A stretch of DNA of 64,000 nucleotides, from NCBI GenBank assembly GCA_028293545.1, contig JAQGOP010000012.1:1-64000 (forward strand), in the 5' to 3' direction. Source of the stretch: Verrucomicrobiota bacterium. Lineage in GTDB: Bacteria; Verrucomicrobiota; Verrucomicrobiia; Opitutales; Opitutaceae. Below the pieces are notes generated by a model. It searched no databases. It saw only the letters and a program-made list of their open reading frames with translations, and was not told the DNA's origin. This document shows positions 1 through 64,000 of the stretch, in pieces. The position numbers and the translations under genes are program-made. Every line of letters begins with the position of its first letter. Position 1 is the stretch's first letter.

Positions 1-128
1 TCGCTTGTCGTAAGAATGAGCGATATTCCTGCGAAGAACGGATCGCAGCTACGCTGATTTACGACGCTATCGAAAACCTCAGAAGTGAGGACATACGGGA
101 CAAGTTCGTCGCTTGGGCTGTGGTCTAA
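1..128 (+). CDS. 3' end of an unidentified gene, cut by the window edge
   Basis: A reading frame already open at base 3 runs for 41 codons to a TAA at 126-128. The C-terminal residues include RIAATLIYDAIENLRSED and end FVAWAVV. The piece is rich in charged residues and looks helical, as a real C-terminus would, but it is too short to name. The other two forward frames stop early (a TGA near base 55, and a TAA near base 11). The roughly 150 bases between this stop and the next gene hold nothing I recognise. I cannot exclude chance coding. Confidence 0.4.
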   Translation, partial: ACRKNERYSCEERIAATLIYDAIENLRSEDIRDKFVAWAVV

Positions 129-282
129 GAACTGCACCGGTCGTCGGGTTTCTGATTCGTGTTCATTCGTGGTAAAAAGCCCGGTTCGCGTTTCGAGGAT
201 TCGGGCTTGTTCCGCGAAATTTTGTGCAGGCGATGCGCGATTTTTAAAACTTTTGGTTACGCGTCACGTCATAGCCTGAGCA

Positions 283-798
283 ATGAAAACCCTCCTCCTA
301 ACTCTCTCGCTGGCGGCTGCCGGTGTTGGCACGGCTCACGCACAGCTTTATTCCCCCACGGTTACGCGCAGCGCGGTCCTCGGCGGTATCGCCGGAGCCC
401 TCATCGGTGGACACAACCACGATCGTTGGGGTGAAGGTGCAGTGATCGGCGCCGCGGCCGGCGCCATCCTCGGAGCCGTCGTCGATCAACCGCGGTCGCG
501 CGGCGTTGTTTATAGCCAGGCGCCGGTCCAATGCGCGCCGTATGTGGCCGACGCGCCTTACGTGGCCGACTGCCAACCGACCCAAGTCGTGTACGTGAAC
601 AATCCCCCGGTGCGCGTCGTGCAATACGCTCCCGCGCCCCGCGTGGTTTACGTGAATAGCTACGCTCGTCCGTCCTACTATGCTCCCCGCTACGTCGCCC
701 GTCCTCCGGTGGTGGTGGTCCGGGGCAACGGCCATCATCGCGGCCAGAACGGCCAGAACGTCGTGTATGCGCAACCCCGCGGCCGCGGGCGCGATTGA
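283..798 (+). CDS. secreted glycine-zipper protein, Tyr/Val/Pro-rich
   Basis: 171 residues. The N-terminus is a signal peptide (MKTLLLTLSLAAAG, likely cut after AHA near residue 20). Residues about 30-68 hold two glycine-zipper hairpin segments, AVLGGIAGALIGG and AVIGAAAGAILGAVV, separated by a charged HNHDRWGEG loop. This is the pattern of the Gly-zipper/YMGG family found in envelope proteins such as the OmpA-like and SlyB/Rcp groups. The remaining 100 residues are low-complexity, with repeated VVYV(N) and Pro/Tyr/Arg patches, and hold two Cys (CAPYVAD, DCQPT). A clear terminator follows directly, so it is probably transcribed alone. It is likely membrane-associated in the periplasm or outer membrane. 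The exact function is unknown. Confidence 0.8.
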   Translation: MKTLLLTLSLAAAGVGTAHAQLYSPTVTRSAVLGGIAGALIGGHNHDRWGEGAVIGAAAGAILGAVVDQPRSRGVVYSQAPVQCAPYVADAPYVADCQPTQVVYVNNPPVRVVQYAPAPRVVYVNSYARPSYYAPRYVARPPVVVVRGNGHHRGQNGQNVVYAQPRGRGRD

Positions 799-823
799 TC
801 CGACCTGCTGGCTAACCCTTCGA

Positions 824-856
824 CCCGCGGCGGAATTTTCCGTCGCGGGTTTTTTT
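824..856 (+). terminator. rho-independent terminator of the glycine-zipper gene
   Basis: A ten-base stem (CCCGCGGCGG with CCGTCGCGGG, one G-T pair) closes a six-base AATTTT loop and is followed by seven T. It begins 26 bases after the stop codon of the glycine-zipper gene. It is one-directional: the convergent minus-strand lipoprotein gene gets no T-tract from it. Confidence 0.85.
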
Positions 857-882
857 GGCCAATCGAAGGGAGGGCCCAGTCG

Positions 883-1554
883 TTACTTGCTGCTTGGCGG
901 AGCCGCGGCAGCAGGCGATGGGAAGGGACGCAACGTGAGCACCTTCGTTTCCGTTTTTCCACCCGAGCGCAGCGTCAGGGTCACAGGGAGGGCCATCGAC
1001 TCCACCCCCAGCAGCGATTGCATCGGGTCCGGTTCGCCCGTGTCGGCCGGCGCGATGGTAAACTTGTCCGGGCGGGCGGCGAAATTTCCGAGTTCTGAGT
1101 TCAAGTCGCGGATTTCAACGTCGACGCCTTCCGCGGAATTATTTTTCAGGCTCAGCCGCAACAGCGCCGGCGGCATCGTGCTGGCGGAATAATGCGCGCG
1201 GCTGCCTTCGGAATCGCCGGATTCACCGCTCGAATCCGAATCATGCCGACCGCCACCCATCCCGCCGCCGCCATGGCGACCACCACCTCCATGATGCCGG
1301 CCACCTGCTCCGCCCGCGCCACCGGGCCCGCCGCCCGGTCCGCCGTCGGGGCCGCGATGCTCAGCCAGGGTGCTGCCGAGCGTGAGATGCGCCGCGATTT
1401 TCCCGTCGAAGAATGCTTCATCCGCCACCATCGGCGTCACCTTGCGCGCCGCTTCGATTTCGCTGCGGTCGGCCCTGGTGGAACATCCCTGGAAAAAAAG
1501 CGCGGTCGAACACAAGCACGCAGCAGGCAGGAAACAAAGGGCGGATGATTTCAT
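883..1554 (-). CDS. probable lipoprotein with a Gly/His-rich spacer
   Basis: 223 residues. A hydrophobic N-terminus ends in FFQGCSTRAD, where Cys24 could be lipidated, though Phe at -3 and Gln at -2 are not a classical lipobox. Residues about 68-105 are almost only Gly, His and Arg with a few Pro/Ala (GGRHHGGGGRHGGGGMGGG), followed by an acidic Ser/Asp/Glu stretch. The C-terminal 100 residues look folded and beta-rich (LRLSLKNNSAEGVDVEIRDL). The His/Gly block could bind metal ions, but that is only inference from composition. Low-complexity DNA of this kind also produces long spurious frames on the other strand, which I left out. I recognise no family. Confidence 0.65.
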   Translation of the reverse strand: MKSSALCFLPAACLCSTALFFQGCSTRADRSEIEAARKVTPMVADEAFFDGKIAAHLTLGSTLAEHRGPDGGPGGGPGGAGGAGGRHHGGGGRHGGGGMGGGRHDSDSSGESGDSEGSRAHYSASTMPPALLRLSLKNNSAEGVDVEIRDLNSELGNFAARPDKFTIAPADTGEPDPMQSLLGVESMALPVTLTLRSGGKTETKVLTLRPFPSPAAAAPPSSK

Positions 1555-1616
1555 GAAGGAAGCCGCCTCATGACGCGACCCTCGCGGGAATGTTCCGTCG
1601 GGTTCTTACCCACGAT

Positions 1617-2234
1617 TCAGGACCAGCTGAAATTGAAGCTGATGCTGATCCGCTCTTCGCTGACCTGGTTGGTCGGCACTTCGTGACGGAGCCAGCTTTC
1701 AAACAGGATCACATTGCCCGCTTCCGCCGGATACGTGACGTGGCTCCGCATGGCGGCCGGCGCCGTGCTGAGCCTTGGTGGCGCGGCCATGAAGCGGCTC
1801 AGGCGCGGGTCCTCGAACTTCAGGCCCGGGCAGCCTTTCGGCGTCTGCACGTAATAGGTTCCGCTGATGAACGACAGCGGATGCAGGTGCAGCGAGTGCG
1901 ACGCGGTCGGCGGCATGATGTTCACCCAGCAATCCGACATGCGGATCGTGCGGCGACGCAGGTCGAGCTCGAGGGCGCGGGAAAAAACCTTCGCGTGGTG
2001 GAGGAGTTTTTTTTCCAACGTGCCGAACGTGCTCGAGAAGCGGTGGAGCTCGTTCATCGACGCGTAGCTCGTGTAACCCCCGGGGTAATTTCGCACCGAC
2101 CACCGGCGGCCGGCGTCGTCGAAATCGCGCAGGCGCCGGCATTCCTCGGCGAGGCTCGCGTTGAAACGCTCAAGTCCGGCTGCCTGCAGCGGTTCGGAAT
2201 AAATCTGGGTGGGAAACCAGGAGCGAACGGGCAT
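1617..2234 (-). CDS. TIGR02466-type putative 2-oxoglutarate/Fe(II) oxygenase
   Basis: 205 residues from the ATG at 2234; an upstream start would add 16 unconvincing residues. Signature segments are HSLHLHPLSFISGTYYVQ (residues about 113-130) and ESWLRHEVPTN (179-189) followed by ERISISFNF. They match the TIGR02466 family of double-stranded beta-helix oxygenases, in which an early His, a distal His (H184 here) and an Arg (R195) serve iron and 2-oxoglutarate. There is no signal peptide, so the protein is cytoplasmic. The substrate is unknown in the family as I know it. It is transcribed away from another dioxygenase gene across a 95-base gap that must hold both promoters. Confidence 0.8.
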   Translation of the reverse strand: MPVRSWFPTQIYSEPLQAAGLERFNASLAEECRRLRDFDDAGRRWSVRNYPGGYTSYASMNELHRFSSTFGTLEKKLLHHAKVFSRALELDLRRRTIRMSDCWVNIMPPTASHSLHLHPLSFISGTYYVQTPKGCPGLKFEDPRLSRFMAAPPRLSTAPAAMRSHVTYPAEAGNVILFESWLRHEVPTNQVSEERISISFNFSWS

Positions 2235-2329
2235 GGGCGATCTTTTGCTCCCGGGTGCGCCGCGGCAACGGTGAAAAATCACGGCGTTTATTTTTGCCTA
2301 CCGCAGCGCAGCCCTATGCTGGCGCTTTC

Positions 2330-3151
2330 ATGCGTGCATCAATTTCCGCGGCTGACTCCGCTTTTTATCGCGAGCAAGGCTACTTCATTTTCCGGCAGAT
2401 CCTGCCGGCGTCGTTGATCACCGACCTGCGCCGCACCGCCACGAAGGCGCTCGAACTCGCGCGGAAACTCAACGGCCCGCAGGCGCAGCGGCTGCAAGGA
2501 CTCGACCAGCATGCGGAGATCGGCCTCGCGCCGCTCGAGGCCTTCATGAAACTGCCTGCGCTGGTCGAGGGCGTCCACGCCCTGCTTTCCCCGCGCCATC
2601 GCATCGCCGCGCCGGGCAACATGTCGTTCCTATTCGAACCGGCCGAGCAATGCTGGGCGACCGAGTGGCATCGCGATTGGCGCGATCATTTGAGCCCGGC
2701 GCATTTTGCCGAGGCGTTTGACGGCGGTTGGGAGCCGATCGCGTCGGACCCCAATCTTTTCAACCAGATCAACTGCGCGCTGTACGACGATCCCTGCACG
2801 TGGTTTGTCCCGGGCACGAATCGCCGCCTCGATGACACGCCCGGCGAAGCGGCCGCCGCGAAGCGCGCCGGTCGCGCCGACGTCGAAAACAAAGATCACC
2901 GCCGTACCGAGGCGGAGCAGGAAATTTTCCTGAACAACTACTGCGGCGAAATGCCCGGGGCGATCTCGCTGCGGCTTCAGGCCGGCGACCTGGCGCTGTA
3001 TCGCAGCGTGGCGTGGCATACCGGGAGTTACGTGCCCTATCGCCGACGCGCGACGCTGCACTGCTCCGCGAGCACGCCGGAATACGAAAAATTCTGGAAA
3101 CGCACGGCCGGGATCGTGGAGCGAAAGCTCCCGGCATCCGTTGGTTCCTGA
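2330..3151 (+). CDS. phytanoyl-CoA dioxygenase (PhyH) family protein
   Basis: 273 residues from the ATG at 2330, chosen because an upstream in-frame start adds only unstructured sequence. The iron-binding HxD is at H114/D116 in TEWHRDWRDHL. The distal His is H230 in SVAWHTGSYVPYRRR, followed by Arg residues placed to hold 2-oxoglutarate. PhyH proteins are non-haem Fe(II) oxygenases that hydroxylate small molecules; bacterial members act on very diverse substrates, so no substrate is assigned. It lies head to head with the TIGR02466 oxygenase and 9 bases upstream of the carboxypeptidase gene, with which it may be co-transcribed. Confidence 0.85.
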   Translation: MRASISAADSAFYREQGYFIFRQILPASLITDLRRTATKALELARKLNGPQAQRLQGLDQHAEIGLAPLEAFMKLPALVEGVHALLSPRHRIAAPGNMSFLFEPAEQCWATEWHRDWRDHLSPAHFAEAFDGGWEPIASDPNLFNQINCALYDDPCTWFVPGTNRRLDDTPGEAAAAKRAGRADVENKDHRRTEAEQEIFLNNYCGEMPGAISLRLQAGDLALYRSVAWHTGSYVPYRRRATLHCSASTPEYEKFWKRTAGIVERKLPASVGS

Positions 3152-3160
3152 TCCGACCGC

Positions 3161-4654
3161 ATGCGCCTGGTCCGTCACCTCGCGGGGATTTTTCTCCTTT
3201 CCACCTGCGTGCTCGCCGCGGCGCCGGGCGAAGCCGTGAAACGCACGCTGCTGGTTGAAGTGACGGGCATTCCGGCGAAGGAACAGGCGAAGGGCGCGCG
3301 TTTCGATTACAGCGATTACAACCGCGTCGCGCTTCTCAGCCTGGTCCGCGATCGCGCCATGCTGCTGGCGACCCCGGCGGAAGCCGAGGCGCTCAAACGT
3401 GACGGCTACCAAGTGACCGTGATCGCCGAGAATCCCGACGAGCTCGCACTCTACCGACGCGCGTTTTACGGGGCATCGTTGAAATTACCCGCGCCGTACC
3501 ATCGCTATGACGAGATCGTCGCGCGCGCCGATGAGTTGGTGAAACTGCACCCGGAACGGATCGCGCGCATCCAGATCGGCGAAACGACCCAGTATCATCG
3601 CCCGATCTACGCGTACCGGGTTTCCAGTGACGCGCGGCATTCGCAGCCGAAGCCCGGCGTGATGTTCAACGGCTGCCATCATTCCGACGAAGTGATGGGC
3701 GCGGAAATTGTCTTCACGCTCCTCCAGAAATTGGTCCTCGAATACGGCACGAATCCCGAGGTCACGGCGTGGGTCGATCGCTGTGAGATTTTCCTGGTGC
3801 CGGTGGTGAACGTCGACGGCCATGATATCGTCACTTCGGGACGCGATCCCCGCTGGCGAAAAAACGCCCGCGACGTGAACGGCGATGGCGTGGCGGGGGT
3901 GTTCCCGGAAGGCGTCGACGTGAATCGCGGTTACGATTTCAACTGGGCGATGGGCGGCACGGATCGCCCGGAGAAAGACAGTTATCGCGGACGGCATCCG
4001 TTTTCCGAAGCCGAGAATCGCGCGATGCGACACCTGGCCGAGCTGAAGCCGTTTCTCCTCTCGATCTCCTATCACAGCCAGGGCGAAGTGATCTATTATC
4101 CGTGGGCCTGGGGCGCGCAGGCCGCGCCCGACGATGCCCTGCTCAGGGAAATCGCCGGGGAAGTGGCGGCAAAAATTCCCACCATGTCCGGCGGTGGCAC
4201 CTATGCGGTCTCCCCGGGCGGGCCGTCGAGCCAGAGCTACGTTTGGCTCTACGGACGCAAGGGCGATTTCGACTTCATCATCGAAACCGGGAAGGGCACG
4301 CACCTCTTCGCGCCGGAGGAGGTCCCGGGCATCATCGCGGCGAACCTTGAAGGCGTGCGTGCGCTCATGGCGCGCACGGACGGCCCCGGCCTGGCGGTGC
4401 GCGTCACCGACGCCGCGACCGCGCGACCGCTGCGCGCCGAAGTGTGGCTGCCCCGGATCGAAAACGAAACGGTTGATCGCCGTGCGACGGAGAGTGAGTT
4501 CGGCTGCTACTGGCGGCTGCTTCGACCCGGCTTCTACGAGCTGATCATTTCTGCGCCGGGCTACGAACCCGCGGTTTTTCCCGGATTGGTGGTGGCCCCC
4601 GGGAAATGGACAAACCTCGACGTGCGGCTCCAGCCTTCGTCGACGGCGAAGTGA
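3161..4654 (+). CDS. secreted M14-family zinc carboxypeptidase with C-terminal regulatory-like domain
   Basis: 497 residues with a signal peptide (MRLVRHLAGIFLLSTCVLAA). The zinc-binding HxxE is H174/E177 in GCHHSDEVMGAE. The substrate-binding DVNRGYDFNW and the third zinc ligand in ISYHSQGEVIYYPW follow, and the catalytic Glu is in FIIETGKG. Residues about 400-490 form a beta-sandwich-like segment (LAVRVTDAATARPLRAEVW) typical of carboxypeptidase regulatory domains. It should remove C-terminal residues from peptides in the periplasm or outside the cell. Its stop codon touches the last codon of the convergent SMR gene with no space between. Confidence 0.9.
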   Translation: MRLVRHLAGIFLLSTCVLAAAPGEAVKRTLLVEVTGIPAKEQAKGARFDYSDYNRVALLSLVRDRAMLLATPAEAEALKRDGYQVTVIAENPDELALYRRAFYGASLKLPAPYHRYDEIVARADELVKLHPERIARIQIGETTQYHRPIYAYRVSSDARHSQPKPGVMFNGCHHSDEVMGAEIVFTLLQKLVLEYGTNPEVTAWVDRCEIFLVPVVNVDGHDIVTSGRDPRWRKNARDVNGDGVAGVFPEGVDVNRGYDFNWAMGGTDRPEKDSYRGRHPFSEAENRAMRHLAELKPFLLSISYHSQGEVIYYPWAWGAQAAPDDALLREIAGEVAAKIPTMSGGGTYAVSPGGPSSQSYVWLYGRKGDFDFIIETGKGTHLFAPEEVPGIIAANLEGVRALMARTDGPGLAVRVTDAATARPLRAEVWLPRIENETVDRRATESEFGCYWRLLRPGFYELIISAPGYEPAVFPGLVVAPGKWTNLDVRLQPSSTAK

Positions 4655-4972
4655 TTATTTCGCGAGGAATTTCAGCCCGGCGACGCCGGTGATGATCAGG
4701 GCGATGCACACGAGGCGAAGGGCCGATGCGCTCTCGTGAAACAGCACGATGCCCGCGATCGCGGTCCCCACGGCGCCGATGCCCGTCCACACCGCGTACG
4801 CCGTGCCGATCGGCAGCCCGCGCGCGGCGAGCGCGAGGAGGAACATGCTCGCGGCCATGGCGGAACCGACGCCGACCGACGGCCACAGGCGCGTGAAACC
4901 GTGGGTGTATTTCAAGCCCGTCGCCCACACGATCTCCAGTGCCGCCGCGATGAACAGGAAGGTCCAATGCAT
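4655..4972 (-). CDS. sugE: SMR-family exporter, guanidinium (Gdx/SugE) type
   Basis: 105 residues and four membrane helices, the normal SMR size. The conserved membrane Glu is in [16 protein letters not shown]. The pattern [17 protein letters not shown] and [17 protein letters not shown] is the SugE/Gdx subgroup rather than the EmrE drug-exporter subgroup. Characterised Gdx proteins export guanidinium in exchange for protons as antiparallel dimers. I inspected the 132 bases upstream for a guanidine riboswitch and saw no convincing one. The gene stands alone between the convergent carboxypeptidase and the co-directional POT transporter. Confidence 0.85.
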
Positions 4973-5104
4973 GATCGCAGTGTCGTGATTTATTTCCCCA
5001 TGGCGAGAGCCTCGAAAACCGCGGCGGCCCCGGGGTCACGGGTGGAACGCGTTGAGCACTCTGTCCGCAGTTGAACCCAGACGGAGCCGAACCGCGCGCT
5101 GCGC

Positions 5105-6631
5105 TTAGCGTATTCCGCCCATCAATTTTTTCACCCACGGAACCACCGAGAGGAGGACCAGCGTGCAGACGCCGACGCCGATTGCCTGGTGCCAGAAAAA
5201 CGTCGCGAGCTCGCCGGGGTTGTCGCTCTTGAATTCTCCGGCGAGCACTCCCGCCAACTTATTCCCGAGGGCCGCGGCCAGGAACCAGATGCCCATCACC
5301 AGCCCCGCGAGTTTCGTCGGCGCGAGTTTCGTCATCGTGCTCAGGCCGACCGGGCTCAGGCACATTTCACCGATGGTCTGGAGGAGATAGAGGACGAGCA
5401 GCCAAACCAGGCTGACGCGCCCGTCGGCGGTCGCCTTCGCCGCCGGGACCATCCACAGGAACGAGAAGGCGACGAACAGCAGGCCGAGCACGAATTTCAT
5501 CGGGCTCGAGGGCTGGCGCGGGCCGAGCTTGATCCAGAGGAAAGCGAAGATCGGGGCGAGGATGATGACCCAGACGGAATTGACCGACTGCCACCACGAG
5601 GAAGGGAAGGACCAGCCGAAGATTTGGTTGTTGGTGAGGCGATCGGCAAAAAGCGTGATGGACGATCCGCTCTGCTCGAACAGGGCCCAGAAGACTTCCG
5701 CCGCGATGAAGAAAACCAGGATGGCAGCGATGCGTTTGTTGTCCCGGCTTGGCTGGAACGCGAAGTACAAGACCAACGCCAGCTGCAGCGTAAAGATACC
5801 GTAGATCACCGCCGGGTATTCGTCCCCGAGTTTCATCGTCGCGATCAGGGCGAGCGACGCGAGGGCGACCAGGAAGAGTTTTCCCCACGGCCGCGATTCC
5901 CCGGGGGCGAGTGCTGGCGCGCGTCCCACGTGGGCGAGCCGCTCGCGCTGCAACACGTACACGATCAATCCGAGCGTCATCCCGACCCCCGCGGTCGCAA
6001 AGCCCCAGTGCCAGCTGTGGAGCGGATCGAAGCCCCACGACGCGAGTCGCATCTTCCAATCCGCGCTCTGGCCCAGATAACCTATGATCAACGGCGCGAG
6101 GAATGCACCGAGGTTGATGCCCATGTAGAAGATCGAGAAGCCGGCGTCGCGGCGTTGGTCATCGGGAGTGTAGAGGTTTCCGACCATCGTCGAAATGTTC
6201 GGCTTCAACAAACCCGTGCCGATCGCGATCAGCGCGAGGCCGCCGAAAAAAGTGAGCTGGGAACTGGCCGCCATGGCGAAGTGCCCGCTTGCGATCACGA
6301 TGCCGCCGACGAACACCGCCCGGCGCGCGCCGATGAAATTGTCCGCGATGAATCCTCCGAGGATCGAAAGCAGGTACACGCTCATCGTGTACGTGCCATA
6401 GATCGCCGCCGCATGTTTCGTGTCGAAACCCAGTCCGCCGCTGGTCACGGCTGTCACCATGAAAAGCGTCAGCAACGCCCGCATGCCGTAGTAGCTGAAA
6501 CGCTCCCACATCTCGGTGAAGAACAGCGTGGTCAGGCCGCGCGGGTGGCCGCCGATGCCGCCGGTGTGGATGGGGTCGAGGGGCACGGCCGAGAGATCCG
6601 TCGGCGGGGTCGAGGAACGGGAAGGACTCAT
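5105..6631 (-). CDS. proton-coupled oligopeptide transporter (POT/PTR family)
   Basis: 508 residues with about 12-14 hydrophobic helices. The N-terminal LFFTEMWERFSYYGMRALL (residues about 36-54) contains the POT ExxERFxYY proton/peptide motif. FSIFYMGINLGAFLAPLI is the second POT signature. Members import di- and tripeptides into the cytoplasm with protons. A Pro/Ser-rich 30-residue N-terminal tail precedes the first helix. It fits with the secreted carboxypeptidase nearby as a peptide-scavenging neighbour, although the two are not in one transcript. Confidence 0.93.
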   Translation of the reverse strand: MSPSRSSTPPTDLSAVPLDPIHTGGIGGHPRGLTTLFFTEMWERFSYYGMRALLTLFMVTAVTSGGLGFDTKHAAAIYGTYTMSVYLLSILGGFIADNFIGARRAVFVGGIVIASGHFAMAASSQLTFFGGLALIAIGTGLLKPNISTMVGNLYTPDDQRRDAGFSIFYMGINLGAFLAPLIIGYLGQSADWKMRLASWGFDPLHSWHWGFATAGVGMTLGLIVYVLQRERLAHVGRAPALAPGESRPWGKLFLVALASLALIATMKLGDEYPAVIYGIFTLQLALVLYFAFQPSRDNKRIAAILVFFIAAEVFWALFEQSGSSITLFADRLTNNQIFGWSFPSSWWQSVNSVWVIILAPIFAFLWIKLGPRQPSSPMKFVLGLLFVAFSFLWMVPAAKATADGRVSLVWLLVLYLLQTIGEMCLSPVGLSTMTKLAPTKLAGLVMGIWFLAAALGNKLAGVLAGEFKSDNPGELATFFWHQAIGVGVCTLVLLSVVPWVKKLMGGIR

Positions 6632-6736
6632 GTTGGGCGCGCAGCTTGGCGCGCGGGTGATTTACGGCAAAGCCGAAATCCGCCAGCGGTTCCCCTCGTA
6701 TTTCGAGCGCGGGTTCCCAACCTGTCGCTCACGTTC

Positions 6737-7942
6737 ATGAAAAAAAGCCTGCTGCTCCTTTTCCTCGTTGGTTGCGCCTGCCTGCACCGCGTCTCGGCGG
6801 CGGACGCCCTGCTGATCCCGCCGGCGGGCGCGGTGCAGGCGGGACGAACGCTCAAGCTGACGATCTACCTGAACAATCCCTCGGCGGAGCCGTTCGACTT
6901 CACGGTGCCGGACGAAATCCGCGCGGATCTCGCTGGCGTGAATGAGCAGCGTCGGCTGCTGGGCGTGCCGGTTGGAATCGAAGGCGGCACGAAAATGACC
7001 CTGGCGCCGATGAGTTTTGCGACGATCACCGTGGCGGTGGTCCTGCCCGACACGCTCGACGGCACGGTGTCACTGCGTTTCGTCGACCTGCGCACCAATC
7101 CCGTGATGTTCGTGGTGAATCCCGCGGCGGTGGTGCGGGCGACGCCGCGCGCGGTCGCGGCGGCCACCCACGCGGCGGATGACAAGGAAGACGACGTGGA
7201 CCTCACGACGGACCGGGAAAACATCCAGCGGCACATCTCGGCCTATGAACCGATTTACTTCGCGTTCGGCCTGCGCGACGGCGCCAACGCGCGTTTCCAG
7301 TTCAGCTTCAAGTACCTGATCTTCACCGCCAACAACAACGACCCGGAATGGTGGCGCACGTTGTACCTCGGCTACACGCAGACCTCGCTGTGGGATTTGT
7401 CGTCCCCCTCCAAGCCGTTCTACGACACGAGCTACAAACCGACGATTTTCTACTATCATGAATCGTTCCGGTGGAAACCGCTGGGGCTGTCGCGGTTCGG
7501 GTTGCAGGCGGGTTTGCAGCACGAATCAAACGGCAAGGGCGTGACCGATTCGCGCAGCATCAACACCGCCTACATCACGCCGATCGGCACGTGGGCGGTC
7601 GGCGGCAAATGGCGGCTCCAGGTGGCGCCGCGGTTGATCGCGTACGCGGAGAAAAGCGAGAATGCCGACCTCGCGCGCTACCGCGGCAACGTCGAGCTCA
7701 TGCTGCGGTTTGGGCAGGACAAGAAACTCCAGATGACGACCCTGCTGCGGAAGGGCAACGGCACCGGTTATGGCAGCGGCCAGTTCGACGCGACCTACCC
7801 GCTGCACCTCGTGCCCGGTGTTTCACCGAATGCGGGCGGCTACCTCCAAGTTCAATATTTCAATGGCTGGGGCGAAAGCCTCCTCGACTACAACAAGCGC
7901 CGCACGGATCAGCTGCGTTTTGGTTACATGCTGGTGCGGTGA
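6737..7942 (+). CDS. pldA: outer-membrane phospholipase A1 (OMPLA/PldA family)
   Basis: 401 residues from the ATG at 6737; the open frame extends far upstream but only antisense to the transporter. The signal peptide is MKKSLLLLFLVGCACLHRVSA. The catalytic triad of OMPLA is visible in GLQHESNGKGVTDSRSINTAY: H262, S264 and N276, with the same +2 and +14 spacing as the Escherichia coli enzyme (H142, S144, N156). The preceding FKYLIFTANNNDPEWW and later beta-strands fit a 12-stranded barrel. About 100 extra residues between signal peptide and barrel, with a beta-sandwich look, are absent from E. coli PldA. The enzyme hydrolyses phospholipids in the outer membrane when it is perturbed. Confidence 0.87.
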   Translation: MKKSLLLLFLVGCACLHRVSAADALLIPPAGAVQAGRTLKLTIYLNNPSAEPFDFTVPDEIRADLAGVNEQRRLLGVPVGIEGGTKMTLAPMSFATITVAVVLPDTLDGTVSLRFVDLRTNPVMFVVNPAAVVRATPRAVAAATHAADDKEDDVDLTTDRENIQRHISAYEPIYFAFGLRDGANARFQFSFKYLIFTANNNDPEWWRTLYLGYTQTSLWDLSSPSKPFYDTSYKPTIFYYHESFRWKPLGLSRFGLQAGLQHESNGKGVTDSRSINTAYITPIGTWAVGGKWRLQVAPRLIAYAEKSENADLARYRGNVELMLRFGQDKKLQMTTLLRKGNGTGYGSGQFDATYPLHLVPGVSPNAGGYLQVQYFNGWGESLLDYNKRRTDQLRFGYMLVR

Positions 7943-7943
7943 G

Positions 7944-8051
7944 TAGGGCGCGGTCTCCGACCCGCCTCCGGGAAACGCCGCGCCTGAACGATCGGACCTC
8001 GTCCCTCGTAATTCGTAAATTTCCCGGAGGCGGGTCGGAGACCGCGCCCTA
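7944..8051. repeat. perfect 32-bp inverted repeat with 44-base loop
   Basis: The arms at 7944-7975 and 8020-8051 are exact reverse complements, beginning TAGGGCGCGGTCTCCGACCC. The element starts two bases after the phospholipase stop codon and ends 15 bases before the convergent lipoprotein stop codon, so it could terminate both transcripts. Partial relatives of the arm occur at 30174-30200, 33990-34005 and 46731-46747, all between genes, which marks it as a dispersed repeat family. Confidence 0.9.
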
Positions 8052-8065
8052 CTGTCGGACTGCTG

Positions 8066-8482
8066 TCAGGAGCGGCGCGGGAAAATCGGGGCGAGCACGG
8101 CGTGGACCACGTCCTCGGGCGACTTCGTGCGCATCGAGGGTTGGTAGTAGCGTCCGGTCCCGAGGATTTTCCCGTTGAAATTCGCCTTAACCTCGAGGTT
8201 GAGCTCGATGACGTAACTTTTGAAATCCCAGGCGGAGCGCTCGCGGTAGGAAATGACGGCGTCGACTTTGTCGGGCATCATCGTGAGCGGGCCGTACGAG
8301 GCATCGTAGCCGAGCCGCCGCAATTCTTCCGCCATGAACTGGTCGATGCGGTGGTTATCGGTGAGCAGGTGCTCCACGTACACGCGTTTTACGTCGGCGA
8401 TCGAGGGATCGCGATGCGTCGTCAGCGTTGAACACCCGGCGAGCAAAAAGCCGCAGAGCACGAGCAGGCCGGAGAGTTTCAT
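8066..8482 (-). CDS. small lipoprotein of unknown function
   Basis: 138 residues from the ATG at 8482, which places the signal sequence MKLSGLLVLCGFLLAGC at the start with a good lipobox (LAGC); an upstream start would add eight residues before it. The mature part (120 residues) is soluble and mixed alpha/beta. It has a strand-rich core (VDAVISYRERSAWDFKSYVI, then LEVKANFNGKILGTGRYY), the look of DUF4136-like envelope lipoproteins, but I would not assign a family. It converges on the phospholipase gene across the inverted repeat. Confidence 0.75.
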   Translation of the reverse strand: MKLSGLLVLCGFLLAGCSTLTTHRDPSIADVKRVYVEHLLTDNHRIDQFMAEELRRLGYDASYGPLTMMPDKVDAVISYRERSAWDFKSYVIELNLEVKANFNGKILGTGRYYQPSMRTKSPEDVVHAVLAPIFPRRS

Positions 8483-8568
8483 GCGCCACATAGACGCCGA
8501 TCCCACCCTTTGGTGGCAAACAATCGCGCAAGCGGGCAGGGCGGCGCGCCCGGCGCTCCACTCATACC

Positions 8569-9897
8569 TCAGCGGTGAATATAAGTATTCAGGAGGTTCT
8601 CGAGGTACTCCTGCTTGCCCGAACGCGGCTTGGGTTCGCCGAGCTTGTGCAAGACGATCTGGTTGAGCTCGCGGAATCCCACGCGTTTTTTCTCGATGTC
8701 GCGGCCGAACCCGGTGTCGAAGCTGGCGTAGCGGTCCTTGAGGAACCCGGAGAGCTTTCCGTCGGCGAGGATCTCGCGTGCGATCTTGAAGGCCAGCGCG
8801 TAGGCATCCATCCCGCCGATGTGGGCGTGGAAAAGATCCTCGGGATCGATGCTCGGCCGGCGCAGCTTCGCATCGAAGTTCAAACCGCCGGACCCAAGCC
8901 CGCCCGCGCGCAGGATCGAAACCATCGCGAGCGAGAGCTCCTTCACGTTCGTGTTGAACTGGTCCGTGTCCCAGCCGAGCAGTTCGTCGCCCGCATTGGC
9001 ATCGATCGAACCGAGCATCCCCTGGGCGGCGGCGGTTTCGATTTCGTGCTGGAAGGTATGCCCGGCGAGCGTCGCGTGGTTGGTTTCGATGTTGAACTTG
9101 AAATTGCGCTCGAGGCCGTAGGTGCGGAGAAACGCGACGCCGGCCGCGACGTCGAAATCGTACTGGTGCTTCGTCGGCTCCTTCGGCTTGGGTTCGATCA
9201 GGAACTGACCCTTGAAACCGATGCTCTTCGCATAATCCACCGCCATGTGGAGGAACGCCGCCAAGTGATCCTGCTCACGCTTCAGGTTCGTGTTGAGCAG
9301 CGTCTCGTAGCCTTCGCGGCCGCCCCAGAAAACATAGTTCTGGCCGCCGAGCGCCTTCGTGACGTCGAGCGCTTTCTTCACCTGGGCGGCGGCGTACGCG
9401 AAAACATGGGCGTCAGGATTCGTGGCGGCGCCGCACATGTAACGGCGGTTGGAAAACAGGTTGGCGGTGCCCCACAGCAGTTTCAGGCCGGTGGCTTTCT
9501 GGAGGTCCTTCGCGTGCGCGACGAGCTTGTCGAGGTTGCGATTCGACTCCGCGAGGGTCTTGCCCTCCGGCGCGATGTCACGGTCGTGGAAGCAGTAGAA
9601 CGGGGCGCGGATCTTCTGGAAAAACTCGAAGGCCGCATCCATGCGCACCTTCGCCACGGAAACCGCGTCGGTGCCGAGTTCCCACGGACGCTGGATCGTG
9701 CCCGGGCCGAACGGATCGGCGCCGGTCCCACGGAACGCGTGCCAGTATGCCACCGAAAAACGCAGGTGGGCCGACATCGTCTTGCCGTCGATCACCTCGT
9801 CGGGGTTGTAATAGCGGAAAGCGAGCGCGTTGCTCGTCGCCGGGCCTTCGTAGGCGATGCGACGGATCTTGGGGAAATGAGCCTTGGCTTTTTTCAT
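8569..9897 (-). CDS. xylA: xylose isomerase
   Basis: 442 residues, the normal length for class II xylose isomerases. Family motifs are the catalytic His in [13 protein letters not shown], the metal-binding [18 protein letters not shown], and [17 protein letters not shown]. It interconverts D-xylose and D-xylulose (and glucose/fructose) in the cytoplasm with two divalent metal ions. No xylulokinase, xylose transporter or regulator is adjacent, so it is a solitary xylA here. The start ATG at 9897 is preceded by a pyrimidine run (GCTCCCTC) and not by a Shine-Dalgarno sequence. The 181 bases upstream hold nothing I recognise. Confidence 0.97.
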
Positions 9898-10078
9898 GAG
9901 GGAGCGGCGAAGCTAGACAGCGTCCCCAGCCGGAACCAGCGGAATTTTTGTCGCCTGTGCGGTGCGGACCGGCATGTCACCCCGATATGTGACATTCGAG
10001 TGGAGCGATTTCCCCGCATGGCGGGATGAGGGCCCGTCGACGTTTACGTGTCCAAGGAATTGCACCCATTCGACCTGA

Positions 10079-11254
10079 TCAGGGTGCACGAAGATGCGTT
10101 CGACCTTTGAAGCGACGGATCGCGAGCGCGAAGCCGGTGTAGACGAGCACCAGGGCGCCGACACACGCGAAGAAGGCGACCAGCTGGCCGACGAGCCCGA
10201 GGGCCTGCCCGGTGTGGAGGTAACGCGTCCAGGAACGTATGCGCCGCGCCGCGGATTGGTCCGCATAGCCCTCGCGTTTCAGGACGTCGCCGGTGGAGGG
10301 ATCCAACGAGAACGTCGTGACGGCAGTGCGCGGCCATTGGCCGGGTTGCTTCAACGTGATCGTGACGGGAGGCGTTGCCGGCCGGCTCGCGCCCGCGTCG
10401 GCTGTATTCCCCAGTCGGATGGTGAGCAGTTCCCAGTCCGGCGCGGCTTTTTTCACCGTCTCGAGCAGGGCGTCGTAATCCAAGCGCGCCGGACTCACGG
10501 GCGGCTTTGGCATTGTCATCGACAAACCAGGTCCGGCGGCCGTCGGCGCCGGGAGGGCCGGCGGGGTTTCCCCGGTGAGGCGATAGATCAGGTTGGTGCC
10601 CCAGCGGAAGGAGATCGGGATGGCAGTGAGCGTGAGGACGATCAGCACCGGCGCCGACCAAAGGCCGATCACATTGTGCCAGTTGAAATCGCGCGCCTTG
10701 CCCGTGGCCTTGCGGTTGAACAGGGAGATCGCCCGGAGGCCCTTGCGCGACCACGACCGCGGCCACCAGAGATAAAGTCCCGTGATCGTGAGGAAGCAGA
10801 ACGCGAGGTTACAGGAGCCATTGATCACCCTTCCGACGACTCGTTTTTCGCCACCCAAAGCGAGGGCCCGGTGGCAGTCATTGAGGACGCGCAGGATGTC
10901 GCGCGCCTTGGTCGACGCCGGGCGGCGCAATTCGCCGGTGTACGGGTTGGCGTAGATCGATTGGTCGCGGCCGAGCGTGAACGCGATGGCCGCGCTTGGA
11001 TCGGCGGAAACGGCGATCGCACTCGGTCGCGCCTCGGGCTCTACCTCGCGCACCTTCGCAAGCAGCTCGCGCACGCCCAGGCGCGATGCAGGGCTCGCGG
11101 GTACGGTGACGGTGCGAGCATCGCGTTCGGCCCAGCAGGTGATTTCGGATTCAAACGCGAGGGTCGCACCTGTGAAGCAAATCACGGCGATCACGGCGCC
11201 GGCGATCGTTCCCGCCAGGAGGTGCAGCCAGAAAATTGTTTTTCGGAAAGTCAT
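10079..11254 (-). CDS. PepSY-associated membrane protein (PiuB-like), iron uptake
   Basis: 391 residues. An N-terminal helix (FWLHLLAGTIAGAVIAVICFTG) is followed by a periplasmic PepSY-like segment, two central helices (LAFCFLTITGLYLWWPRSW and VIGLWSAPVLIVLTLTAIPI), a long soluble part and a last helix (LVGQLVAFFACVGALVLVYTG). This is the PepSY_TM layout of PiuB and related inner-membrane proteins linked to ferric-siderophore use, some with reductase roles. It is the last gene of a four-gene operon headed by a TonB receptor, 39 bases after the TPR gene, which supports reduction or release of iron from siderophores. The residues that would bind haem or iron are not proven here. Confidence 0.85.
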   Translation of the reverse strand: MTFRKTIFWLHLLAGTIAGAVIAVICFTGATLAFESEITCWAERDARTVTVPASPASRLGVRELLAKVREVEPEARPSAIAVSADPSAAIAFTLGRDQSIYANPYTGELRRPASTKARDILRVLNDCHRALALGGEKRVVGRVINGSCNLAFCFLTITGLYLWWPRSWSRKGLRAISLFNRKATGKARDFNWHNVIGLWSAPVLIVLTLTAIPISFRWGTNLIYRLTGETPPALPAPTAAGPGLSMTMPKPPVSPARLDYDALLETVKKAAPDWELLTIRLGNTADAGASRPATPPVTITLKQPGQWPRTAVTTFSLDPSTGDVLKREGYADQSAARRIRSWTRYLHTGQALGLVGQLVAFFACVGALVLVYTGFALAIRRFKGRTHLRAP

Positions 11255-11293
11255 GAATCGATGGTGCGGGCGAGAAGGAGGGCAGATTTTCCT

Positions 11294-12370
11294 TTATGGC
11301 GACACCCGGGAAATTTTTTCCGCGGCATCGGCCAGGCTGCGATGGATGGCGAGGGCACGTTCGCTGGCGTGGTCGCCGGCGGTGAGGACCTTCGGGTGCG
11401 GGAAACCAGCGCGCGCCCGCGCGATCGCCCTTGCGCCGATTTCGCGAAACTCGGGATCGATCGTCCATGCCGGCGGCGCGGCGGCCTCGTCCAGATTCTC
11501 GAGGACAAACTCGGCGAGGAACTGGGGCTGATGGTGCTGGTAAAGTTCGGCGCCGAAGCGAAACAGCCGCGCGGCGAGCGCGCGAAAATGCGGCACGCCG
11601 CGATTTTCCCAGAGGCGCGCGAGGTCCATCCCGGAGTCGACGGCATTGCTGGCTTCGTCGGCCAGGAGATCGACGGTGCTTCGAGGGGTGCGCGACGCGG
11701 ACAGGAGCTGCCCGATCGATTCGCAGAATGCGCGCCGCGCTTTCAACCCGAGATCGGCGAACTCCGCGGCGGTTCGCTCGCGATCACCGACGAGATTGAA
11801 CGCCTCGCGTGCCAGCGCGCCGGCGCGGATGACGGCGGCATGCTGGTTCGTGAGCAGCAGGGCGTGCGCGAGGTTGATCTGGGCGCCCGCGAGGTTGAGT
11901 CGGTAGGCGGGGGTTTCGGCCAACGGGAGATCGCGCAAGGTCGCCACCGCGGCCTGGTGCGACGCGATCGCCGCTTCCAAATTTTCCGCGCCGCCGAGCT
12001 GGAGCAAGGCGTGCCCGCGATTCATCCAGGCGGATCCAAGGCAATTTCGATGAGGTGCATGAATCGCGATCGGCAAATCGCGGAGGAGGGCAATCGCTTC
12101 GTCGTAGGCCAGGATCGCCCCGGCCACCGCGGTGGGAGTCGCTTGTTTCTGGAGGGCGTTGCCGCGATTCATCCAGGCCCCGCCGAGTTCGCGACGGAGG
12201 TCGTCGCGATCTTCGAGCGGCTGCGATCGCAGCAACGCGATCACCGTATCATACGCGCGGATCGCAGCGGCCAGCGCCCCGGGCGTGCCCTCCGCTTCGA
12301 GGCCGTGGCCGTGGCGCAGCCAGCCCGGCGCGTCGTTTGCCGGCGGGAGAAGATTACCCTCGGCGTTCAT
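11294..12370 (-). CDS. tetratricopeptide-repeat-like protein of the iron operon
   Basis: 358 residues from the ATG at 12370. It consists of repeated helical pairs of about 50 residues with a shared pattern: AIRAYDTVIALLR...LGGAWMNRGNALQ, then AILAYDEAIALLRDLP...LGSAWMNRGHALL, then AIASHQAAVATLRDLP...LAGAQINLAHALL. These are TPR-type repeats with extended linkers. There is no signal peptide. In many proteobacteria a small repeat protein also sits between piuC and piuB behind a TonB receptor, so the position is conserved even though the role is not known. It lies 34 bases after piuC and 39 before the PepSY gene. Confidence 0.75.
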   Translation of the reverse strand: MNAEGNLLPPANDAPGWLRHGHGLEAEGTPGALAAAIRAYDTVIALLRSQPLEDRDDLRRELGGAWMNRGNALQKQATPTAVAGAILAYDEAIALLRDLPIAIHAPHRNCLGSAWMNRGHALLQLGGAENLEAAIASHQAAVATLRDLPLAETPAYRLNLAGAQINLAHALLLTNQHAAVIRAGALAREAFNLVGDRERTAAEFADLGLKARRAFCESIGQLLSASRTPRSTVDLLADEASNAVDSGMDLARLWENRGVPHFRALAARLFRFGAELYQHHQPQFLAEFVLENLDEAAAPPAWTIDPEFREIGARAIARARAGFPHPKVLTAGDHASERALAIHRSLADAAEKISRVSP

Positions 12371-12404
12371 GATTCGAAACGAACAGCGCGGGGTGGAATG
12401 AAAC

Positions 12405-13097
12405 TCACATCTCGGCCCATTGGCGGATGAGATTGTGATACACACCGGTAAGCTGGACTGAAGTTTGGGCGGCGACGACGTTGCCCGCCAACTCGTGATT
12501 GAGACGCTGGATGCCCAGGTCCATGTCGAAGAGCAGGGAACGACGCGTGTCGTCGCGGATCATGCTCTGGATCCAAAAAAACGAACACAGGCGCGAGCCG
12601 CGCGTGACCGGCGTGACGCGGTGCAGGCTGGTCGCCGGGTAGAGCACGAGATGGCCGGGCGGAAGCTTTACCTTGTGCACGCCATAGGTGTCCTCGACGC
12701 AGAGTTCGCCGCCATCGTATTCCTCGGGGCCGGCCAGGAAAAGCGTGGCCGAGAGATCGGTGCGGATGCGGTGGCCGGTCGCACGGTGCTGGCGGATGGC
12801 GTTGTCGACGTGCGTCCCGAATTTCTGTCCACCCGAGTAACGATTGAACAGCGGTGGGAAAACATGCAGCGGGAGCGCAGCCGCGAGGAACAGCGCGTGG
12901 GTGCCGAGCGCGCGCAGGATGGTTTCGCCGACCTGGCGTGCCGCGGGGTGCTCTTCGGCAATCTGCGCATTGTCCTTTGCCTTGGCGGACTGGTGGCCGG
13001 CGGTGACTTTGCCATCCACCCAGTCGGCGGCTTCGAGCAGGTGCCGGGCTTCGACGGTTTGCTCCGGCGTGAGGACGTTGGGAATGGTGATGAGCAT
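12405..13097 (-). CDS. piuC: PKHD-type Fe(II)/2-oxoglutarate hydroxylase (PiuC/YbiX)
   Basis: 230 residues, the length of YbiX/PiuC proteins. The iron ligands HxD are in [11 protein letters not shown], the distal His in [18 protein letters not shown], and the following Arg residues can bind 2-oxoglutarate. The N-terminal [13 protein letters not shown] is typical of the family. PiuC genes are iron-repressed and usually travel with Fiu/PiuA receptors; hydroxylation of a siderophore or of the receptor system is suspected but, as far as I know, not established. It sits 19 bases downstream of the TonB receptor gene. Confidence 0.93.
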
Positions 13098-13116
13098 CGG
13101 GAGCGGCGGACGGGCC

Positions 13117-15426
13117 CTAGAATTTGTACGCGGCCGAAAGCAGCAGTGTGCGTCCGGGCCCCGGGATGAAATGCGCGGCGTAACCGCGGTCCACGTAGCG
13201 CGTGTCGGCGAGGTTGTTGATGTTGAGGCGGAGCGTGAGGTTTTTGTTCAGTTCGTAGGACGCCATCGCGCTGTGCAGCCAATACTTCGTCTGCGGAGTC
13301 ACGGTTGCGGTGGCGGCCGCCGTCGGCAGGGCGTAGTAATAGCCGTCGGTAAACTGTGAACCGCCGCCGAGTGTGAGGCCAAAGGGGAGGCGGTAGGTCG
13401 TCCAGAGATTGAACGACTGTTTCGGCACGTAGGTGAGCTGCGCGTCGACCTGCTGCGGCACGCCGGAGGCGTTGACCTCGGCGTTCATCCAAGCGTAGCC
13501 ACCGAAGACGAACCAGTTGTCGGTGAGTTTTCCCGAGGCGCCGAGTTCGAAGCCGTCGACCTGCTGATTGCCCGCGAGCACGGTGTTGCCGGAGGCGTCG
13601 GTCGTGCGGGCATTGACCTTTTCCGTGCGGAAAACAGCGCCGGTGAGGGCGAGCCGGCGGCCGACCAGGTCCCATTTGGTGCCGATTTCGTAGCTGTCGC
13701 TTTTCTCCGGTTCGAGCGCCGCGCTGGTCACGCCGCTGCCGGCGAGCGAAAGGCCCTGGGCGGCTTCGGCCGAGGGATTGTAGGCGCGCCCGTAGCCCGC
13801 GTAGACGCTACCGGTCGGGAGCGGTTTGAAAACCACGCCGCCGCGCCAGCTGAGCATGTCGTCCGTGCGCTGAAACCGCGCCGTCGTGGCGGCGACGGTC
13901 GGCGTCGGCGCGGTGATGGATTTGTACGCGACATCAAAGATCTCGTAGCGCGCGCCGCCGGTGACTTCCCATTTTTTCCCGAACTTCAGGGTGTCGAACA
14001 CGTACACGGCGCCGGAATCGGCGATCGCTTTGGTTAAAGCGCCGGTGTGATGGATCGCGGGCGTGTAGGCGTCGTGCGGGTTTGGGTTGTAGAGATCGGT
14101 GACGGGTGGGCGGCTCGCGTCAGCGGCGGTGACCGCGATGTTGTCGTCAACCTTGGCGTAGCTCTCCTGGCTTTCGCGGGAAACCTCGAGTCCCGCGACG
14201 AGGGCGTGCGCCACTTCACCCATGTTGAAACGCGCGGTGAGATTGGCCTGGTTGGCCACGATTTCGTCCTGCCGGTCCTGGTATTTGGTATCCGTCCGAC
14301 GGACCTGGGCCTGGGTCGGATCGTAGCCGGCATCGAGCATGCCGTTTGTCGCGGACGGCACGGTCGGCGGAATCGAAACCGCGCGCGGAGGCGTAACGAC
14401 GGCGTCGCGCGCGTTGCGGCCGTAGCGCGTGAGGTTTCGCAGGGACGTTTCGCCATCAAATTTGTGCTCGATGACGGCGGTGACCGAATCGCTTTCGATT
14501 TTTTCGTAGTCGCGCGTGACGAGCCCGTAGAAGTTGGCCCAATTCAGGTCATTGATCGTCTTTCCCGCCGCGATCGCACCGGCGGGCAGCGTACCGGGAA
14601 GACCGTAGTCAGGCAGGTTGTCCTGCGACATGTGTGCGTAGGAGAGGGTAGCTGTGGTCGGAGAACCGAGGCCGAGGGCGACACTGGGTGCGATGCCCCA
14701 ATTGGAATTCTTGACCTCGTTGCGCCCAACCACGCCGCCATCGGTCCAGACCGCATTCAACCGCACGGCGGCGCCTTTGGTGTTGGCGAACTCCTGGTTG
14801 GTATCGAGGGTGGCGCGACCATAGTTTTCGGATCCGAAGGTGACTTGGGCAACGGTTGAGTCCCCGCGATGCGGCGCCTTGGAAACCTGATTGACCGATC
14901 CGCCGGTTGAGCCGCGTCCGGAAGTGGCGGAGGAAGGGCCCTTGGAAACCTCGACCTGCTCGATGTTGAAGGTGTCGCGAGTCAGGACACCGGCGTCGCG
15001 CACGCCGTCGATGAACACGTCGTTTCGGGCGCCAAAGCCACGGATGAAAAGATTGTCGCCCGGGGCGTTGCCGCCTTCGCCGGCCTGAAAAGTGATGCCC
15101 GGGGTATTGCGGAGGACATCGCGCAACGAGGTCGCGCCCTGTTCGGCGTAAACGGTGCTGGGGATCACCACGACGGTTTGAGGAATGTCGCGGAGCGGTT
15201 GGGTGAACTTGGGGGACGACAGAGGCTTCACTTTCGTTTCCTCGACATGAACCTTGGGCAGTTCAGTGGGCGCGTCGTTCGCGGCCGCCCTGATGTCGTC
15301 GACGTTGGCGCGAGCGCTCGTTGCGAGGCCGTGCGCGATGACCAAAGCCGTGATTTTAGCTGCGCTGGAGCGCAGGTTGGCTGGCGTTCCAAATGTCAGT
15401 GCAGGTGATAGAATTTCGGGAGACAT
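13117..15426 (-). CDS. TonB-dependent catecholate-siderophore receptor (Fiu-like)
   Basis: 769 residues. The N-terminus is a long signal region ([18 protein letters not shown]... to about residue 40). The plug domain contains [16 protein letters not shown], the [17 protein letters not shown] loop and [18 protein letters not shown]. The barrel follows and ends in the expected terminal aromatic (LLLSAAYKF). Plug and barrel motifs match the TonB-siderophore family, with closest flavour to Fiu/PiuA catecholate receptors. It imports ferric siderophores across the outer membrane using TonB energy. It is the first gene of the iron operon and is probably controlled by the palindromes just upstream of its start. 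No tonB-exbBD genes are in the window. Confidence 0.93.
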
Positions 15427-15453
15427 GGAGTGATCAGCGGTTGTTGCGGACGA

Positions 15454-15487
15454 GTCTCAACAGATTTGAGACATAATCTCACGTCAA
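15454..15487 (-). promoter_or_regulatory. overlapping palindromes at the promoter of the iron operon
   Basis: Two overlapping inverted repeats lie about 30 bases upstream of the receptor ATG: GTCTCAA-5-TTGAGAC at 15454-15472 and TGAGA-5-TCTCA at 15467-15481. A further half-site GTCTCAA is at 15506-15512. On the minus strand a TTGACG hexamer at 15487-15482 could be a -35 box directly abutting the palindromes, so a bound protein would block polymerase. TGA...TCA ends resemble a Fur box but the centre does not match the usual consensus. I call it a candidate iron-responsive operator. Confidence 0.5.
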
Positions 15488-15564
15488 GAATTTTTGTGAT
15501 ACCACGTCTCAATATCGTCAAATCCTTGGTTTGACCTTGGTTATCGCACACCTTTTATCGGGAC

Positions 15565-16662
15565 ATGGCTGACGCGCTTACAGTTCAACTTGGCGAACGC
15601 AGTTACCCGATAACCTTTGGCTCAGATTTGGCGCGAAGCATTCGCGAACAAATCAGCGGACTGGTGCGCACGGGGAAAAAAGTCGTCGTTTTGACCGACC
15701 AAACCGTCGCGCGGATGCAGGGTGCAGCCATCGAAATGCTGGCGGCGGGTGCGCCGATCCTGCGCGTGGATGCCGGCGAGGAAACAAAGTCCCTCGGCGC
15801 CTTGGGCCAAGTGCTCGATTTTCTTGCGGAAAACCAAGTTGACCGCACTGGGGCGTTGGTGGCGATCGGTGGGGGCGTGATCGGTGACTTGGGAGGATTT
15901 GCGGCGGCGTGTTACCTGCGTGGGATTGATTTTTACCAGGTGCCCACGACTTTGCTCGCGATGGTCGACAGCTCGGTCGGCGGCAAAACCGGGATCAATC
16001 TTCGCGCCGGGAAAAACCTGGTCGGCGCATTTCACCAGCCGCGCGCGGTGTTCATCGACACGGATTTCCTGAAAACATTGCCGGCGCGGGAGTTTGCCGC
16101 GGGCATGGCGGAAGTGATCAAAAACGGGCTGCTGGGCGACGCCGATCTCTTCGGGCGCATCGAGCGGGCGCCGCTGACGGTGAAAAGTGTCGAGCTTGCC
16201 GAGGTGATCCAGCGTTGCTGCGCGTTGAAGGCCCGCATTGTCGAAGCGGACGAACGCGAACTGGCCAGGGAAGGCGGGCGGGCGCTTTTGAACCTTGGCC
16301 ACACGTTTGCCCACGCCATCGAGCAAACCGCCGGTTATGGCGCATATCTCCACGGCGAGGCGGTCGCGATCGGATTGTGCGCCGCCGCTCGGCTTTCGGA
16401 GAAACTCGGGCTGATCGCGGACACCGAGGTCGGGCGTGTCAGGGCGGTGGCGGCGGCCCATGCGCTGCCGACGCGTTTGAATGCGCCGCTGGCGCTGCCG
16501 ACATTGATGGCGGCGGTGGCGCGCGATAAAAAAGTCCGCGCTGGTTTGCCGCGTTTTGTCGTGCTCGAAAAAATCGGCGCGGCGGCGACGCGTCACGAGG
16601 GCATCACGGGCTCGATGGTCGAAGCGTGTTTTCGCGAAGCGGGCGCGGTGGATTCGCTGTGA
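15565..16662 (+). CDS. aroB: 3-dehydroquinate synthase
   Basis: 365 residues. The NAD- and zinc-site motifs of AroB are present: GGGVIGDLGGFAAACYLRGI, TTLLAMVDSSVGGKTGIN, and the metal-binding LNLGHTFAHAIEQ with the later HGEAVAIG. The enzyme converts DAHP to 3-dehydroquinate, the second step of the shikimate pathway, in the cytoplasm. It heads a plus-strand run (aroB, unknown protein, lpxA, pdxA) and is divergent from the iron operon across 138 bases. The other aro genes are not in the window. Confidence 0.97.
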   Translation: MADALTVQLGERSYPITFGSDLARSIREQISGLVRTGKKVVVLTDQTVARMQGAAIEMLAAGAPILRVDAGEETKSLGALGQVLDFLAENQVDRTGALVAIGGGVIGDLGGFAAACYLRGIDFYQVPTTLLAMVDSSVGGKTGINLRAGKNLVGAFHQPRAVFIDTDFLKTLPAREFAAGMAEVIKNGLLGDADLFGRIERAPLTVKSVELAEVIQRCCALKARIVEADERELAREGGRALLNLGHTFAHAIEQTAGYGAYLHGEAVAIGLCAAARLSEKLGLIADTEVGRVRAVAAAHALPTRLNAPLALPTLMAAVARDKKVRAGLPRFVVLEKIGAAATRHEGITGSMVEACFREAGAVDSL

Positions 16663-16694
16663 CTTTTCCCCGGTTCCGCAGTTAATTCCGAACC

Positions 16695-17327
16695 ATGTCG
16701 GCGATCGACGAAGGCATTGTCCGGGAATATTTCGAACAGAACGGCTTCCTCGTGCGCCAGGCGCGCAAGTACCAGGTGTCGGCGCGGCGGAAAACCGGTG
16801 ACGAGGAAATCGACCTGGTCGTGTACAACCCGGCGTGGCGGCGCGGCTCGCGGCGCGCGGATTTTTTCCTGTTCTCGAGCGAGCTCCCGCTGGTCCAGAA
16901 GGCGATCGTCGCGGTGAAGGGCTGGCACACCGGCGTCTTTTCCCCGGCGACGCTCAAGAGCAGCCCGGAGATTTTTCGTTTCCTCGAGGAAAAGGTGCTC
17001 AAGGAAGCCTCAAATTTTTTCCCGCCGGAGGCCGGCGACGACGAAGGTGGCGCGCTCACGAAAATCCTCGTGCTGCCGAGCCTGCCGACCGCGGAGCCGT
17101 TTCGCTCGCAGAGCGTGGAGCTGCTGAAAGCGCAGGGCGTCGACGCCATCATTTCCTTTCGAGCCATGCTGCTCGACATCCTCGACAAGATTGAAATCAA
17201 CCAGAACTACAGCAAAAGCGACACGCTCCAAGTGATGCGCATCCTGAAGAATTACGACCTGCTCAAGGACACGCAGCTCGACATGTTTCCCGACCGCGGG
17301 GCGGCGTCACGCCGCGCCAAAACCTGA
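16695..17327 (+). CDS. uncharacterised protein with a nuclease-like N-terminal region
   Basis: 210 residues with no signal peptide or membrane helix. The N-terminal half reads GIVREYFEQNGFLVRQ, GDEEIDLVVYN, then QKAIVAVKGWHTGVFSP. An N-terminal helix followed by an acidic strand (EEIDLVVY) and a strand ending in VxVKGWH resembles the PD-(D/E)xK fold of restriction-like and YraN-like proteins, but the usual E before K is Val here, so activity is doubtful. The C-terminal half has a Rossmann-like look (TKILVLPSLPT, then SVELLKAQGVDAIISF) and a final helical part. It is tightly placed between aroB (32 bases) and lpxA (4 bases), so it is probably co-transcribed with lpxA and pdxA. I do not recognise its function. 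Confidence 0.75.
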   Translation: MSAIDEGIVREYFEQNGFLVRQARKYQVSARRKTGDEEIDLVVYNPAWRRGSRRADFFLFSSELPLVQKAIVAVKGWHTGVFSPATLKSSPEIFRFLEEKVLKEASNFFPPEAGDDEGGALTKILVLPSLPTAEPFRSQSVELLKAQGVDAIISFRAMLLDILDKIEINQNYSKSDTLQVMRILKNYDLLKDTQLDMFPDRGAASRRAKT

Positions 17328-17331
17328 ACGC

Positions 17332-18093
17332 ATGGCCATTGTCATTCATCCGACCGCCTTGGTGGAAGCCGGCGCCCAGCTCGGCGCGGACTGTGAAATC
17401 ATGGCTGGCGCCATCGTCACGCGGCACTGCGTCCTCGGCGACCGCGTCGTCGTTCACCCTTACGCGGTGATTGGCGGCGATCCGCAGTATTTGAAATTCG
17501 ACCGCTCGACGCCGGCGGGGCTTCGCATCGGGGCAGGCACCGTGATTCGCGAGCACGTCACGCTCAACCGCTCGATCCACGCCGGCGGGTTCACGACGAT
17601 CGGGGAAGATTGCTTTATCATGGCCTCGAGCCACGTGGCCCACGACTGCGCCGTTGGGAACAACGTGGTCTTCGCGAACGGAGCGCTGCTGGCCGGGCAT
17701 GTGTCGGTCGGCGACCATGCATTTTTTGGCGGTGGCGCCGCGGTGCACCAATTCTGCCGGATTGGCGAAGGCGTGATGGTGGCGGGCCACGCGTCAATCA
17801 CGCGCGACGTGCCGCACTTCGTGATGGTGGCGGAGCGCGACGACGTGATTGGTTTCAACCTGGTCGGCCTCAAGCGCCGCGGATTCAGCCGTGAGGCGAT
17901 CGCCCAGCTGAAGCAGGCGTACCAGGAGGTCTATTTCAACGCGGGCAACATTCGCACGCTGGCGGCGGAGGTCCTGAAGACTGGCAAATTCCCGGCTCCG
18001 GAGGCGCGGCGATTCCTGGAATTCTTCGCCGAGGGCAAACGCAGTTTCGCGCGGGCACGTCGCGCGGGCGCGGACGAATCCGATGCCGCATAA
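17332..18093 (+). CDS. lpxA: acyl-[ACP]-UDP-N-acetylglucosamine O-acyltransferase
   Basis: 253 residues. A left-handed beta-helix of hexapeptide repeats occupies residues 1-190 (HPTALVEAGAQLGADCEI and similar). The catalytic His is H104 in SSHVAHDCAVGN, followed by NGALLAGHVSVGDHAFFGG and AVHQFCRIGEG, all LpxA signatures. The C-terminal helical part contains FNLVGLKRRGFSREAI. It catalyses the first step of lipid A synthesis in the cytoplasm, which shows that the organism makes lipopolysaccharide. The 3' end overlaps pdxA by 11 bases, so translation is probably coupled. Confidence 0.95.
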   Translation: MAIVIHPTALVEAGAQLGADCEIMAGAIVTRHCVLGDRVVVHPYAVIGGDPQYLKFDRSTPAGLRIGAGTVIREHVTLNRSIHAGGFTTIGEDCFIMASSHVAHDCAVGNNVVFANGALLAGHVSVGDHAFFGGGAAVHQFCRIGEGVMVAGHASITRDVPHFVMVAERDDVIGFNLVGLKRRGFSREAIAQLKQAYQEVYFNAGNIRTLAAEVLKTGKFPAPEARRFLEFFAEGKRSFARARRAGADESDAA

Positions 18094-19024
18094 GCTGGCG
18101 ATCACCTGCGGCGACCCGGCGGGGGTCGGCCCGGAAATCATCGCGGCGTGGCTCAAGGCCAACGCGGCGGCCGCGGTCGGCACCGCGGTCATCGGCCCCG
18201 CGCCATGGCTGGCGGGATTGGATACTGCGGCGGAAAAAATCGCGGTCGGCCTCGAGGACTTCTCGGCGGTTCCCGGGCAGCCGACACCCGACGGCGCGCT
18301 GGTAGCGTGGGCCGCGATGGAGCGCGCGGCACAGGGTTGCGTGGGCGGGGAATTTTCGGCGGTCGTCACCGGGCCCGTCAGCAAGGATTGCCTTGCCCGG
18401 ATCGGCTACGGTTACCCAGGGCAGACGGAATTTTTCGCCGCGCGCTGGGGCGGGGATCCGGTGATGGCCTTCTGCGGCGGAAGACTGCGCGTCGTCCTGG
18501 CGACCTGGCATGTGCCGTTGCACCAGGTGGCGGGATTGCTGGGCCCGCATCTCTTGCGCCGCACCGTCGCAGCCGCCGACGCGCTGGCGCGGTCGGAAGG
18601 CGTCGCCCATCCGCGGATCGGGGTGTGCGGCTTGAACCCGCACGCCGGGGAGCACGGGCTCCTGGGCGAGGAGGAAAGGGATTTCCTCGACCCGGCGCTC
18701 GATCGCTTGCGCGGGGAATTTCCCGGGCTCTCCCATTGCGAACCTGGCGATACGCTTTTCGCGCGGGCGCTGCGGGACGAGTTCGATGTCGTGGTCGCGC
18801 TTTACCACGACCAAGGCCTCGCGCCGCTGAAGGTGATCGATTTCGACGAAGCGGTGAATGTCACGCTCGGCCTGCCCTTCGTGCGCACGAGTCCCGACCA
18901 CGGCACGGCATTCGGCATCGCCGGCCGCGGGGTCGCGCGCGCCACAAGTTTTTCGAACGCCGTGATCGTCGCCCGCCGGCTGCTGGCCTGGCGCGCGGGC
19001 GCAGCCCAGGGCCGCAAGCGATAA
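18083..19024 (+). CDS. pdxA: 4-hydroxythreonine-4-phosphate dehydrogenase
   Basis: 313 residues. PdxA motifs: ITCGDPAGVGPEI at the start, TGPVSKDCLARIGYGYPGQT, LNPHAGEHGLLGEEE, VALYHDQGLAPLK and RTSPDHGTAFGIAGRG. The conserved His residues of these motifs hold the divalent metal. The enzyme oxidises 4-phosphohydroxy-L-threonine in de novo pyridoxal phosphate synthesis. It starts inside the last codons of lpxA. The pairing with lipid A synthesis is probably only an expression unit and not a shared pathway. Confidence 0.95.
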   Translation: MPHKLAITCGDPAGVGPEIIAAWLKANAAAAVGTAVIGPAPWLAGLDTAAEKIAVGLEDFSAVPGQPTPDGALVAWAAMERAAQGCVGGEFSAVVTGPVSKDCLARIGYGYPGQTEFFAARWGGDPVMAFCGGRLRVVLATWHVPLHQVAGLLGPHLLRRTVAAADALARSEGVAHPRIGVCGLNPHAGEHGLLGEEERDFLDPALDRLRGEFPGLSHCEPGDTLFARALRDEFDVVVALYHDQGLAPLKVIDFDEAVNVTLGLPFVRTSPDHGTAFGIAGRGVARATSFSNAVIVARRLLAWRAGAAQGRKR

Positions 19025-19104
19025 GCGCCGGGCTCCAGGCTGCGGATGCCGAACGCCGAATTTTTACCACCGCATGCCCCAAGCTTAAAAACTATCCCCT
19101 AAAG

Positions 19105-20976
19105 ATGAAATCGCTCCTCTCGCTCTGCTTCGTCGCCCTCGTTGCGCTGGCGCCGCTGCGCGCGGACAAGCCGCGCATCACGTCGCAGGACCAGCTCCCG
19201 CGTTACAACTATCCTCTCGCCGGAAAAGTCACGGATGTGATCACGAACGACGCCGCCTACGCGAAATTCGCGCCGGCGGTGCGCGCGGATTTGGAAAAAT
19301 TACTCAACGACTACGACATCGCGGATCGTTCCACGCTGCAGAACGTGCTGCTGACGCTCGTGTCGATGGACGTGACGGAAGGCCGTTACGACGACGCGCT
19401 CAAGCGCATTGCGCTCGCGCGCAGCCTCGAGGAAAAGCCCGCGACCAAACTGACGCTGGGCCTGCTCGCGGAATCCTACATCGTCGCGCGGCGCAGCGGC
19501 GAATTCTCCAGCACCTCCGCCTTCAACACGGCGTTTGCCAAGGTGTACGCGGAAAAAATCGGCGCGCTCCCGTGGGAACTCGTTGGCGACAACCTCAAGT
19601 CCGCGAAGGCCGGCGCCGAGGTGGCATCGGGCGCGCTGATCGCCGGGAATCTCGAGAGCCAGTTCCAGCCGGGCGTCGACAAGACCGGCCGGGTCAGCGG
19701 GGAGGTCGCGCATACCCTCGTGGCGGCGCACGCGATCTACACGCATTTCCTGCCCCTGAAGGCGGAGCGCGTGGCGGCGCTCACCGCGTTCGTGGCGGCG
19801 CACAAACAAGTGAAGCAAGACCGGTGGAGCGCGCGGCAGGTGGTGCTCGCGCCGGATGCCAAACTGACCCCGGTCGTCGTGGCGATTTGGGACAGCGGCA
19901 TCGACTTTGGGGTTTACCCGAAACAGCAGTGGACGAATCCCGCCGAAAAAATCGATGGCAGGGACGACGACGGTAACGGGTTTGTCGACGACGTGCACGG
20001 CATCGCGTTCGATCTTAAATCGAAGCGGGTCCCGGAACTCCTGATCCCGCTCACGGCGGAGCAGCGGGCGTCCTATGCGACGATGCGGAACTGGACAAAG
20101 GGCTACATCGATCTCCAGGCGAACGTCGACAGCCCGGAGGCGACGGCGATCAAGCAGCATCTCTCCACCTTGAAGACAGCCGAGGTCAAACCATTCATCG
20201 AGAGCCTGGGCTTGTTTGGAAATTACACGCACGGCACCCATGTCGCGGGCATCACGGCGGCGGGAAATCCCGCGATCCGGCTGATGGCGGCCCGCATCAG
20301 TTTCGATTTCCGCATGATTCCCGACGTGCCCACGCGCGAGCAGGCCGAAGCCGATGCGGCCGCGGCCCGCGCGGTCGTCGCTTATTTGAAGAGCAATCAC
20401 GTCCGCGTGGTGAACATGAGCTGGGGTGGTTCGCCGCGTGAGATCGAGGATGCCTTCGAGGCCAACGGCGCCGGCGGCACGCCCGAGGAGCGCCGCAAGA
20501 CGGCGCGCGAGTATTTCCAGCTCTTCCGTGTCGCCATGACCGAGGCCATGGCCAGCGCGCCCGAAATCCTCTTTGTCGCCGCGGCCGGCAACAGCAACAG
20601 CGACGCGGGCTTCGACGAATTCGTGCCGTCCGGGATCGTGCTGCCCAATATCCTCACCGTCGGGGCCGTCGACCAGGCGGGCGAGGAAACGTCGTTCAGC
20701 AGTTTCGGGAAAAACGTCGCGGTGCACGCGAACGGTTTCGAGGTCGAAAGCTTCCTCCCCGGCGGCGAGCGCATGAAATATTCCGGCACGTCGATGGCAT
20801 CGCCAAACGTCGCGAATCTCGCGGCCAAACTGATCGCCTTGGAGCCGAAGCTCACGGTCGAACAGGTTGTCGCCCTGATCAAGCTCGGCGCCGATCGCAG
20901 CGCCGACGGCCGGATCAATCTGATCGACCCGAAGCGCAGCGTGGCGCTGTTGCTGGCCATGCGGAGGGAAGGCTGA
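19105..20976 (+). CDS. secreted subtilisin-like serine peptidase (S8)
   Basis: 623 residues from the ATG at 19105, which puts a signal peptide (MKSLLSLCFVALVALAPLRA) at the front; the frame is open further upstream only as a shadow of pdxA. The catalytic residues are D263 in VAIWDSGIDFG, H376 in YTHGTHVAGITAAGN, oxyanion N496 in VAAAGNSNSD and S563 in YSGTSMASPNVANLA. About 240 residues precede the catalytic core and hold a helical pro-domain-like region. The insertion between D and H is long (about 110 residues) and lysine-rich. The protease probably works in the periplasm or outside the cell. It stands apart from its neighbours by 80 and 132 bases. Confidence 0.93.
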   Translation: MKSLLSLCFVALVALAPLRADKPRITSQDQLPRYNYPLAGKVTDVITNDAAYAKFAPAVRADLEKLLNDYDIADRSTLQNVLLTLVSMDVTEGRYDDALKRIALARSLEEKPATKLTLGLLAESYIVARRSGEFSSTSAFNTAFAKVYAEKIGALPWELVGDNLKSAKAGAEVASGALIAGNLESQFQPGVDKTGRVSGEVAHTLVAAHAIYTHFLPLKAERVAALTAFVAAHKQVKQDRWSARQVVLAPDAKLTPVVVAIWDSGIDFGVYPKQQWTNPAEKIDGRDDDGNGFVDDVHGIAFDLKSKRVPELLIPLTAEQRASYATMRNWTKGYIDLQANVDSPEATAIKQHLSTLKTAEVKPFIESLGLFGNYTHGTHVAGITAAGNPAIRLMAARISFDFRMIPDVPTREQAEADAAAARAVVAYLKSNHVRVVNMSWGGSPREIEDAFEANGAGGTPEERRKTAREYFQLFRVAMTEAMASAPEILFVAAAGNSNSDAGFDEFVPSGIVLPNILTVGAVDQAGEETSFSSFGKNVAVHANGFEVESFLPGGERMKYSGTSMASPNVANLAAKLIALEPKLTVEQVVALIKLGADRSADGRINLIDPKRSVALLLAMRREG

Positions 20977-21108
20977 GGCGGAAGGCGTTGAGCGGCTCGG
21001 GCGGGCGTTTCAATGGAGAAGGGGAGCCAATCACCGCCTTGCGGAGGCCGCTTCACCTTGCCGGCGGGCTTGCGAAACGCGGCGAGTCCGTGACAGTGCC
21101 TTCCAACC

Positions 21109-21543
21109 ATGGCCGAACTCAGCATCCTTTCCGTCCCTCAGGCCGCGCTCCCCGGGGCGATGGCGGTGCCTGGCGGGGGGGTGGGCGACCTGCCGGAAGG
21201 GGTAAGGGCCGGGAGCGAGGCACTGGTTAAATTGACGCACGAGGCGGGGGCCAAGGTGGCGACGTTGATCACGCGGGAAAACCAGGGCGAATTCCTCCGC
21301 CTGGCGATCACGGGTGGCGGGTGCAACGGCCTGAGTTACAAGATGAAATTCGTGCCGGTCCCCAAGCGGGGCGATATCCTCGTCCGGACGGGCGGAGTCC
21401 CGGTCGTCGTCGACAGCAAGAGCGCGCTTTACCTGAAGGGCACGCACCTGGATTACTCCAATGCGATGGTCGCCGGCGGCTTCAAGTTCTCGAACCCGAA
21501 CGCCAAAGCCAGTTGCTCCTGCGGGGAAAGCTTCAGTGTGTGA
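21109..21543 (+). CDS. A-type iron-sulfur carrier (HesB/IscA/ErpA family)
   Basis: 144 residues. The three cluster-binding cysteines are C72 in TGGGCNGLSYKM and C136/C138 in ASCSCGESF, with the normal long spacing. The HesB domain spans residues about 35-144; the first 35 residues are a Gly/Pro-rich extension, so an internal ATG at codon 18 is an alternative start. A-type carriers accept [4Fe-4S] or [2Fe-2S] clusters from a scaffold and pass them to target enzymes. It is separate from the suf operon at 34-39 kb, as ErpA-type carriers often are. Confidence 0.92.
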   Translation: MAELSILSVPQAALPGAMAVPGGGVGDLPEGVRAGSEALVKLTHEAGAKVATLITRENQGEFLRLAITGGGCNGLSYKMKFVPVPKRGDILVRTGGVPVVVDSKSALYLKGTHLDYSNAMVAGGFKFSNPNAKASCSCGESFSV

Positions 21544-21653
21544 ACGATTGGCATCTGTCCATCATACGTTCCCCGAGCTAAATAGGTGTTGTCATTCTGA
21601 CGCTTCCCGGCGAAATACCCGCCCGACCTAATTTTCCGATCCAACCCTAATTG

Positions 21654-22334
21654 ATGGCTACTTCGTTTCCTTCTGCCGGCGGCGGCAACCGCACCGGCTC
21701 TTATCAGCGTCGCAATGTCGACCCTTTCGCGGCGATCCGCCGCAACCATCGCATCAAGGTTCCGCAGGTGCGCTTGATTTCGCCCGAGGGCAAGCAGCTC
21801 GGCGTGATCGACACCGCGAAAGCGATCAACCTTGCGCTCGAAGTCGGCCTCGACCTGGTCGAGGTCGCGCCCAATGCGACCCCGCCGGTTTGCCGCATCA
21901 TGGATTTCGGCAAGTACGTCTACGAGGAATCGAAGAAGACGTCGCACGTGAAATCCACGGCGAGCAAGATCAAGGAAATCGAATTCAGCGCGCGCATTGA
22001 GCAGAACGATTTCTACACGAAGCTCCGCCACGCCGAGGAATTCCTCGCGCACGGCAACAAGGTGAAGCTCCGCCTGAAGTTCCGCGGCCGCGAAATGGCG
22101 CACACGGAAATTGGTTTTGACGTGATGAAGCGCGCGGTGGTCGACCTCGCCGGCATGGGGCATCCCGACGCCGACCCGAAGCTGATCGGGCGCAACATCC
22201 ACGTGATGCTGACACCGTTGCCGGTGAACAAGCGCAAGCCGAAGTTCCACGTCGATGAAGTGCCGGGCGAAGAGCCCGAAGGTGAAGAGCCTGAAGGCGA
22301 CGACGCTGGCCCCGAGGCCGCACCGGCCACCTGA
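21654..22334 (+). CDS. infC: translation initiation factor IF-3
   Basis: 226 residues from the ATG at 21654; a TTG codon sits directly before it and cannot be excluded. The N-domain contains RRNHRIKVPQVRLISPEGKQ, the linker LVEVAPNATPPVCRIMDFGKY, and the C-domain KIKEIEFSARIEQNDF. The tail is a long acidic stretch (GEEPEGEEPEGDDAG) that E. coli IF-3 lacks. IF-3 binds the 30S subunit and checks initiator tRNA and start codon. The usual partners rpmI and rplT do not follow; a cell-wall amidase begins 12 bases downstream instead. I saw no autoregulatory leader structure. Confidence 0.96.
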   Translation: MATSFPSAGGGNRTGSYQRRNVDPFAAIRRNHRIKVPQVRLISPEGKQLGVIDTAKAINLALEVGLDLVEVAPNATPPVCRIMDFGKYVYEESKKTSHVKSTASKIKEIEFSARIEQNDFYTKLRHAEEFLAHGNKVKLRLKFRGREMAHTEIGFDVMKRAVVDLAGMGHPDADPKLIGRNIHVMLTPLPVNKRKPKFHVDEVPGEEPEGEEPEGDDAGPEAAPAT

Positions 22335-22346
22335 CGCCCCGCCGCC

Positions 22347-23498
22347 ATGTTTCCGGCGGCCCTGCGTTTCGCTCTCGCCACGTTGCTTCCGCTCGTGGCT
22401 GCCGCCGCAGCCGACCCGGCCCGCGCCGCGCCCATGCGCCCGCCCGTGAATGCGCCGCCGGGCGGAGGATCGATCGACGCCAAAACGCGGGCGACCATTC
22501 CCGCCAAGTCGCGAAAGCTTTCGGCGGTGCCCATCACGCGTTTCAACGGCCTCGCCTATGTCCCCCTGCGCGAGGCCGCGATCATCATCGGCATGAAATC
22601 GTTGTGGGTGGAAAAAAACCGCCAGCTGGTGCTCACCGACGCGTCGAGCCGGCTCGAGTTTGAAGGCAACAGCCGGGAAATTTCCGTGGACGGCCTGCGC
22701 CTTTTTCTCGGCAAGCCGGTGGTGGTGAAGAACGGCCTTTGTTACATCACCCAAATCGACTTCGAGCGGATCCTCGTGGGCCGCATCCGCCCGGGCCTGC
22801 TGCCTTCGCCCTTGCCCCGCCCGAAAGTCATCGCACTCGACCCCGGCCACGGGGGCGGCGACAGCGGGTTCGAGGACAAGCGCCTGGGTTTGAAGGAAAA
22901 AATCCTCACCCTCGACGTCGCGCAGCGCATGCAGAAACTCCTCGTCGCCCGGGGTTACAAGGTTGTGCTCACGCGCACCGACGACCGGCAACTCGGTCCG
23001 GATAAAACCACCGATTTCCGCACTCGCGCCGAAATCGCGAATCGCGCGAATGCGGACCTGTTTGTCAGCGTCCATTTCAATTCGTTGTTCCCCGACACGA
23101 AAACTTCGGGCACCGAAACCTATGCGTTCACGCCGCAGTTCATGCGTTCGGATCGCGCGCAAAGCGTGACCCAACCCGACGACACCGAAAAGGATCCGGC
23201 GCCGGTCAACCGCTACGACCCGTGGAGCGCCCTGCTCAGCCAGTCGATTCAGCAGGAGGTCATCAACGCGCTCAAGACCGGGGATCGCGGGCAGAAAACG
23301 ATGCACTCCGGGGTGATGCGCTGGCTGGACTGCCCGGGCGTCCTGGTGGAGTCGTTGTTTCTTTCGAACGATTTCGAGGCCAACATGGCTTCGACGCCGG
23401 CGGGCCGGCAGCGAATCGCCGCTGCGATCGTGGCTGGCATTGAATTGTACGCCGACACACTCTCCGCCCTTGCCCCGAAACCGCGCCCGACGCCTTGA
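22347..23498 (+). CDS. N-acetylmuramoyl-L-alanine amidase (Amidase_3) with N-terminal stalk-like domain
   Basis: 383 residues with a signal peptide ending near AAAAADPARA. Residues about 55-155 (SAVPITRFNGLAYVPLREAA... VNGL-type strands) look like a copper-amine-oxidase/stalk-like domain. The zinc amidase follows: H168 in ALDPGHGGGDSG, E184 in LGLKEKILTLD, H243 in VSVHFNSLF, and catalytic E335 in GVLVESLFLSND. The enzyme splits the bond between N-acetylmuramic acid and L-alanine in peptidoglycan and usually acts in daughter-cell separation. It lies 12 bases after infC and 11 before the nuclease gene, so the three are probably one transcript. Confidence 0.93.
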   Translation: MFPAALRFALATLLPLVAAAAADPARAAPMRPPVNAPPGGGSIDAKTRATIPAKSRKLSAVPITRFNGLAYVPLREAAIIIGMKSLWVEKNRQLVLTDASSRLEFEGNSREISVDGLRLFLGKPVVVKNGLCYITQIDFERILVGRIRPGLLPSPLPRPKVIALDPGHGGGDSGFEDKRLGLKEKILTLDVAQRMQKLLVARGYKVVLTRTDDRQLGPDKTTDFRTRAEIANRANADLFVSVHFNSLFPDTKTSGTETYAFTPQFMRSDRAQSVTQPDDTEKDPAPVNRYDPWSALLSQSIQQEVINALKTGDRGQKTMHSGVMRWLDCPGVLVESLFLSNDFEANMASTPAGRQRIAAAIVAGIELYADTLSALAPKPRPTP

Positions 23499-23509
23499 AT
23501 AATTTCCCG

Positions 23510-24598
23510 ATGAAATCCGTCATTTCCCTCCGCCTTGCCGCTTTGCTCGCACTCCTGGCCGCCCCGGCGTCGCTCCGCGCGTGGGATTACGAAGGCCATC
23601 GCACGGTCAACCAGCTCGCCCTGGCCGCGTTGCCGAAGGATTTCCCGGCGTTCGTGCGCGAGGCCGCGTCCGTTGAACGTGTTTCGTTCCTCGCCGGCGA
23701 ACCCGACCGCTGGCGCAACGTGCCGGACCAGGTCATGCGCCAATCCGGCGGGAGCTGGGCCGACCACTATATCGACATGGAGGACTTGCCCGACGCCGGC
23801 CTCGATCCCGCGACGGTTTCTTCGTTTCGTTACGACTTCATCCTGGCCTACGCCGTCGGGCGCGCGGCGCATCCGCAGAATTTTCCCGCGATCGATCCCG
23901 CGAAAAACTCCGACCACACGCGCGAATGGCCCGGTTTTTTGCCTTGGGCGATCACGGAATATTACGGGCGGCTCAAGTCGGCCTTCACTTACCTGAAGAC
24001 CTTTGAAGAACTCGGGACACCCGAGGAAATCGCGAACGCGCGGGCGAACATTCTCTATCAAATGGGCACGATGGGCCACTACGTCGGCGACTGCGCGCAG
24101 CCGTTGCACGCGACGAAACACCACCACGGCTGGGTCGGGGCCAACCCGAACGGCTATACCACGTGGAAGGGATTCCATAGCTGGATCGACGGCACTTTTA
24201 TCCTGAAGGCCGGGATCACGACCGGTTCCCTCGCAGGGCGGATCGCTCCCGCGCAGGCGCTGCCGCTGCCGCCGCGCACCGATGGCCGCGATCCTTTGTT
24301 TGTGGCCGTGATGGAGTATGCGATCGCACAGTCCGCCTTGGTTGAGCCGCTCTATAAATTGGAGAAAGCCGGCAAGCTCAGCGATGAAGCCGAGAAAAAC
24401 GACCAGCCGCTCGTCCTGCACGGTCCGGTTGATCCCGAAGGCCGGGCCTTCGTCGAAGGCCAGCTGCTCAAGGGCGGACAGATGCTGGCGTCGATTTGGA
24501 TCACCGCCTGGCGCAACACCGTGCCCGACTCCTATCTTCGCGCGCAGCTGTTGAAGCGGCAGGCCGCCAAGGCCGCGCCGGCGAAATCCGCGCCGTAA
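23510..24598 (+). CDS. secreted S1/P1-type zinc nuclease
   Basis: 362 residues from the ATG at 23510. The signal peptide MKSVISLRLAALLALLAAPASLRA is followed directly by W25. In this family the new N-terminal Trp coordinates zinc, so cleavage is expected between A24 and W25. H30 in WDYEGHR is a second ligand, and MGHYVGDCAQPLHATKHHHG carries further zinc-binding His/Asp residues. S1/P1 nucleases degrade single-stranded DNA and RNA outside the cytoplasm. It follows the amidase by 11 bases and converges on the EamA gene, two bases away. Confidence 0.9.
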   Translation: MKSVISLRLAALLALLAAPASLRAWDYEGHRTVNQLALAALPKDFPAFVREAASVERVSFLAGEPDRWRNVPDQVMRQSGGSWADHYIDMEDLPDAGLDPATVSSFRYDFILAYAVGRAAHPQNFPAIDPAKNSDHTREWPGFLPWAITEYYGRLKSAFTYLKTFEELGTPEEIANARANILYQMGTMGHYVGDCAQPLHATKHHHGWVGANPNGYTTWKGFHSWIDGTFILKAGITTGSLAGRIAPAQALPLPPRTDGRDPLFVAVMEYAIAQSALVEPLYKLEKAGKLSDEAEKNDQPLVLHGPVDPEGRAFVEGQLLKGGQMLASIWITAWRNTVPDSYLRAQLLKRQAAKAAPAKSAP

Positions 24599-24600
24599 GG

Positions 24601-25035
24601 TTACGGCGTCGACTTCCAGGCGAGGACCAGCGCGCCCGCGACGATCAGCGCCGTGCCGACCCCGCTGCGCACGGTCAGCGGCTCGCGGAGGAACACCGCC
24701 GCGAAAATCAGCACGAAGACCACGCTGAGCTTGTCGATCGGCGCGACCCGCGACGCCGGCCCGAGTTGGAGAGCGCGAAAGTAGCAGAGCCACGAAAGGC
24801 CGGTGGCCAACGCCGAGAGCACGAGGAAGAGCCAGGTGCGTTTCGAGATCTCGCCGAGCGCCAGCGGCCGCGCCGTCACGAGGGCAATGGTCCACGCAAT
24901 CACCAGCACGACCGACGTGCGAATCGCGGTGGCGAGATTGGAATCGACCCCGCTGACGCCGACCTTCGCGAGTACGGCGGTGGCGCCGGCGAAAATCGCG
25001 GAGAGCAATGCCCACCAGACCCAGGATTGGTTCAT
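24601..25035 (-). CDS. EamA-type membrane transporter, single-repeat form
   Basis: 144 residues from the ATG at 25035. Five hydrophobic helices are visible, starting WVWWALLSAIFAGATAVLAKVG and ending GVGTALIVAGALVLAWK. This is one half of the usual ten-helix EamA (drug/metabolite transporter) protein, so it should work as a dimer. A final charged turn (PIDKLSVVFVLIFAAVFLRE) is typical. The substrate is unknown. It lies 19 bases downstream of crcB on the same strand, so the two probably share a transcript. Confidence 0.85.
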   Translation of the reverse strand: MNQSWVWWALLSAIFAGATAVLAKVGVSGVDSNLATAIRTSVVLVIAWTIALVTARPLALGEISKRTWLFLVLSALATGLSWLCYFRALQLGPASRVAPIDKLSVVFVLIFAAVFLREPLTVRSGVGTALIVAGALVLAWKSTP

Positions 25036-25054
25036 GTGATCGCGGGGACTTGGT

Positions 25055-25444
25055 TCAGCGCGAAGCGGCCAGCGTCGAGCCCGCCGCGAATCCCAGCCAG
25101 GTGCCGAGGAGGCAGATAAGCACGGAGCCGACAACATAGCCGGCGGCCCGCATCGTGTCGCCCGTGCGAATTAGGACCAGTGTCTGGAGGCTAAAGGCCG
25201 AAAACGTGGTGTAGCCGCCGCACACCCCGGTCATGAAAAAATAACGAGCCTCGCCAGTGGCGAAGCGTCCGCCGGGTCCGGTCAATGTCGCCAGGAATCC
25301 GATTGCGATGCAGCCGGTGATGTTGACGAGAAATGTGCCCCACGGGAAAGGTCCGTCCCACCGCGCGTTGACGACCTCCGACAGCCAATGGCGCGCCACG
25401 CTGCCGATCGCGCCCCCGAGGGCGATGAGGAGATAGATGATCAT
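25055..25444 (-). CDS. crcB: fluoride exporter CrcB/FluC
   Basis: 129 residues with four helices. Fluc motifs: ALGGAIGSVARHW, WGTFLVNITGCIAIGF, and GVCGGYTTFSAFSLQT, which carries the conserved Phe and Thr residues of the fluoride pore. Fluc proteins are double-barrelled dimers that let fluoride leave the cell. I checked the upstream region for a fluoride riboswitch and did not find the conserved elements, although a stray CTGATG occurs at the edge of the repeat there. The start at 25444 places the first helix directly at the N-terminus. Confidence 0.92.
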   Translation of the reverse strand: MIIYLLIALGGAIGSVARHWLSEVVNARWDGPFPWGTFLVNITGCIAIGFLATLTGPGGRFATGEARYFFMTGVCGGYTTFSAFSLQTLVLIRTGDTMRAAGYVVGSVLICLLGTWLGFAAGSTLAASR

Positions 25445-25505
25445 CCGAGGCCCGAGCGAAGGGAATGCCAGCGCGTTTGGCAAGGGGGTGAAGGAGCGCA
25501 TCAGG

Positions 25506-25717
25506 TTTGAACAGAAGCCGCCGAAGGTAACGGAGAAGCTCTGCTCTGCGGATCGTTCGCGGCCCTTCACGAAACGAGCTTTGGGATCTCTGGAGCCCAC
25601 GCCGTCAATGGCACGATGGTTTTGTGAGAACCAGAACCTCTTCGTTACCTTCGTTGGCTTCTGTTCAAAGGATTGAAGGATCGATCCACGGAGCAGGCGG
25701 GCCGCCTGCGCTACTTC
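25506..25717. repeat. composite intergenic repeat: imperfect inverted arms plus GC palindrome
   Basis: This accounts for most of the 323-base gap between crcB and the TIGR03790 gene. Arms at 25506-25535 and 25640-25669 are reverse complements at 27 of 30 positions (left arm begins TTTGAACAGAAGCC). A further block, GGAGCAGGCGGGCCGCCTGC plus GCTACTTC, lies at 25690-25717 and contains a perfect 8-1-8 palindrome (25693-25709). The right arm and the palindrome block recur in the same order at 49697-49780. I see no gene in this gap. Confidence 0.85.
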
Positions 25718-25767
25718 GGACGAATCGAGCCTCGAAATTGATCCTGCGCGGGCCACAGTCCCGGGAC

Positions 25768-27411
25768 GTGAACGCACTGCGGAAAATTTCCCTGATCCTC
25801 GCCGCGGCCCTTGCATTGGCGGGATCATCGCGCGGGGCGGTCGGGGAGGCGGCGCGCGTCATCCTGCTCGCCAATCGTGACGACCCGGACTCGCTCCGCA
25901 TCGCGCGCCATTACGCCGAGGTCCGGCAGGTCCCGGTGGAAAATATCGTGGCGCTCAGCATGCCGACGACGGAGACAATTTCCTGGAGCGAGTTTGTCGC
26001 GACGATCTGGCAGCCGCTGCAGGACGAGCTAATCCGGCGCCAATGGATCGATGCGATCCAGATGGATCTCCGGGACGAAACCGGGCGAAGGAAGGTGGCG
26101 GTTTCGAGTCATCGCATTTCCTACCTGGTGACCTGCCGCGGGGTGCCACTGCGCATCCGGCACGATCCCGCGCTGTACCGGGCGACACCGCCGGTGACGG
26201 ACAACGCCATCTTTCAGACGAACCAAAGCGCCGTCGATTCGGAGCTGTCGCTATTGGCGGCCACCGATCGATCGATCAATGGGTACCTGGCCAATCCACT
26301 TTTCCAGAACGACCGGCCGAATTCCTGGCAGCAGAATGAAGTGGTTCGCGTGAGCCGTCTCGACGGTCCGACGGCGGACGAGGCAAACGCCCTGGTCGAC
26401 TACGCCATGGAAGCTGAGCGCGTCGGGTTGATTGGCCGCGCCTATGTCGACACCGGCGGCATCCAGCCCGAAGGCGATGAATGGCTGCACGCCGCGCTCG
26501 GCATGATCGGGGCCTTGGGTTTCGACACCGACGTCGAGGAAACGCGCGCGACCTTTGGTCCCGACGCGCGCTTCGATGCCCCCGCGCTTTATTTTGGCTG
26601 GTACACGCCGAACTTGAACGGGCCGATGGCGGCGCCGGGTTTTCATTTTCCGCCGGGGGCGATCGCGGTTCACATCCACAGCGACTCAGCCACGACGTTG
26701 CGGTCGGCCGAAAACGGCTGGGCCGGTCCGTTGGTGGCGCGGGGGGTGACGGCGACGGTGGGAAATGTCTTCGAACCCTATCTCCAGCTGCTCCATCGAC
26801 CCCAGCTTCTGCTGCGCGCGCTGGCGAAAGGCGGGAGTTTTGGCGAAGCGGCGTACTTCGCCTTGCCGGCCCTGAGCTGGCAGTCGATCGCCATCGGCGA
26901 TCCGCTCTACCGGCCGTTTGCGCGCTCGATCGAGGAGCAGTGGAACGGGCGCGCCCAGTTGCCGCCGGCCATGGCGGGGTATGTCACGCTGCGGCGCGTT
27001 CATCTTCTGGAGATCGACCAGCACGACGATGAAGCCGGGGCGATGCTCGATGATTCGCTGAAGGCCGACCCGAGTCTCATCCTTCAAGTCGCCGTGGCCG
27101 AGCGCCGGGTGCATGACCACGATTCGCCGGGCGCGCTGCGCACGTTGCGCTCAGTGCCGGCCCTGACGACATTTTTGCCGGGAGAATTGTCGGTCGCGCG
27201 GGAAGCCGCCGTCATTCTTGCGCGTTCGGGAAACCCGATGTCGGCCGTGAAAGTATACGTGAACCTGCTGCGCAGCCCGGAGCTGTCCGCGAGCATCCGC
27301 GCAACGTGGCTCAAGGAAGCGAGGGAATATGCGGGGACGATTCGTGACGCCAGCGCCGCGGCCGAACTGACCCGGGAATTGGCCGAGGCTTCCGCCGGGG
27401 CAAAAAAATAG
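25768..27411 (+). CDS. TIGR03790-family secreted protein of unknown function
   Basis: 547 residues if the GTG at 25768 is the start. That choice gives a signal peptide (VNALRKISLILAAALALAGSSRG) directly at the front; the frame is open 48 codons further into repeat DNA, which I discount. Characteristic segments are RVILLANRDDPDSLRIARHYAEVR, where each residue reads on from an early strand, SYLVTCRGVPLRI, and GFHFPPGAIAVHIHSDSATT. These match the TIGR03790 family known from Verrucomicrobia, Planctomycetes and Acidobacteria, with no proven function. The last 170 residues are helical and repeat-like (TPR-like). It converges on clpP. Confidence 0.75.
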   Translation: MNALRKISLILAAALALAGSSRGAVGEAARVILLANRDDPDSLRIARHYAEVRQVPVENIVALSMPTTETISWSEFVATIWQPLQDELIRRQWIDAIQMDLRDETGRRKVAVSSHRISYLVTCRGVPLRIRHDPALYRATPPVTDNAIFQTNQSAVDSELSLLAATDRSINGYLANPLFQNDRPNSWQQNEVVRVSRLDGPTADEANALVDYAMEAERVGLIGRAYVDTGGIQPEGDEWLHAALGMIGALGFDTDVEETRATFGPDARFDAPALYFGWYTPNLNGPMAAPGFHFPPGAIAVHIHSDSATTLRSAENGWAGPLVARGVTATVGNVFEPYLQLLHRPQLLLRALAKGGSFGEAAYFALPALSWQSIAIGDPLYRPFARSIEEQWNGRAQLPPAMAGYVTLRRVHLLEIDQHDDEAGAMLDDSLKADPSLILQVAVAERRVHDHDSPGALRTLRSVPALTTFLPGELSVAREAAVILARSGNPMSAVKVYVNLLRSPELSASIRATWLKEAREYAGTIRDASAAAELTRELAEASAGAKK

Positions 27412-27432
27412 CGCGGCCGTTGCGGGCCGCGC
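27402..27432 (-). terminator. rho-independent terminator of clpP
   Basis: Read on the minus strand, an eight-base GC stem (GCGCGGCC with GGCCGCGC) closes a six-base loop and is followed by TA and a run of seven T. The stem begins 24 bases after the clpP stop codon. The T-run lies inside the final codons of the convergent TIGR03790 gene, whose Lys-Lys end is written with the complementary A-run. Confidence 0.85.
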
Positions 27433-27456
27433 CATGCGAGAAGGGAGGAGTGTGCG

Positions 27457-28113
27457 TCAGACCTTGTCGACGATCCGATCGGCCAATCCGTAGGCGATGG
27501 CTTCCTGCGCGTTCAGATAGAAATCGCGATCCGTGTCCTGGTTGATCTTCGCGAGCGGCTGCCCGGAGGCATCCGCCAGGATCTGATTCAATTCCGCGCG
27601 GATTTTTTCCATTTCCTTCGCCTGGATGTTGATATCGGTCGCGGGACCGACCATGCGGCCGGAGATGAGGGGCTGATGGATCAGGACGCGGGAGTGCGGG
27701 TAGAGGAGGCGGCTACCCTTCGGCGCGCCGGAGAGGAGGATCGAACCCATCGACGCGGCCATGCCCGTGACCACGACCGTGATCGGGGAGGTGACGAGCT
27801 TCATCGTGTCGTACACCGCCATGCCGGCCGTGATCGAACCGCCGGGGGAATTGATGTAGAAGGTGATCGGCTTGCCGGGAGCGATCGACTCGAGGTAGAG
27901 AAGTTTCTCCGTGATGTCCTTGGCGGTTTCGTCCGTCACGGCGCCCCACAGGAAAATTTTACGCTGCTTGAGGAAATTCTTCTGGATGAGCATGGCCACC
28001 GGCGCGCGGTCCTGCTTCGTCGCCGGGGTTTCCTTTTCTTCCTCGTCATCATCGTCCTCGTCGGCGCGAGGGAGGGGGGCGGCGAGACCAGGCTGGAGGT
28101 TGTCGAAATGCAT
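27457..28113 (-). CDS. clpP: ATP-dependent Clp protease proteolytic subunit, with acidic N-terminal extension
   Basis: 218 residues from the ATG at 28113. The catalytic triad is S121 in TGMAASMGSILLSG, H146 in RVLIHQPLISG and D195 in QDTDRDFYLNAQ. The usual ClpP body begins near residue 45. Before it lies a head with a strongly acidic block (RADEDDDDEEEKE, residues 17-29), far longer than the short propeptide of E. coli ClpP. The protein assembles into a 14-mer that degrades unfolded proteins delivered by ClpX or ClpA. No clpX is adjacent. The 277 bases between it and the divergent adenine deaminase hold no gene that I can see. Confidence 0.95.
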   Translation of the reverse strand: MHFDNLQPGLAAPLPRADEDDDDEEEKETPATKQDRAPVAMLIQKNFLKQRKIFLWGAVTDETAKDITEKLLYLESIAPGKPITFYINSPGGSITAGMAVYDTMKLVTSPITVVVTGMAASMGSILLSGAPKGSRLLYPHSRVLIHQPLISGRMVGPATDINIQAKEMEKIRAELNQILADASGQPLAKINQDTDRDFYLNAQEAIAYGLADRIVDKV

Positions 28114-28390
28114 AGGGCGGAAACTTTGCGGGGCTTCGGTGGGTTGGCAAGTGGAAGCTCGATTTCGGTCGGAGCCGAGGGTGGAGCGACTTCTCCGCCC
28201 GGCGCTGTTCGGGGTCCGTTCGACCGGAGTGGCAAGCCGTCGGCTTGTAATTTCACCGTTCCACCTGAACAAATTTTCGCGCTGAAATAGACTTTCCGGC
28301 ATCAGTATCCGGCTTCCGCAGTTCAAAAAAATGCTTCCCCTTCGAACGCTCTTGCCTCCACTCGGGAGCGAGCGCCATTTCTGAACCCGC

Positions 28391-30013
28391 ATGAGCGTAC
28401 AACGCATTCGCGGGCGAATCGTCGATGTCCTGAACCGCGAGGAATTCCTGGGCGAAATCGAGCTCGCAGGCGGCGTGATCCGGCGCATCACGCGCAACCC
28501 AAAAATCCGGGAAAGACGGCTCCTGATGCCGGGCTTGGTCGATGCCCACATCCACATTGAGAGCTCAATGCTCCCGCCCGCGGAGTTCGCGCGGCACGCG
28601 GTGGTGCATGGCACGGTGGCGACGGTGTCCGACCCGCACGAGATCGCGAACGTCCTCGGCGCCGCGGGAGTGAGGTACATGATCGCCGATGGGCGCCGCA
28701 CGCCGTTCAAGTTCAACTTCGGCGCGCCGTCATGCGTGCCCGCGACGACGTTTGAAACGGCCGGGGCCAGGCTGGACGCGCCCGCGGTGGCGAAGCTGCT
28801 CGCATTGCCGGCGATCAAGTTCCTCGCGGAGGTCATGAATTTCCCGGGAGTGCTGAACCGCGACCCGGAGCTGCTCGCGATGATTGCCGCCGCGCAGCTG
28901 CGGGGGAAACCGGTCGACGGCCATGCCCCGGGGCTGCGCGGAGCGGCGGTTTCGCGCTACGCCGCGGCCGGGATTTCCACCGACCACGAGTGTTTCACGC
29001 TTGCGGAGGCGAAGGACAAGCTCGCTGCGGGCATGAAGATCCTGATCCGCGAGGGATCGGCGGCGCGGAATTTTGCCGCACTTGCGCCGCTGCTGAAAAC
29101 CGAGGCGGCGCGCTGCATGTTTTGCTGCGACGACCTGCATCCGGATCTGCTGATGAAGCGGCACCTGGATGAGCATGTTCGCCGCGCGCTGAAACTTGGG
29201 TTCGACCGTTTCGATGTGATCGCCTGCGCGACGGTCAATCCCGTGCAGCATTACAAGCTGAAGGTCGGATTACTCCGCGTCGGCGATCCGGCGGACTTGA
29301 TCGAGGTGGAGAGCTGGCGGAATTTCCACGTGCGACGCACCTGGTTGGGAGGCCGTTTGGTCGCGAACCGCGGCCGCGCCCTGTTGCCACGCCGGCACTC
29401 GCGGATCGTGAATAAATTCTGCGCGCAGCCCCGTGCGGCGGTTGATTTCGCGATGCCGGCCGGCGCGGGAAAGCTCAACGTGATCGAGGCACTCAACGGC
29501 CAGCTCATCACGCGGCACGTTCGCGTCCTCCCGAAATTGAAGGCGGAATTGGCGGTGGCGGATCCCACGCGGGATCTGCTCAAGATCGCGGTGGTCAACC
29601 GGTATGCGCCCCATGCACCTGTGGCCGTTGGGTTCGTGCGGGGCTTCGGGTTGAAGGCGGGTGCGCTGGCGTCGTCGGTCGCGCACGACTCGCATAACAT
29701 CGTGGCGGTCGGCGCCGACGACGTTTCGCTGGCGGCGGCGGTGAACCTGGTGATCGCGCATCGCGGAGGAATTGGCGCGGTGGCGGGGAAAAGACGGCGC
29801 GTGCTGCCGCTGCCCATCGCGGGGCTGATGTCGGATGCGGACGGAAAAACCGTGGCGCGACGTTACACCGCGCTCGACGCGATGGCGAAGAAGCTGGGCT
29901 CGAAACTCGATGCGCCGTTCATGACGTTGTCGTTCATGGCGCTGCTGGTGATCCCCGACCTCAAGCTGAGCGACCGCGGGTTGTTCTCTGGGTCGCAATG
30001 GAAGTTTCTATGA
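28391..30013 (+). CDS. ade: adenine deaminase
   Basis: 540 residues, the size of bacterial Ade/AdeC. Amidohydrolase metal motifs are in DAHIHIESSMLPP (the usual HxH), VSDPHEIANV, KPVDGHAPGL and STDHECFT. Further signatures are FCCDDLHPDLL and VAHDSHNIVAVG. The C-terminus has the family's MTLSFMALLVIPDLKLSDRG. It converts adenine to hypoxanthine and ammonia for purine salvage. It stands alone, divergent from clpP and convergent with the HtrA-like gene. Confidence 0.95.
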   Translation: MSVQRIRGRIVDVLNREEFLGEIELAGGVIRRITRNPKIRERRLLMPGLVDAHIHIESSMLPPAEFARHAVVHGTVATVSDPHEIANVLGAAGVRYMIADGRRTPFKFNFGAPSCVPATTFETAGARLDAPAVAKLLALPAIKFLAEVMNFPGVLNRDPELLAMIAAAQLRGKPVDGHAPGLRGAAVSRYAAAGISTDHECFTLAEAKDKLAAGMKILIREGSAARNFAALAPLLKTEAARCMFCCDDLHPDLLMKRHLDEHVRRALKLGFDRFDVIACATVNPVQHYKLKVGLLRVGDPADLIEVESWRNFHVRRTWLGGRLVANRGRALLPRRHSRIVNKFCAQPRAAVDFAMPAGAGKLNVIEALNGQLITRHVRVLPKLKAELAVADPTRDLLKIAVVNRYAPHAPVAVGFVRGFGLKAGALASSVAHDSHNIVAVGADDVSLAAAVNLVIAHRGGIGAVAGKRRRVLPLPIAGLMSDADGKTVARRYTALDAMAKKLGSKLDAPFMTLSFMALLVIPDLKLSDRGLFSGSQWKFL

Positions 30014-30173
30014 TCTCGCTGGCGCCTTCCGCGCCTTGTCGTCGACGGGAGTGACTCAGCGTGTTGGGGACTACGCGTTCCACCCGCGGCTGAAAAACTT
30101 GAGCACCATTCGGTCGGAAACCGAGGTTACGTGGCGTCGCTTCGGCGACCGGTGGAGTTTGCTGCGTCCTTCA

Positions 30174-30200
30174 GAGGCGGGTCGGAGACCACGCCCGACT
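30174..30200. repeat. dispersed repeat, copy related to the 7944-8051 arms
   Basis: GAGGCGGGTCGGAGACCACG and the following CCCGACT match the right arm of the inverted repeat at 8020-8051 with only a few changes. It lies in the 186-base gap between the convergent adenine deaminase and HtrA-like genes. The rest of that gap shows nothing I recognise. Confidence 0.75.
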
Positions 30201-31813
30201 TACTTCGCCGGAGGCTTGGTGTTCCAGACGGTGAGGGTGTCGGGCGAGCCTTGGGCGCGGACGCCGTTGTCGTTGAGAATATCTTCGGTCGCGGCCAAAG
30301 TGTCCTTCCGCGGGAGCACCGGCGTTTCACCGCCACGGTTGTCGAATTCGAAGACAATGAACTCGTCCTTCGAATCGCGCAGGACTTCGACGAGGTGGTT
30401 GAGGTTGCGGATCGGGATGCCGTTCACCGATTTCACGACCTGGGACATGGGATTCCCGTATCCCTTGGAAAGTTTGTGCGGGAAAAACGGCGAGGAAACG
30501 ATCACGAGCTGTTCGCCTTCGAACGCCGGGCGGTCCGAGCGGCGGGTGACGAGCGGGCTGTGGATGAAACTCAGCATGTTCATCAGCCCCGCGTTGCCGG
30601 CGAAGGCGCCCGAGTACTGCATCGTGGCGCTGGAGAAAACCAAGGGGCCGAACACGAAATACGATGGGTAGGTGCCCTTCAGGTCGAGCATCAGCATCGG
30701 GCGATCGGTCGGTACCGGAAGCTGGATTTTGACCTCTTTGCCGGCGCGGATGACGGTCAGCGGGATTTTCCCGTTCGCCACGATTTTCTGGACGAGGTAT
30801 TGGAAGCGCACGCGCAGGTTGCTGCCGAGCTTGATCATGCCCTGGTCATCCACCGGGGTGTCGCCGATCTTCGTGATCACGTCCCATTTCTTGAGCGGGT
30901 AATCCGCGTCGTCGCGAAACGGCTCGTGCACGACGATGCCCTGGGTGGTTTTGTCGAGCCGGAGAAAGGCGCGCAGCGCGTCGTTTTCCAGGGTCTGGAG
31001 ATCGTCGAACATCGCGGGCTTGCCGTGGTAGGATCCCGTGGCGACATCGGCGAGGAACAGCTCAACCTCCTCGGTCGGGATGATGTACCCGATGTTGTCG
31101 GCGTTCCCCAGGTGACTGAACGTGACGCCGATCATCTTGTCGCCCACCAGCGCGGGGCCGCCGCTGTTGCCGGGGTTGATCGCCGCGTCGATCTGGATGC
31201 GAAGGCCCGCGACGGGAAAATTGTACGGCATGAACTCAATGCGCGAGATGATGCCCTTGGTGATCGAGAGGCTGTTGCCGCCGGTGGGAAAACCATACGC
31301 GAGGACGGAGTCCTTGATTTCCGGCAACGCGTTGGCGCGCGGGAGCGGGGGATGCGTTTCAAAAAACGTCTCGTCATCCAGCTTGAGCACCGCGAGGTCG
31401 ATGCCGGGCGCGAAGGCGACGACGGTCGCGGAGAGCTTGTCGCCGGCCTGGTTGGCCTGGACTTGGACCTGGCTGGCGTAGAGGACGACGTGGGCGTTGG
31501 TGAGGATGCGGTTGCCCTCGATCACGATCCCCGTGCCGGTGGCTTCGCCGGGAGCTTGTTTGGTCCACGGCTTGGTCAGGTCGGGGTAACGCATCGTGGC
31601 GAAAACCTTGACGACGGAATTCTCGACGCGCGCGGTCTTGGGATCGTTCGGGTCCGCGACGGTGGAGGTGGCGGGCTTGGCCGGGGGCGCGGCTGGAACG
31701 GGCTGGGGCGTGACGGCGCCGGCCGGCGCATCACCGCGCAGCGCGGAGGGGAGGAACGAAGCGGCGGCCAGCAAGAGCAGCGCGGCCAGCGCACGGGTTG
31801 ACGACGAAGGCAT
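30200..31813 (-). CDS. secreted trypsin-like serine protease (HtrA/Deg-like) with PDZ-like domains
   Basis: 537 residues from the ATG at 31813, giving the signal peptide MPSSSTRALAALLLLAAASF at the front; an upstream start would add 29 residues. The catalytic triad is H108 in RILTNAHVVL, D139 in GIDLAVLKL and S217 in NPGNSGGPALV. A Pro/Ala-rich linker separates the signal from the protease. The C-terminal half contains two PDZ-like parts: GDTPVDDQGMIKLG with following strands, then SVNGIPIRNLNHLVEVL. The arrangement is closer to plant-type Deg proteases with a wide spacer than to E. coli DegP. It likely has a role in periplasmic protein quality control. Confidence 0.87.
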   Translation of the reverse strand: MPSSSTRALAALLLLAAASFLPSALRGDAPAGAVTPQPVPAAPPAKPATSTVADPNDPKTARVENSVVKVFATMRYPDLTKPWTKQAPGEATGTGIVIEGNRILTNAHVVLYASQVQVQANQAGDKLSATVVAFAPGIDLAVLKLDDETFFETHPPLPRANALPEIKDSVLAYGFPTGGNSLSITKGIISRIEFMPYNFPVAGLRIQIDAAINPGNSGGPALVGDKMIGVTFSHLGNADNIGYIIPTEEVELFLADVATGSYHGKPAMFDDLQTLENDALRAFLRLDKTTQGIVVHEPFRDDADYPLKKWDVITKIGDTPVDDQGMIKLGSNLRVRFQYLVQKIVANGKIPLTVIRAGKEVKIQLPVPTDRPMLMLDLKGTYPSYFVFGPLVFSSATMQYSGAFAGNAGLMNMLSFIHSPLVTRRSDRPAFEGEQLVIVSSPFFPHKLSKGYGNPMSQVVKSVNGIPIRNLNHLVEVLRDSKDEFIVFEFDNRGGETPVLPRKDTLAATEDILNDNGVRAQGSPDTLTVWNTKPPAK

Positions 31814-31953
31814 GGGTGTGAGCAAGGGGATGCGCAAGGCACGGTGATGGCCAGAATTTTCCATTCGCGCGGGGTGCGGGCGCGCCGAGGCATTCGCCAT
31901 TGCGTCAGTGCGGCGTTCCCGGAGACTCGCGCGACTCCATCCTCAACCATTTC

Positions 31954-33609
31954 ATGCTTAAGTTCGGAAACCCAGAGGCCGAAATCGACCGGTTCATCAA
32001 GCGCGTGCGGGCCCTCGTGGCAGCGACTCCGGGATGGCTGAAGGAAAAGTGGCGGCGGCGATCGGTGGCGCAATTGGACCAGGCGGTGAGCTACGTGGGG
32101 GCGGCGATCGGCATTGCGTGGTTTTTTGCGCTGCTGTTCACCCACTTCAAAGTGATCACGCAACCGGGTCCGCAGGAGTTCAACGAGCCCGCGATTTGGA
32201 ACACCACGTGGTTGCTCGAGCATGGCCGCAATCCCTACACCATCGCCGAACTGCCCGGCTCGGCGTACTGTTTCACGCCGCTCTATAATTACGTGGTGCT
32301 GGCCTTCGCGCCGCTGTTTGGGATCGATTACCCCGGCCATCGGATGGTCGTCCTGATTTTCCTGCTCGGGGCGCTGTGGCTGATGCTGCGGGGAATGCAG
32401 CGGGCCGGGGCGAGCCTCGGGATCGCGATGCTTTCGGTCGTGTTCTATTATTGGATGAGCCTGGGCAATATTGAGATCACGGCGCGGCCGGACACCATGG
32501 CGCTTTTCTTTTTCCTGCTCGGCATCCTCGTTCCCTGGCAGCGCGGCTACACGTTGGGCTCATCGATCTTCGGCCTGCTCTGCATCGTCGTCGCGTTCAA
32601 TGCGAAGTCCTACTTCATCCTGGGGGGCTGCGCGACGCTCCTGATCCATTTCATGGGGCGCGACAAGCGCGAGGCCTGCTGGCTCGGCCTCGGGTTTTTC
32701 GCGCTGATCGGGCTGACCTTCGCGGTCTCATGCTACCTTTTCCCTTACCTGTATATCGTGACGGTGATCGTGCAGCGCGGTGGGGCGGCGGTGAACGACC
32801 GCGACGACATTTCGCTGATGCACACGATCATGCTGTTCCAGCGAGGGTGGCCCTATTTCGTGCTGATGGGCGTGGGCCTGGCGGCGTGGTTGAGCCGGCG
32901 CTTCGGCGCGTGGCTCGAGCGGCGAAGGGTGGGGCAGCGCGCGCCGGCGTTCGCGGTGGGCGAGATGCGCTTCCTCGGGTTCGGGACGGTTTTCATTATT
33001 TTCCTTACGATCGTTTATTTCTACATGGGGCGAAACGGCGGGGCATATTTCACCTATCATCTCCACCTGTTGTTTCCGCTGATGTTCGTCCTGGGCTCTT
33101 ACGGGATCCGCGGGCCGTGGATGCGCGTGATGGCGGGAATCGTGATGATCTTTTTCTTCCAAGCCTGGGTGGAGCTGCCCCAGGTCGCGGATTCCGCGCC
33201 GCCATACCGAAGGCTCGAACGGCTGATTTTCGACACGCACAGCGAAGTGTTGGGCATTGCGTCGACCACCGACATTTTTGCACGCGACAACCGGCCGGTC
33301 CTGCACGACGGCAACACGATGTTCATGGGCTTCGCGTTCGCGAACGACCGCGCGCTGCATGACGAAAAGGTGGGCGCGCTCTCGAAAAAGTTCGATGTGA
33401 TGGAAGCCGACGTAAATGCGAAGGTCGCGGCGCGCGCCTACGGGCTCGTGCTGACGGAGTTTGACCAGCCGTATTTCTGCAGCCCGCAGTTGCTCCAGAA
33501 AAACTACGACAAGGTGGAGCAGATCGATTATTTCACGTACTTCGGCCACAGCCCGGTGCGCCTGTGGCGACCGAAGCCGAAGCTGCCCGAGACGCCCGCC
33601 GCGCCGTAA
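31954..33609 (+). CDS. polytopic membrane protein, possibly GT-C-type glycosyltransferase
   Basis: 551 residues from the ATG at 31954. A soluble charged N-terminus (RFIKRVRALVAATPGWLKEK) is followed by about ten hydrophobic helices over residues 50-410 and a soluble C-terminal domain of about 140 residues. Between the first and second helices lies WLLEHGRNPYTIAELPGSAY, which resembles the first periplasmic loop of DUF2029/GT-C mannosyltransferase-like proteins. I do not see a clear catalytic Asp motif there, so the assignment is weak. It is divergent from the HtrA-like gene across 140 bases. The function is unknown. Confidence 0.7.
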   Translation: MLKFGNPEAEIDRFIKRVRALVAATPGWLKEKWRRRSVAQLDQAVSYVGAAIGIAWFFALLFTHFKVITQPGPQEFNEPAIWNTTWLLEHGRNPYTIAELPGSAYCFTPLYNYVVLAFAPLFGIDYPGHRMVVLIFLLGALWLMLRGMQRAGASLGIAMLSVVFYYWMSLGNIEITARPDTMALFFFLLGILVPWQRGYTLGSSIFGLLCIVVAFNAKSYFILGGCATLLIHFMGRDKREACWLGLGFFALIGLTFAVSCYLFPYLYIVTVIVQRGGAAVNDRDDISLMHTIMLFQRGWPYFVLMGVGLAAWLSRRFGAWLERRRVGQRAPAFAVGEMRFLGFGTVFIIFLTIVYFYMGRNGGAYFTYHLHLLFPLMFVLGSYGIRGPWMRVMAGIVMIFFFQAWVELPQVADSAPPYRRLERLIFDTHSEVLGIASTTDIFARDNRPVLHDGNTMFMGFAFANDRALHDEKVGALSKKFDVMEADVNAKVAARAYGLVLTEFDQPYFCSPQLLQKNYDKVEQIDYFTYFGHSPVRLWRPKPKLPETPAAP

Positions 33610-33743
33610 ATGCCGTCAGGGGCGGCGAATTGGTTATCTGATCGAAACGAGAACCAGGGCGAATACGTGCGGCAAGCCGATGGACCGGACTGGAGAATGG
33701 TGGGAAAATTAGCAGGATTGTGGTTCTTCAATCCCCTCCTTCC

Positions 33744-33992
33744 ATGCCTGAAGCCGTCGCCGTCGTCGCAGTGTTTTTCATCGCCGTCGTGATCTACGTC
33801 GCGATGTGGGTGAAGTCGCGCGATCCCGCGTTCCTCGACCCGCGCATGGAAGTCATCCGACTCGAACATCACTCCAAGTGGCTCGAGGAGCGCCTGGCCG
33901 TGGCGCGCGGAGAAAACTGGGGCGTGGAAATGAGCGCGCCGATCTCGGCGGAGCTGGCGGCCACGAAGGACGAACTGGCGCGGTTGAAGTAG
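33744..33992 (+). CDS. small membrane-anchored protein with coiled-coil tail
   Basis: 82 residues from the ATG at 33744. One N-terminal membrane helix (AVAVVAVFFIAVVIYVAMWV) is followed by a charged region and two predicted helices (EVIRLEHHSKWLEERLAVARG and ELAATKDELARLK) that could form a coiled coil. The layout recalls PspB-like small membrane proteins, but the sequence does not match them. The stop codon TAG is also the beginning of a repeat copy (33990-34005). The family is unknown. Confidence 0.6.
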   Translation: MPEAVAVVAVFFIAVVIYVAMWVKSRDPAFLDPRMEVIRLEHHSKWLEERLAVARGENWGVEMSAPISAELAATKDELARLK

Positions 33993-34071
33993 GGCGCGGT
34001 TTCCGGCCTGTTTTTGGCGGGCGGCGCAGTGCCGGGACGCTTGAAGCCTCACCTTGGGAAAGGAGCGAAAG

Positions 34072-34088
34072 CGGCAGGATGCCTGCCG
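34072..34088. repeat. short perfect palindrome between convergent genes
   Basis: CGGCAGG-ATG-CCTGCCG, a perfect 7-3-7 hairpin. It lies 22 bases beyond the end of sufT (minus strand) and 80 bases after the small membrane protein gene. It lacks a T-tract on either strand, so it is at best a weak terminator; it may also be a relic of a dispersed repeat. Confidence 0.5.
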
Positions 34089-34109
34089 ACATTCTGGGAG
34101 CGGCGCTGC

Positions 34110-34652
34110 TTAGAGTAGGCCGAGCTTCATCTTACCTTCCTCGCTGATCATCGACTGGTTCCAAGCCGGCTCCCATGTGATGCGGACGTCGGCGGCGCCG
34201 ACACCGGGGACCATCAGGATTTTGGTCTTCGCGTCCTCGGCGATCGCCGGGCCCATGCCGCAGCCGGGCGCGGTGAGCGTCATGGCCACGTCGACTTTGA
34301 AACCGGCGGTTTCGTCAGTCGCGACGTCCATCGAATAAACCAAGCCCAAGTCCACGATATTAACCGGGATCTCGGGATCGAACACCTGGCGAAGCTGGCC
34401 CCAGATCGCTTCCGGGTCGGGCGCACCGCCCGAGAGGGTGGGCGCTTTCACGGTGTTGTCGGCCACGGCTTCGCCGAGGGCGTCGCCGTCCTTGCCCTCG
34501 ATGCGGAAGAGGCCGAAGTCGGTCGAAACCGTGAAGGTGCCGCCGAGAGTCTGGGAAATCGTGATCCGCGTGCCGGCGGCGAGCGTCGTCTTATCGCCCG
34601 ACGGGATCTGCGTGGCGATGACTTCGCGGGAAAGAATGCGGTCGGTGTTCAT
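34110..34652 (-). CDS. sufT: SufT-type Fe-S cluster maturation factor (MIP18/DUF59)
   Basis: 180 residues. The N-terminal 70 residues (REVIATQIPSGDKTTLAAGT) are specific to SufT. The C-terminal part is the MIP18-family domain with FDPEIPVNIVDLGLVYSM and TLTAPGCGMGPAIAED, where the Cys is the conserved functional residue. SufT helps mature or repair Fe-S proteins alongside SUF. The start codon overlaps the stop of sufD (ATGA), so translation is coupled; it is the last gene of the operon. Confidence 0.93.
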   Translation of the reverse strand: MNTDRILSREVIATQIPSGDKTTLAAGTRITISQTLGGTFTVSTDFGLFRIEGKDGDALGEAVADNTVKAPTLSGGAPDPEAIWGQLRQVFDPEIPVNIVDLGLVYSMDVATDETAGFKVDVAMTLTAPGCGMGPAIAEDAKTKILMVPGVGAADVRITWEPAWNQSMISEEGKMKLGLL

Positions 34653-36001
34653 GACAGGTTCGGGGTGCCAGTCTCCGGCGCGATTTTAAACTTCGCCTTG
34701 ATCAGGTCGCGAAACGCGTCGCGCAACGGCTCGCTGGCAAGCTTGCTCAGGACCTCCTCAAAAAAGCCGAAGGTGAGGAGTTCGCTGGCGTCCGCCTTGT
34801 TGATGCCACGGGTCTGGAGGTAAAATTCCTGCTCGGGATCAATGCGCGTCGACGTGGCGCCGTGCGTGCAGCGGACATCGTTGGCCTGGATTTCGAGGCC
34901 GGGCAGCGAGTTGGCCTCGGCGTCGTCGCTGAGCATGAGGTTGCGGTTGCTCTGGTAGGCATCCGTTTTCTGCGCGTCGGGATCGACGACGATCAAGCCC
35001 GAGAAAATGGTCTTCGCCTTGTCGGCGAGCGCATTCTTGTAGAGGAGGTTCGAGCTGGTGTGCGGCGCCTGGTGAATCTGCAGCGTGCGCTGGTCGAATT
35101 CCTGCGTGCCCTGCGCCACCGTCAACGCGAGCATCTCGCTGTGCGCGCCGGGCGCCTGGAGCTGGCTGTGGCTCTCGTGGCGGGATTGGCGCCCGCCGAG
35201 ATGGAGATTGAGCGACTGCACGCGGGAATCGCGGCGAGCGATGGTGGAATTCGACTGGAACGAAAGCGTCCCACGCGACCAGGTTTGCGCGGCCACGTAG
35301 GTCAGCTGCGCGCCGTGGCCCACGTACAGATCATTTTGGCCACAGGCAAAATGGGTCCCCGTGTCGGCCGAACGGAAAAAGTCGATGATCGTGGCGCGCG
35401 AGTTCTCCTCGGCGACCACGAGCGTGTGCGGGAAAACCGCGCTGCCGTTGCCGTGCGCATAATGAAATACCGCCAGGGGCTCCTCGAGTTCGACTCCGCG
35501 CGGCAGGTAGATGAACGCACCGTCCGAGAGCAGCGCGGTGTGGAGCGCGGAAAACTTTTCCGAACCCTGCTTGGCCGGCTGGGCGAGCAGGTGGGCCTTG
35601 ACGAGGTCGCCGTGCTTGAGGAGGGCGTTCTGGAGGGTTTCGACGATCACGCCGCGCTGGGTGAGCGCCGGGGAAATTGCCGCCTGGGAAACGAGGCGGT
35701 TGTTCGCAAACACCAGCTTGCCGGCCTTCGCAATCCCGAGGGGAACGTGGCCGAGCTCCCGGGCGCCGACCGCATCGGGCAGGTTGAAACCGTCGAGGGT
35801 GATGCCGGTGAGCGTGGCGAAGCGCCACGATTCGTCGGTGCGCTTCGGCAACGGGAGCGCCGCGAATTTCTGGTAAGCAGCCTGCTTCCGCTCCAGCCAC
35901 CACGAGGGCAGGTGCGACATGGACGCGAGATGCGCGGCAAAGGCTTCAGCGGTGAAGCTGCCAATCGCGGGGAGAGTGGGACTGGAACTGACAACGGGCA
36001 T
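34649..36001 (-). CDS. sufD: Fe-S cluster assembly scaffold subunit SufD
   Basis: 450 residues from the ATG at 36001. The N-terminal helical part contains PSWWLERKQAAYQKFAALP, which marks SufD. The beta-helix core has GVELEEPLAVFHY, ATIIDFFRSADTGTHFACGQ and SNLLYKNALADKAKTIFSGL. The end has DVRCTHGATSTRIDPEQEFY and LLTFGFFEEVL, both conserved in SufB/SufD. SufD pairs with SufB and two SufC to build clusters in the cytoplasm. It starts 109 bases after the sufB stop. No cysteine desulfurase gene (sufS) is in this operon. Confidence 0.95.
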   Translation of the reverse strand: MPVVSSSPTLPAIGSFTAEAFAAHLASMSHLPSWWLERKQAAYQKFAALPLPKRTDESWRFATLTGITLDGFNLPDAVGARELGHVPLGIAKAGKLVFANNRLVSQAAISPALTQRGVIVETLQNALLKHGDLVKAHLLAQPAKQGSEKFSALHTALLSDGAFIYLPRGVELEEPLAVFHYAHGNGSAVFPHTLVVAEENSRATIIDFFRSADTGTHFACGQNDLYVGHGAQLTYVAAQTWSRGTLSFQSNSTIARRDSRVQSLNLHLGGRQSRHESHSQLQAPGAHSEMLALTVAQGTQEFDQRTLQIHQAPHTSSNLLYKNALADKAKTIFSGLIVVDPDAQKTDAYQSNRNLMLSDDAEANSLPGLEIQANDVRCTHGATSTRIDPEQEFYLQTRGINKADASELLTFGFFEEVLSKLASEPLRDAFRDLIKAKFKIAPETGTPNLS

Positions 36002-36110
36002 GATGAAAGGTGCGACTTGTGAGCGGCGGTGGAAGAGGGCGGTTGGGTCAGCGGGGGATGTGACGATCGACGGGTTCGGCAAAACCGAAACTCGAAATCG
36101 ACCCTCGTTT

Positions 36111-37565
36111 TTAACCGACGCTTCCTTCCATTTCCAAATCGATGAGGCGTTTCAGTTCGACGGAGTATTCCATCGGGAACTGGCTCGCGAGATCGTTGAC
36201 GAAACCGTTGACGGAAAGGCTCATCGCCTGGCCTTCGGTCAAACCGCGCTGCTGCATGTAGAAAATCTGCTCTTCGCTGACTTTCGAGACGCTGGCCTCA
36301 TGCTGGACGCTGTTGGCGTCGCCGCGAACCGTGATCGCGGGATAGGTGTCGGTCCGGCTGTTGGTGTTGATCAACAGGGCATCGCACTCGGTGTTGTTCT
36401 TGCAGCCCTTGAGATGCTTCGGGATGTGCACCACGCCGCGATAGGTGCTGCGGCCCTGGCCGACGGAAATGGATTTGGCGACGATGTTGGACGTCGTCTC
36501 GTCGGCGGCGTGGATCATCTTCGCGCCCGTGTCCTGATGCTGGCCATCGTTCGCGAGCGCGATCGAGATGACTTCGCCGCGGGCCTTGCGGCCCTTGAGG
36601 ACGACGCCGGGATATTTCATCGTGAGCCGGCTGCCGATGTTGCAGTCGATCCATTTGATCTCGGCTTCCTCGTGCGCGACGCCGCGCTTGGTGACGAGGT
36701 TGAACACGTTGTTCGCCCAGTTCTGCACCGTGATGTATTGGATCTTGGCACCCTTCAGCGCGACGAGTTCGACCACGGCGGAGTGCAGTGTCGACGTCGA
36801 GAATTTCGGCGCGGTGCAGCCTTCCATGTAGGTGAGCTCGGCGCCCTCGTCGGCGATGATGAGCGTGCGCTCGAACTGCCCGAAGTTTTCGGCGTTGATC
36901 CGGAAATAGGCCTGGAGCGGGTGGGCGACCTTGACGCCTTTCGGGACGTAGATGAAGGAGCCGCCGGAGAACACGGCGCTGTTGAGCGCGGAAAACTTGT
37001 TGTCACCGGTCGGGATGACCTTGCCGAAGAACTTCCGGAAAATCTCCGGGTGCTCGCGAAGGGCCTCGGTGGAGTTGGCGAAAATCACGCCCTGCTTGGC
37101 GACGAGGTCCTTGATGTTCGAGTAAGCCGCTTCGGAATCGAACTGGGCCTCGACGCCGGCGAGGAACTTGCGCTCCTGCTCGGGAATGCCGAGGCGCTCG
37201 AAGGTCTTCTTGATGTCGTCCGGCACCTCGTCCCACGTGCGCTTCGGCTTTTGGCCGCTGGAAAGGTAGTAACGGATTTTGTCGAAATTGATGTTCTCGA
37301 GATCCTTCGTCGCCCAATGCGTCGGCATCGGCTTCGCGAAGAACTGCTTCAACGCGTTGAGGCGGAACTCGAGGATCCACGGCGCCTCTTTCTTGACGCT
37401 GCTGATGTAACGAACGGTGGCTTCGGACAGGCCGGTGCCTGCGTCGAATTCATAGTCCATCTTGTAGCTGAAATTGCCGGCGGCCTGGTCAATGCCTTGG
37501 ACAGGATTGTCCAGCGTGTCGGCGATGGGCGCCGCGAGGGATTCGGTTTCGGTGAGTTCGGACAT
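36111..37565 (-). CDS. sufB: Fe-S cluster assembly scaffold subunit SufB
   Basis: 484 residues from the ATG at 37565. SufB markers are [20 protein letters not shown] at the start, [58 protein letters not shown] and [20 protein letters not shown]. The core is followed by the conserved [20 protein letters not shown]. SufB is the main scaffold on which the cluster is built. It lies 20 bases after sufC. Confidence 0.97.
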
Positions 37566-37585
37566 GGCCGGTGCGGTTACGGATT

Positions 37586-38341
37586 TCAGGCGGGGACGAG
37601 TTCGTTTTTGACCCAGTCGTAGCCCTTGGCTTCGAGTTCGAGGGCAAGGTCTTTGTCGCCGCTCTTCACGATGCGGCCATCCCACATGACGTGGACGTGG
37701 TCGGGCACGATGTAGCCGAGCAGGCGCTGGTAATGCGTGATCATGAGCACGCCGAGATTGGTGCTGCGGAGGGCGTTGACGCCGTCGGCAACGATGCGGA
37801 GCGCGTCGATGTCGAGGCCCGAGTCGGTTTCATCCATCATCGCGATCTTCGGCTCGAGCATGGCCATCTGGAGAATCTCGCAGCGTTTCTTTTCACCGCC
37901 GGAAAAACCGTCGTTGATCGCGCGGGAAGTGAATTTCCGATCCATCTTCAGCAGGTCCATCTTGGAATAGAGGCGCTTGTAGTAGGAGGAAGCATCGAGC
38001 TCCGCGCCCTCGCCCAAGCGGGCCTGGACGGCGGCGCGGATGAAGTTGGCGATCGAGACGCCCGGGATTTCACTCGGGTATTGGAACGCGAGGAACAGGC
38101 CGGCGCGGGCGCGTTCGTCGGGCTGCATCGCAAGGATCGACTTGCCGTCGAGGAGGACGTCACCGGACGTGATCGTGAAACTCGGGTGGCCGGCGACGGC
38201 TTTCGCGAGCGTGGACTTGCCGGTCCCGTTGGGCCCCATGATGGCGTGAACTTCACCGCTGCGGACGGTGAGGGTCAGGCCTTTGACGATTTTCTTTTCG
38301 CCGATGGAGACGTGGAGGTCTTTGATTTCGAGCTGGGACAT
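37586..38341 (-). CDS. sufC: SUF ATPase SufC
   Basis: 251 residues, the usual size. ABC ATPase motifs: Walker A in [18 protein letters not shown], the Q-loop region in [15 protein letters not shown], signature [14 protein letters not shown], Walker B in [16 protein letters not shown], and the H-switch in MITHYQRLL. It is a soluble ABC ATPase that drives the shape change of SufBD and is not a transporter. It follows the fur-like gene by 44 bases. Confidence 0.97.
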
Positions 38342-38385
38342 GAGAAAAGAGTAGCGAGGAGTGAGTGGCTAGTAGCAGGCGTGAC

Positions 38386-38841
38386 CTACTTGTTGGCCGC
38401 AGCCTTGGGCTCGGTGCTGGGGAGGGCTTTGCCGCGGAAGGTGATTTCGACGGACTTGGCGTCGTAGCCGGGAGGAAGAACCGCGCTGACCTTTTCGAGC
38501 AGGTCCGGCGGGAGGTCGATGTCGTGGGTCGAGCCGCTTTGCTCGTCGTGAAAATGGGCGTGGGGCCTCAGGTTCGGGCAGTAACGCGTGGGGCCGCGCT
38601 CGAAGTTGACGGCGCGAACGAGGTCGCACTGCACCAGCGTTTCGAGGCAGTTATAAACGGTGGCCAGTGAAATGGAGGGCATGTCGCTGCGCACTCGCGC
38701 ATAAACCTCATCGGCAGTCGGATGGTCGCGTTTTTTCAACAGGACATCATAAATCACCTCGCGCTGCGGCGTGGAGCGAAGACCGCTGTGAGCGAGGCGT
38801 TGCGCGAGTGCGTCAGGGGTAGTGACTGAGGGGCGAGTCAT
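38386..38841 (-). CDS. Fur-family transcriptional regulator without CxxC motifs
   Basis: 151 residues from the ATG at 38841. The winged-helix part has RSTPQREVIYDVLL, HPTADEVYARV and SISLATVYNCLETLV, all Fur-family. The metal-sensing part is RPHAHFHDEQSGSTHDID (H94, H96, H98, H106). The CxxC pair that normally follows the His cluster is replaced by HDEQ, and there is no C-terminal CxxC, so structural zinc seems absent. It is first in the suf operon and faces two palindromes 20-63 bases upstream that look like its own binding sites. It could sense iron, peroxide or cluster demand; which one cannot be told from sequence. Confidence 0.9.
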   Translation of the reverse strand: MTRPSVTTPDALAQRLAHSGLRSTPQREVIYDVLLKKRDHPTADEVYARVRSDMPSISLATVYNCLETLVQCDLVRAVNFERGPTRYCPNLRPHAHFHDEQSGSTHDIDLPPDLLEKVSAVLPPGYDAKSVEITFRGKALPSTEPKAAANK

Positions 38842-38860
38842 GAGTGGGAAGGCCAAGCAA

Positions 38861-38904
38861 TTAGAATGGTTCTAAGTAGCAAGTGATAATTAGAATTATT
38901 CTAA
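38861..38904 (-). promoter_or_regulatory. tandem PerR/Fur-box-like palindromes upstream of the suf operon
   Basis: Two 15-base 7-1-7 palindromes, 29 bases apart: TTAGAATGGTTCTAA at 38861-38875 (one mismatch between arms) and TTAGAATTATTCTAA at 38890-38904 (perfect). The second differs from the PerR consensus TTATAATnATTATAA at only two symmetric positions. They lie 20 and 49 bases upstream of the Fur-family gene's ATG in a locally AT-rich stretch, where promoter and operator are expected. Autoregulation of the fur-like/suf operon is the natural reading. Confidence 0.75.
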
Positions 38905-38939
38905 ATGATGACACATTGCCATCCTCCGCAACAGCTTGC

Positions 38940-39470
38940 TTATGGGATGCAAGACCAGTGCCACGGTTCGTAAGCGATGCCGTGGCGGTTGCGGCGAGGG
39001 TAGGAAAGGAAAAAGGCGAAGTTTTGCGCGTGTTTCTTTAACCAGCGGAACTCGCAGGTGTGCTCGAAGCTGCGGGCGAGCGTGAGATTATTCGGCGAGC
39101 CAATATCGAGGGCGCGGCCGCTGTGGTGTTCGCTGTAACCGGGAGCGGCGACGAGTTGCAGGATCTCCGCGATGGTTTGGCCGGCCGCGAGCTTGGCGCG
39201 AATAATCTCCACCTGGCGCGCGGCGCTCCGGAAACCTGACAACGGCAGCAGGTCGACGCCGTCGTCGTCGGCGCACCTGCGCATTATTTTCCAGCGTTTG
39301 GCGGCTTCCGGAGTCAGTCGGAGAATCTGCCCGTCATCGGCGGCGCGGCCGATCGAAACCAGTGCACGGGTCTCGCGCTGCCAGCGCAGATGCCGGACTT
39401 CGCCATAGTTGGCGGGAATGCCGAGTTCATGGTGCAGCGCTCGAAGTTGGTTCCGCGTCAGGGCCGGCAT
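38940..39470 (-). CDS. VanY-type D-alanyl-D-alanine carboxypeptidase (M15B)
   Basis: 176 residues from the ATG at 39470; the frame stays open to 39632, but that part would cover the promoter of the divergent gene, so the internal start is preferred. The zinc motif SxHxxGxAxD is SEHHSGRALD, and the catalytic/zinc ExxWH is EPWHW near the C-terminus. The upstream SGFRSAARQVEIIR is also typical of the family. No signal peptide is visible with either start, which is unusual for an enzyme that trims peptidoglycan peptides; a missed upstream exon-like start is not available. It is convergent with nothing and ends 36 bases from the suf operator. Confidence 0.8.
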   Translation of the reverse strand: MPALTRNQLRALHHELGIPANYGEVRHLRWQRETRALVSIGRAADDGQILRLTPEAAKRWKIMRRCADDDGVDLLPLSGFRSAARQVEIIRAKLAAGQTIAEILQLVAAPGYSEHHSGRALDIGSPNNLTLARSFEHTCEFRWLKKHAQNFAFFLSYPRRNRHGIAYEPWHWSCIP

Positions 39471-39631
39471 TGCGCGACCTTCCCCGATTTGAAGAAGCCG
39501 GTCGAGGAGATCGCGTGCTCCGAGAATTCTTTTTCGTGGTCCTAGACAAAAGACCTCTAATCCGTAGGATTTTTCCACTGCGGTCACGTCGACCCTGATG
39601 TTCTTCAACCCAAAATCCTGGATTAATTGCA

Positions 39632-40078
39632 ATGAGTTCCACCTACGTTCCCCTGATCAGTTCCGGCACCCCCGGCCCCCTCGGTGTCCTGCACCTGCCG
39701 CGTTTCTGGCAGAAAGCGTCCCTCGAGTCCGTCGGCAAGCTCGACAAGCGCTATCCCGGCTGCGGCAAAGGCTATGACCAAATGACCCTCGACGCTCTCG
39801 GCCTGAACCGCGACGCGACGATGAAATATATCAAGGACAGCAAACCCACCTATCCCCAGTTCGAAGCGTGGATCAAGAAGCAGCCCGGCGTGAAACTCGA
39901 CAAGGCGTCCATCGAGAAACACAACGCGTCGGTTCGCGGCTATAACCACGACGACGAAACCCGCCAGGGCGTGCTCAAGAACAACGGCCTCGCTGACGAC
40001 GGTTCGATCAAGGACGCTGTGCGCCTGAACGACCTCGACAGCTGGCAGGAATTCCACGCCGACGTCCTGAGCAAGTAA
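39632..40078 (+). CDS. DUF5069 family protein
   Basis: 148 residues, soluble, no signal peptide. The sequence carries the family's GPLGVLHLPRFWQKASLE, RYPGCGKGYDQMTLDALGL and a C-terminal NDLDSWQEFHADVL. DUF5069 proteins are small, conserved in Verrucomicrobia and Planctomycetes, and have no known function. The ATG at 39632 is preceded by AATTGCA with no Shine-Dalgarno sequence. A strong terminator follows, so it is a single-gene transcript. Confidence 0.8.
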   Translation: MSSTYVPLISSGTPGPLGVLHLPRFWQKASLESVGKLDKRYPGCGKGYDQMTLDALGLNRDATMKYIKDSKPTYPQFEAWIKKQPGVKLDKASIEKHNASVRGYNHDDETRQGVLKNNGLADDGSIKDAVRLNDLDSWQEFHADVLSK

Positions 40079-40102
40079 ACAGCTCGCCAACTCAATCTTC
40101 GA

Positions 40103-40133
40103 CGCCGCCCGCTGATGTGGGCGGCGTTTTTTT
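40103..40133 (+). terminator. rho-independent terminator of the DUF5069 gene
   Basis: A perfect eight-base stem (CGCCGCCC with GGGCGGCG) around an eight-base loop, followed by seven T. It starts 25 bases after the stop codon. The 155 bases between it and the convergent trxB end contain repeat-like GC blocks but no gene. Confidence 0.92.
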
Positions 40134-40288
40134 GCATGGGTTTCCACGGTGGAGCGATCTTGCCGCAAAGCGCGGGTTGGCTTCGCCTGCGTTTATATCC
40201 GGGCGGAGTCGCTCCCGTTCGACAGGCTCTGGGTCTATGACAACGCGTTGGGAGCAACGCGTTTCACCGTCGTAAAGCGCGTTGCGCC

Positions 40289-41233
40289 TTACGCTTCGTG
40301 CTCTGCGAGCCAGCGCTCGGCCTCGATCGCCGCTGCGCAACCCATCCCGGCGGCCGTGATCGCCTGGCGGTAAACGTGATCCGAGCAATCGCCGGCCACG
40401 TAAATCCCAGGAATGCTGGTCTGGACCTGCGAGCCCGCGACCGGCTTGAAATAGCCGCCCTCATCCACCTCCAGCGGAGGCGCGAACGGCCCCGTGTTGG
40501 GGATATGCCCGATGGCGACGAAGATACCCTTCACCGGGAGAACCGTTTCAACGTTCGTCTTCAGGTTGCGCACTTTCAGCCCGCTGACCGCGCCTTCCTT
40601 CACCCCCTGTACCTCGAGCGGAACGCTGTCCCAGACGGCTTGGATTTTTTCGTGCGAGATCGCGCGATCCGCCATGATCTTCGAAGCGCGCAGTGAATCG
40701 CGCCGGTGAACGAGGTAAACCTTGCTGGCAAAACGCGTGAGAAAAAGGGCCTCCTCCGCCGCACTGTCGCCCCCGCCAATCACGGCGACTTCCATCTTGC
40801 GGTAGAAAGCGCCATCGCAGGTGGCGCAGGTCGTCACGCCCTTGCCGCCGTAAAGTTCCTTCTCGCCCGGAATGCCCGTCATGCGCGGCGACGCGCCGGT
40901 GGCGATGATCACCGTCTTCGCGAGGATCGTGCGGTCGGCGACGACCAGCTTGCGCGGCATCGACGTGAAGTCGACCGAGGTGACGAGCGTCTGCTCAAAG
41001 CGGGTGCCAAAACGCGTCGCCTGCTCACGCATGTTCTGTGTGAGCTGGAAGCCGTCGACGCCGTGAGGGAAACCCGGGAAATTTTCGACCTCGCTGGTCG
41101 TCGTCAATTGTCCGCCCGGGAGCGGTCCCTCCAGCACGAGAGGATTCAAACTGGAGCGCGCCGCGTAGATCGCGGCCGTGAGGCCGGCGCAGCCAGTACC
41201 GATAATGACAACGTTTTCTACGGGTGAGGACAT
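40289..41233 (-). CDS. trxB: thioredoxin reductase
   Basis: 314 residues from the ATG at 41233; 48 upstream in-frame codons look non-coding. The FAD-binding motif is [19 protein letters not shown], with Cys at a usual Pro/Ala position. The redox disulfide is C136/C139 in [11 protein letters not shown]. The NADPH site is [18 protein letters not shown], and the second FAD motif is [17 protein letters not shown]. It reduces thioredoxin in the cytoplasm. No thioredoxin gene is adjacent. The 264-base gap upstream holds a copy of a short dispersed repeat (41313-41328) and otherwise nothing I recognise. Confidence 0.95.
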
Positions 41234-41497
41234 GGGTAAGGTCAGGTTCAATACGGAGACACGAAATGCGCCAAGCGCAAACAGGCCGGCCGCGTCAGCC
41301 ACGGCCAATCGCGGATTTCGGATTGCGGATACCGGAAGGGGAATTCCAGCGCCGAGGTGGGAACCGAGTGAGTGCAATTCCCCGCAGCCTTATCGCGACT
41401 TCCTGGAGAGTGACTGTGTGACCAAATAAACGGTCGCGAGCAGGGCATTTCGGGCTCGTGGTTCGCGGTGTCAGAAAAACATTAACCAAATCACACG

Positions 41498-41695
41498 ATG
41501 AATACATCCCTTCAAAACAACTCCCTCGCCCCCAAGGCGCGCATGCCGCTCAAGGAAGCGATCACGGCCGGCATGGTTTGGGGACTGGGCGCGGCCGTGA
41601 TCGGCGGAAACATCAACCCGACCCTCGGTTTCGTCGCGGGCTTTGCCGGCATCCTGGTCGGCACGATCTCAAATCGTTGCGCTCCAGTTCGGTGA
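41498..41695 (+). CDS. small hydrophobic membrane protein
   Basis: 65 residues. A polar start (MNTSLQNNSLAPKARMPLKE) is followed by two short hydrophobic segments (AITAGMVWGLGAAVIGG and TLGFVAGFAGILVGTIS), enough for a helical hairpin. I know no family. The stop codon TGA overlaps a GTG start of the next frame by four bases (GTGA), a sign of translational coupling and a small argument that both are real genes. Confidence 0.5.
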   Translation: MNTSLQNNSLAPKARMPLKEAITAGMVWGLGAAVIGGNINPTLGFVAGFAGILVGTISNRCAPVR

Positions 41696-42120
41696 TAAAG
41701 TTTTCCTTGTTTTCCGTGGCGCTCATCGCTGGTGCGATGGGCGTCCTCGTTTACGTGGTGATCGCCTGGAAAAAGAAAAAACGGCCGGTCGCCAGCGAAG
41801 CGGCGGCGGTCTTCCTGTGCTTTCCGGGTTTTTCCGGTGGCATCGAAGTTTTCATTCGCAGCCTCGAAGACTTGAAGGACTTCAAGAGCGGCGCGGAGCG
41901 GGCTTACTTTGCTTTGGCGGGAATACTCACGATCTGGGTGGCGATGGGTTCGCTCGTAGGCGTGTTTTCCAAGCTTCGCGAGTCGCGCCCCACCATCGAT
42001 CCCGGAAATAATTCCGACGTTATTGCGGAGCCGCCTGGCTCTCGGTTATCGCAGACGCCCCCAGATCGACCGGCGGGTCGCCGGGCTTCAAGATCGCGGC
42101 GAAGAATCTATCGACGATAG
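41692..42120 (+). CDS. small membrane protein with Arg-rich tail, GTG start
   Basis: 142 residues if the GTG at 41692 is used. Two hydrophobic helices are visible: KFSLFSVALIAGAMGVLVYV and YFALAGILTIWVAMGSLVGV, flanked by a basic turn (WKKKKRPV). The last 35 residues are Arg/Ser/Pro-rich and lie opposite the 3' end of the convergent esterase gene, with which the frame overlaps by 101 bases. The membrane part looks genuine; the tail may be a read-through after loss of an earlier stop. The family is unknown. Confidence 0.5.
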   Translation: MIKFSLFSVALIAGAMGVLVYVVIAWKKKKRPVASEAAAVFLCFPGFSGGIEVFIRSLEDLKDFKSGAERAYFALAGILTIWVAMGSLVGVFSKLRESRPTIDPGNNSDVIAEPPGSRLSQTPPDRPAGRRASRSRRRIYRR

Positions 42121-43003
42121 CGGTGATGTCCGGCGCGACAAAGGCCGGGCCTGTGTGCCCGGCGCCGTGGATGACGTGCAGCCGGGCGTTGATGGAATTC
42201 TTCACGGCGGCGTCATACAGTATCCGGCTCTGCTCAAGCGGGACAATGGCGTCGTTGTCCCCGTGGATGATCAGGAAGGGCGGGGTTTCGACGTCGATGA
42301 ACAACGATGGATTTGAATTATGCGCCGGGACCGGCAGCCGATGCGGATCGCCGCCGATCAGCTGGGCGATTTCCGCCGCCTGCGGTGATCCCGCCTTCTG
42401 CGAGTATTCATAGAGGCGGTTGAGATCGATGGGTCCAAAAAAATCCACCACGGCCTGCACCCGGCTGTGCTGCTCCATCGAACCGCCGCTCTCGAAGAGG
42501 CGCGTGGAATTCATCGCGCCCGTCAAGGCGGCGAGATGGCCGCCGGCGGAGATGCCGACCACGCCGATGTGGTCGCGATCGAGGTTGAGCCGCTCGGCGT
42601 TGCTGCGCAGCCAGCGCACGGAGCTTTTGACATCCTCGAGTTGCGCGGGAAATGCCGCCTCTCCCGTCAGGCGATAGTCGACGCAGGCGACGGCGTAACC
42701 CTGTGCGGCAAAGTGAAACGCGACCCGGCGCCCGTCGGCCTTGCTGCCTTTTTGCCAACCGCCGCCATGCAGGTAGATGATGACCGGGCGCGGTTGGGTG
42801 GTGCGGCCCATGGCGTAATAAAGGTCGAGCTTCTGGCTCGGATTTTGGTCGTAGGATAAATCCCGGCGAATCACGACTCCGGCTGGCGTGGGATCGTCGA
42901 TGACCGTGCCCGCCGCGACGTCCTGCCCGAACGCGGCGCCCGTCATCATCGAAGCGCCGACACCCGCGCAAAGCGCGCGAAAAAGGGAAAGGGAAATCTT
43001 CAC
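42020..43003 (-). CDS. secreted alpha/beta-hydrolase esterase
   Basis: 327 residues from a GTG at 43003 that overlaps the helicase stop codon (GTGA). A signal peptide (MKISLSLFRALCAGVGASMM, cut near AAFG) precedes a carboxylesterase/lipase fold. The oxyanion motif is YLHGGGWQKGS, the nucleophile is in VVGISAGGHLAAL, the acid in IIHGDNDAIVPLEQ and the His in IHGAGHTGPAF. This is the HSL/BD-FAE-like group of esterases that often remove acetyl groups from polysaccharides; the substrate here is unknown. It is translationally coupled to a DNA helicase, probably without functional meaning. Confidence 0.9.
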   Translation of the reverse strand: MKISLSLFRALCAGVGASMMTGAAFGQDVAAGTVIDDPTPAGVVIRRDLSYDQNPSQKLDLYYAMGRTTQPRPVIIYLHGGGWQKGSKADGRRVAFHFAAQGYAVACVDYRLTGEAAFPAQLEDVKSSVRWLRSNAERLNLDRDHIGVVGISAGGHLAALTGAMNSTRLFESGGSMEQHSRVQAVVDFFGPIDLNRLYEYSQKAGSPQAAEIAQLIGGDPHRLPVPAHNSNPSLFIDVETPPFLIIHGDNDAIVPLEQSRILYDAAVKNSINARLHVIHGAGHTGPAFVAPDITAIVDRFFAAILKPGDPPVDLGASAITESQAAPQ

Positions 43004-45009
43004 CAGGAGTAGCTGCGCTTGATCTTCAGCGGTTCATAGAGGTCTGGCGACAACTCTTGGATGAAGCGGCTGGGCGTGAGCATCATCCCGCCGGGTCCTG
43101 CCCGGGAGGCGATTTTCGGATAACTGAGGTAGAGCTCGTTGCGTGCGCGTGTGACGGCGACATAGAAGAGCCGGCGTTCTTCCTCCACGTCGCCGGCTTC
43201 GATCGAACGCCGCCCCGGAAATTGCCCGTCGGCGAGGCCAATGAGGAACACGACGTCATACTCCAGGCCCTTTGCCTGGTGAACCGTCGTGAGCTTGATC
43301 GCGTCGGCATCGGGATCGACCTGGCGATCGCTCGTCTCGGAATTGAGCAGCATGATCTGAGCAAGAAAGTCCTGCATTTCCAGGAAGCGGCTCGCGAAGC
43401 CCACGAGCGCCTTCAATTCCTCCAGGCGATCGACGTAGTCGGCATACGCGCCCTTGAGGTAATCGCCGTACCAGCCGTCAATCGCGGTTTCGACGGCCTC
43501 GCTGGGTTTCCCGCTGCTCATCACCTCGGATACCTGCTTGAGCGAGTCGCAGAAATTCTGCCAGTCGTCGCGCGCGTCCTTCGCGACCTTGCTCTTCACA
43601 TCATCGCTCGGGAGGACATCGATAAAATTCTTCTGGAGCAGCCGCGCGTGGTCGACAGCGGCGTTGTAGATTTTCTGGGCGCCTTTTTCGCCGACCTTGG
43701 GCAGCAGCACGGCGACGCGCTGCCAGGCCAGGGTGTCGCCGGGATTGTAGACGAAGCGGAGCAGCGCCACGGCGTCGCGGATGTGCTGGCGTTCGAAAAA
43801 CTTCACGCCGCTCGTGATGTGATAGGGAATCCCGGCCCGCGACAAAGCCAGCTGGACTTCCAGCGCGAGGAAATGCGAGCGGTAGAGCACCGCGATCTCG
43901 TTCATCGAAACCCCATCGTCCTCCACCAGGGATCGCACGCGTTTGAGGATGAATTCGGCCTGCTCGCGGTCGTCCATCGCCTGGACGACATAGGGTTTCT
44001 GGGAATGGCCGCGCGCGGCGCGAAGCTCCTTGTCAAAATGGCGACCCTTCGGCTGCGCTTGGAGGACGCCGTTCGCGAGATTGAGGATTTCGGGCGTCGA
44101 ACGGTAGTTGGTTTCGATGCGGTGGATCACCGTCCCGGGGTGGCGATCCGGGAACGTCATGATGTTTTCAAAATCCGCCCCGCGCCACGAGTAGATGCAC
44201 TGCGCGTCGTCGCCCACGGCCATCACGCGGTGATGGGCGGACAGGCGATCGACGATCTGGGCCTGGATGGTGTTCGTATCTTGGTATTCGTCGACCATCA
44301 CGTGCCGAAACCGATGCGTAAAATAGTCCGCGACCTCCGGGACCTTGACCAGGAGGTCGAGCCACAGCTCGAGGAGGTCATCGTAGTCGACGACATTCTG
44401 CGTCCGTTTCCTGGCGCGATAGGCTTCGGCGAACGCCGGGAAGCGATGGCTGATTTCCTGGTACTGGGGGAAGCTCTCGGTGACGGTTTGCTCCAGCGAA
44501 AGCTGCGTATTGCGTGCGAGGGAGATGACGCTGAACAGCGGGCCGGGGCGCGGGTTGGTCTTGTTCTTGAAGAAGGTCTTGTCGTCGTGCTCCACGGTCT
44601 GCTTCAGCAGCGATTCCGATTCGTCGGCATCGAGGATCGTGAAATTGCGCGGCAGCCCGAGCGATTCGCCGAACATCCGGAGGGCGCGATGGCCCAGGGA
44701 GTGGAACGTTCCGCCCCAGAATCGCTGGGGCTCGATGCCCGTGAGGTCGTGCACACGGTGCAGCATTTCCTTCGCGGCCTTGTTGGTGAAGGTGAGCAGC
44801 AGGATTTCGCCGGGTTTCACGCCTTGGGAGAGCAGGTAGGCGACGCGAAAGGTGAGGGTGCGGGTTTTCCCCGAACCGGCTCCCGCCAAGACCAGCAAGG
44901 GGCCGGCCGGCGCGGTGACGGCGGCGAATTGCTCGTCGTTGAGCAGCGCGCGAAAATCGATCGGCGGAATGCCGTCGGGCGGCCGGGGAGCATCGAGTGA
45001 AACTTCCAT
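43000..45009 (-). CDS. UvrD/PcrA-family DNA helicase
   Basis: 669 residues from the ATG at 45009, or seven more from an upstream start at 45030. Superfamily 1A motifs in order: Walker A in LVLAGAGSGKTRTLTFRV, FTNKAAKEML, Walker B-type VDEYQDTNTIQ, GDDAQCIYSWRGAD, YRSTPEIL, LTTVHQAKGLEYDVVFLIG and the C-terminal YVAVTRARNELYLSYP. The size and motif set fit PcrA/UvrD/Rep, which unwind DNA 3' to 5' in repair and replication. It heads a two-gene transcript with the esterase. The 188-base gap upstream holds a stretch like the dispersed TTCGTT-type repeat but no gene. Confidence 0.93.
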   Translation of the reverse strand: MEVSLDAPRPPDGIPPIDFRALLNDEQFAAVTAPAGPLLVLAGAGSGKTRTLTFRVAYLLSQGVKPGEILLLTFTNKAAKEMLHRVHDLTGIEPQRFWGGTFHSLGHRALRMFGESLGLPRNFTILDADESESLLKQTVEHDDKTFFKNKTNPRPGPLFSVISLARNTQLSLEQTVTESFPQYQEISHRFPAFAEAYRARKRTQNVVDYDDLLELWLDLLVKVPEVADYFTHRFRHVMVDEYQDTNTIQAQIVDRLSAHHRVMAVGDDAQCIYSWRGADFENIMTFPDRHPGTVIHRIETNYRSTPEILNLANGVLQAQPKGRHFDKELRAARGHSQKPYVVQAMDDREQAEFILKRVRSLVEDDGVSMNEIAVLYRSHFLALEVQLALSRAGIPYHITSGVKFFERQHIRDAVALLRFVYNPGDTLAWQRVAVLLPKVGEKGAQKIYNAAVDHARLLQKNFIDVLPSDDVKSKVAKDARDDWQNFCDSLKQVSEVMSSGKPSEAVETAIDGWYGDYLKGAYADYVDRLEELKALVGFASRFLEMQDFLAQIMLLNSETSDRQVDPDADAIKLTTVHQAKGLEYDVVFLIGLADGQFPGRRSIEAGDVEEERRLFYVAVTRARNELYLSYPKIASRAGPGGMMLTPSRFIQELSPDLYEPLKIKRSYSW

Positions 45010-45218
45010 TCGTGAACCAAACTCACGCAAAGAGCCGAAGAGGCAAAGAAGAATTGAGGGACGTGGCTGCTAAATGGCTGGCGCCAAACCGTCGCGGAGT
45101 TGGCCACGGAAAAGTGCAGGTTTAGTGGTTGATCCCCCGAGGGATTTTGCTGGTGGAGCGAACTCCCTAATAAACTACCGACTCGCGCGTCGATCTGGGA
45201 ACGTTTCCAATCCTGATC

Positions 45219-46712
45219 ATGAAAAGCCTCCTGAGTTTTCTGCTGCTGTGCGCCGCCGCCTCCCTCGCTTCGGCGGAATCGGCCCTCACGATTTATAACC
45301 AGAATTTCGCGGTCGTGCGTGAGCGCGTGCCGCTCGACCTCCAGGCCGGGCTCAACACGGTGACCTGCTCCGGCGTGACTGTGCAGGCCGAGCCCGACTC
45401 GGTGGTGTTGCGCGACCCGACCGGCCGGGTCGCACTGCGAGTCCTCGAACAGAATTACCGGTCCGATACCGTTTCGCAGGGACTGCTGCTCTCGATCTAT
45501 GAGGGCAAGGTCATCAATTTCCTCACGCACGATCGGGAGGGCAAGGAGTCCATCGTCGCGGGCAAGGTCATTCGCAGCGGGTATCTCCCGAACCAGGTCG
45601 GGGTTCCGGGTTACCTGCGCCAGCAGGCGATGCAGGCGGGCGACAACCAGCCGATCATCGAGGTCAACGGGCAATTGCGCTTCAGCCTGCCGGGCGAGCC
45701 GATCTTTCCGTCGCTCACCGATGACAGCATCCTCAAGCCGCTCCTGGTTTGGCAGATCGAAACGACCGTCCCGGCAAAATTCGACGCCGAGCTTAGCTAC
45801 GTCACGGGCGGCATGCGTTGGGAGGCATCGTACAATCTGGTCGCGCCGGAAAAAGGCGACACCCTCGACATCATCGGTTGGGTGACGATCGACAATCAAA
45901 GCGGCAAGGCCTTCGAAAATGCGGTCGTCAAACTGATGGCCGGTGACGTGAACAAGCTGGCGCCGGCCGGGATGGCTGACAATGGCGCCGCGTACGGCGA
46001 AATGCGAAAAGCCCTCGTGGGTTCGCTTGGCCAGGTCACGGAAAAGGCCTTTGACGAACTTCATCTTTATTCCCTGCCGCGGCCAGTGACACTGCACGAC
46101 CGCGAGACGAAACAGGTGGAATTTATCCGCGTCACCGGCGTGAAAGCCCGGACCTTGTACGTCTACGACGGCGCGGCGATCGGGCCGCAGTTCCGGAATT
46201 GGAATGCCGAATCCATCCGCGGAAATCGCGATTATGGCACGCAGTCGAACCCGAAGGTGTCGGTCATGCGGGAATTCGAGAACAGCGAGAAAAACGGCCT
46301 CGGCCAGCCGTTGCCAAAAGGCCGCACCCGTTTCTACCGGCGCGACGATGCGGACGGGCGCCTGGAATTTACCGGCGAAAACTTGCTCGACCACACGCCG
46401 CGCAACGAAACGGTGCGCCTCTACACGGGCGACGCCTTCGACCTCGTGGGTGAGCGCAAGCGCACGGACTATGCGCTCAGCAACCGCAACGACGCGGCGG
46501 ACGAGACGTTTGAAATCCGCCTCCGCAACCGGAAGACGGAGCCCGTGGAAGTTCGCGTGGTGGAATCGCTGTACCGCTGGACAAATTGGGAAATCGTCGA
46601 GAAGTCACACGAGTTCACCAAAACCAATTCGCAGAAAATCGAGTTTCGGGTGAACGTCCCCGCTGACGGCGAGACGGTGGTGAAGTACAAAGTTCACTAC
46701 AACTGGCAGTGA
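45219..46712 (+). CDS. secreted DUF4139-domain protein
   Basis: 497 residues with a signal peptide (MKSLLSFLLLCAAASLASA). The DUF4139 pattern is clear: LTIYNQNFAVVRERVPLDL at the start, ETTVPAKFDAELSYVTGGMR with WEASYNLV, GWVTIDNQSGKAFENAVVKL, and a late immunoglobulin-like strand set ending in VVKYKVHYNW. Proteins of this group are secreted or periplasmic and of unknown function. The gene stands alone; a relative of the dispersed repeat lies just beyond its stop (46731-46747). Confidence 0.85.
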   Translation: MKSLLSFLLLCAAASLASAESALTIYNQNFAVVRERVPLDLQAGLNTVTCSGVTVQAEPDSVVLRDPTGRVALRVLEQNYRSDTVSQGLLLSIYEGKVINFLTHDREGKESIVAGKVIRSGYLPNQVGVPGYLRQQAMQAGDNQPIIEVNGQLRFSLPGEPIFPSLTDDSILKPLLVWQIETTVPAKFDAELSYVTGGMRWEASYNLVAPEKGDTLDIIGWVTIDNQSGKAFENAVVKLMAGDVNKLAPAGMADNGAAYGEMRKALVGSLGQVTEKAFDELHLYSLPRPVTLHDRETKQVEFIRVTGVKARTLYVYDGAAIGPQFRNWNAESIRGNRDYGTQSNPKVSVMREFENSEKNGLGQPLPKGRTRFYRRDDADGRLEFTGENLLDHTPRNETVRLYTGDAFDLVGERKRTDYALSNRNDAADETFEIRLRNRKTEPVEVRVVESLYRWTNWEIVEKSHEFTKTNSQKIEFRVNVPADGETVVKYKVHYNWQ

Positions 46713-46843
46713 GGCATGCCGGCGCTCAGCGCCTGTCTCCGACCCGCTTCGTCGCAAGTTTCAATCGCTGCGACGCAGGTTTGTGGGAGGATCCGAATGA
46801 GCCGGCGAAGACGTGGTGCTCCGCCGGTTCGACTCCGCTGGCG

Positions 46844-47968
46844 TTATAGCAGCACCAAGTCATTCCGGTGAATGACTTCAAGGCGCCTTCGCGACGGATA
46901 AAGTTCGGCGACCGCGTCGCCCTTTTTCCCCGCCAGCGAAGGAATTTCCTCGCTGCCAAAGGCGACTTTGCCGCGCGCGAAGGCGATGCCATCGGGGCCG
47001 GCGAGGTTGACGATATCGCCCGCCGCGAATTCACCGCGCGCACCGGTGACGCCCACCGCGAGCAGGCTCCGGCCTTGTTCGCGCAGCACGGGGACGGCAT
47101 TCGCGTTCACCAGCAGCGTTCCCGCGGGACGCTGGAAATAAGCGAGCCAGTGCTTTCTCGCCTCGAGGGGCAGGCCGCTGGGGACGAAAAACGTGCCGGG
47201 CCCGCGGCCGCAGAGGAGCTTGGCGATGATCTCGGGCTCGGCGCCGCTGGCGATGAACACGCCGCAGCCCGACTTCGTGGCGAGTTTCGCGGCGGCGATC
47301 TTGCTGATCATCCCGCCCGTAGCGGTTTCGCTGGTGGTGCCGCCGGCCATCGACTCGATTTCCGGCGTGATCCGCTCGACGACGGGCACGATGTTTCCGC
47401 TGCCCTTGAAATCGATCAGGCCGGGGGCCGTGGAAAGGATGATGAGGTATTGCGCGCCGGTGAGGCTCGCGACCATCGCGGACAGCGTGTCGTTGTCCCC
47501 GAATTTCAGCATCGCGTGGATTTCAGCGGCGCTGACGGTGTCGTTTTCATTGATGATCGGGATCGTGCCGTACCCGATCAGCTGGCGCAGGGTTTCCTGG
47601 ACGCTGAGGTAGCGCGACCGGATGCGAAGGTCGTCGTGCGTGAGGAGCACCTGGGCGACGGTCAGGCGGTGGGGGGCGAAACCCTCCTGCCAGGTCTGCA
47701 TCAGCAGCGATTGCCCGACTGCGGCGCATGCCTGTTTTTTTGAAATGTCCTTCGGCTTCTTTGCGAGGCGGAGGCGGCCCATGCCCAGGCCCACGGCGCC
47801 GGACGAAACGACGATGACCTCGGTGCCGCGGGCGCGGAGTGCGGCGATCTCGGAGCACACCGCGGCGATCCTCTCCGCATTCAATTCGCCGATGCCGGAA
47901 GTCAGCACGCCCGTGCCGAGTTTCACCACGACGCGTTTCGGCGTGGGATTATGGCCGGAGGATTTCAA
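46844..47968 (-). CDS. proB: glutamate 5-kinase with PUA domain
   Basis: 374 residues if the TTG at 47968 is the start. No ATG is available at the right place, and another TTG lies at 48034, near the frr stop. Family motifs: KRVVVKLGTGVLTSG, VIVVSSGAVGLGMGRL, IPIINENDTVS, FGDNDTLSAMVASL and SETATGGMISKIAAAKLA. The C-terminal 80 residues are the PUA domain, as in E. coli ProB (367 residues). It makes gamma-glutamyl phosphate, the first step to proline, and is usually feedback-inhibited by proline. proA is not adjacent. It follows frr by about 70 bases. Confidence 0.93.
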   Translation of the reverse strand: MKSSGHNPTPKRVVVKLGTGVLTSGIGELNAERIAAVCSEIAALRARGTEVIVVSSGAVGLGMGRLRLAKKPKDISKKQACAAVGQSLLMQTWQEGFAPHRLTVAQVLLTHDDLRIRSRYLSVQETLRQLIGYGTIPIINENDTVSAAEIHAMLKFGDNDTLSAMVASLTGAQYLIILSTAPGLIDFKGSGNIVPVVERITPEIESMAGGTTSETATGGMISKIAAAKLATKSGCGVFIASGAEPEIIAKLLCGRGPGTFFVPSGLPLEARKHWLAYFQRPAGTLLVNANAVPVLREQGRSLLAVGVTGARGEFAAGDIVNLAGPDGIAFARGKVAFGSEEIPSLAGKKGDAVAELYPSRRRLEVIHRNDLVLL

Positions 47969-48039
47969 GGGCGGGCCGCGGTGTTCCGCTTGGAAAATGG
48001 GGTGGGGCAGCGGCCGGCACAGGCCGGCGCGCAACAGGC

Positions 48040-48585
48040 TCAGACGGCGAGCAGGTCCTTCTCCTTGTGCGCCAGGTGATCGCCGATGTCCTTGATCGCC
48101 TTGTCGGTGGCCGTCTGCACGTCCTTCTCGAGCCGTTTCGAGTCGTCCTCGGGCAGCTTCGCCTTCTTCAAAACTTCCAGCGAATCACGGCGCACGTTGC
48201 GCACGTGCACGCGTCCTTCCTCCGCGATCCGGTGCGCGGTCTTGACGAATTCCTGGCGGCGCTCGCGACTCATTTCCGGAAGGGGAATGCGGATCAGTTT
48301 GCCGTCGACGATCGGATTGAAACCGAGGTTGGCCTCCTGGATGCCCTTGGCGATTGCCTTGGCGAGGGTGGCATCCCACGGCTGGATCTGGATCATGCGC
48401 GCGTCGGGGGTGCTGATCGCGGCGCACTCCTTGAGCCGCATCGTCGAGCCATAGGCTTCGACCAGGACGCCCTCGACCATCGCGGGCGTGGCCTTGCCGG
48501 TGTGGATCGCGCTGAACTCGTGCAGCGTGTAATCAACGGCCTTCTTCATCTTGGCGGTGGCGTCGGTCAGGATCGGGTGGGACAT
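48040..48585 (-). CDS. frr: ribosome recycling factor
   Basis: 181 residues, the normal length. RRF segments are KATPAMVEGVLVEAYGS, AISTPDARMIQIQPWD, GFNPIVDGKLIRIPLPEMSR and RRDSLEVLKKAKLPEDD. With EF-G it splits the post-termination ribosome. The start ATG at 48585 is preceded by an A-run (CAAAAAA) in place of a Shine-Dalgarno sequence. It lies 175 bases after pyrH on the same strand; that gap holds a copy of a 16-base repeat (48599-48614). Confidence 0.97.
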   Translation of the reverse strand: MSHPILTDATAKMKKAVDYTLHEFSAIHTGKATPAMVEGVLVEAYGSTMRLKECAAISTPDARMIQIQPWDATLAKAIAKGIQEANLGFNPIVDGKLIRIPLPEMSRERRQEFVKTAHRIAEEGRVHVRNVRRDSLEVLKKAKLPEDDSKRLEKDVQTATDKAIKDIGDHLAHKEKDLLAV

Positions 48586-48760
48586 TTTTTTGAATTTCGG
48601 ATTTCGGATTGCGGGTGGCGGATTGCCGGGACAACGCAGGCGGACACGGAGCGCGTAAACCGGTTCTGGGTTTTCGTATTTTTACCGGCGCTTATTATTT
48701 CGGCGAAACCTCGAGTTTCCTGCGAATTTCGGGGTTTGGCCTTCGGGCTTCTTGCCCTCG

Positions 48761-49501
48761 TCAGTTCTTGACGAGCGTCCCGATCTTTTCGCCGAGGACG
48801 GCGCGACGGATGGCATGTTCGTCGTTCAAGTTGAACACCAGGATCGGGACATTGTTGTCGAGGCAGAGGGAAAAAGCGGTCGAGTCCATCACGTTCAGGC
48901 GCTGCTTAAGGGCATCGATGAACGACAGTTCCTCGTACTTTACGGCGTCGGGGTATTTCTTCGGGTCCTTGTTATAGATGCCGTCCACCTTGGTCGCCTT
49001 CATGATAATGTCGGCGTGCATCTCGGAGGCGCGCAGCGCGGCGGTGGTGTCGGTGGAGAAATAGGGGTTGCCGGTGCCGGCGACGAAGATGACGACCCGG
49101 GTTTTTTCCAGGTGGCGCATCGCGCGGCGCAGGATGAAGGGCTCGGCGATCTGGTTCATCGGGATGGCGCTCTGGACACGCGTGGTGACGCCCATTTTTT
49201 CGAGGCAGTCCATCAACGCGAGGCCGTTGATCACCGTCGCAAGCATGCCCATGTAATCGCCGGTGGTGCGGTCGACCCCCCGCTTTTCGCCGTTGAGTCC
49301 GCGGAAAATGTTGCCGCCGCCGATCACGATGCAGACCTGGACGCCCATTTCGTGGATTTCCTTCACCTGCAGGCCGATTTTTTCGAGCGTGGCGGCGTCA
49401 ATGGGGTCCCCGTTCGTGCCACCGCGGAGGACTTCCCCGCTAAGCTTGAGAACGATGCGCTTGTATTTAACCCGGGTTGCGGCGGGCTTGGAGGCGTGCA
49501 T
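48761..49501 (-). CDS. pyrH: UMP kinase
   Basis: 246 residues from the ATG at 49501; an upstream start would add 25 residues absent from the family. Motifs: [63 protein letters not shown]. It phosphorylates UMP to UDP and in many bacteria is a hexamer regulated by GTP and UTP. The order pyrH-frr is the common bacterial one, but rpsB and tsf, which usually precede it, are missing; a permease gene lies upstream instead. Confidence 0.96.
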
Positions 49502-49696
49502 GACGATGAGGAAACGGGACGGTAAAATCCACGTCAACCTTCGGTTATGAGGTCCCAGGTTTTTTAACCACGACAAGCGCAGGGTCTGCGAGAAGAGGTT
49601 CAGCTTCGCGCTGCCGATCGTGCCCTTGACGATTTGGGATTGGAATCCCTCGAAGCAGCGATCGTTTAGGGCACGAGCGATTCTGCCGACTGAAAC

Positions 49697-49780
49697 CTCT
49701 TCGTTATCTTCGTTGCCTTCGGTTCAAATCTTCCGGTTCGGGGCTCTCTCCCGGAGCAGGCGGGCCGCCTGCGCTACTTC
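49697..49780. repeat. second copy of the composite intergenic repeat
   Basis: CTCTTCGTTATCTTCGTTGC and the following CTTCGGTTCAAA (49697-49728) match the right arm of the element at 25640-25669. The block GGAGCAGGCGGGCCGCCTGC plus GCTACTTC at 49753-49780 is identical to 25690-25717. The order and spacing are nearly the same in both. The end of the block touches the stop codon of the permease gene. The remainder of the 277-base gap upstream of pyrH shows no gene. Confidence 0.85.
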
Positions 49781-52211
49781 AAAGGCTGCGCAGGCAATCG
49801 GCGGGCTTGATCCGCTGGAGGCGGAACAAGCTGGGAACGCACGCCAGGAACGAAACCACCAGGATGCCCGCGGCGACGCACCCGAACGTGATCGGGTCGC
49901 GCGGCTGGACGCCGTACAGCATGCTTTGCAGCGCGCGCATCGCGCCGGTGGCGGCCACCGCGCCGACCCCAACGCCGACCGCAGCCGTGAGGAGGTGTCC
50001 CCGGGCGAACCGGACCCAGAGCCGGAACGGCTCGATGCCGAGCGCGAGGCGAATGCCGAATTCCCGGTTGCGCTGCAGGATTTGCGCGACCGTGATGCTA
50101 TAGACCCCGACACCACAGAGCAGCACCGCCGCCAGGGCATAAATCGCGGTGAGGTTGGTCGTCAGCCGCACGAAGCCGAGCTGCATGTCGATCTGGTGTT
50201 TGATCGAATCGGGAAAATACGGGACCACCCGCGGATCCACCGACCAGACCGCATCCGTGATTTCCTTCGTCGACGGCAGTGCGGCCTGTCCACCGGCCAT
50301 CAGGAAAAGCGTGGCGGGCGTCCAGCCGCGGAACGGCAGCATGATCAGGTCGTTATTCGCCATCTGCGGATTCGCTGCCTGGAAATCGCGCACCACGCCT
50401 CGCACGACGGCGCGGATCGCGGGCTCTTTCGGCTCCATCCATGGCCAGCGGGTATAGAGCGCTTGGCCGATGGCGTCGCGGCCCGGCCAGAGGCGGGCGG
50501 CGAGCGAGGCATTGACGACGATCCAAGCGGGATCGTTCTGCTTGATCTCGGCGGGAAACGTGGAGCCGGCGACGAACGGCACGCCCAGCGCATCGAATAC
50601 GCCCTCGGAGGCTTCCGATGTCACGGCCAAGCCGTCTTCGCGTCCCGCCAGCAGGGTGGCGGGATCGATGGCGTAACGCGTGCGTGCGGGCACCGGGTAA
50701 CCCGGCGGGCTGTCGATGATCGCCACGCCGCGCATGCCGGACAGGCGCGAAACCGCGGCGACGACCTTCCTGAATACCACGAGGCGTTCCGGCTGCGTGG
50801 GAAAGTCGGTCTTCGGCATGTTGAGCTTTCCCAGGAAAACCTTCGAAGCGTCGTATCCCCAGCGCTCTTCGCCCAGCTGACGGTTCGACTGCATCAGGAG
50901 TCCCGCCGCGATCCCGAGGATCGTGAGCAGCGCGAGTTGCCCAATCAGCAGGGAGCGGCGCCACAATCCGCGACCCGTGCCGCGGCTTGTGCCGGCGCCG
51001 TCACGAATCACTTTTTCCGGGTTCGCCATGAACAGGTAGCTGGCCGGGACGAGGATCGCGACGCCGGCGGAGAGCACGGCGAGCCCTGCGGCCATCGCGA
51101 CGTGGTGCCAGCCAAAATCGAAATGCAGCCAGTACGGCGCGAGCATCAGCACGAAGGACTGGTGCACAAACGGCGCGGCCACGACGAGGACAGCGAGCCC
51201 GATCACGGCCGCGAACGCGGCGAGGATGAGCACCTGGAAACAGAGCCCGCGAATCGCCGCCGAACGCGGGAGGCCGAGCGCGAGCGATGCCGCCAATTCG
51301 GCGGTGCGGCCGAAGAAATCGATCATCACGAGGTTCGCGGCGTTCGCGCAGCTCACCAGGACGAACACCAGCGAAAGCGCCATGAGCACGAGCGCACTCG
51401 CGCGCATGTCCGAGTTGAGGTAATACTCGCGCGCGGGGATGATCACGGGACGGAGGTTGTATTTCGCCGCGTTCGTGGCCGGGCCGCGATGGGCCATGAT
51501 CAGGCGCAGGTCCTCGGTCGCGCGCGCGATCGAGGTGCCCGGCTTGAGCCGCACCAAGCCGTCCAGCGTGTTGTCGTCGGGCTGGCCGGAATTCCACACA
51601 TCGAACCCGAGCGGGAGCCAGACGTCCTGGCTGTTGGGAAACCGAAACGACGCCGGCATCACGCCGACGACGGTCGCGCCGTAGCCATCCACGCGCAGCG
51701 TGCGCCCGATGATGCCGGGATCGCCGGCGAAATTACGCTCCCACACCTGCTGGCTCAGGATGATCACGGGCGGGCAGCGAAACTTGTCCTCCTCCGCGGT
51801 GAACATGCGCCCGAGCAGTGGTTGCGCGCCCAGCATCCGCATCGCATCCGATGACAACAGGGCGCCGAGGTACCGGCGCGCGGAATCCTTGGTCGCGATG
51901 AAAACCGACCGATAAATCGAGATCGGCGCCATGTCGCTGAACACTGTTTGGCTCTCGCGCCAGATCCTCAGGTCCTCGTGCGTGAGCATGACGGGCTTCG
52001 CGCCGGGCGTGTTCGCGATGAGGTTCACGATGGCGAGGTTTCCCGCCGGGTCGAATTCCGGCTGGCGCACGAACATCGTGTGGAAAATCGACCAGCTGAG
52101 CAGCGACAGTGCGATCGAGATCGTGAACGTCACCAGCATCAGGCCCGACTGCGTTTTGCGCCGCCACAACCGCCGCAGCGCGAGCACGAATTCGTAGGTG
52201 AGGAGGTTCAT
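49779..52211 (-). CDS. large MacB/FtsX-type permease (ADOP family)
   Basis: 810 residues. The N-terminal helix (LMLVTFTISIALSLLSWSIF) is followed by a large periplasmic MacB-like domain, a first FtsX block (residues about 270-420, with SCANAANLVMIDFFGRTAEL), a second periplasmic domain and a second FtsX block (AVLLCGVGVYSITVAQILQR onward), ending in RLQRIKPADCLRSL. This is the duplicated-permease layout called ADOP in Acidobacteria and relatives. No ATPase gene is adjacent, hence 'orphan'. A role in export or cell-envelope stress is assumed for MacB relatives but not known here. It is 94 bases downstream of its broken paralogue. Confidence 0.9.
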   Translation of the reverse strand: MNLLTYEFVLALRRLWRRKTQSGLMLVTFTISIALSLLSWSIFHTMFVRQPEFDPAGNLAIVNLIANTPGAKPVMLTHEDLRIWRESQTVFSDMAPISIYRSVFIATKDSARRYLGALLSSDAMRMLGAQPLLGRMFTAEEDKFRCPPVIILSQQVWERNFAGDPGIIGRTLRVDGYGATVVGVMPASFRFPNSQDVWLPLGFDVWNSGQPDDNTLDGLVRLKPGTSIARATEDLRLIMAHRGPATNAAKYNLRPVIIPAREYYLNSDMRASALVLMALSLVFVLVSCANAANLVMIDFFGRTAELAASLALGLPRSAAIRGLCFQVLILAAFAAVIGLAVLVVAAPFVHQSFVLMLAPYWLHFDFGWHHVAMAAGLAVLSAGVAILVPASYLFMANPEKVIRDGAGTSRGTGRGLWRRSLLIGQLALLTILGIAAGLLMQSNRQLGEERWGYDASKVFLGKLNMPKTDFPTQPERLVVFRKVVAAVSRLSGMRGVAIIDSPPGYPVPARTRYAIDPATLLAGREDGLAVTSEASEGVFDALGVPFVAGSTFPAEIKQNDPAWIVVNASLAARLWPGRDAIGQALYTRWPWMEPKEPAIRAVVRGVVRDFQAANPQMANNDLIMLPFRGWTPATLFLMAGGQAALPSTKEITDAVWSVDPRVVPYFPDSIKHQIDMQLGFVRLTTNLTAIYALAAVLLCGVGVYSITVAQILQRNREFGIRLALGIEPFRLWVRFARGHLLTAAVGVGVGAVAATGAMRALQSMLYGVQPRDPITFGCVAAGILVVSFLACVPSLFRLQRIKPADCLRSL

Positions 52212-52305
52212 GATTGGCGGCTGGAGTGGGGAAGGGAGGGAGGGACAAGCCCGGTCTTTTTCTTACGGCACATCCGCGCCCGTCCGCGGAATTTTTTCCC
52301 CCGCT

Positions 52306-54779
52306 TCACAAGCTGCGCAGGCAGTCGGCGGGATTGATGCGCTGCAGGCGGAACCGGCTCGGGATGCAGGCGACGGCGGAGACGAGGAGGATGACCAGCG
52401 CGCCGCAGGTAAAAGTCGCGGGGTCGCGCGCATTCACCCCGAAGAGCAGCGACTGCAGGACGTGAACCACGCCCGTGGCCGCCGCGAGCCCGATGACCAC
52501 GCCGCCCGCCGCCGTGAGCAGATGCCCGCGCGCGAATCGCACCCAGAGCCGCTCGGGCTCGATGCCGAGCGCCATGCGGATGCCGAACTCGCGGTTGCGC
52601 TGGAGGATTTGGGAAACCGTGATGCTGTACACGCCCACCGCGCACAGCAGCACCGCGGCCAGCGCGTACACGCTCGTGAGCATCGTCGTCAGGCGCATGT
52701 TGCCGAGCTCGGTGTCGATCACGTGCTGCATCGAGTTGGAAAAATAGATTGCGATCCGCGGGTCGACCCGCCGCGCGGCGCCTCGCACCTGCTCGTCCGT
52801 GGGCAGCGTGGCCGCACCGCTCGCATAGAGGAACGAAGCGGTCCACATGCCGCCGCCGAGCGACATGTAGATGGCGTCGTTGACTTCCGCCTTGGGACCC
52901 GCGGCTTGGAAATCGCGGACGACCCCGCTCACGGTCAATCGATCCGGCGGGCGTTTGCTGTCCTGCCCGCGCGCGAAAAATTCCCGGCCCTGCGCAGGTT
53001 GCCCCGGCCAAAGGCGCTCGGCGAGGTGATGGGTGATGATCGCATGCAGCGGCGCGGCTTTTGCGGGCAGCGCCGTGGCACCGGGCGCGGGGGCGGGCGT
53101 CGCCGGAGCGACTTTTTCAACGCGCGGGAAGGTTTCGCCTTCGAGGAACGTCACGCCGAAGACGGTGAAGAAACTCGGGGTGACGGCGGAATAAACCGCG
53201 CTCCCTTGCGAACGCCCGTCGGCCAAACCGTCGACACTCGTCGCGTACCAGACGTTTGGCTTCGAACTGAAACCGATCGGGGTCGTCATGATCGCCGCGC
53301 CGGTGATCCCGGGCAGGCGCTCGATTTCGTCAAGCAGGCGCATATGCGTCGCGAGCCGCATTTGGGGCGTGGGAAAATCGGTGTCCTTCATCGCCGTCTT
53401 GCACGCGAAGATCTTGTGCGCGTCGTAACCCCAGTGCTCCTCGCTGACGTTGCGGCTGGAACGCAGGAGCAGGCCCGCCGAGACCGCGAGCACGGTAAGC
53501 AGCGCGATTTGTCCCGCCATCAGCGCGCGCCGCCCGAAGCCCCGACCGGTCGTGCGGTTGCCCCCGGCGCCGTCGCGGATGATGCGTTCCGGGCTTAACA
53601 GGAACAGGTATCGAGGGGAGCGACGATCGCGACGCCCGCGGCCGTCGCAGCCAGTGCGGCCGCCATCGCGAGGTGGTGCCATTCAAGCGAGAACAGGAGC
53701 CAGTACGGCGTGGTGATGCGCACCATCGCGCCGTGCACCAGGGGTGCGACCAGGAGGAGGAAAATGGTGCTGAGGACGGCGGCGGTGGCGGCCACGATCG
53801 CGACTTGGAAACAGAGGGCCCGGACGGCGGCGCCGCGCGGGATGCCGAGGGCAAGCGACGACGCGATTTCGTTGGTACGACCGAGGAAGTCGATCATGAC
53901 CAGGTTCGCGGCATTCGCGCAGCTCACGAGGACGAACACCAGCGCCAGGACAAACAGCACGAGCGCGCTCCGGTTCATGTCGGAGAGGATATAGTAATCC
54001 CGAAACGGTGTGACGCTGGGCCGCAGGTCGAACCGTGCCGCCATCGTTTCCTTGCCCCGCCGTTCCGTGATCAGGCGCAGGTCCTCGACGGCGCGCGCCG
54101 GGGTGAGGCCAGGCTTCAGCCGGACGAGGACGTCGTGGATGTTAAACTGCGGGGACTTCTCGAACGGGATAAAGCCGAGCGGCTGGAGAATGTCCTGGTC
54201 GTTGGGGAAGCGAAAATCGGCCGGCATCACGCCGATCACCGCGGCGGGAACCCCATCGAGCTTGATCATGCGCCCAAGGATGTTCGGGTCGGCCGCGAAG
54301 CGATTCCGCCACGTGCGCTCGCTCAGGAGCACGACGGGGGTGGTGCCCATCTTGTCCTCATCGGCGGTAAAAAGCCGGCCCAGCAACGGGCGGGCATTGA
54401 CCATCCGCAGCGCCGCCGCCGAGACGTTCGCGCTGAGCAGGCGCTCCTGGCCGGCCTCGGTGGTCACGAAGACCGATTCATAGAGGCGGACGATGCCGAA
54501 GTCCGAAAAGACCACCTGCTGTTTTTGCCACGCCTCGATGTCCTCGCGGGACGACGACACCAGCTGGTCCTTCGCCATGCCGCCGGTCTGCGTGACCCGA
54601 TAGAGCTTCCCGCCCGGGTCAAATGCCGGGTTCTTCAGGAACATGGTGTGGAAGAGCGACCAGCTCAAAAGCGACAGCGCGATCGACACCGTAAAGGTCG
54701 CGAGCATCAACCCCGACTGGACCCGGCGGCGCCACAGGCGGCGCAGGGTGAGCATGAGTTCGTAACCAAGGATTCGCAT
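52306..54779 (-). pseudogene. paralogous ADOP permease split by a frameshift
   Basis: Two adjacent frames together match the intact permease from end to end. The first (54779-53595) runs from MRILGYELMLTLRRLWRR through SCANAANLVMIDFLGRTNEI to AAGVAIVAPLDTCSC and a stop. The second, shifted by one base, continues YLFLLSPERIIRDGAGGNRT to the final RLQRINPADCLRSL at 52306. In the intact paralogue the join reads VAILVPASYLFMANPEKVIR. Adding one C to the CCCC run (GGGG at 53615-53618 on the plus strand) would restore one frame of about 824 codons. Either a recent inactivating mutation or an error in the assembled sequence explains it. Confidence 0.85.
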
Positions 54780-54876
54780 GCGCGGGGGTGGGTGGATAGA
54801 AGCGGTCACCCGCACCGGCGCACGCAAATAATGACGGGAGAGCGATTTAGCGGAACAAGGTAAATTAGGCTCGCGG

Positions 54877-54891
54877 TGTTACATTTTAACA
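54877..54891. promoter_or_regulatory. candidate operator upstream of the DeoR-type gene
   Basis: TGTTACATTTTAACA is a perfect 5-5-5 inverted repeat (TGTTA, TAACA) in an AT-rich patch 71 bases before the ATG of the regulator. It lies in the 182-base region between that gene and the divergent, frameshifted permease. DeoR-type repressors often control their own operon from such sites. The site is a guess based on symmetry and position. Confidence 0.4.
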
Positions 54892-54961
54892 TTCACGTGT
54901 GAGAAATAAACCCCGCCGTCCCCACCATGGTTTCACGGTTTGTCACCCTTCGCCGATCCAC

Positions 54962-55756
54962 ATGAACCCGACCGAGCGCCGGCAGTTTATCCAGGAACGG
55001 GTGGAGCAGGCCGGCACGTGCTCCTACGACGAGCTGGCCGCGGCGCTGGAGGTTTCGTCGATGACCATTCGCCGCGACATGGAGGACCTGGTCCGCCAGG
55101 GCCGCGTGATCAGGACGGTCGGCGGCGTCCAGCGGGCGCATGCGCCCTCTTATTTGTACGAGACGGCGCTGCATTCCCGCGTGGGCGTGCATCGCGAAGC
55201 CAAGCGCGCGATCGCGCGCCGCGCCCTCGAGCTCATTGCGGGCCGTGCGACCGTTTTCCTCGACGGCAGCACCACTTGCCTGGAACTCGCGCGCCTGATC
55301 GCCGAGGAGAAAAAGGGCCTCACGATTGTCACCAACTCAGTGCTGGCGTGCATGGAACTCGGCAAGAACGGCGACAACTCCATCTCCGGGATCGGGGGCC
55401 ATTACGACGCCAACAGCCTCTGCTACGTCGGCCCGCAGGCGGAGGACTGGGCGAAGACGCTGTTCGTGGACGTTGCCTTCGTGAGCACCAAGGGATTTTT
55501 GCCGGGCAAAGGGACGTTCGAATCCTCGCTCCCCAATTTCCGCATCAAGCAGATCATCGCGCGCCAGTGCGTGGAACTCGTGCTGCTCGTGGATCATTCG
55601 AAATTCGGCCAGCGCGCGTTGAGCAAGGTGCTCGACGTCGACCAGATCCACGCGATCGTGACCGACCAGGCGCCGCGCCGGGCGGACCTTGCCCTCCTCG
55701 AAAAAGCGCGGTGCGCCGTCCATGTCGCCGAGGGAAAAGCCGTCCATGCCACTTGA
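54962..55756 (+). CDS. DeoR-family transcriptional regulator
   Basis: 264 residues from the ATG at 54962; an upstream start would add 21 residues before the DNA-binding domain. The N-terminal helix-turn-helix contains CSYDELAAALEVSSMTIRRD followed by LVRQGRVIRTVGGVQ, the DeoR signature. The C-terminal part is the sugar-phosphate-sensing DeoRC domain: TVFLDGSTTCLELARLI, TIVTNSVLACMELG, VDVAFVSTKGF and LLVDHSKFGQRAL. Such proteins usually repress a sugar-use operon until a phosphorylated sugar binds. It overlaps the aldolase-like gene by 11 bases, so it is co-transcribed with the cluster that it probably controls. Confidence 0.93.
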   Translation: MNPTERRQFIQERVEQAGTCSYDELAAALEVSSMTIRRDMEDLVRQGRVIRTVGGVQRAHAPSYLYETALHSRVGVHREAKRAIARRALELIAGRATVFLDGSTTCLELARLIAEEKKGLTIVTNSVLACMELGKNGDNSISGIGGHYDANSLCYVGPQAEDWAKTLFVDVAFVSTKGFLPGKGTFESSLPNFRIKQIIARQCVELVLLVDHSKFGQRALSKVLDVDQIHAIVTDQAPRRADLALLEKARCAVHVAEGKAVHAT

Positions 55757-56633
55757 AACAATCAAGGACCTGATGGGCCGCGCCCGCGCCGGACGCTATG
55801 CGCTCGGGTATTTCGAGAGCTGGAATCTTGAATCGCTGCAGGGTGTCATCGATGCGGCGGAGCAAACGCGCTCGCCGATCATCATCGGGTTCAACGGTGA
55901 TTTTCTCAGCCGAACGGAGCGGCGCGCGACGGAGCGGCTCGAGTGGTACGCAGCGCTCGGCCGGGCTGCGGCCCAGTCGGCCGCGGTGCCATGCAGCTTG
56001 ATTTTCAACGAATGTCCGGACGACGCGTGGGTCCGGCAGGCGGCCGACGTCGGTTTCAACCTCATCATGCCCGCGGATCCCGCCGCGCCCTATGAAGACT
56101 ACGTTCAACGCGTGCGGGCGATCACCCAGCACGCGCACGCGCTGGGGGTGGCGGTGGAGGGCGAACTCGGCGAGCTGCCCTCCGGCTCGGACGGCGGCGC
56201 GGCCCACGGCGGAGCAATGACGGATCCGGAATTGGCCGCGAAATTCGTGGCCGCGACGAACATCGACCTCCTGGCGGTCAGCGTGGGGAATGTGCACATC
56301 AAGCTGAGTGGCGCGCAGGGACTCGACTTGGAACGCCTCGAGCAGATCCATCGCCGGGTCGATTGTCCCCTGGTTTTGCACGGCGGCACGGGCATCGAAA
56401 CGGCGTCGTTAAAACAGGCCATCGGCCTTGGCGTGGCCAAGGTCAACTACGGCACCTACCTGAAGCAGCGTTACCTCCGCGCCATCCGCGCGGCGCTCGG
56501 CACGGACGAAAAAAATCCCCACGAACTGCTCGGCATCGGTGGGCCTGCCGACGTGATGGTCACGGGCCGGCACGCGGTGCGCGACGCCGTCCTCGAGCGC
56601 ATCGAGATCCTCGGCTGCTGTGGCCAGGCCTGA
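55746..56633 (+). CDS. class II aldolase-like protein with altered active site
   Basis: 295 residues from the ATG at 55746. The whole chain aligns by eye with GatY/FbaA-type class II aldolases: YALGYFESWNLESLQGVIDA, TNIDLLAVSVGNVHIKLSGA, CPLVLHGGTGIETASLKQAI, LGVAKVNYGTYLK. H184 and H212, two of the three zinc ligands, are kept. The LDH(H/G) motif that gives the catalytic Asp and the first zinc His reads FNEC (residues 87-90), so Asp has become Asn and His has become Glu. It may bind metal in a changed way, use another reaction, or be a non-catalytic sensor. It lies second in the cluster, 18 bases before the E2 gene. Confidence 0.85.
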   Translation: MPLETIKDLMGRARAGRYALGYFESWNLESLQGVIDAAEQTRSPIIIGFNGDFLSRTERRATERLEWYAALGRAAAQSAAVPCSLIFNECPDDAWVRQAADVGFNLIMPADPAAPYEDYVQRVRAITQHAHALGVAVEGELGELPSGSDGGAAHGGAMTDPELAAKFVAATNIDLLAVSVGNVHIKLSGAQGLDLERLEQIHRRVDCPLVLHGGTGIETASLKQAIGLGVAKVNYGTYLKQRYLRAIRAALGTDEKNPHELLGIGGPADVMVTGRHAVRDAVLERIEILGCCGQA

Positions 56634-56651
56634 GGACAAACACCTCCCACC

Positions 56652-57674
56652 ATGGAAATCGAATTCAAGATGCCCGACCTGGCGACGACCGACTCCGAGA
56701 TCAAAGTGATCCGATGGCTCGTCGCTCCCGGCGAAGCGATCAAACGCGGGCAGGCCTTGCTTGAAGTCGAAACCGACAAGGCGATGATGGAAGTGGAATC
56801 GATCGCCACCGGCACGTTGAAGGCGGCAAGCGTGAAAGTTGGCGACGGCATCGTGGCGGGCCAGCTTATCGCGGTGATCGAAAGTGACGCGATCGCCGCC
56901 AAACCCGCGACACCCCCGGCACCGGCCGCGCCCGGTCCCGCCTCGGCGCCGACCCACCTACCCGCGGGCGGAATGTTCGCTAAAAATCGGGCGGCGAGCG
57001 CGAAGGCGGCCGTGGAATCCGGGCCCGCCAAGCTCGCGCTGACGGCGACGCAGCGCACCGTCGGGCGCCGGCTGCAGGAGAGCAAACAGAACGCCCCGCA
57101 TTTTTACCTGCAGGCGTCGGCGAATGCCGAGCCGATGCTGCGCGCCCGCACGGCCGCCGCGCCGGCGAAAATTGCGTGGGACGCTTTTTTCGCACAGGCC
57201 GTGGGCCGCGCGCTCAAGAAATTCAACCGCATGGCCTGCCGCTTTGAAGCGGACCACCTGGTCCCGGCGACGACGGCGGATGTCGGCGTCGCGGTGGACC
57301 ACGAAGGCGAGCTCTACGTCGTTGCGCTCGCCGATCCGTCCGCGAAATCCGCCGCCGAGATCTCCCAGGAACTTCGCGGGAAGGTCGAAAGGCTCCGGGC
57401 GGGCGATCCCGAGGCGCGCAAGCTGCGTTCCGCGGCGATGACCGTGACCAACCTCGGCGCCACCAGGGTCGAGGCGTTCACCGCCATCATAAGCCCGCCG
57501 GAAGCGGCGATCCTGGCGATCGGGCGCGTGGCGCCGACGGCCATCGTCGAAGCCGGCGGGATCGTGGCGCAAAATCGCGTGACACTTACGCTCTCGGCCG
57601 ACCACCGCGTCGTGAACGGCAAGTATGCCGCCGACTTCCTCACCGAGATCATCCGCGAACTCGAATCACTCTGA
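56652..57674 (+). CDS. short dihydrolipoamide acyltransferase (E2) of a 2-oxoacid or acetoin dehydrogenase
   Basis: 340 residues. Residues 1-80 are a lipoyl domain with the lipoylated Lys K43 in EVETDKAMMEVES. A Pro/Ala-rich linker (about 81-105) leads to the catalytic domain (about 125-340), which has LALTATQRTVGRRLQESKQN and ends in TLTLSADHRVVNGKYAADFL. Two things are unusual. No peripheral subunit-binding domain can be seen between linker and core, and the catalytic DHRxxDG reads DHRVVNG (H318 kept, Asp replaced by N322). Typical E2 proteins are longer than 400 residues. It should carry acyl groups from the E1 encoded further downstream. Substrate not known. Confidence 0.88.
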   Translation: MEIEFKMPDLATTDSEIKVIRWLVAPGEAIKRGQALLEVETDKAMMEVESIATGTLKAASVKVGDGIVAGQLIAVIESDAIAAKPATPPAPAAPGPASAPTHLPAGGMFAKNRAASAKAAVESGPAKLALTATQRTVGRRLQESKQNAPHFYLQASANAEPMLRARTAAAPAKIAWDAFFAQAVGRALKKFNRMACRFEADHLVPATTADVGVAVDHEGELYVVALADPSAKSAAEISQELRGKVERLRAGDPEARKLRSAAMTVTNLGATRVEAFTAIISPPEAAILAIGRVAPTAIVEAGGIVAQNRVTLTLSADHRVVNGKYAADFLTEIIRELESL

Positions 57675-57700
57675 ACGCTTCCGCCCTCCCCATATTCCCC

Positions 57701-58501
57701 ATGAAAAACCGACTCTCCCGCGACCAGGTCGAGCACTACTCGCGCGATGGCTACCTGATGATCCACGAGCAGATTTTCTCGCCCGAGAAATTCGAACGCG
57801 TGCGCAACTATTGCGCCGGCAAGTTTGCCGAGGCGAACAAGGGTGGAGACCAGCCGGCAATCATCGATTGCCCGCACTGGAGCGACCCGCGCATTTTTGA
57901 ATTCATTTTCGCGGACGAGATGCTCGACTTGGTGGAGCCGCTGATCGGGCCGGACATCGGCGTGTTCGCGTGTCACCTCCTGCAAAAGCCCGCCGCGGTG
58001 GGAAAGCGGGTGCCGTGGCATGAAGACTCCGCTTATTGGAAAGGCGCGCTGACGCCGATGGAGGTGGCGTCGATCACGATCGCGCTCGAGCCCTCGCTTC
58101 CGGCCAACGGCTGCCTGCGCGTGATCCCCGGCACGCATGTGCATGGGTATTCCGACTACGCGGAGGTCGCGCGACCGGACGCGGAAGTGTTCCCGATCGA
58201 GATCAAGCGCCACCAATTCGACGAGGCCAAGGCGGTCGACATCGCGCTCCAACCCAACGAGGCGTCGATCCACCACGGCAAAATCATCCACGGTTCGAAC
58301 CCGAATACCGGTGCCACGCGGCGGGCGGTGCTGACGGTGCGGTATTTTCCCGCCACGGTGAAATTCACGCCGGAGAATCACCCCCATTTTGCCGCGGCCA
58401 AATTCAACATCTACCTGGCGCGCGGCCAGGACCGCGCCGGCAACCGGTACGCCGATTCCACCAAATCCTACGTGGGCGGGGAACCGGTTCATACCGCGTG
58501 A
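57701..58501 (+). CDS. phytanoyl-CoA dioxygenase (PhyH) family protein, cluster copy 1
   Basis: 266 residues. The iron ligands are H107 and D109 in RVPWHEDSAYWKG and probably H197 in KIIHGSNPNTGATRRAVL, with R207 or R208 for 2-oxoglutarate. The start has the usual EHYSRDGYLMI. The HEDSAYW motif is common in ectoine-hydroxylase-like and halogenase-like PhyH proteins; the acid in HxD is present, so it is a hydroxylase type and not a halogenase. It lies 26 bases after the E2 gene and 34 before the first glycosidase-like gene. The substrate is unknown, possibly a sugar-linked or amino-acid-like compound. Confidence 0.87.
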   Translation: MKNRLSRDQVEHYSRDGYLMIHEQIFSPEKFERVRNYCAGKFAEANKGGDQPAIIDCPHWSDPRIFEFIFADEMLDLVEPLIGPDIGVFACHLLQKPAAVGKRVPWHEDSAYWKGALTPMEVASITIALEPSLPANGCLRVIPGTHVHGYSDYAEVARPDAEVFPIEIKRHQFDEAKAVDIALQPNEASIHHGKIIHGSNPNTGATRRAVLTVRYFPATVKFTPENHPHFAAAKFNIYLARGQDRAGNRYADSTKSYVGGEPVHTA

Positions 58502-58535
58502 TTCGCCGGGCGCCGGGCGCCGGGCCGACTGACCG

Positions 58536-60872
58536 ATGAAAATTTCGAACTCCCTTTCCCGGCTGCGTTACACGTTTCATAGCGCCCGGCTGAAGCGCGG
58601 GCATTCGTTCGGCAACGCGCAGGTCTACCTTACGCTCGACCGGAATTCGGATGTGATCCACGAGCCCCAGACCGCGCGGCTCGGGCTGCGCGACGCGTGG
58701 GACCAGGAGTATTACCTGTACGGCTGGCGCACGGACGCGCTGACCCCGGGCGGCGCGCCCTTCGCCTCGGTCGAGACTTCGTTTTCTCCCGCGAGCCAGA
58801 GCACGATGTTGCGCCACGGGGACCGCAGCATTGAGAAAAAATTCATCCTCCCGTTCGAAAACAACCTGCTGCGATCCGCCCATTATTTGTTCACGGCGAA
58901 CGACGCCAATCCCGAGGCTCCCGCGGGGCTGAGCTCGAGCCTCGTGCTGCCGGCGGGGGCCGTGGCGACGGCGGCCGTGCAGGACGGGCATAAGTATCTC
59001 GCCATTCGCTACGCGAACAACGTGGCGGGATTGGTCTGGGGAACCGGCGACCTGGCCAGCGTTGAAACGCGGGTGGTCGAGGCCGACCGGGTCGAGTGCA
59101 CGCTCCGATTCGCGTGGCCCGCCGGCGCCGAGTGTGGGTTGTCGTTCGCTTACGCGCATACGAGCCCGGCTCCCCTTTCCTCGGTGTATGAGTCGTTCGC
59201 GGCCGATGCGCCCGGCGCCCAGAGCCATTTGCGCCGGATCAAAGTCATCGAGGAAGAGACGGAGATCGCGATCGCGCGCCACCTCGACACCTGCCGATTG
59301 TGGACTTCCGACCCGGTCGTCACCGACGGCGTGAATTGGGCCAAGGTGAACCAGCTCAAGGACTGGCAGGAATATCGCCGCGGGCCCGGCTTCAGCAATT
59401 GCCCGCCGAGCGACGTCTTCGTCGGCCGCGATACGTTCTGGTTCCTGGTGAGCACGAATTATTATGCGCAGGACTGGTCGCGTCGCCTGCTCGAGTTCTG
59501 GTTCCGCGACGGGCTGGAGCCGAACGGGAAATTCATCGAGTACATGCGCGCTTCGAGCGTGCCGCTGTTCCGCGACGACTACGGGCTCAACATCAACGAC
59601 AACACGCCGCTGCTGCTGATCGCGGCGCATGACTACTTTGCGATTTCCGGCGACCGCGGGTTCCTCGACTCGGTGTATTCGGCACTGCTGCGTTCGGCGA
59701 ATTACATCCTGGACCAGCGGAACGATGCGGGCCTCATCTGGTGCCGCTCGCGCGACGCGTTCGTGCGCGGGTTGTGCGGCTGGCGGAATTGCACCGGAAA
59801 ATACCAGCTCTCCGGCGCGGTGACGGAGATCAACGCCGAATGCTACCGCGCGCTGCTTCTCACCGCGGAGCTCTGCGCCATCGTCGGTGATCGGGTGAAC
59901 GCGAAACGCCTTCAAACCGCCGCGGTAAACCTGCACGCCGCGATCAATCGCGAACTGCGCGCCGCCACGGATGCGAACCCGCATTACCTGCTGATGATCG
60001 ATCCCGATCAGCGCCGCATTGACGACGTGACGGGCGACCTGCTGTTTCCCGCGCTCTTCGGCGTGGCGCCGCGAGGATTGGCGCGCGCGATGTTGGAAAA
60101 ACTTTTCCGCGCGCCCTTCTGGCGGTCGGATGAAAATGGCGCGGGCGGGATGCACACGATCAGCCCCGACCAAAAGGGATTTCAGCCGCGGGCGGACCCG
60201 GCCACCTACGGATTGCAGGGCGGAGTGTGGCCGAACCTCGCCCTCTGGGCGGCACGCGCCGCCTCGGACGCGGGGCTGCCGGACCTGATCGTGCAGGCCC
60301 TGAAGGGCACGCGGCTGCTGGGCGATCGCCCGGACTTCGACCACTTCAATGTCACCCCCGGCGAGTTTCCGGAATATTATAATGGTGACGACTTGATCCA
60401 GCGCGGGCACCCGCGCAGCACGTTCATCCATGGCAGCTACATGTGGGCCGCGTGGGAAGGACTGATGGGCCTGACGCCGCGCGCGAGCGGGCTCGAGGTC
60501 AACCCGGTGCTGCCCACCGGGTGGAAGTGGACCGCGCTGTCGCGCATTTCCTATCGCGGCGCGCCGTTGACGCTGCTGGCGGTGGCGAAGGGACGCACGC
60601 TGTACACGACGGCGCGGGTAAGGACGAAATGGAAACAGGTCGCGGTCTCCGCCGAGCGCCAGGATGAATTCCGCCTCGAGAGCGACGCCCCGGTTTTCTG
60701 GCTCGTGGTCGGGCGCGACGTCCTGGTTGCTTCCGATGTGAACGCGGAGGTGAAACTGATCGAGCGCGCCTCCGGCAAAGTCGCGGCGCTGGCCACCGTC
60801 GCCGCAGGCGAAATTGTGCGGGCGAAACTTTGGGCAAAACCCGCCCGGCGCTCACGGTCGGCCGCAAAATAA
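58536..60872 (+). CDS. (alpha/alpha)6-barrel glycosidase, related to amylo-alpha-1,6-glucosidase
   Basis: 778 residues with no signal peptide. The N-terminal 270 residues are a beta-sandwich domain (ARLGLRDAWDQEYYLYGWRT). The helical toroid follows: DVFVGRDTFWFLVSTNYYAQ, RDDYGLNINDNTPLLLIAAH, and VTEINAECYRALLLTAELC, which resemble the GRDT, DAPL and VEINALWYNAL segments of glycogen-debranching enzymes. The C-terminal strand domain begins near TPRASGLEVNPVLPTGWK, a pattern shared with GH65/GH94-like proteins. The catalytic acid and base are not certain. It may cleave or phosphorolyse a glycoside in the cytoplasm. The next gene starts seven bases later. Confidence 0.75.
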   Translation: MKISNSLSRLRYTFHSARLKRGHSFGNAQVYLTLDRNSDVIHEPQTARLGLRDAWDQEYYLYGWRTDALTPGGAPFASVETSFSPASQSTMLRHGDRSIEKKFILPFENNLLRSAHYLFTANDANPEAPAGLSSSLVLPAGAVATAAVQDGHKYLAIRYANNVAGLVWGTGDLASVETRVVEADRVECTLRFAWPAGAECGLSFAYAHTSPAPLSSVYESFAADAPGAQSHLRRIKVIEEETEIAIARHLDTCRLWTSDPVVTDGVNWAKVNQLKDWQEYRRGPGFSNCPPSDVFVGRDTFWFLVSTNYYAQDWSRRLLEFWFRDGLEPNGKFIEYMRASSVPLFRDDYGLNINDNTPLLLIAAHDYFAISGDRGFLDSVYSALLRSANYILDQRNDAGLIWCRSRDAFVRGLCGWRNCTGKYQLSGAVTEINAECYRALLLTAELCAIVGDRVNAKRLQTAAVNLHAAINRELRAATDANPHYLLMIDPDQRRIDDVTGDLLFPALFGVAPRGLARAMLEKLFRAPFWRSDENGAGGMHTISPDQKGFQPRADPATYGLQGGVWPNLALWAARAASDAGLPDLIVQALKGTRLLGDRPDFDHFNVTPGEFPEYYNGDDLIQRGHPRSTFIHGSYMWAAWEGLMGLTPRASGLEVNPVLPTGWKWTALSRISYRGAPLTLLAVAKGRTLYTTARVRTKWKQVAVSAERQDEFRLESDAPVFWLVVGRDVLVASDVNAEVKLIERASGKVAALATVAAGEIVRAKLWAKPARRSRSAAK

Positions 60873-60879
60873 ATTTCCC

Positions 60880-62091
60880 ATGACGACTGTTGCTCCTGCC
60901 CAGCTTGAACCGGAATTGGCCGAGGCTTACCGGCAGTGCGCCGACAAGAGCGTGCTCGCGGCGCTCAACCCGAATATTTTCTTCGGCTACTTCTCGGTCT
61001 GCGCCGACCCGAAGCAGGGGCACGGGCACAACACCACCTTTCCCGGCCTGGATTGGGGCCAGTCGGCGGAAGCCCTGCTATGGCTGGGGCGCAGGGCCGA
61101 GGTGCTCGCGAGTTGGGAGTATGTGAAGACTTTTCTGCGCGAGGACGGACTGCTGCCCTTCGCAATCGTGCCGGACCAGGCGGGCACGACGGTGCAGATG
61201 AACCTGCCGAAAAAAACCGAGAGCTTTCCCTTTGTCGTCGCCCCGAACGGCGGCGCCTACAGCCACTGGTTCCCGGGCAACCCGCTCATGATGCTGCCCA
61301 ATGTGACCTTCGTGCAGGTCGCGGAGGCGATCTTCAGCCGCACGCGCGACCACGCGTGGCTGGCGGCGCAGCAGCCGATCTTGCGGTGCGTCGCGGATTG
61401 GATCGTGCAGCAGGTCACGCCGGAAGGGCTGGTGCGCGGCGGTGGATTTTATGTCGAGCGTCCCCCGCGCCTCGAATTCGACGGGGTCACGCAGTGCTAC
61501 ACGGCCGACGCACTGCGGCTGGCCGCGAAACTCACGCGCAACGACTCATATGCGGCGGTGGCTGCGCGGATCACGACGTGTTTCCGGGACAAATTCTGGG
61601 CCGGCGACCACTGCGTCGAGTACATCAACCGCGAGCACGGCGTGATCAAGCACCACGGTTTCACGGATGTGGATTGGGCCGCCATCGCGACGGGCACGGC
61701 ATCGCCGGAACAGGTCAAAATCATCTGGCCGCAGATCCGGCGGAATCCCGATTTCGTCTATAATGGAATTCCGACCGGCATCTCCACGCGCCCGGAAACG
61801 TACGAAGACTGGGAAATGATGTACCTGGACCGCCACGACCTGGCGGCGATGGGACGCGTTTGGTACGTCGAGGCCTGGGCGCGGCACGTGATGGACGATC
61901 GCGAAGGACTCTTGGAATCGCTGCGCCAGGTCGCGCGCGTGGGGCGCGCGAACGACTGGTACTGGCTGGAGCGCTACTATTCCGAGCGCAGCGGCGACCT
62001 CGGCAGCTATCGCATCAACACCTACTGTGAGTATCCCGCTAATTTCATCCGCATCGTCCACCGCTTCGTCCTGCAAGGATCCAAAGGTTGA
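60880..62091 (+). CDS. second six-hairpin glycosidase-like protein
   Basis: 403 residues from the ATG at 60880. No signal peptide. It is all-helical with six-hairpin features: GLDWGQSAEALLWLGRRAEV, AAQQPILRCVADWIVQQ, RLEFDGVTQCYTADALRLAA, DRHDLAAMGRVWYVEAWARH. These resemble the toroid of the preceding protein and of GH15/GH65/GH127-type enzymes without its beta domains. It could be a second hydrolase, an epimerase-like toroid protein, or a partner subunit. I cannot point to catalytic residues. It is 7 bases after the first glycosidase-like gene and 33 before the E1 alpha gene. Confidence 0.65.
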   Translation: MTTVAPAQLEPELAEAYRQCADKSVLAALNPNIFFGYFSVCADPKQGHGHNTTFPGLDWGQSAEALLWLGRRAEVLASWEYVKTFLREDGLLPFAIVPDQAGTTVQMNLPKKTESFPFVVAPNGGAYSHWFPGNPLMMLPNVTFVQVAEAIFSRTRDHAWLAAQQPILRCVADWIVQQVTPEGLVRGGGFYVERPPRLEFDGVTQCYTADALRLAAKLTRNDSYAAVAARITTCFRDKFWAGDHCVEYINREHGVIKHHGFTDVDWAAIATGTASPEQVKIIWPQIRRNPDFVYNGIPTGISTRPETYEDWEMMYLDRHDLAAMGRVWYVEAWARHVMDDREGLLESLRQVARVGRANDWYWLERYYSERSGDLGSYRINTYCEYPANFIRIVHRFVLQGSKG

Positions 62092-62124
62092 GCCGGCCCC
62101 GAATTGCTTTGATTAAATTTCCCC

Positions 62125-63093
62125 ATGAAACCTGACCCGTTGAATCGCGATTTCCTCCTCAAGCTTTACGAGAAAATGGTGCTCATCCGTGAATTTGAGG
62201 AGCGCGTTAAATTCCTTTTCCTCGAGGGCACGATGCCCGGCACGATTCACCAGTGCCAGGGCCAGGAAGCCACGGCCGTCGGCGTCTGCGCGGCGCTCGC
62301 GGCGGACGATTTTATCACGTCCACGTTCCGCGGCCATGGCCACGCACTCGCCAAGGGCCTGGGCGTGCAGGAAATGCTCGATGAACTTTTCGGCGCGCGC
62401 ACCGGATGCTGCAAGGGGAAGGGCGGGTCGATGCACATGGGGAACATGGACAAAGGCATGGTGCCCGGCATCGCGATCGTGGCCGGCGGGATCCCGCTCG
62501 CGGCGGGCATGGCGCTCGCTTTCAAGATGCAGCAGAAGCCGCAGGTCGTGGCGTGCTTCTTCGGCGACGGCGCCGTGGCGGAGGGCGCTTTTCACGAAGC
62601 GGTGAACATGGCGGCGATCTGGGCCCTGCCCGTCATCCTGGTCTGCGAGAACAACCATTACGGCGCCTCGACCCGCGTCGACAAGGTCATGAAGAACCCG
62701 CGGATCTCCGATCGGGCTGCGTCCTACGGTTTCCGGGGAGAAACCGTCGACGGCAACGACGTCCTCGCGGTGCTCGCCGCCGCGCAACGCGCCGCCGAGG
62801 AATGCCGCAGCGGCCAAGGCCCCGTGCTGCTCGAGCTGATGACTTATCGCCGCACCGGTCACTCGCGGCGCGATGCCTGCCATTACCAGCCGAAGGAGGA
62901 GCGGGAGCTGTGGTTCTCGCGGGACCCGATCGAGCGCTTTGGCGCGCAACTGATGGAGCGCAATGACGTCACCGCCGCCGATCTCGCCGGGGTCAAGGCG
63001 CGAGTCGAGCAGCAGATCAACGAAGGCGTCGAGCGCGCCAAGGTTGCGCCGCAGCCCACCGTCGCCGAACTCACTGAAGACGTCTTCGCCTGA
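62125..63093 (+). CDS. thiamine-diphosphate dehydrogenase E1 alpha subunit (pyruvate or acetoin type)
   Basis: 322 residues. E1 alpha motifs: GTIHQCQGQEATAVGVCAAL, FITSTFRGHGHALAKGLG, CKGKGGSMHMGNMDKGM, and the diphosphate/Mg motif FFGDGAVAEGAFHEAVNM with CENNHYGAST (residues about 145-182). The C-terminal YRRTGHSRRDACHYQPKEE is the regulatory loop region. The length and the GHGHALAKG sequence are close to acetoin dehydrogenase AcoA and to short bacterial PDH E1 alpha, and I cannot choose between them. It needs an E1 beta, which appears to begin at 63947 after an unexpected dioxygenase gene. Confidence 0.92.
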   Translation: MKPDPLNRDFLLKLYEKMVLIREFEERVKFLFLEGTMPGTIHQCQGQEATAVGVCAALAADDFITSTFRGHGHALAKGLGVQEMLDELFGARTGCCKGKGGSMHMGNMDKGMVPGIAIVAGGIPLAAGMALAFKMQQKPQVVACFFGDGAVAEGAFHEAVNMAAIWALPVILVCENNHYGASTRVDKVMKNPRISDRAASYGFRGETVDGNDVLAVLAAAQRAAEECRSGQGPVLLELMTYRRTGHSRRDACHYQPKEERELWFSRDPIERFGAQLMERNDVTAADLAGVKARVEQQINEGVERAKVAPQPTVAELTEDVFA

Positions 63094-63112
63094 GCCGCAG
63101 ATTTTTCCTCCC

Positions 63113-63943
63113 ATGAATACCCCCACGACAGTTGCCTTGTCGGAAGCGCAGAAGCGCAGCGCCGCCGCCCAGTTCGAGCGCGACGGATTTTTCATCGCCC
63201 CGCCCTTGATTCCCGCGGAACTGGTCGCGCGCGTTCGCCAGCGGATCGATGCGGTGTATGCCGGCGACTATGAAACCGGGATTCCGCCCTGCGGTTCGCC
63301 GAAGGGCTCGAAGACGCCGCCGACGTCGCTCGTGAAGATCGACAACGCCCATCGCTCCGATCGCGTGATCCATGAAGTCGTGAGCCATCCCGCGGTCGGC
63401 GAATGGGCCGCCGCGCTGACCGGCGCGAAGCGCGTGCAGGTGTTTGCGACGCAGATGCTGATCAAACCCTCCGGCGCTCCCGGCGGGGCGAATGTCGGCT
63501 GGCACCAGGACCAGGAATATTGGGACGGCGCGCTGCGGGGCGAGGTGTTCACGGCGTGGATCGCGATCAGCGATGTGACGGCCGAATCCGGCCCCATGCG
63601 TTTCGTGCACGGGTCCAACCACTGGGACCTGCTCAAGGCCGGGGATTTCTTCGGCGGCGACCTGGCCGCGATCAAGCAGCGTCTCCTCGAGAAGAGCGGC
63701 GCCAAGGCCTGGGACGAAACCGCGGCGGTGCTTTCGCCGGGGGCAGTGAGCTTTCATCATCGGCTCACGGTGCACGGCAGCGGACCGAACACCTCCGGCC
63801 TGCCGCGCATCAGCTTCGCGGTGCACCTTCGGACCGATCAGTCGCGCTTGGCCGACGGCGTGAAATGGCAGGATGTGGGTTATCTCAACGACCCCGATGA
63901 CATGCAGGGCAGCCCTATTTCCTATTCGACGACCCAATCTTAA
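63113..63943 (+). CDS. phytanoyl-CoA dioxygenase (PhyH) family protein, cluster copy 2
   Basis: 276 residues from the ATG at 63113. The iron ligands are H131 and D133 in NVGWHQDQEYWDG and H221 in LTVHGSGPNTSGLPRISF, with R232 for 2-oxoglutarate. The start is a typical QFERDGFFIAPPLIPAEL. It shares the general plan but little sequence with cluster copy 1, so the two are not recent duplicates and may act on different carbon positions. It lies 19 bases after the E1 alpha gene and 3 before the presumed E1 beta, which splits the usual E1 alpha-beta pair. Confidence 0.88.
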   Translation: MNTPTTVALSEAQKRSAAAQFERDGFFIAPPLIPAELVARVRQRIDAVYAGDYETGIPPCGSPKGSKTPPTSLVKIDNAHRSDRVIHEVVSHPAVGEWAAALTGAKRVQVFATQMLIKPSGAPGGANVGWHQDQEYWDGALRGEVFTAWIAISDVTAESGPMRFVHGSNHWDLLKAGDFFGGDLAAIKQRLLEKSGAKAWDETAAVLSPGAVSFHHRLTVHGSGPNTSGLPRISFAVHLRTDQSRLADGVKWQDVGYLNDPDDMQGSPISYSTTQS

Positions 63944-63946
63944 ACC

Positions 63947-64000
63947 ATGAAACGACAAGGCATCGCAGAGGCGCTTCGCGACGGCATCGCGGAGGAAATG
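63947..64000 (+). CDS. start of probable E1 beta subunit (cut by window edge)
   Basis: Only 18 codons are present: MKRQGIAEALRDGIAEEM. The pattern with EALRDGIAEEM matches the first helix of E1 beta subunits of pyruvate and acetoin dehydrogenases, which often begin with a ...AL(R/N)xAIxEEM segment. It follows the dioxygenase gene by three bases, and E1 alpha without E1 beta would not work, so the assignment is reasonable but rests on very little sequence. Confidence 0.6.
   Translation, partial: MKRQGIAEALRDGIAEEM

What the first reader, a model, noticed from the sequence alone, without database searches (positions are those of the whole stretch)
54962..64000. Candidate new system: DeoR-controlled cluster joining a TPP dehydrogenase, two Fe/2OG oxygenases, two glycosidase-like proteins and an altered aldolase
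Nine plus-strand genes run with gaps of 3-34 bases or overlaps: DeoR regulator, class II aldolase-like protein, short E2, PhyH oxygenase, two (alpha/alpha)-barrel glycosidase-like proteins, E1 alpha, second PhyH, and the first codons of a probable E1 beta. The spacing is seen directly and the family assignments follow from motifs. I know of no described operon with this content. Inference: a glycoside is opened by the toroid enzymes, its product is hydroxylated by the PhyH enzymes, and the E1/E2 proteins oxidatively cleave a 2-oxo acid or an acyloin. The DeoR sensor points to a sugar-phosphate inducer. A transporter, kinase, E3 and aldehyde steps may lie beyond the window end.
Basis: partly seen in the sequence, partly recalled or inferred. 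Interest (0 to 1): 0.75.

Follow-up and report, generated by a model that had tools for sequence, protein, structure and literature searches.

The report
Sugar operon with acyltransferase-free E1/lipoyl core
A bacterium of the Verrucomicrobiota carries a run of 13 genes, likely one operon, that joins families of sugar-cutting enzymes to a dehydrogenase which in many relatives has a lipoyl carrier but no acyl-transfer domain, and to an aldolase relative with a changed catalytic motif; it probably serves a sugar-breakdown route that we could not find described.

Summary
Thirteen plus-strand genes (contig 54962-71163) follow one DeoR operator (54877-54905); the last five are E1 beta, a third PhyH, a D-lyxose-isomerase-like cupin, a RhaD-type aldolase/SDR fusion and a GH38 homologue. 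No transporter, kinase or E3 is among them; a single transcript was not tested. Relatives show the core: a class II aldolase paralogue with HxDH replaced by NE, E1 alpha/beta, a lipoyl protein and usually the isomerase. It recurs in Verrucomicrobiota, Planctomycetota and on an Arthrobacter plasmid, and its E1 alpha form one clade (98/95). In 14 of 22 loci the E2 acyltransferase domain is absent. PhyH, glycosidase, kinase and RhaD genes vary. Inferred: a mannose-type, perhaps O-methylated, glycoside is hydrolysed, isomerised to a ketose and cleaved oxidatively by the acetoin-dehydrogenase-like E1 onto lipoyl. Substrate, acyl acceptor and the NE protein's reaction are unknown. A new variant of a known kind, with a conserved core I could not find described.

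The parts
54877..54905 (+). DeoR operator: TGTTANNNNTTAACA and, six bases on, a half site TGTGAGAA
   Evidence: 1 match in the window, 0 in 100 shuffles; 9 of 12 same-genus genomes have exactly one match at up to 1 mismatch, 0 for the reversed control pattern; 9 of 9 lie just upstream of DeoR
54962..55756 (+). gene 1, DeoR-family regulator
   Evidence: PF00455 142.9 bits, PF08220 53.2 bits
55746..56633 (+). gene 2, NE-type class II aldolase paralogue (HLDH replaced by IFNE)
   Evidence: PF01116 205.1 bits; alignment; 120 of 120 listed homologues, the window's own included, have FNE and 0 have HLDH
56652..57674 (+). gene 3, E2: lipoyl domain plus acyltransferase domain, no detected E3-binding domain
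   Evidence: PF00364 and PF00198 only, at E up to 0.001
57701..58501 (+). gene 4, PhyH1, Fe/2OG oxygenase
   Evidence: PF05721 76.8 bits
58536..60872 (+). gene 5, GHa, MGH1-like toroid glycosidase-like protein
   Evidence: PF22422 31.7 bits, cut-off 27
60880..62091 (+). gene 6, GHb, (alpha/alpha)6 glycosidase-like protein
   Evidence: 604 homologues at E up to 0.001 among the 7998 candidates scored; AF2 model and fold matches
62125..63093 (+). gene 7, E1 alpha
   Evidence: PF00676 282.5 bits; one clade with the E1 alpha of 18 other loci
63113..63943 (+). gene 8, PhyH2
   Evidence: PF05721 87.2 bits
63947..64000 (+). gene 9, start of E1 beta; it ends at contig 64963
   Evidence: PF02779 and PF02780. 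Beyond the window on the same contig: PhyH3 64997-65761, LyxI-like 65810-66352, RhaD/SDR 66374-68347, GH38 68410-71163

Best explanation
This is most likely one DeoR-controlled catabolic operon, predicted to take a mannose-type (perhaps O-methylated) glycoside apart inside the cell and to pass the resulting ketose to an acetoin-dehydrogenase-like E1 that would cleave it oxidatively and load the acyl piece onto the lipoyl carrier. Shown: gene content and order; one operator in each of nine genus genomes; a core of NE-type aldolase paralogue, E1 alpha/beta, lipoyl protein and usually the isomerase; absence of the E2 acyltransferase domain in 14 of 22 loci. Inferred: GH38 and the two toroid proteins hydrolyse the glycoside; PhyH enzymes, where present, remove or alter a substituent; the lyxose/mannose-isomerase-like cupin makes a ketose, which is an alpha-hydroxyketone; E1 cleaves C2-C3 of it or of its phosphate; the NE protein, which keeps two metal-ligand histidines but not the Asp-His pair, handles a neighbouring C-C bond or acyl step; RhaD/SDR, where present, is a side or follow-up branch. 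Who accepts the acyl group in loci without an E2 is unknown.
For: Order and spacing. One operator per genome in 9 of 12 genomes, 9 of 9 before DeoR. NE motif in 18 of 18 loci where that part of the gene is covered, 17 FNE and 1 LNE. E1 alpha of 19 loci form one clade (98/95), apart from the genome's PDH-like E1 (C63) and from DRL-linked and acoX-linked E1. Isomerase-like gene in 15 of 22 loci; window's copy PF07385 28.1 bits, cut-off 20.8; the G261 homologue 272 bits to NF051472 D-lyxose/D-mannose isomerase. GH38, nearest solved relatives 5kbp, 3lvt, 2wyh. Best Foldseek hit of GHb is 7qsj, methylmannose polysaccharide hydrolase (E 6.9e-8). Acyloin reading of E1: rhizobial E1-E2 sets at 46-49% identity sit beside an NAD(P)H oxidoreductase that is DRL_cat by Pfam in the one tested (L136), a setting where DXP, an acyloin, would be the substrate (inference). 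Methyl reading: clusters without PhyH hold URO-D genes (L074 between E1 alpha and E1 beta, L151 just before E1 alpha, L080) or MtmB-like plus corrinoid genes (L150).
Against: No substrate was tested. PhyH genes are missing from two clusters that span E1 alpha to the isomerase (L058, L062), so they are not essential. PhyH and URO-D also occur side by side at GHb-paralogue loci, so they are not plain alternatives, and URO-D genes number 19 to 39 in six of nine genomes, so some may sit there by chance. GHb fold ranks are close: GH100 invertases lead in Z (30.7 against 26.6 for 7qsj), and identity to 7qsj is 16%. No isomerase was seen in the stretches of G354 and L132. The window's isomerase matches no NCBIfam model. 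No kinase is in the window's run, although DeoR regulators usually sense sugar phosphates (recalled). In the window E2 is full length, so acyl-CoA formation is possible here. E1 alpha scores close to the PDH model.
Confidence: 0.33

Rival explanations
1. An ordinary sugar operon with a dedicated pyruvate dehydrogenase: aldolase and SDR steps yield DHAP and a C3 piece that becomes pyruvate, and E1/E2 makes acetyl-CoA with E3 (and, where missing, the E2 core) borrowed from the housekeeping complex.
For: E1 alpha scores 358.9 bits to TIGR03182 PDH E1 alpha, cut-off 393.85; E1 beta passes NF006667, 342.5 against 321; the RhaD/SDR fusion passes NF006196, 1071.3 against 831; other E2-type genes exist in all nine genomes searched.
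Against: E1 alpha falls in a clade apart from the genome's PDH-like E1; the acyltransferase domain is absent in 14 of 22 loci; RhaD/SDR is not between isomerase and GH38 in L037, L046 and L047.
Confidence: 0.3
2. The E1 cleaves a 1-deoxyketose phosphate (methyl ketone, like DXP or the substrate of LsrF) made from a 6-deoxy sugar, giving acetyl-lipoyl and a sugar aldehyde; the sugar fed in is a deoxy sugar rather than a methylated mannose.
For: Rhizobial E1-E2 sets beside a DRL_cat oxidoreductase (L136); LsrF-type thiolases over their cut-off in L146 and L080 (501 and 514 bits, cut-off 297); RhaD-type aldolase; toroid relatives include rhamnosidases.
Against: No LsrF or DRL gene among the window's 13 genes; the isomerase and GH38 point to mannose/lyxose types; DRL-linked E1 are outside the NE clade.
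Confidence: 0.2
3. The NE protein is not an enzyme but a binding or scaffold subunit, and the E1/lipoyl pair is a redox or regulatory device; the cluster is a loose glycan-use island, not one pathway.
For: The Asp-His pair is replaced in 120 of 120 listed homologues; accessory gene content varies widely.
Against: Two metal-ligand His and many other residues are kept even in distant homologues (82 columns invariant in at least 119 of 120); core linkage across phyla; one operator.
Confidence: 0.12

Closest known systems
Acetoin dehydrogenase / pyruvate dehydrogenase complexes
   Same: E1 alpha/beta families, lipoyl carrier, and in the window a full E2 with the DHRVVNG motif
   Different: separate E1 alpha clade, no E3 in the run and no detected E3-binding domain, acyltransferase domain absent in 14 of 22 loci, linked to an NE-type aldolase paralogue and a sugar isomerase
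Class II fructose/tagatose-bisphosphate aldolases (KbaY, GatY, FBA)
   Same: fold family PF01116, two of the metal-ligand histidines
   Different: HLDH replaced by FNE; every NCBIfam equivalog or subfamily score below its cut-off
RhaD-type bifunctional aldolase/short-chain dehydrogenase
   Same: gene 12 passes the NF006196 equivalog cut-off
   Different: linked with a lyxose-isomerase-like gene and E1/lipoyl genes, and not present in all clusters
DRL-linked E1-E2 sets of rhizobial plasmids
   Same: E1 alpha at 46-49% identity, sugar or polyol uptake setting
   Different: full E2, DRL oxidoreductase, no NE aldolase seen in the stretches fetched
lsr (autoinducer-2) catabolism
   Same: LsrF-type thiolase in L146 and L080; FGGY kinase and sugar ABC genes in the Arthrobacter cluster
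   Different: no Lsr gene among the window's 13; E1/lipoyl and NE aldolase are not part of lsr (recalled)

Membership tests
2-oxo acid / acetoin dehydrogenase complex | E1 alpha and E1 beta | tested here: met
   PF00676, PF02779 and PF02780
2-oxo acid / acetoin dehydrogenase complex | E2 acyltransferase domain | tested here: met
   in the window PF00198 164.7 bits; but present in only 8 of 22 related loci
2-oxo acid / acetoin dehydrogenase complex | E3-binding domain in E2 | tested here: not met
   no such Pfam hit at E up to 0.001
2-oxo acid / acetoin dehydrogenase complex | E3 gene in the operon | tested here: not met
   none among the 13 genes
2-oxo acid / acetoin dehydrogenase complex | activity on a 2-oxo acid or acetoin | not testable with these tools
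   needs enzyme assay
Class II ketose-bisphosphate aldolase | PF01116 fold family | tested here: met
   205.1 bits, cut-off 25.5
Class II ketose-bisphosphate aldolase | HxDH motif (catalytic Asp and a metal His; roles recalled) | tested here: not met
   IFNE in its place; FNE in 120 of 120 listed homologues
Class II ketose-bisphosphate aldolase | curated NCBIfam scores | tested here: not met
   best 174.6 against 343.05; 20 families matched, none over its cut-off
D-lyxose/D-mannose isomerase (cupin) | PF07385 score | tested here: met
   28.1 against 20.8
D-lyxose/D-mannose isomerase (cupin) | NF051472 equivalog score | tested here: not met
   window's protein: no family; G261 homologue 272 against 350
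Bifunctional aldolase/SDR (RhaD type) | NF006196 equivalog score | tested here: met
   1071.3 against 831
GH38 | GH38 N, middle and C domains | tested here: met
   PF01074 95.4, PF09261 34.6, PF07748 60.9 bits, all over cut-off
Methylmannose polysaccharide hydrolase (MmpH type) | homology beyond the shared toroid fold | tested here: inconclusive
   first by Foldseek E-value at 16% identity, rank 20 by Z; no sequence-level hit with profile A1 (one search lists 3cih only)
PhyH Fe/2OG oxygenases | PF05721 score and HxD...H iron motif | tested here: met
   three proteins at 76.8, 87.2 and 118.4 bits, cut-off 22; HED, HQD, HQD and a later H read in the translations
PhyH as sugar O-demethylases | release of formaldehyde from a methyl ether | not testable with these tools
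   inference from context only

The most novel reading that the evidence does not exclude
An acyltransferase-free sugar ketolase: E1 alpha/beta and a stand-alone lipoyl carrier oxidatively cut ketoses (or ketose phosphates) at C2-C3, and an aldolase-fold NE enzyme takes the acyl piece or the remaining sugar onward. It would be a further way to split ketoses beside aldolases and transketolase/phosphoketolase, used here on O-methylated mannosides.
Probability: 0.14. Interest if true: 0.87.

Novelty: new variant of a known kind. Interest (0 to 1): 0.6.

Why it matters
A gene set kept in two phyla and seen on an actinobacterial plasmid marks a sugar-breakdown route that our paper searches did not show. 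The repeated state of E1 plus lipoyl carrier without an acyltransferase asks where the acyl group goes, which a handful of purified proteins could answer. If the O-methyl link is right, it also gives a use for some of the many PhyH and URO-D genes of these genomes.

Tried and rejected
Transporter, kinase and E3 just beyond the window: none among the 13 genes; further on (L006:16829-18766) lie a TetR regulator and an HlyD-type export protein, too far off to belong. Other genes under the same operator: none in the 12 genus genomes at up to one mismatch. E2 core moved elsewhere in lipoyl-only genomes: the PF00198 hits of G005, G009, G010, G261, G336 and G354 lie on other contigs than the cluster; I read them as housekeeping E2 from score and frame length, did not look at their neighbours, and cannot exclude an orphan E2. 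PhyH against URO-D as a clean swap: weakened by loci with both. PhyH enrichment: 3 in 16.2 kb against 0.16 expected from 40 in the genome, Poisson about 6e-4; rough, as the 40 include the three and such genes cluster. Inositol pathway (IolC/IolJ/IolR-like): the PfkB of G008 scores 113 against 300 for IolC. Plasmid search with the NE aldolase: rows listed are 33.4% identical or less; their motifs were not checked. A plasmid search with the Arthrobacter aldolase gave, besides itself, rows up to 40%, motifs not checked. Papers: seven searches aimed at this gene set, two at methylerythritol use, one at MmpH (95). I saw search listings only (15 of 37, 15 of 57 and 10 of 63 papers), and of PMC9883506 the start of the abstract and two passages. 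None of the titles or abstract starts describes this gene set; the library lacks most subscription journals. A GH family number for MmpH is recalled and does not occur in that paper.
Full report
What is there. The window is contig C32:1-64000 of a 3.96-Mb draft genome, 83.84% complete. Nine plus-strand genes run from DeoR (54962) to the first codons of E1 beta (63947), with gaps of 3-34 bases and one 11-base overlap. On the contig the run goes on with E1 beta (63947-64963), a third PhyH (64997-65761), a D-lyxose-isomerase-like cupin (65810-66352), a RhaD-type aldolase/SDR fusion (66374-68347) and GH38 (68410-71163), with gaps of 33, 48, 21 and 62 bases: 13 genes in 16,202 bases. About 70 bases on begins a short reading frame with no Pfam hit, then a sensor kinase hybrid; I do not count them in, but read-through was not excluded.

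Control. Upstream of DeoR lies TGTTACATTTTAACA followed after six bases by TGTGAGAA (54877-54905). The pattern occurs once in the window and in none of 100 shuffles. Of 12 same-genus genomes, 9 have exactly one match at up to one mismatch and none matches the reversed control; 9 of 9 sit directly before DeoR. G002, G010 and G011 have no match; their upstream stretches hold diverged versions by eye. The regulator therefore most likely serves this operon alone.

Conservation. GHb occurs in 13 of 57 genomes: the window's own, 11 of 11 others of the genus and 1 of 25 others of the family; 0 of 20 others of the order. I compared 22 loci, one per genome or record: the window, G001-G011, G031, L063, L065, L074, L080, the Arthrobacter plasmid L132, and G261, G336, G354, G395 (recount). 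L052-L062 and L064 are the same contigs as G001-G011 and G031 and are not counted twice. E1 alpha is present in 19 of 22; G002, L063 and L065 are cut by contig ends. The NE aldolase or a piece of it is present in 19 of 22; in G001, G004 and G006 the contig starts after it. A lipoyl protein or domain is present in 22 of 22. The isomerase is present in 15 of 22, not seen in the stretches of G354 and L132, and not reached in G002, G031, L063, L065 and L074. PfkB is seen in 10 of 22, the RhaD/SDR fusion in 7 of 22, several others being cut. Also variable are a 690-aa and a 1120-aa glycosidase-like protein, a second GH38-like protein, GHa with PhyH1, PhyH2 and PhyH3. These loci were found through GHb or the NE aldolase, so their linkage to one or the other is partly by choice of query; the linkage to E1, lipoyl and isomerase is not. 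The NE aldolase (E up to 1e-60) is rare: 4 of 288 genomes of the phylum sample, the window's own included, and 4 of 337 in the class of G261 (G261 is in both).

The altered aldolase. Against solved class II aldolases HLDH aligns with IFNE. Of the 120 homologues listed, the window's own protein among them, 120 have FNE and none HLDH. In the 22 loci the motif is FNE in 17 and LNE in 1 (L080), which are the 18 where that part is covered. Asn88, Glu89, His184 and His212 are kept in at least 119 of 120 and in six distant homologues. So the catalytic Asp and one metal His are replaced and two metal His stay; roles of these residues in classical enzymes are recalled. I do not know what the NE protein catalyses.

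E1 and the lipoyl carrier. E1 alpha of the 19 loci form one clade (98/95) that excludes the genome's PDH-like E1 alpha (C63) and the rhizobial and haloarchaeal ones. The tree warned of long branches, Arthrobacter and Thermus among them, so the place of the Arthrobacter row is less sure. E2 is complete in 8 of 22 loci (window, G001, G003, G008, G011, G031, L074, G395). In 13 it is a lone lipoyl domain of 82-153 aa, and in G336 the lipoyl domain is fused to E1 alpha. On the E1 alpha tree the two states need at least 4 changes among 12 Opitutae loci and 6 among 19; the count cannot tell gain from loss. The seven full-length E2 of relatives keep DHRVV(N/S)G, the window's too. So the acyltransferase is dispensable or borrowed; which one is not known. 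A Thermus plasmid has E1 alpha, E1 beta and a lone lipoyl protein outside this clade, so that state is not unique to NE clusters.

Glycosidases. GHb has no Pfam family; its AF2 model (23-row alignment A1) is mostly helical and matches (alpha/alpha)6 glycosidases. Foldseek ranks the mycobacterial methylmannose polysaccharide hydrolase 7qsj first; by Z the GH100 invertases lead with 30.7 and 7qsj has 26.6. Fold shown, substrate not. GH38 is closest to 5kbp, 3lvt and 2wyh. I saw no obvious signal peptide at the N-termini of GHa, GHb and GH38 and take them as cytoplasmic; no predictor was run.

PhyH and methyl groups. The genome has 40 PhyH genes. Of the 14 loci L052-L065, 10 have PhyH inside the cluster; L058 and L062 lack it although they span E1 alpha to the isomerase, and L052 and L065 are cut (positions). 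Three NE loci without PhyH (L074, L080, L151) have URO-D-family genes with HxC and a later Cys, with weak NCBIfam matches to MtaA/CmuA-type methyltransferases, all far below cut-off; L150 has an MtmB-like gene and a corrinoid protein. L146 (6.9 kb) and L152 have neither. Because URO-D genes are numerous in six of nine genomes and occur beside PhyH at GHb-paralogue loci, I treat demethylation as a lead, not a result.

Function. The best reading is a catabolic operon in which a glycoside is hydrolysed, the aldose isomerised, and the ketose, an alpha-hydroxyketone, cleaved by an acetoin-dehydrogenase-like E1 with transfer to lipoyl. Rivals are a dedicated PDH and a methyl-ketone (DXP-like) route, the latter suggested by a rhizobial relative beside a DRL_cat oxidoreductase and by LsrF-type thiolases in L146 and L080. 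Sequence data cannot choose among them, and my odds say so.

Novelty. Each part belongs to a known family or fold; the combination, the NE subfamily and the acyltransferase-free E1/lipoyl state were not found in seven full-text searches of an open-access library, seen as listings. I call it a new variant of a known kind.

Noticed in passing
L136, L137, L140, L138 (plasmid records): Rhizobial plasmids carry a Gut-type PTS (L136, L137) or sugar ABC genes (L140), an NAD(P)H oxidoreductase (DRL_cat by Pfam in L136, the one tested) and E1 alpha/beta/E2; Priestia L138 has the PTS and E1/E2/E3. Predicted: methylerythritol to MEP to DXP, then cleavage to acetyl-CoA and glyceraldehyde phosphate.
   Followed up: partly
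L146:1111-1989, L080:3046-3933: LsrF-type thiolases (over the NF006081 cut-off) beside NE aldolase, E1 and lipoyl genes, with no other lsr gene recognised there.
   Followed up: partly
L120, L122, L125, L129, L130; G000:C50 (L049): A GHb paralogue is preceded by a PhyH gene, and in the five named relatives by one or more URO-D genes on the same strand.
   Followed up: partly
L152:8556-12618: Four adjacent genes: isomerase, NE aldolase, lipoyl-E1 alpha fusion, E1 beta; a minimal form of the core.
   Followed up: partly
window 52306-54827 (minus strand): Two overlapping frames (458 and 410 aa) resemble the two halves of the intact 810-aa permease-like frame at 49779-52211, as if one gene were split by a frameshift or an assembly error.
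   Followed up: no
L006:12357-16841 (minus), L006:8624-11638 (plus): Downstream: a 1494-aa protein with seven Ig-like (Ig_3) stretches, and a fusion of solute-binding, PAS, histidine kinase and receiver domains.
   Followed up: no
nine genomes: PhyH and URO-D gene numbers differ widely: 40 and 1 in the window's genome, 0 and 19 in G354, 65 and 3 in G336, 30 and 39 in G031.
   Followed up: no
L135:8992-11179 (Thermus plasmid): E1 alpha, E1 beta and a lone lipoyl protein beside TRAP transporter genes, outside the NE clade.
   Followed up: no
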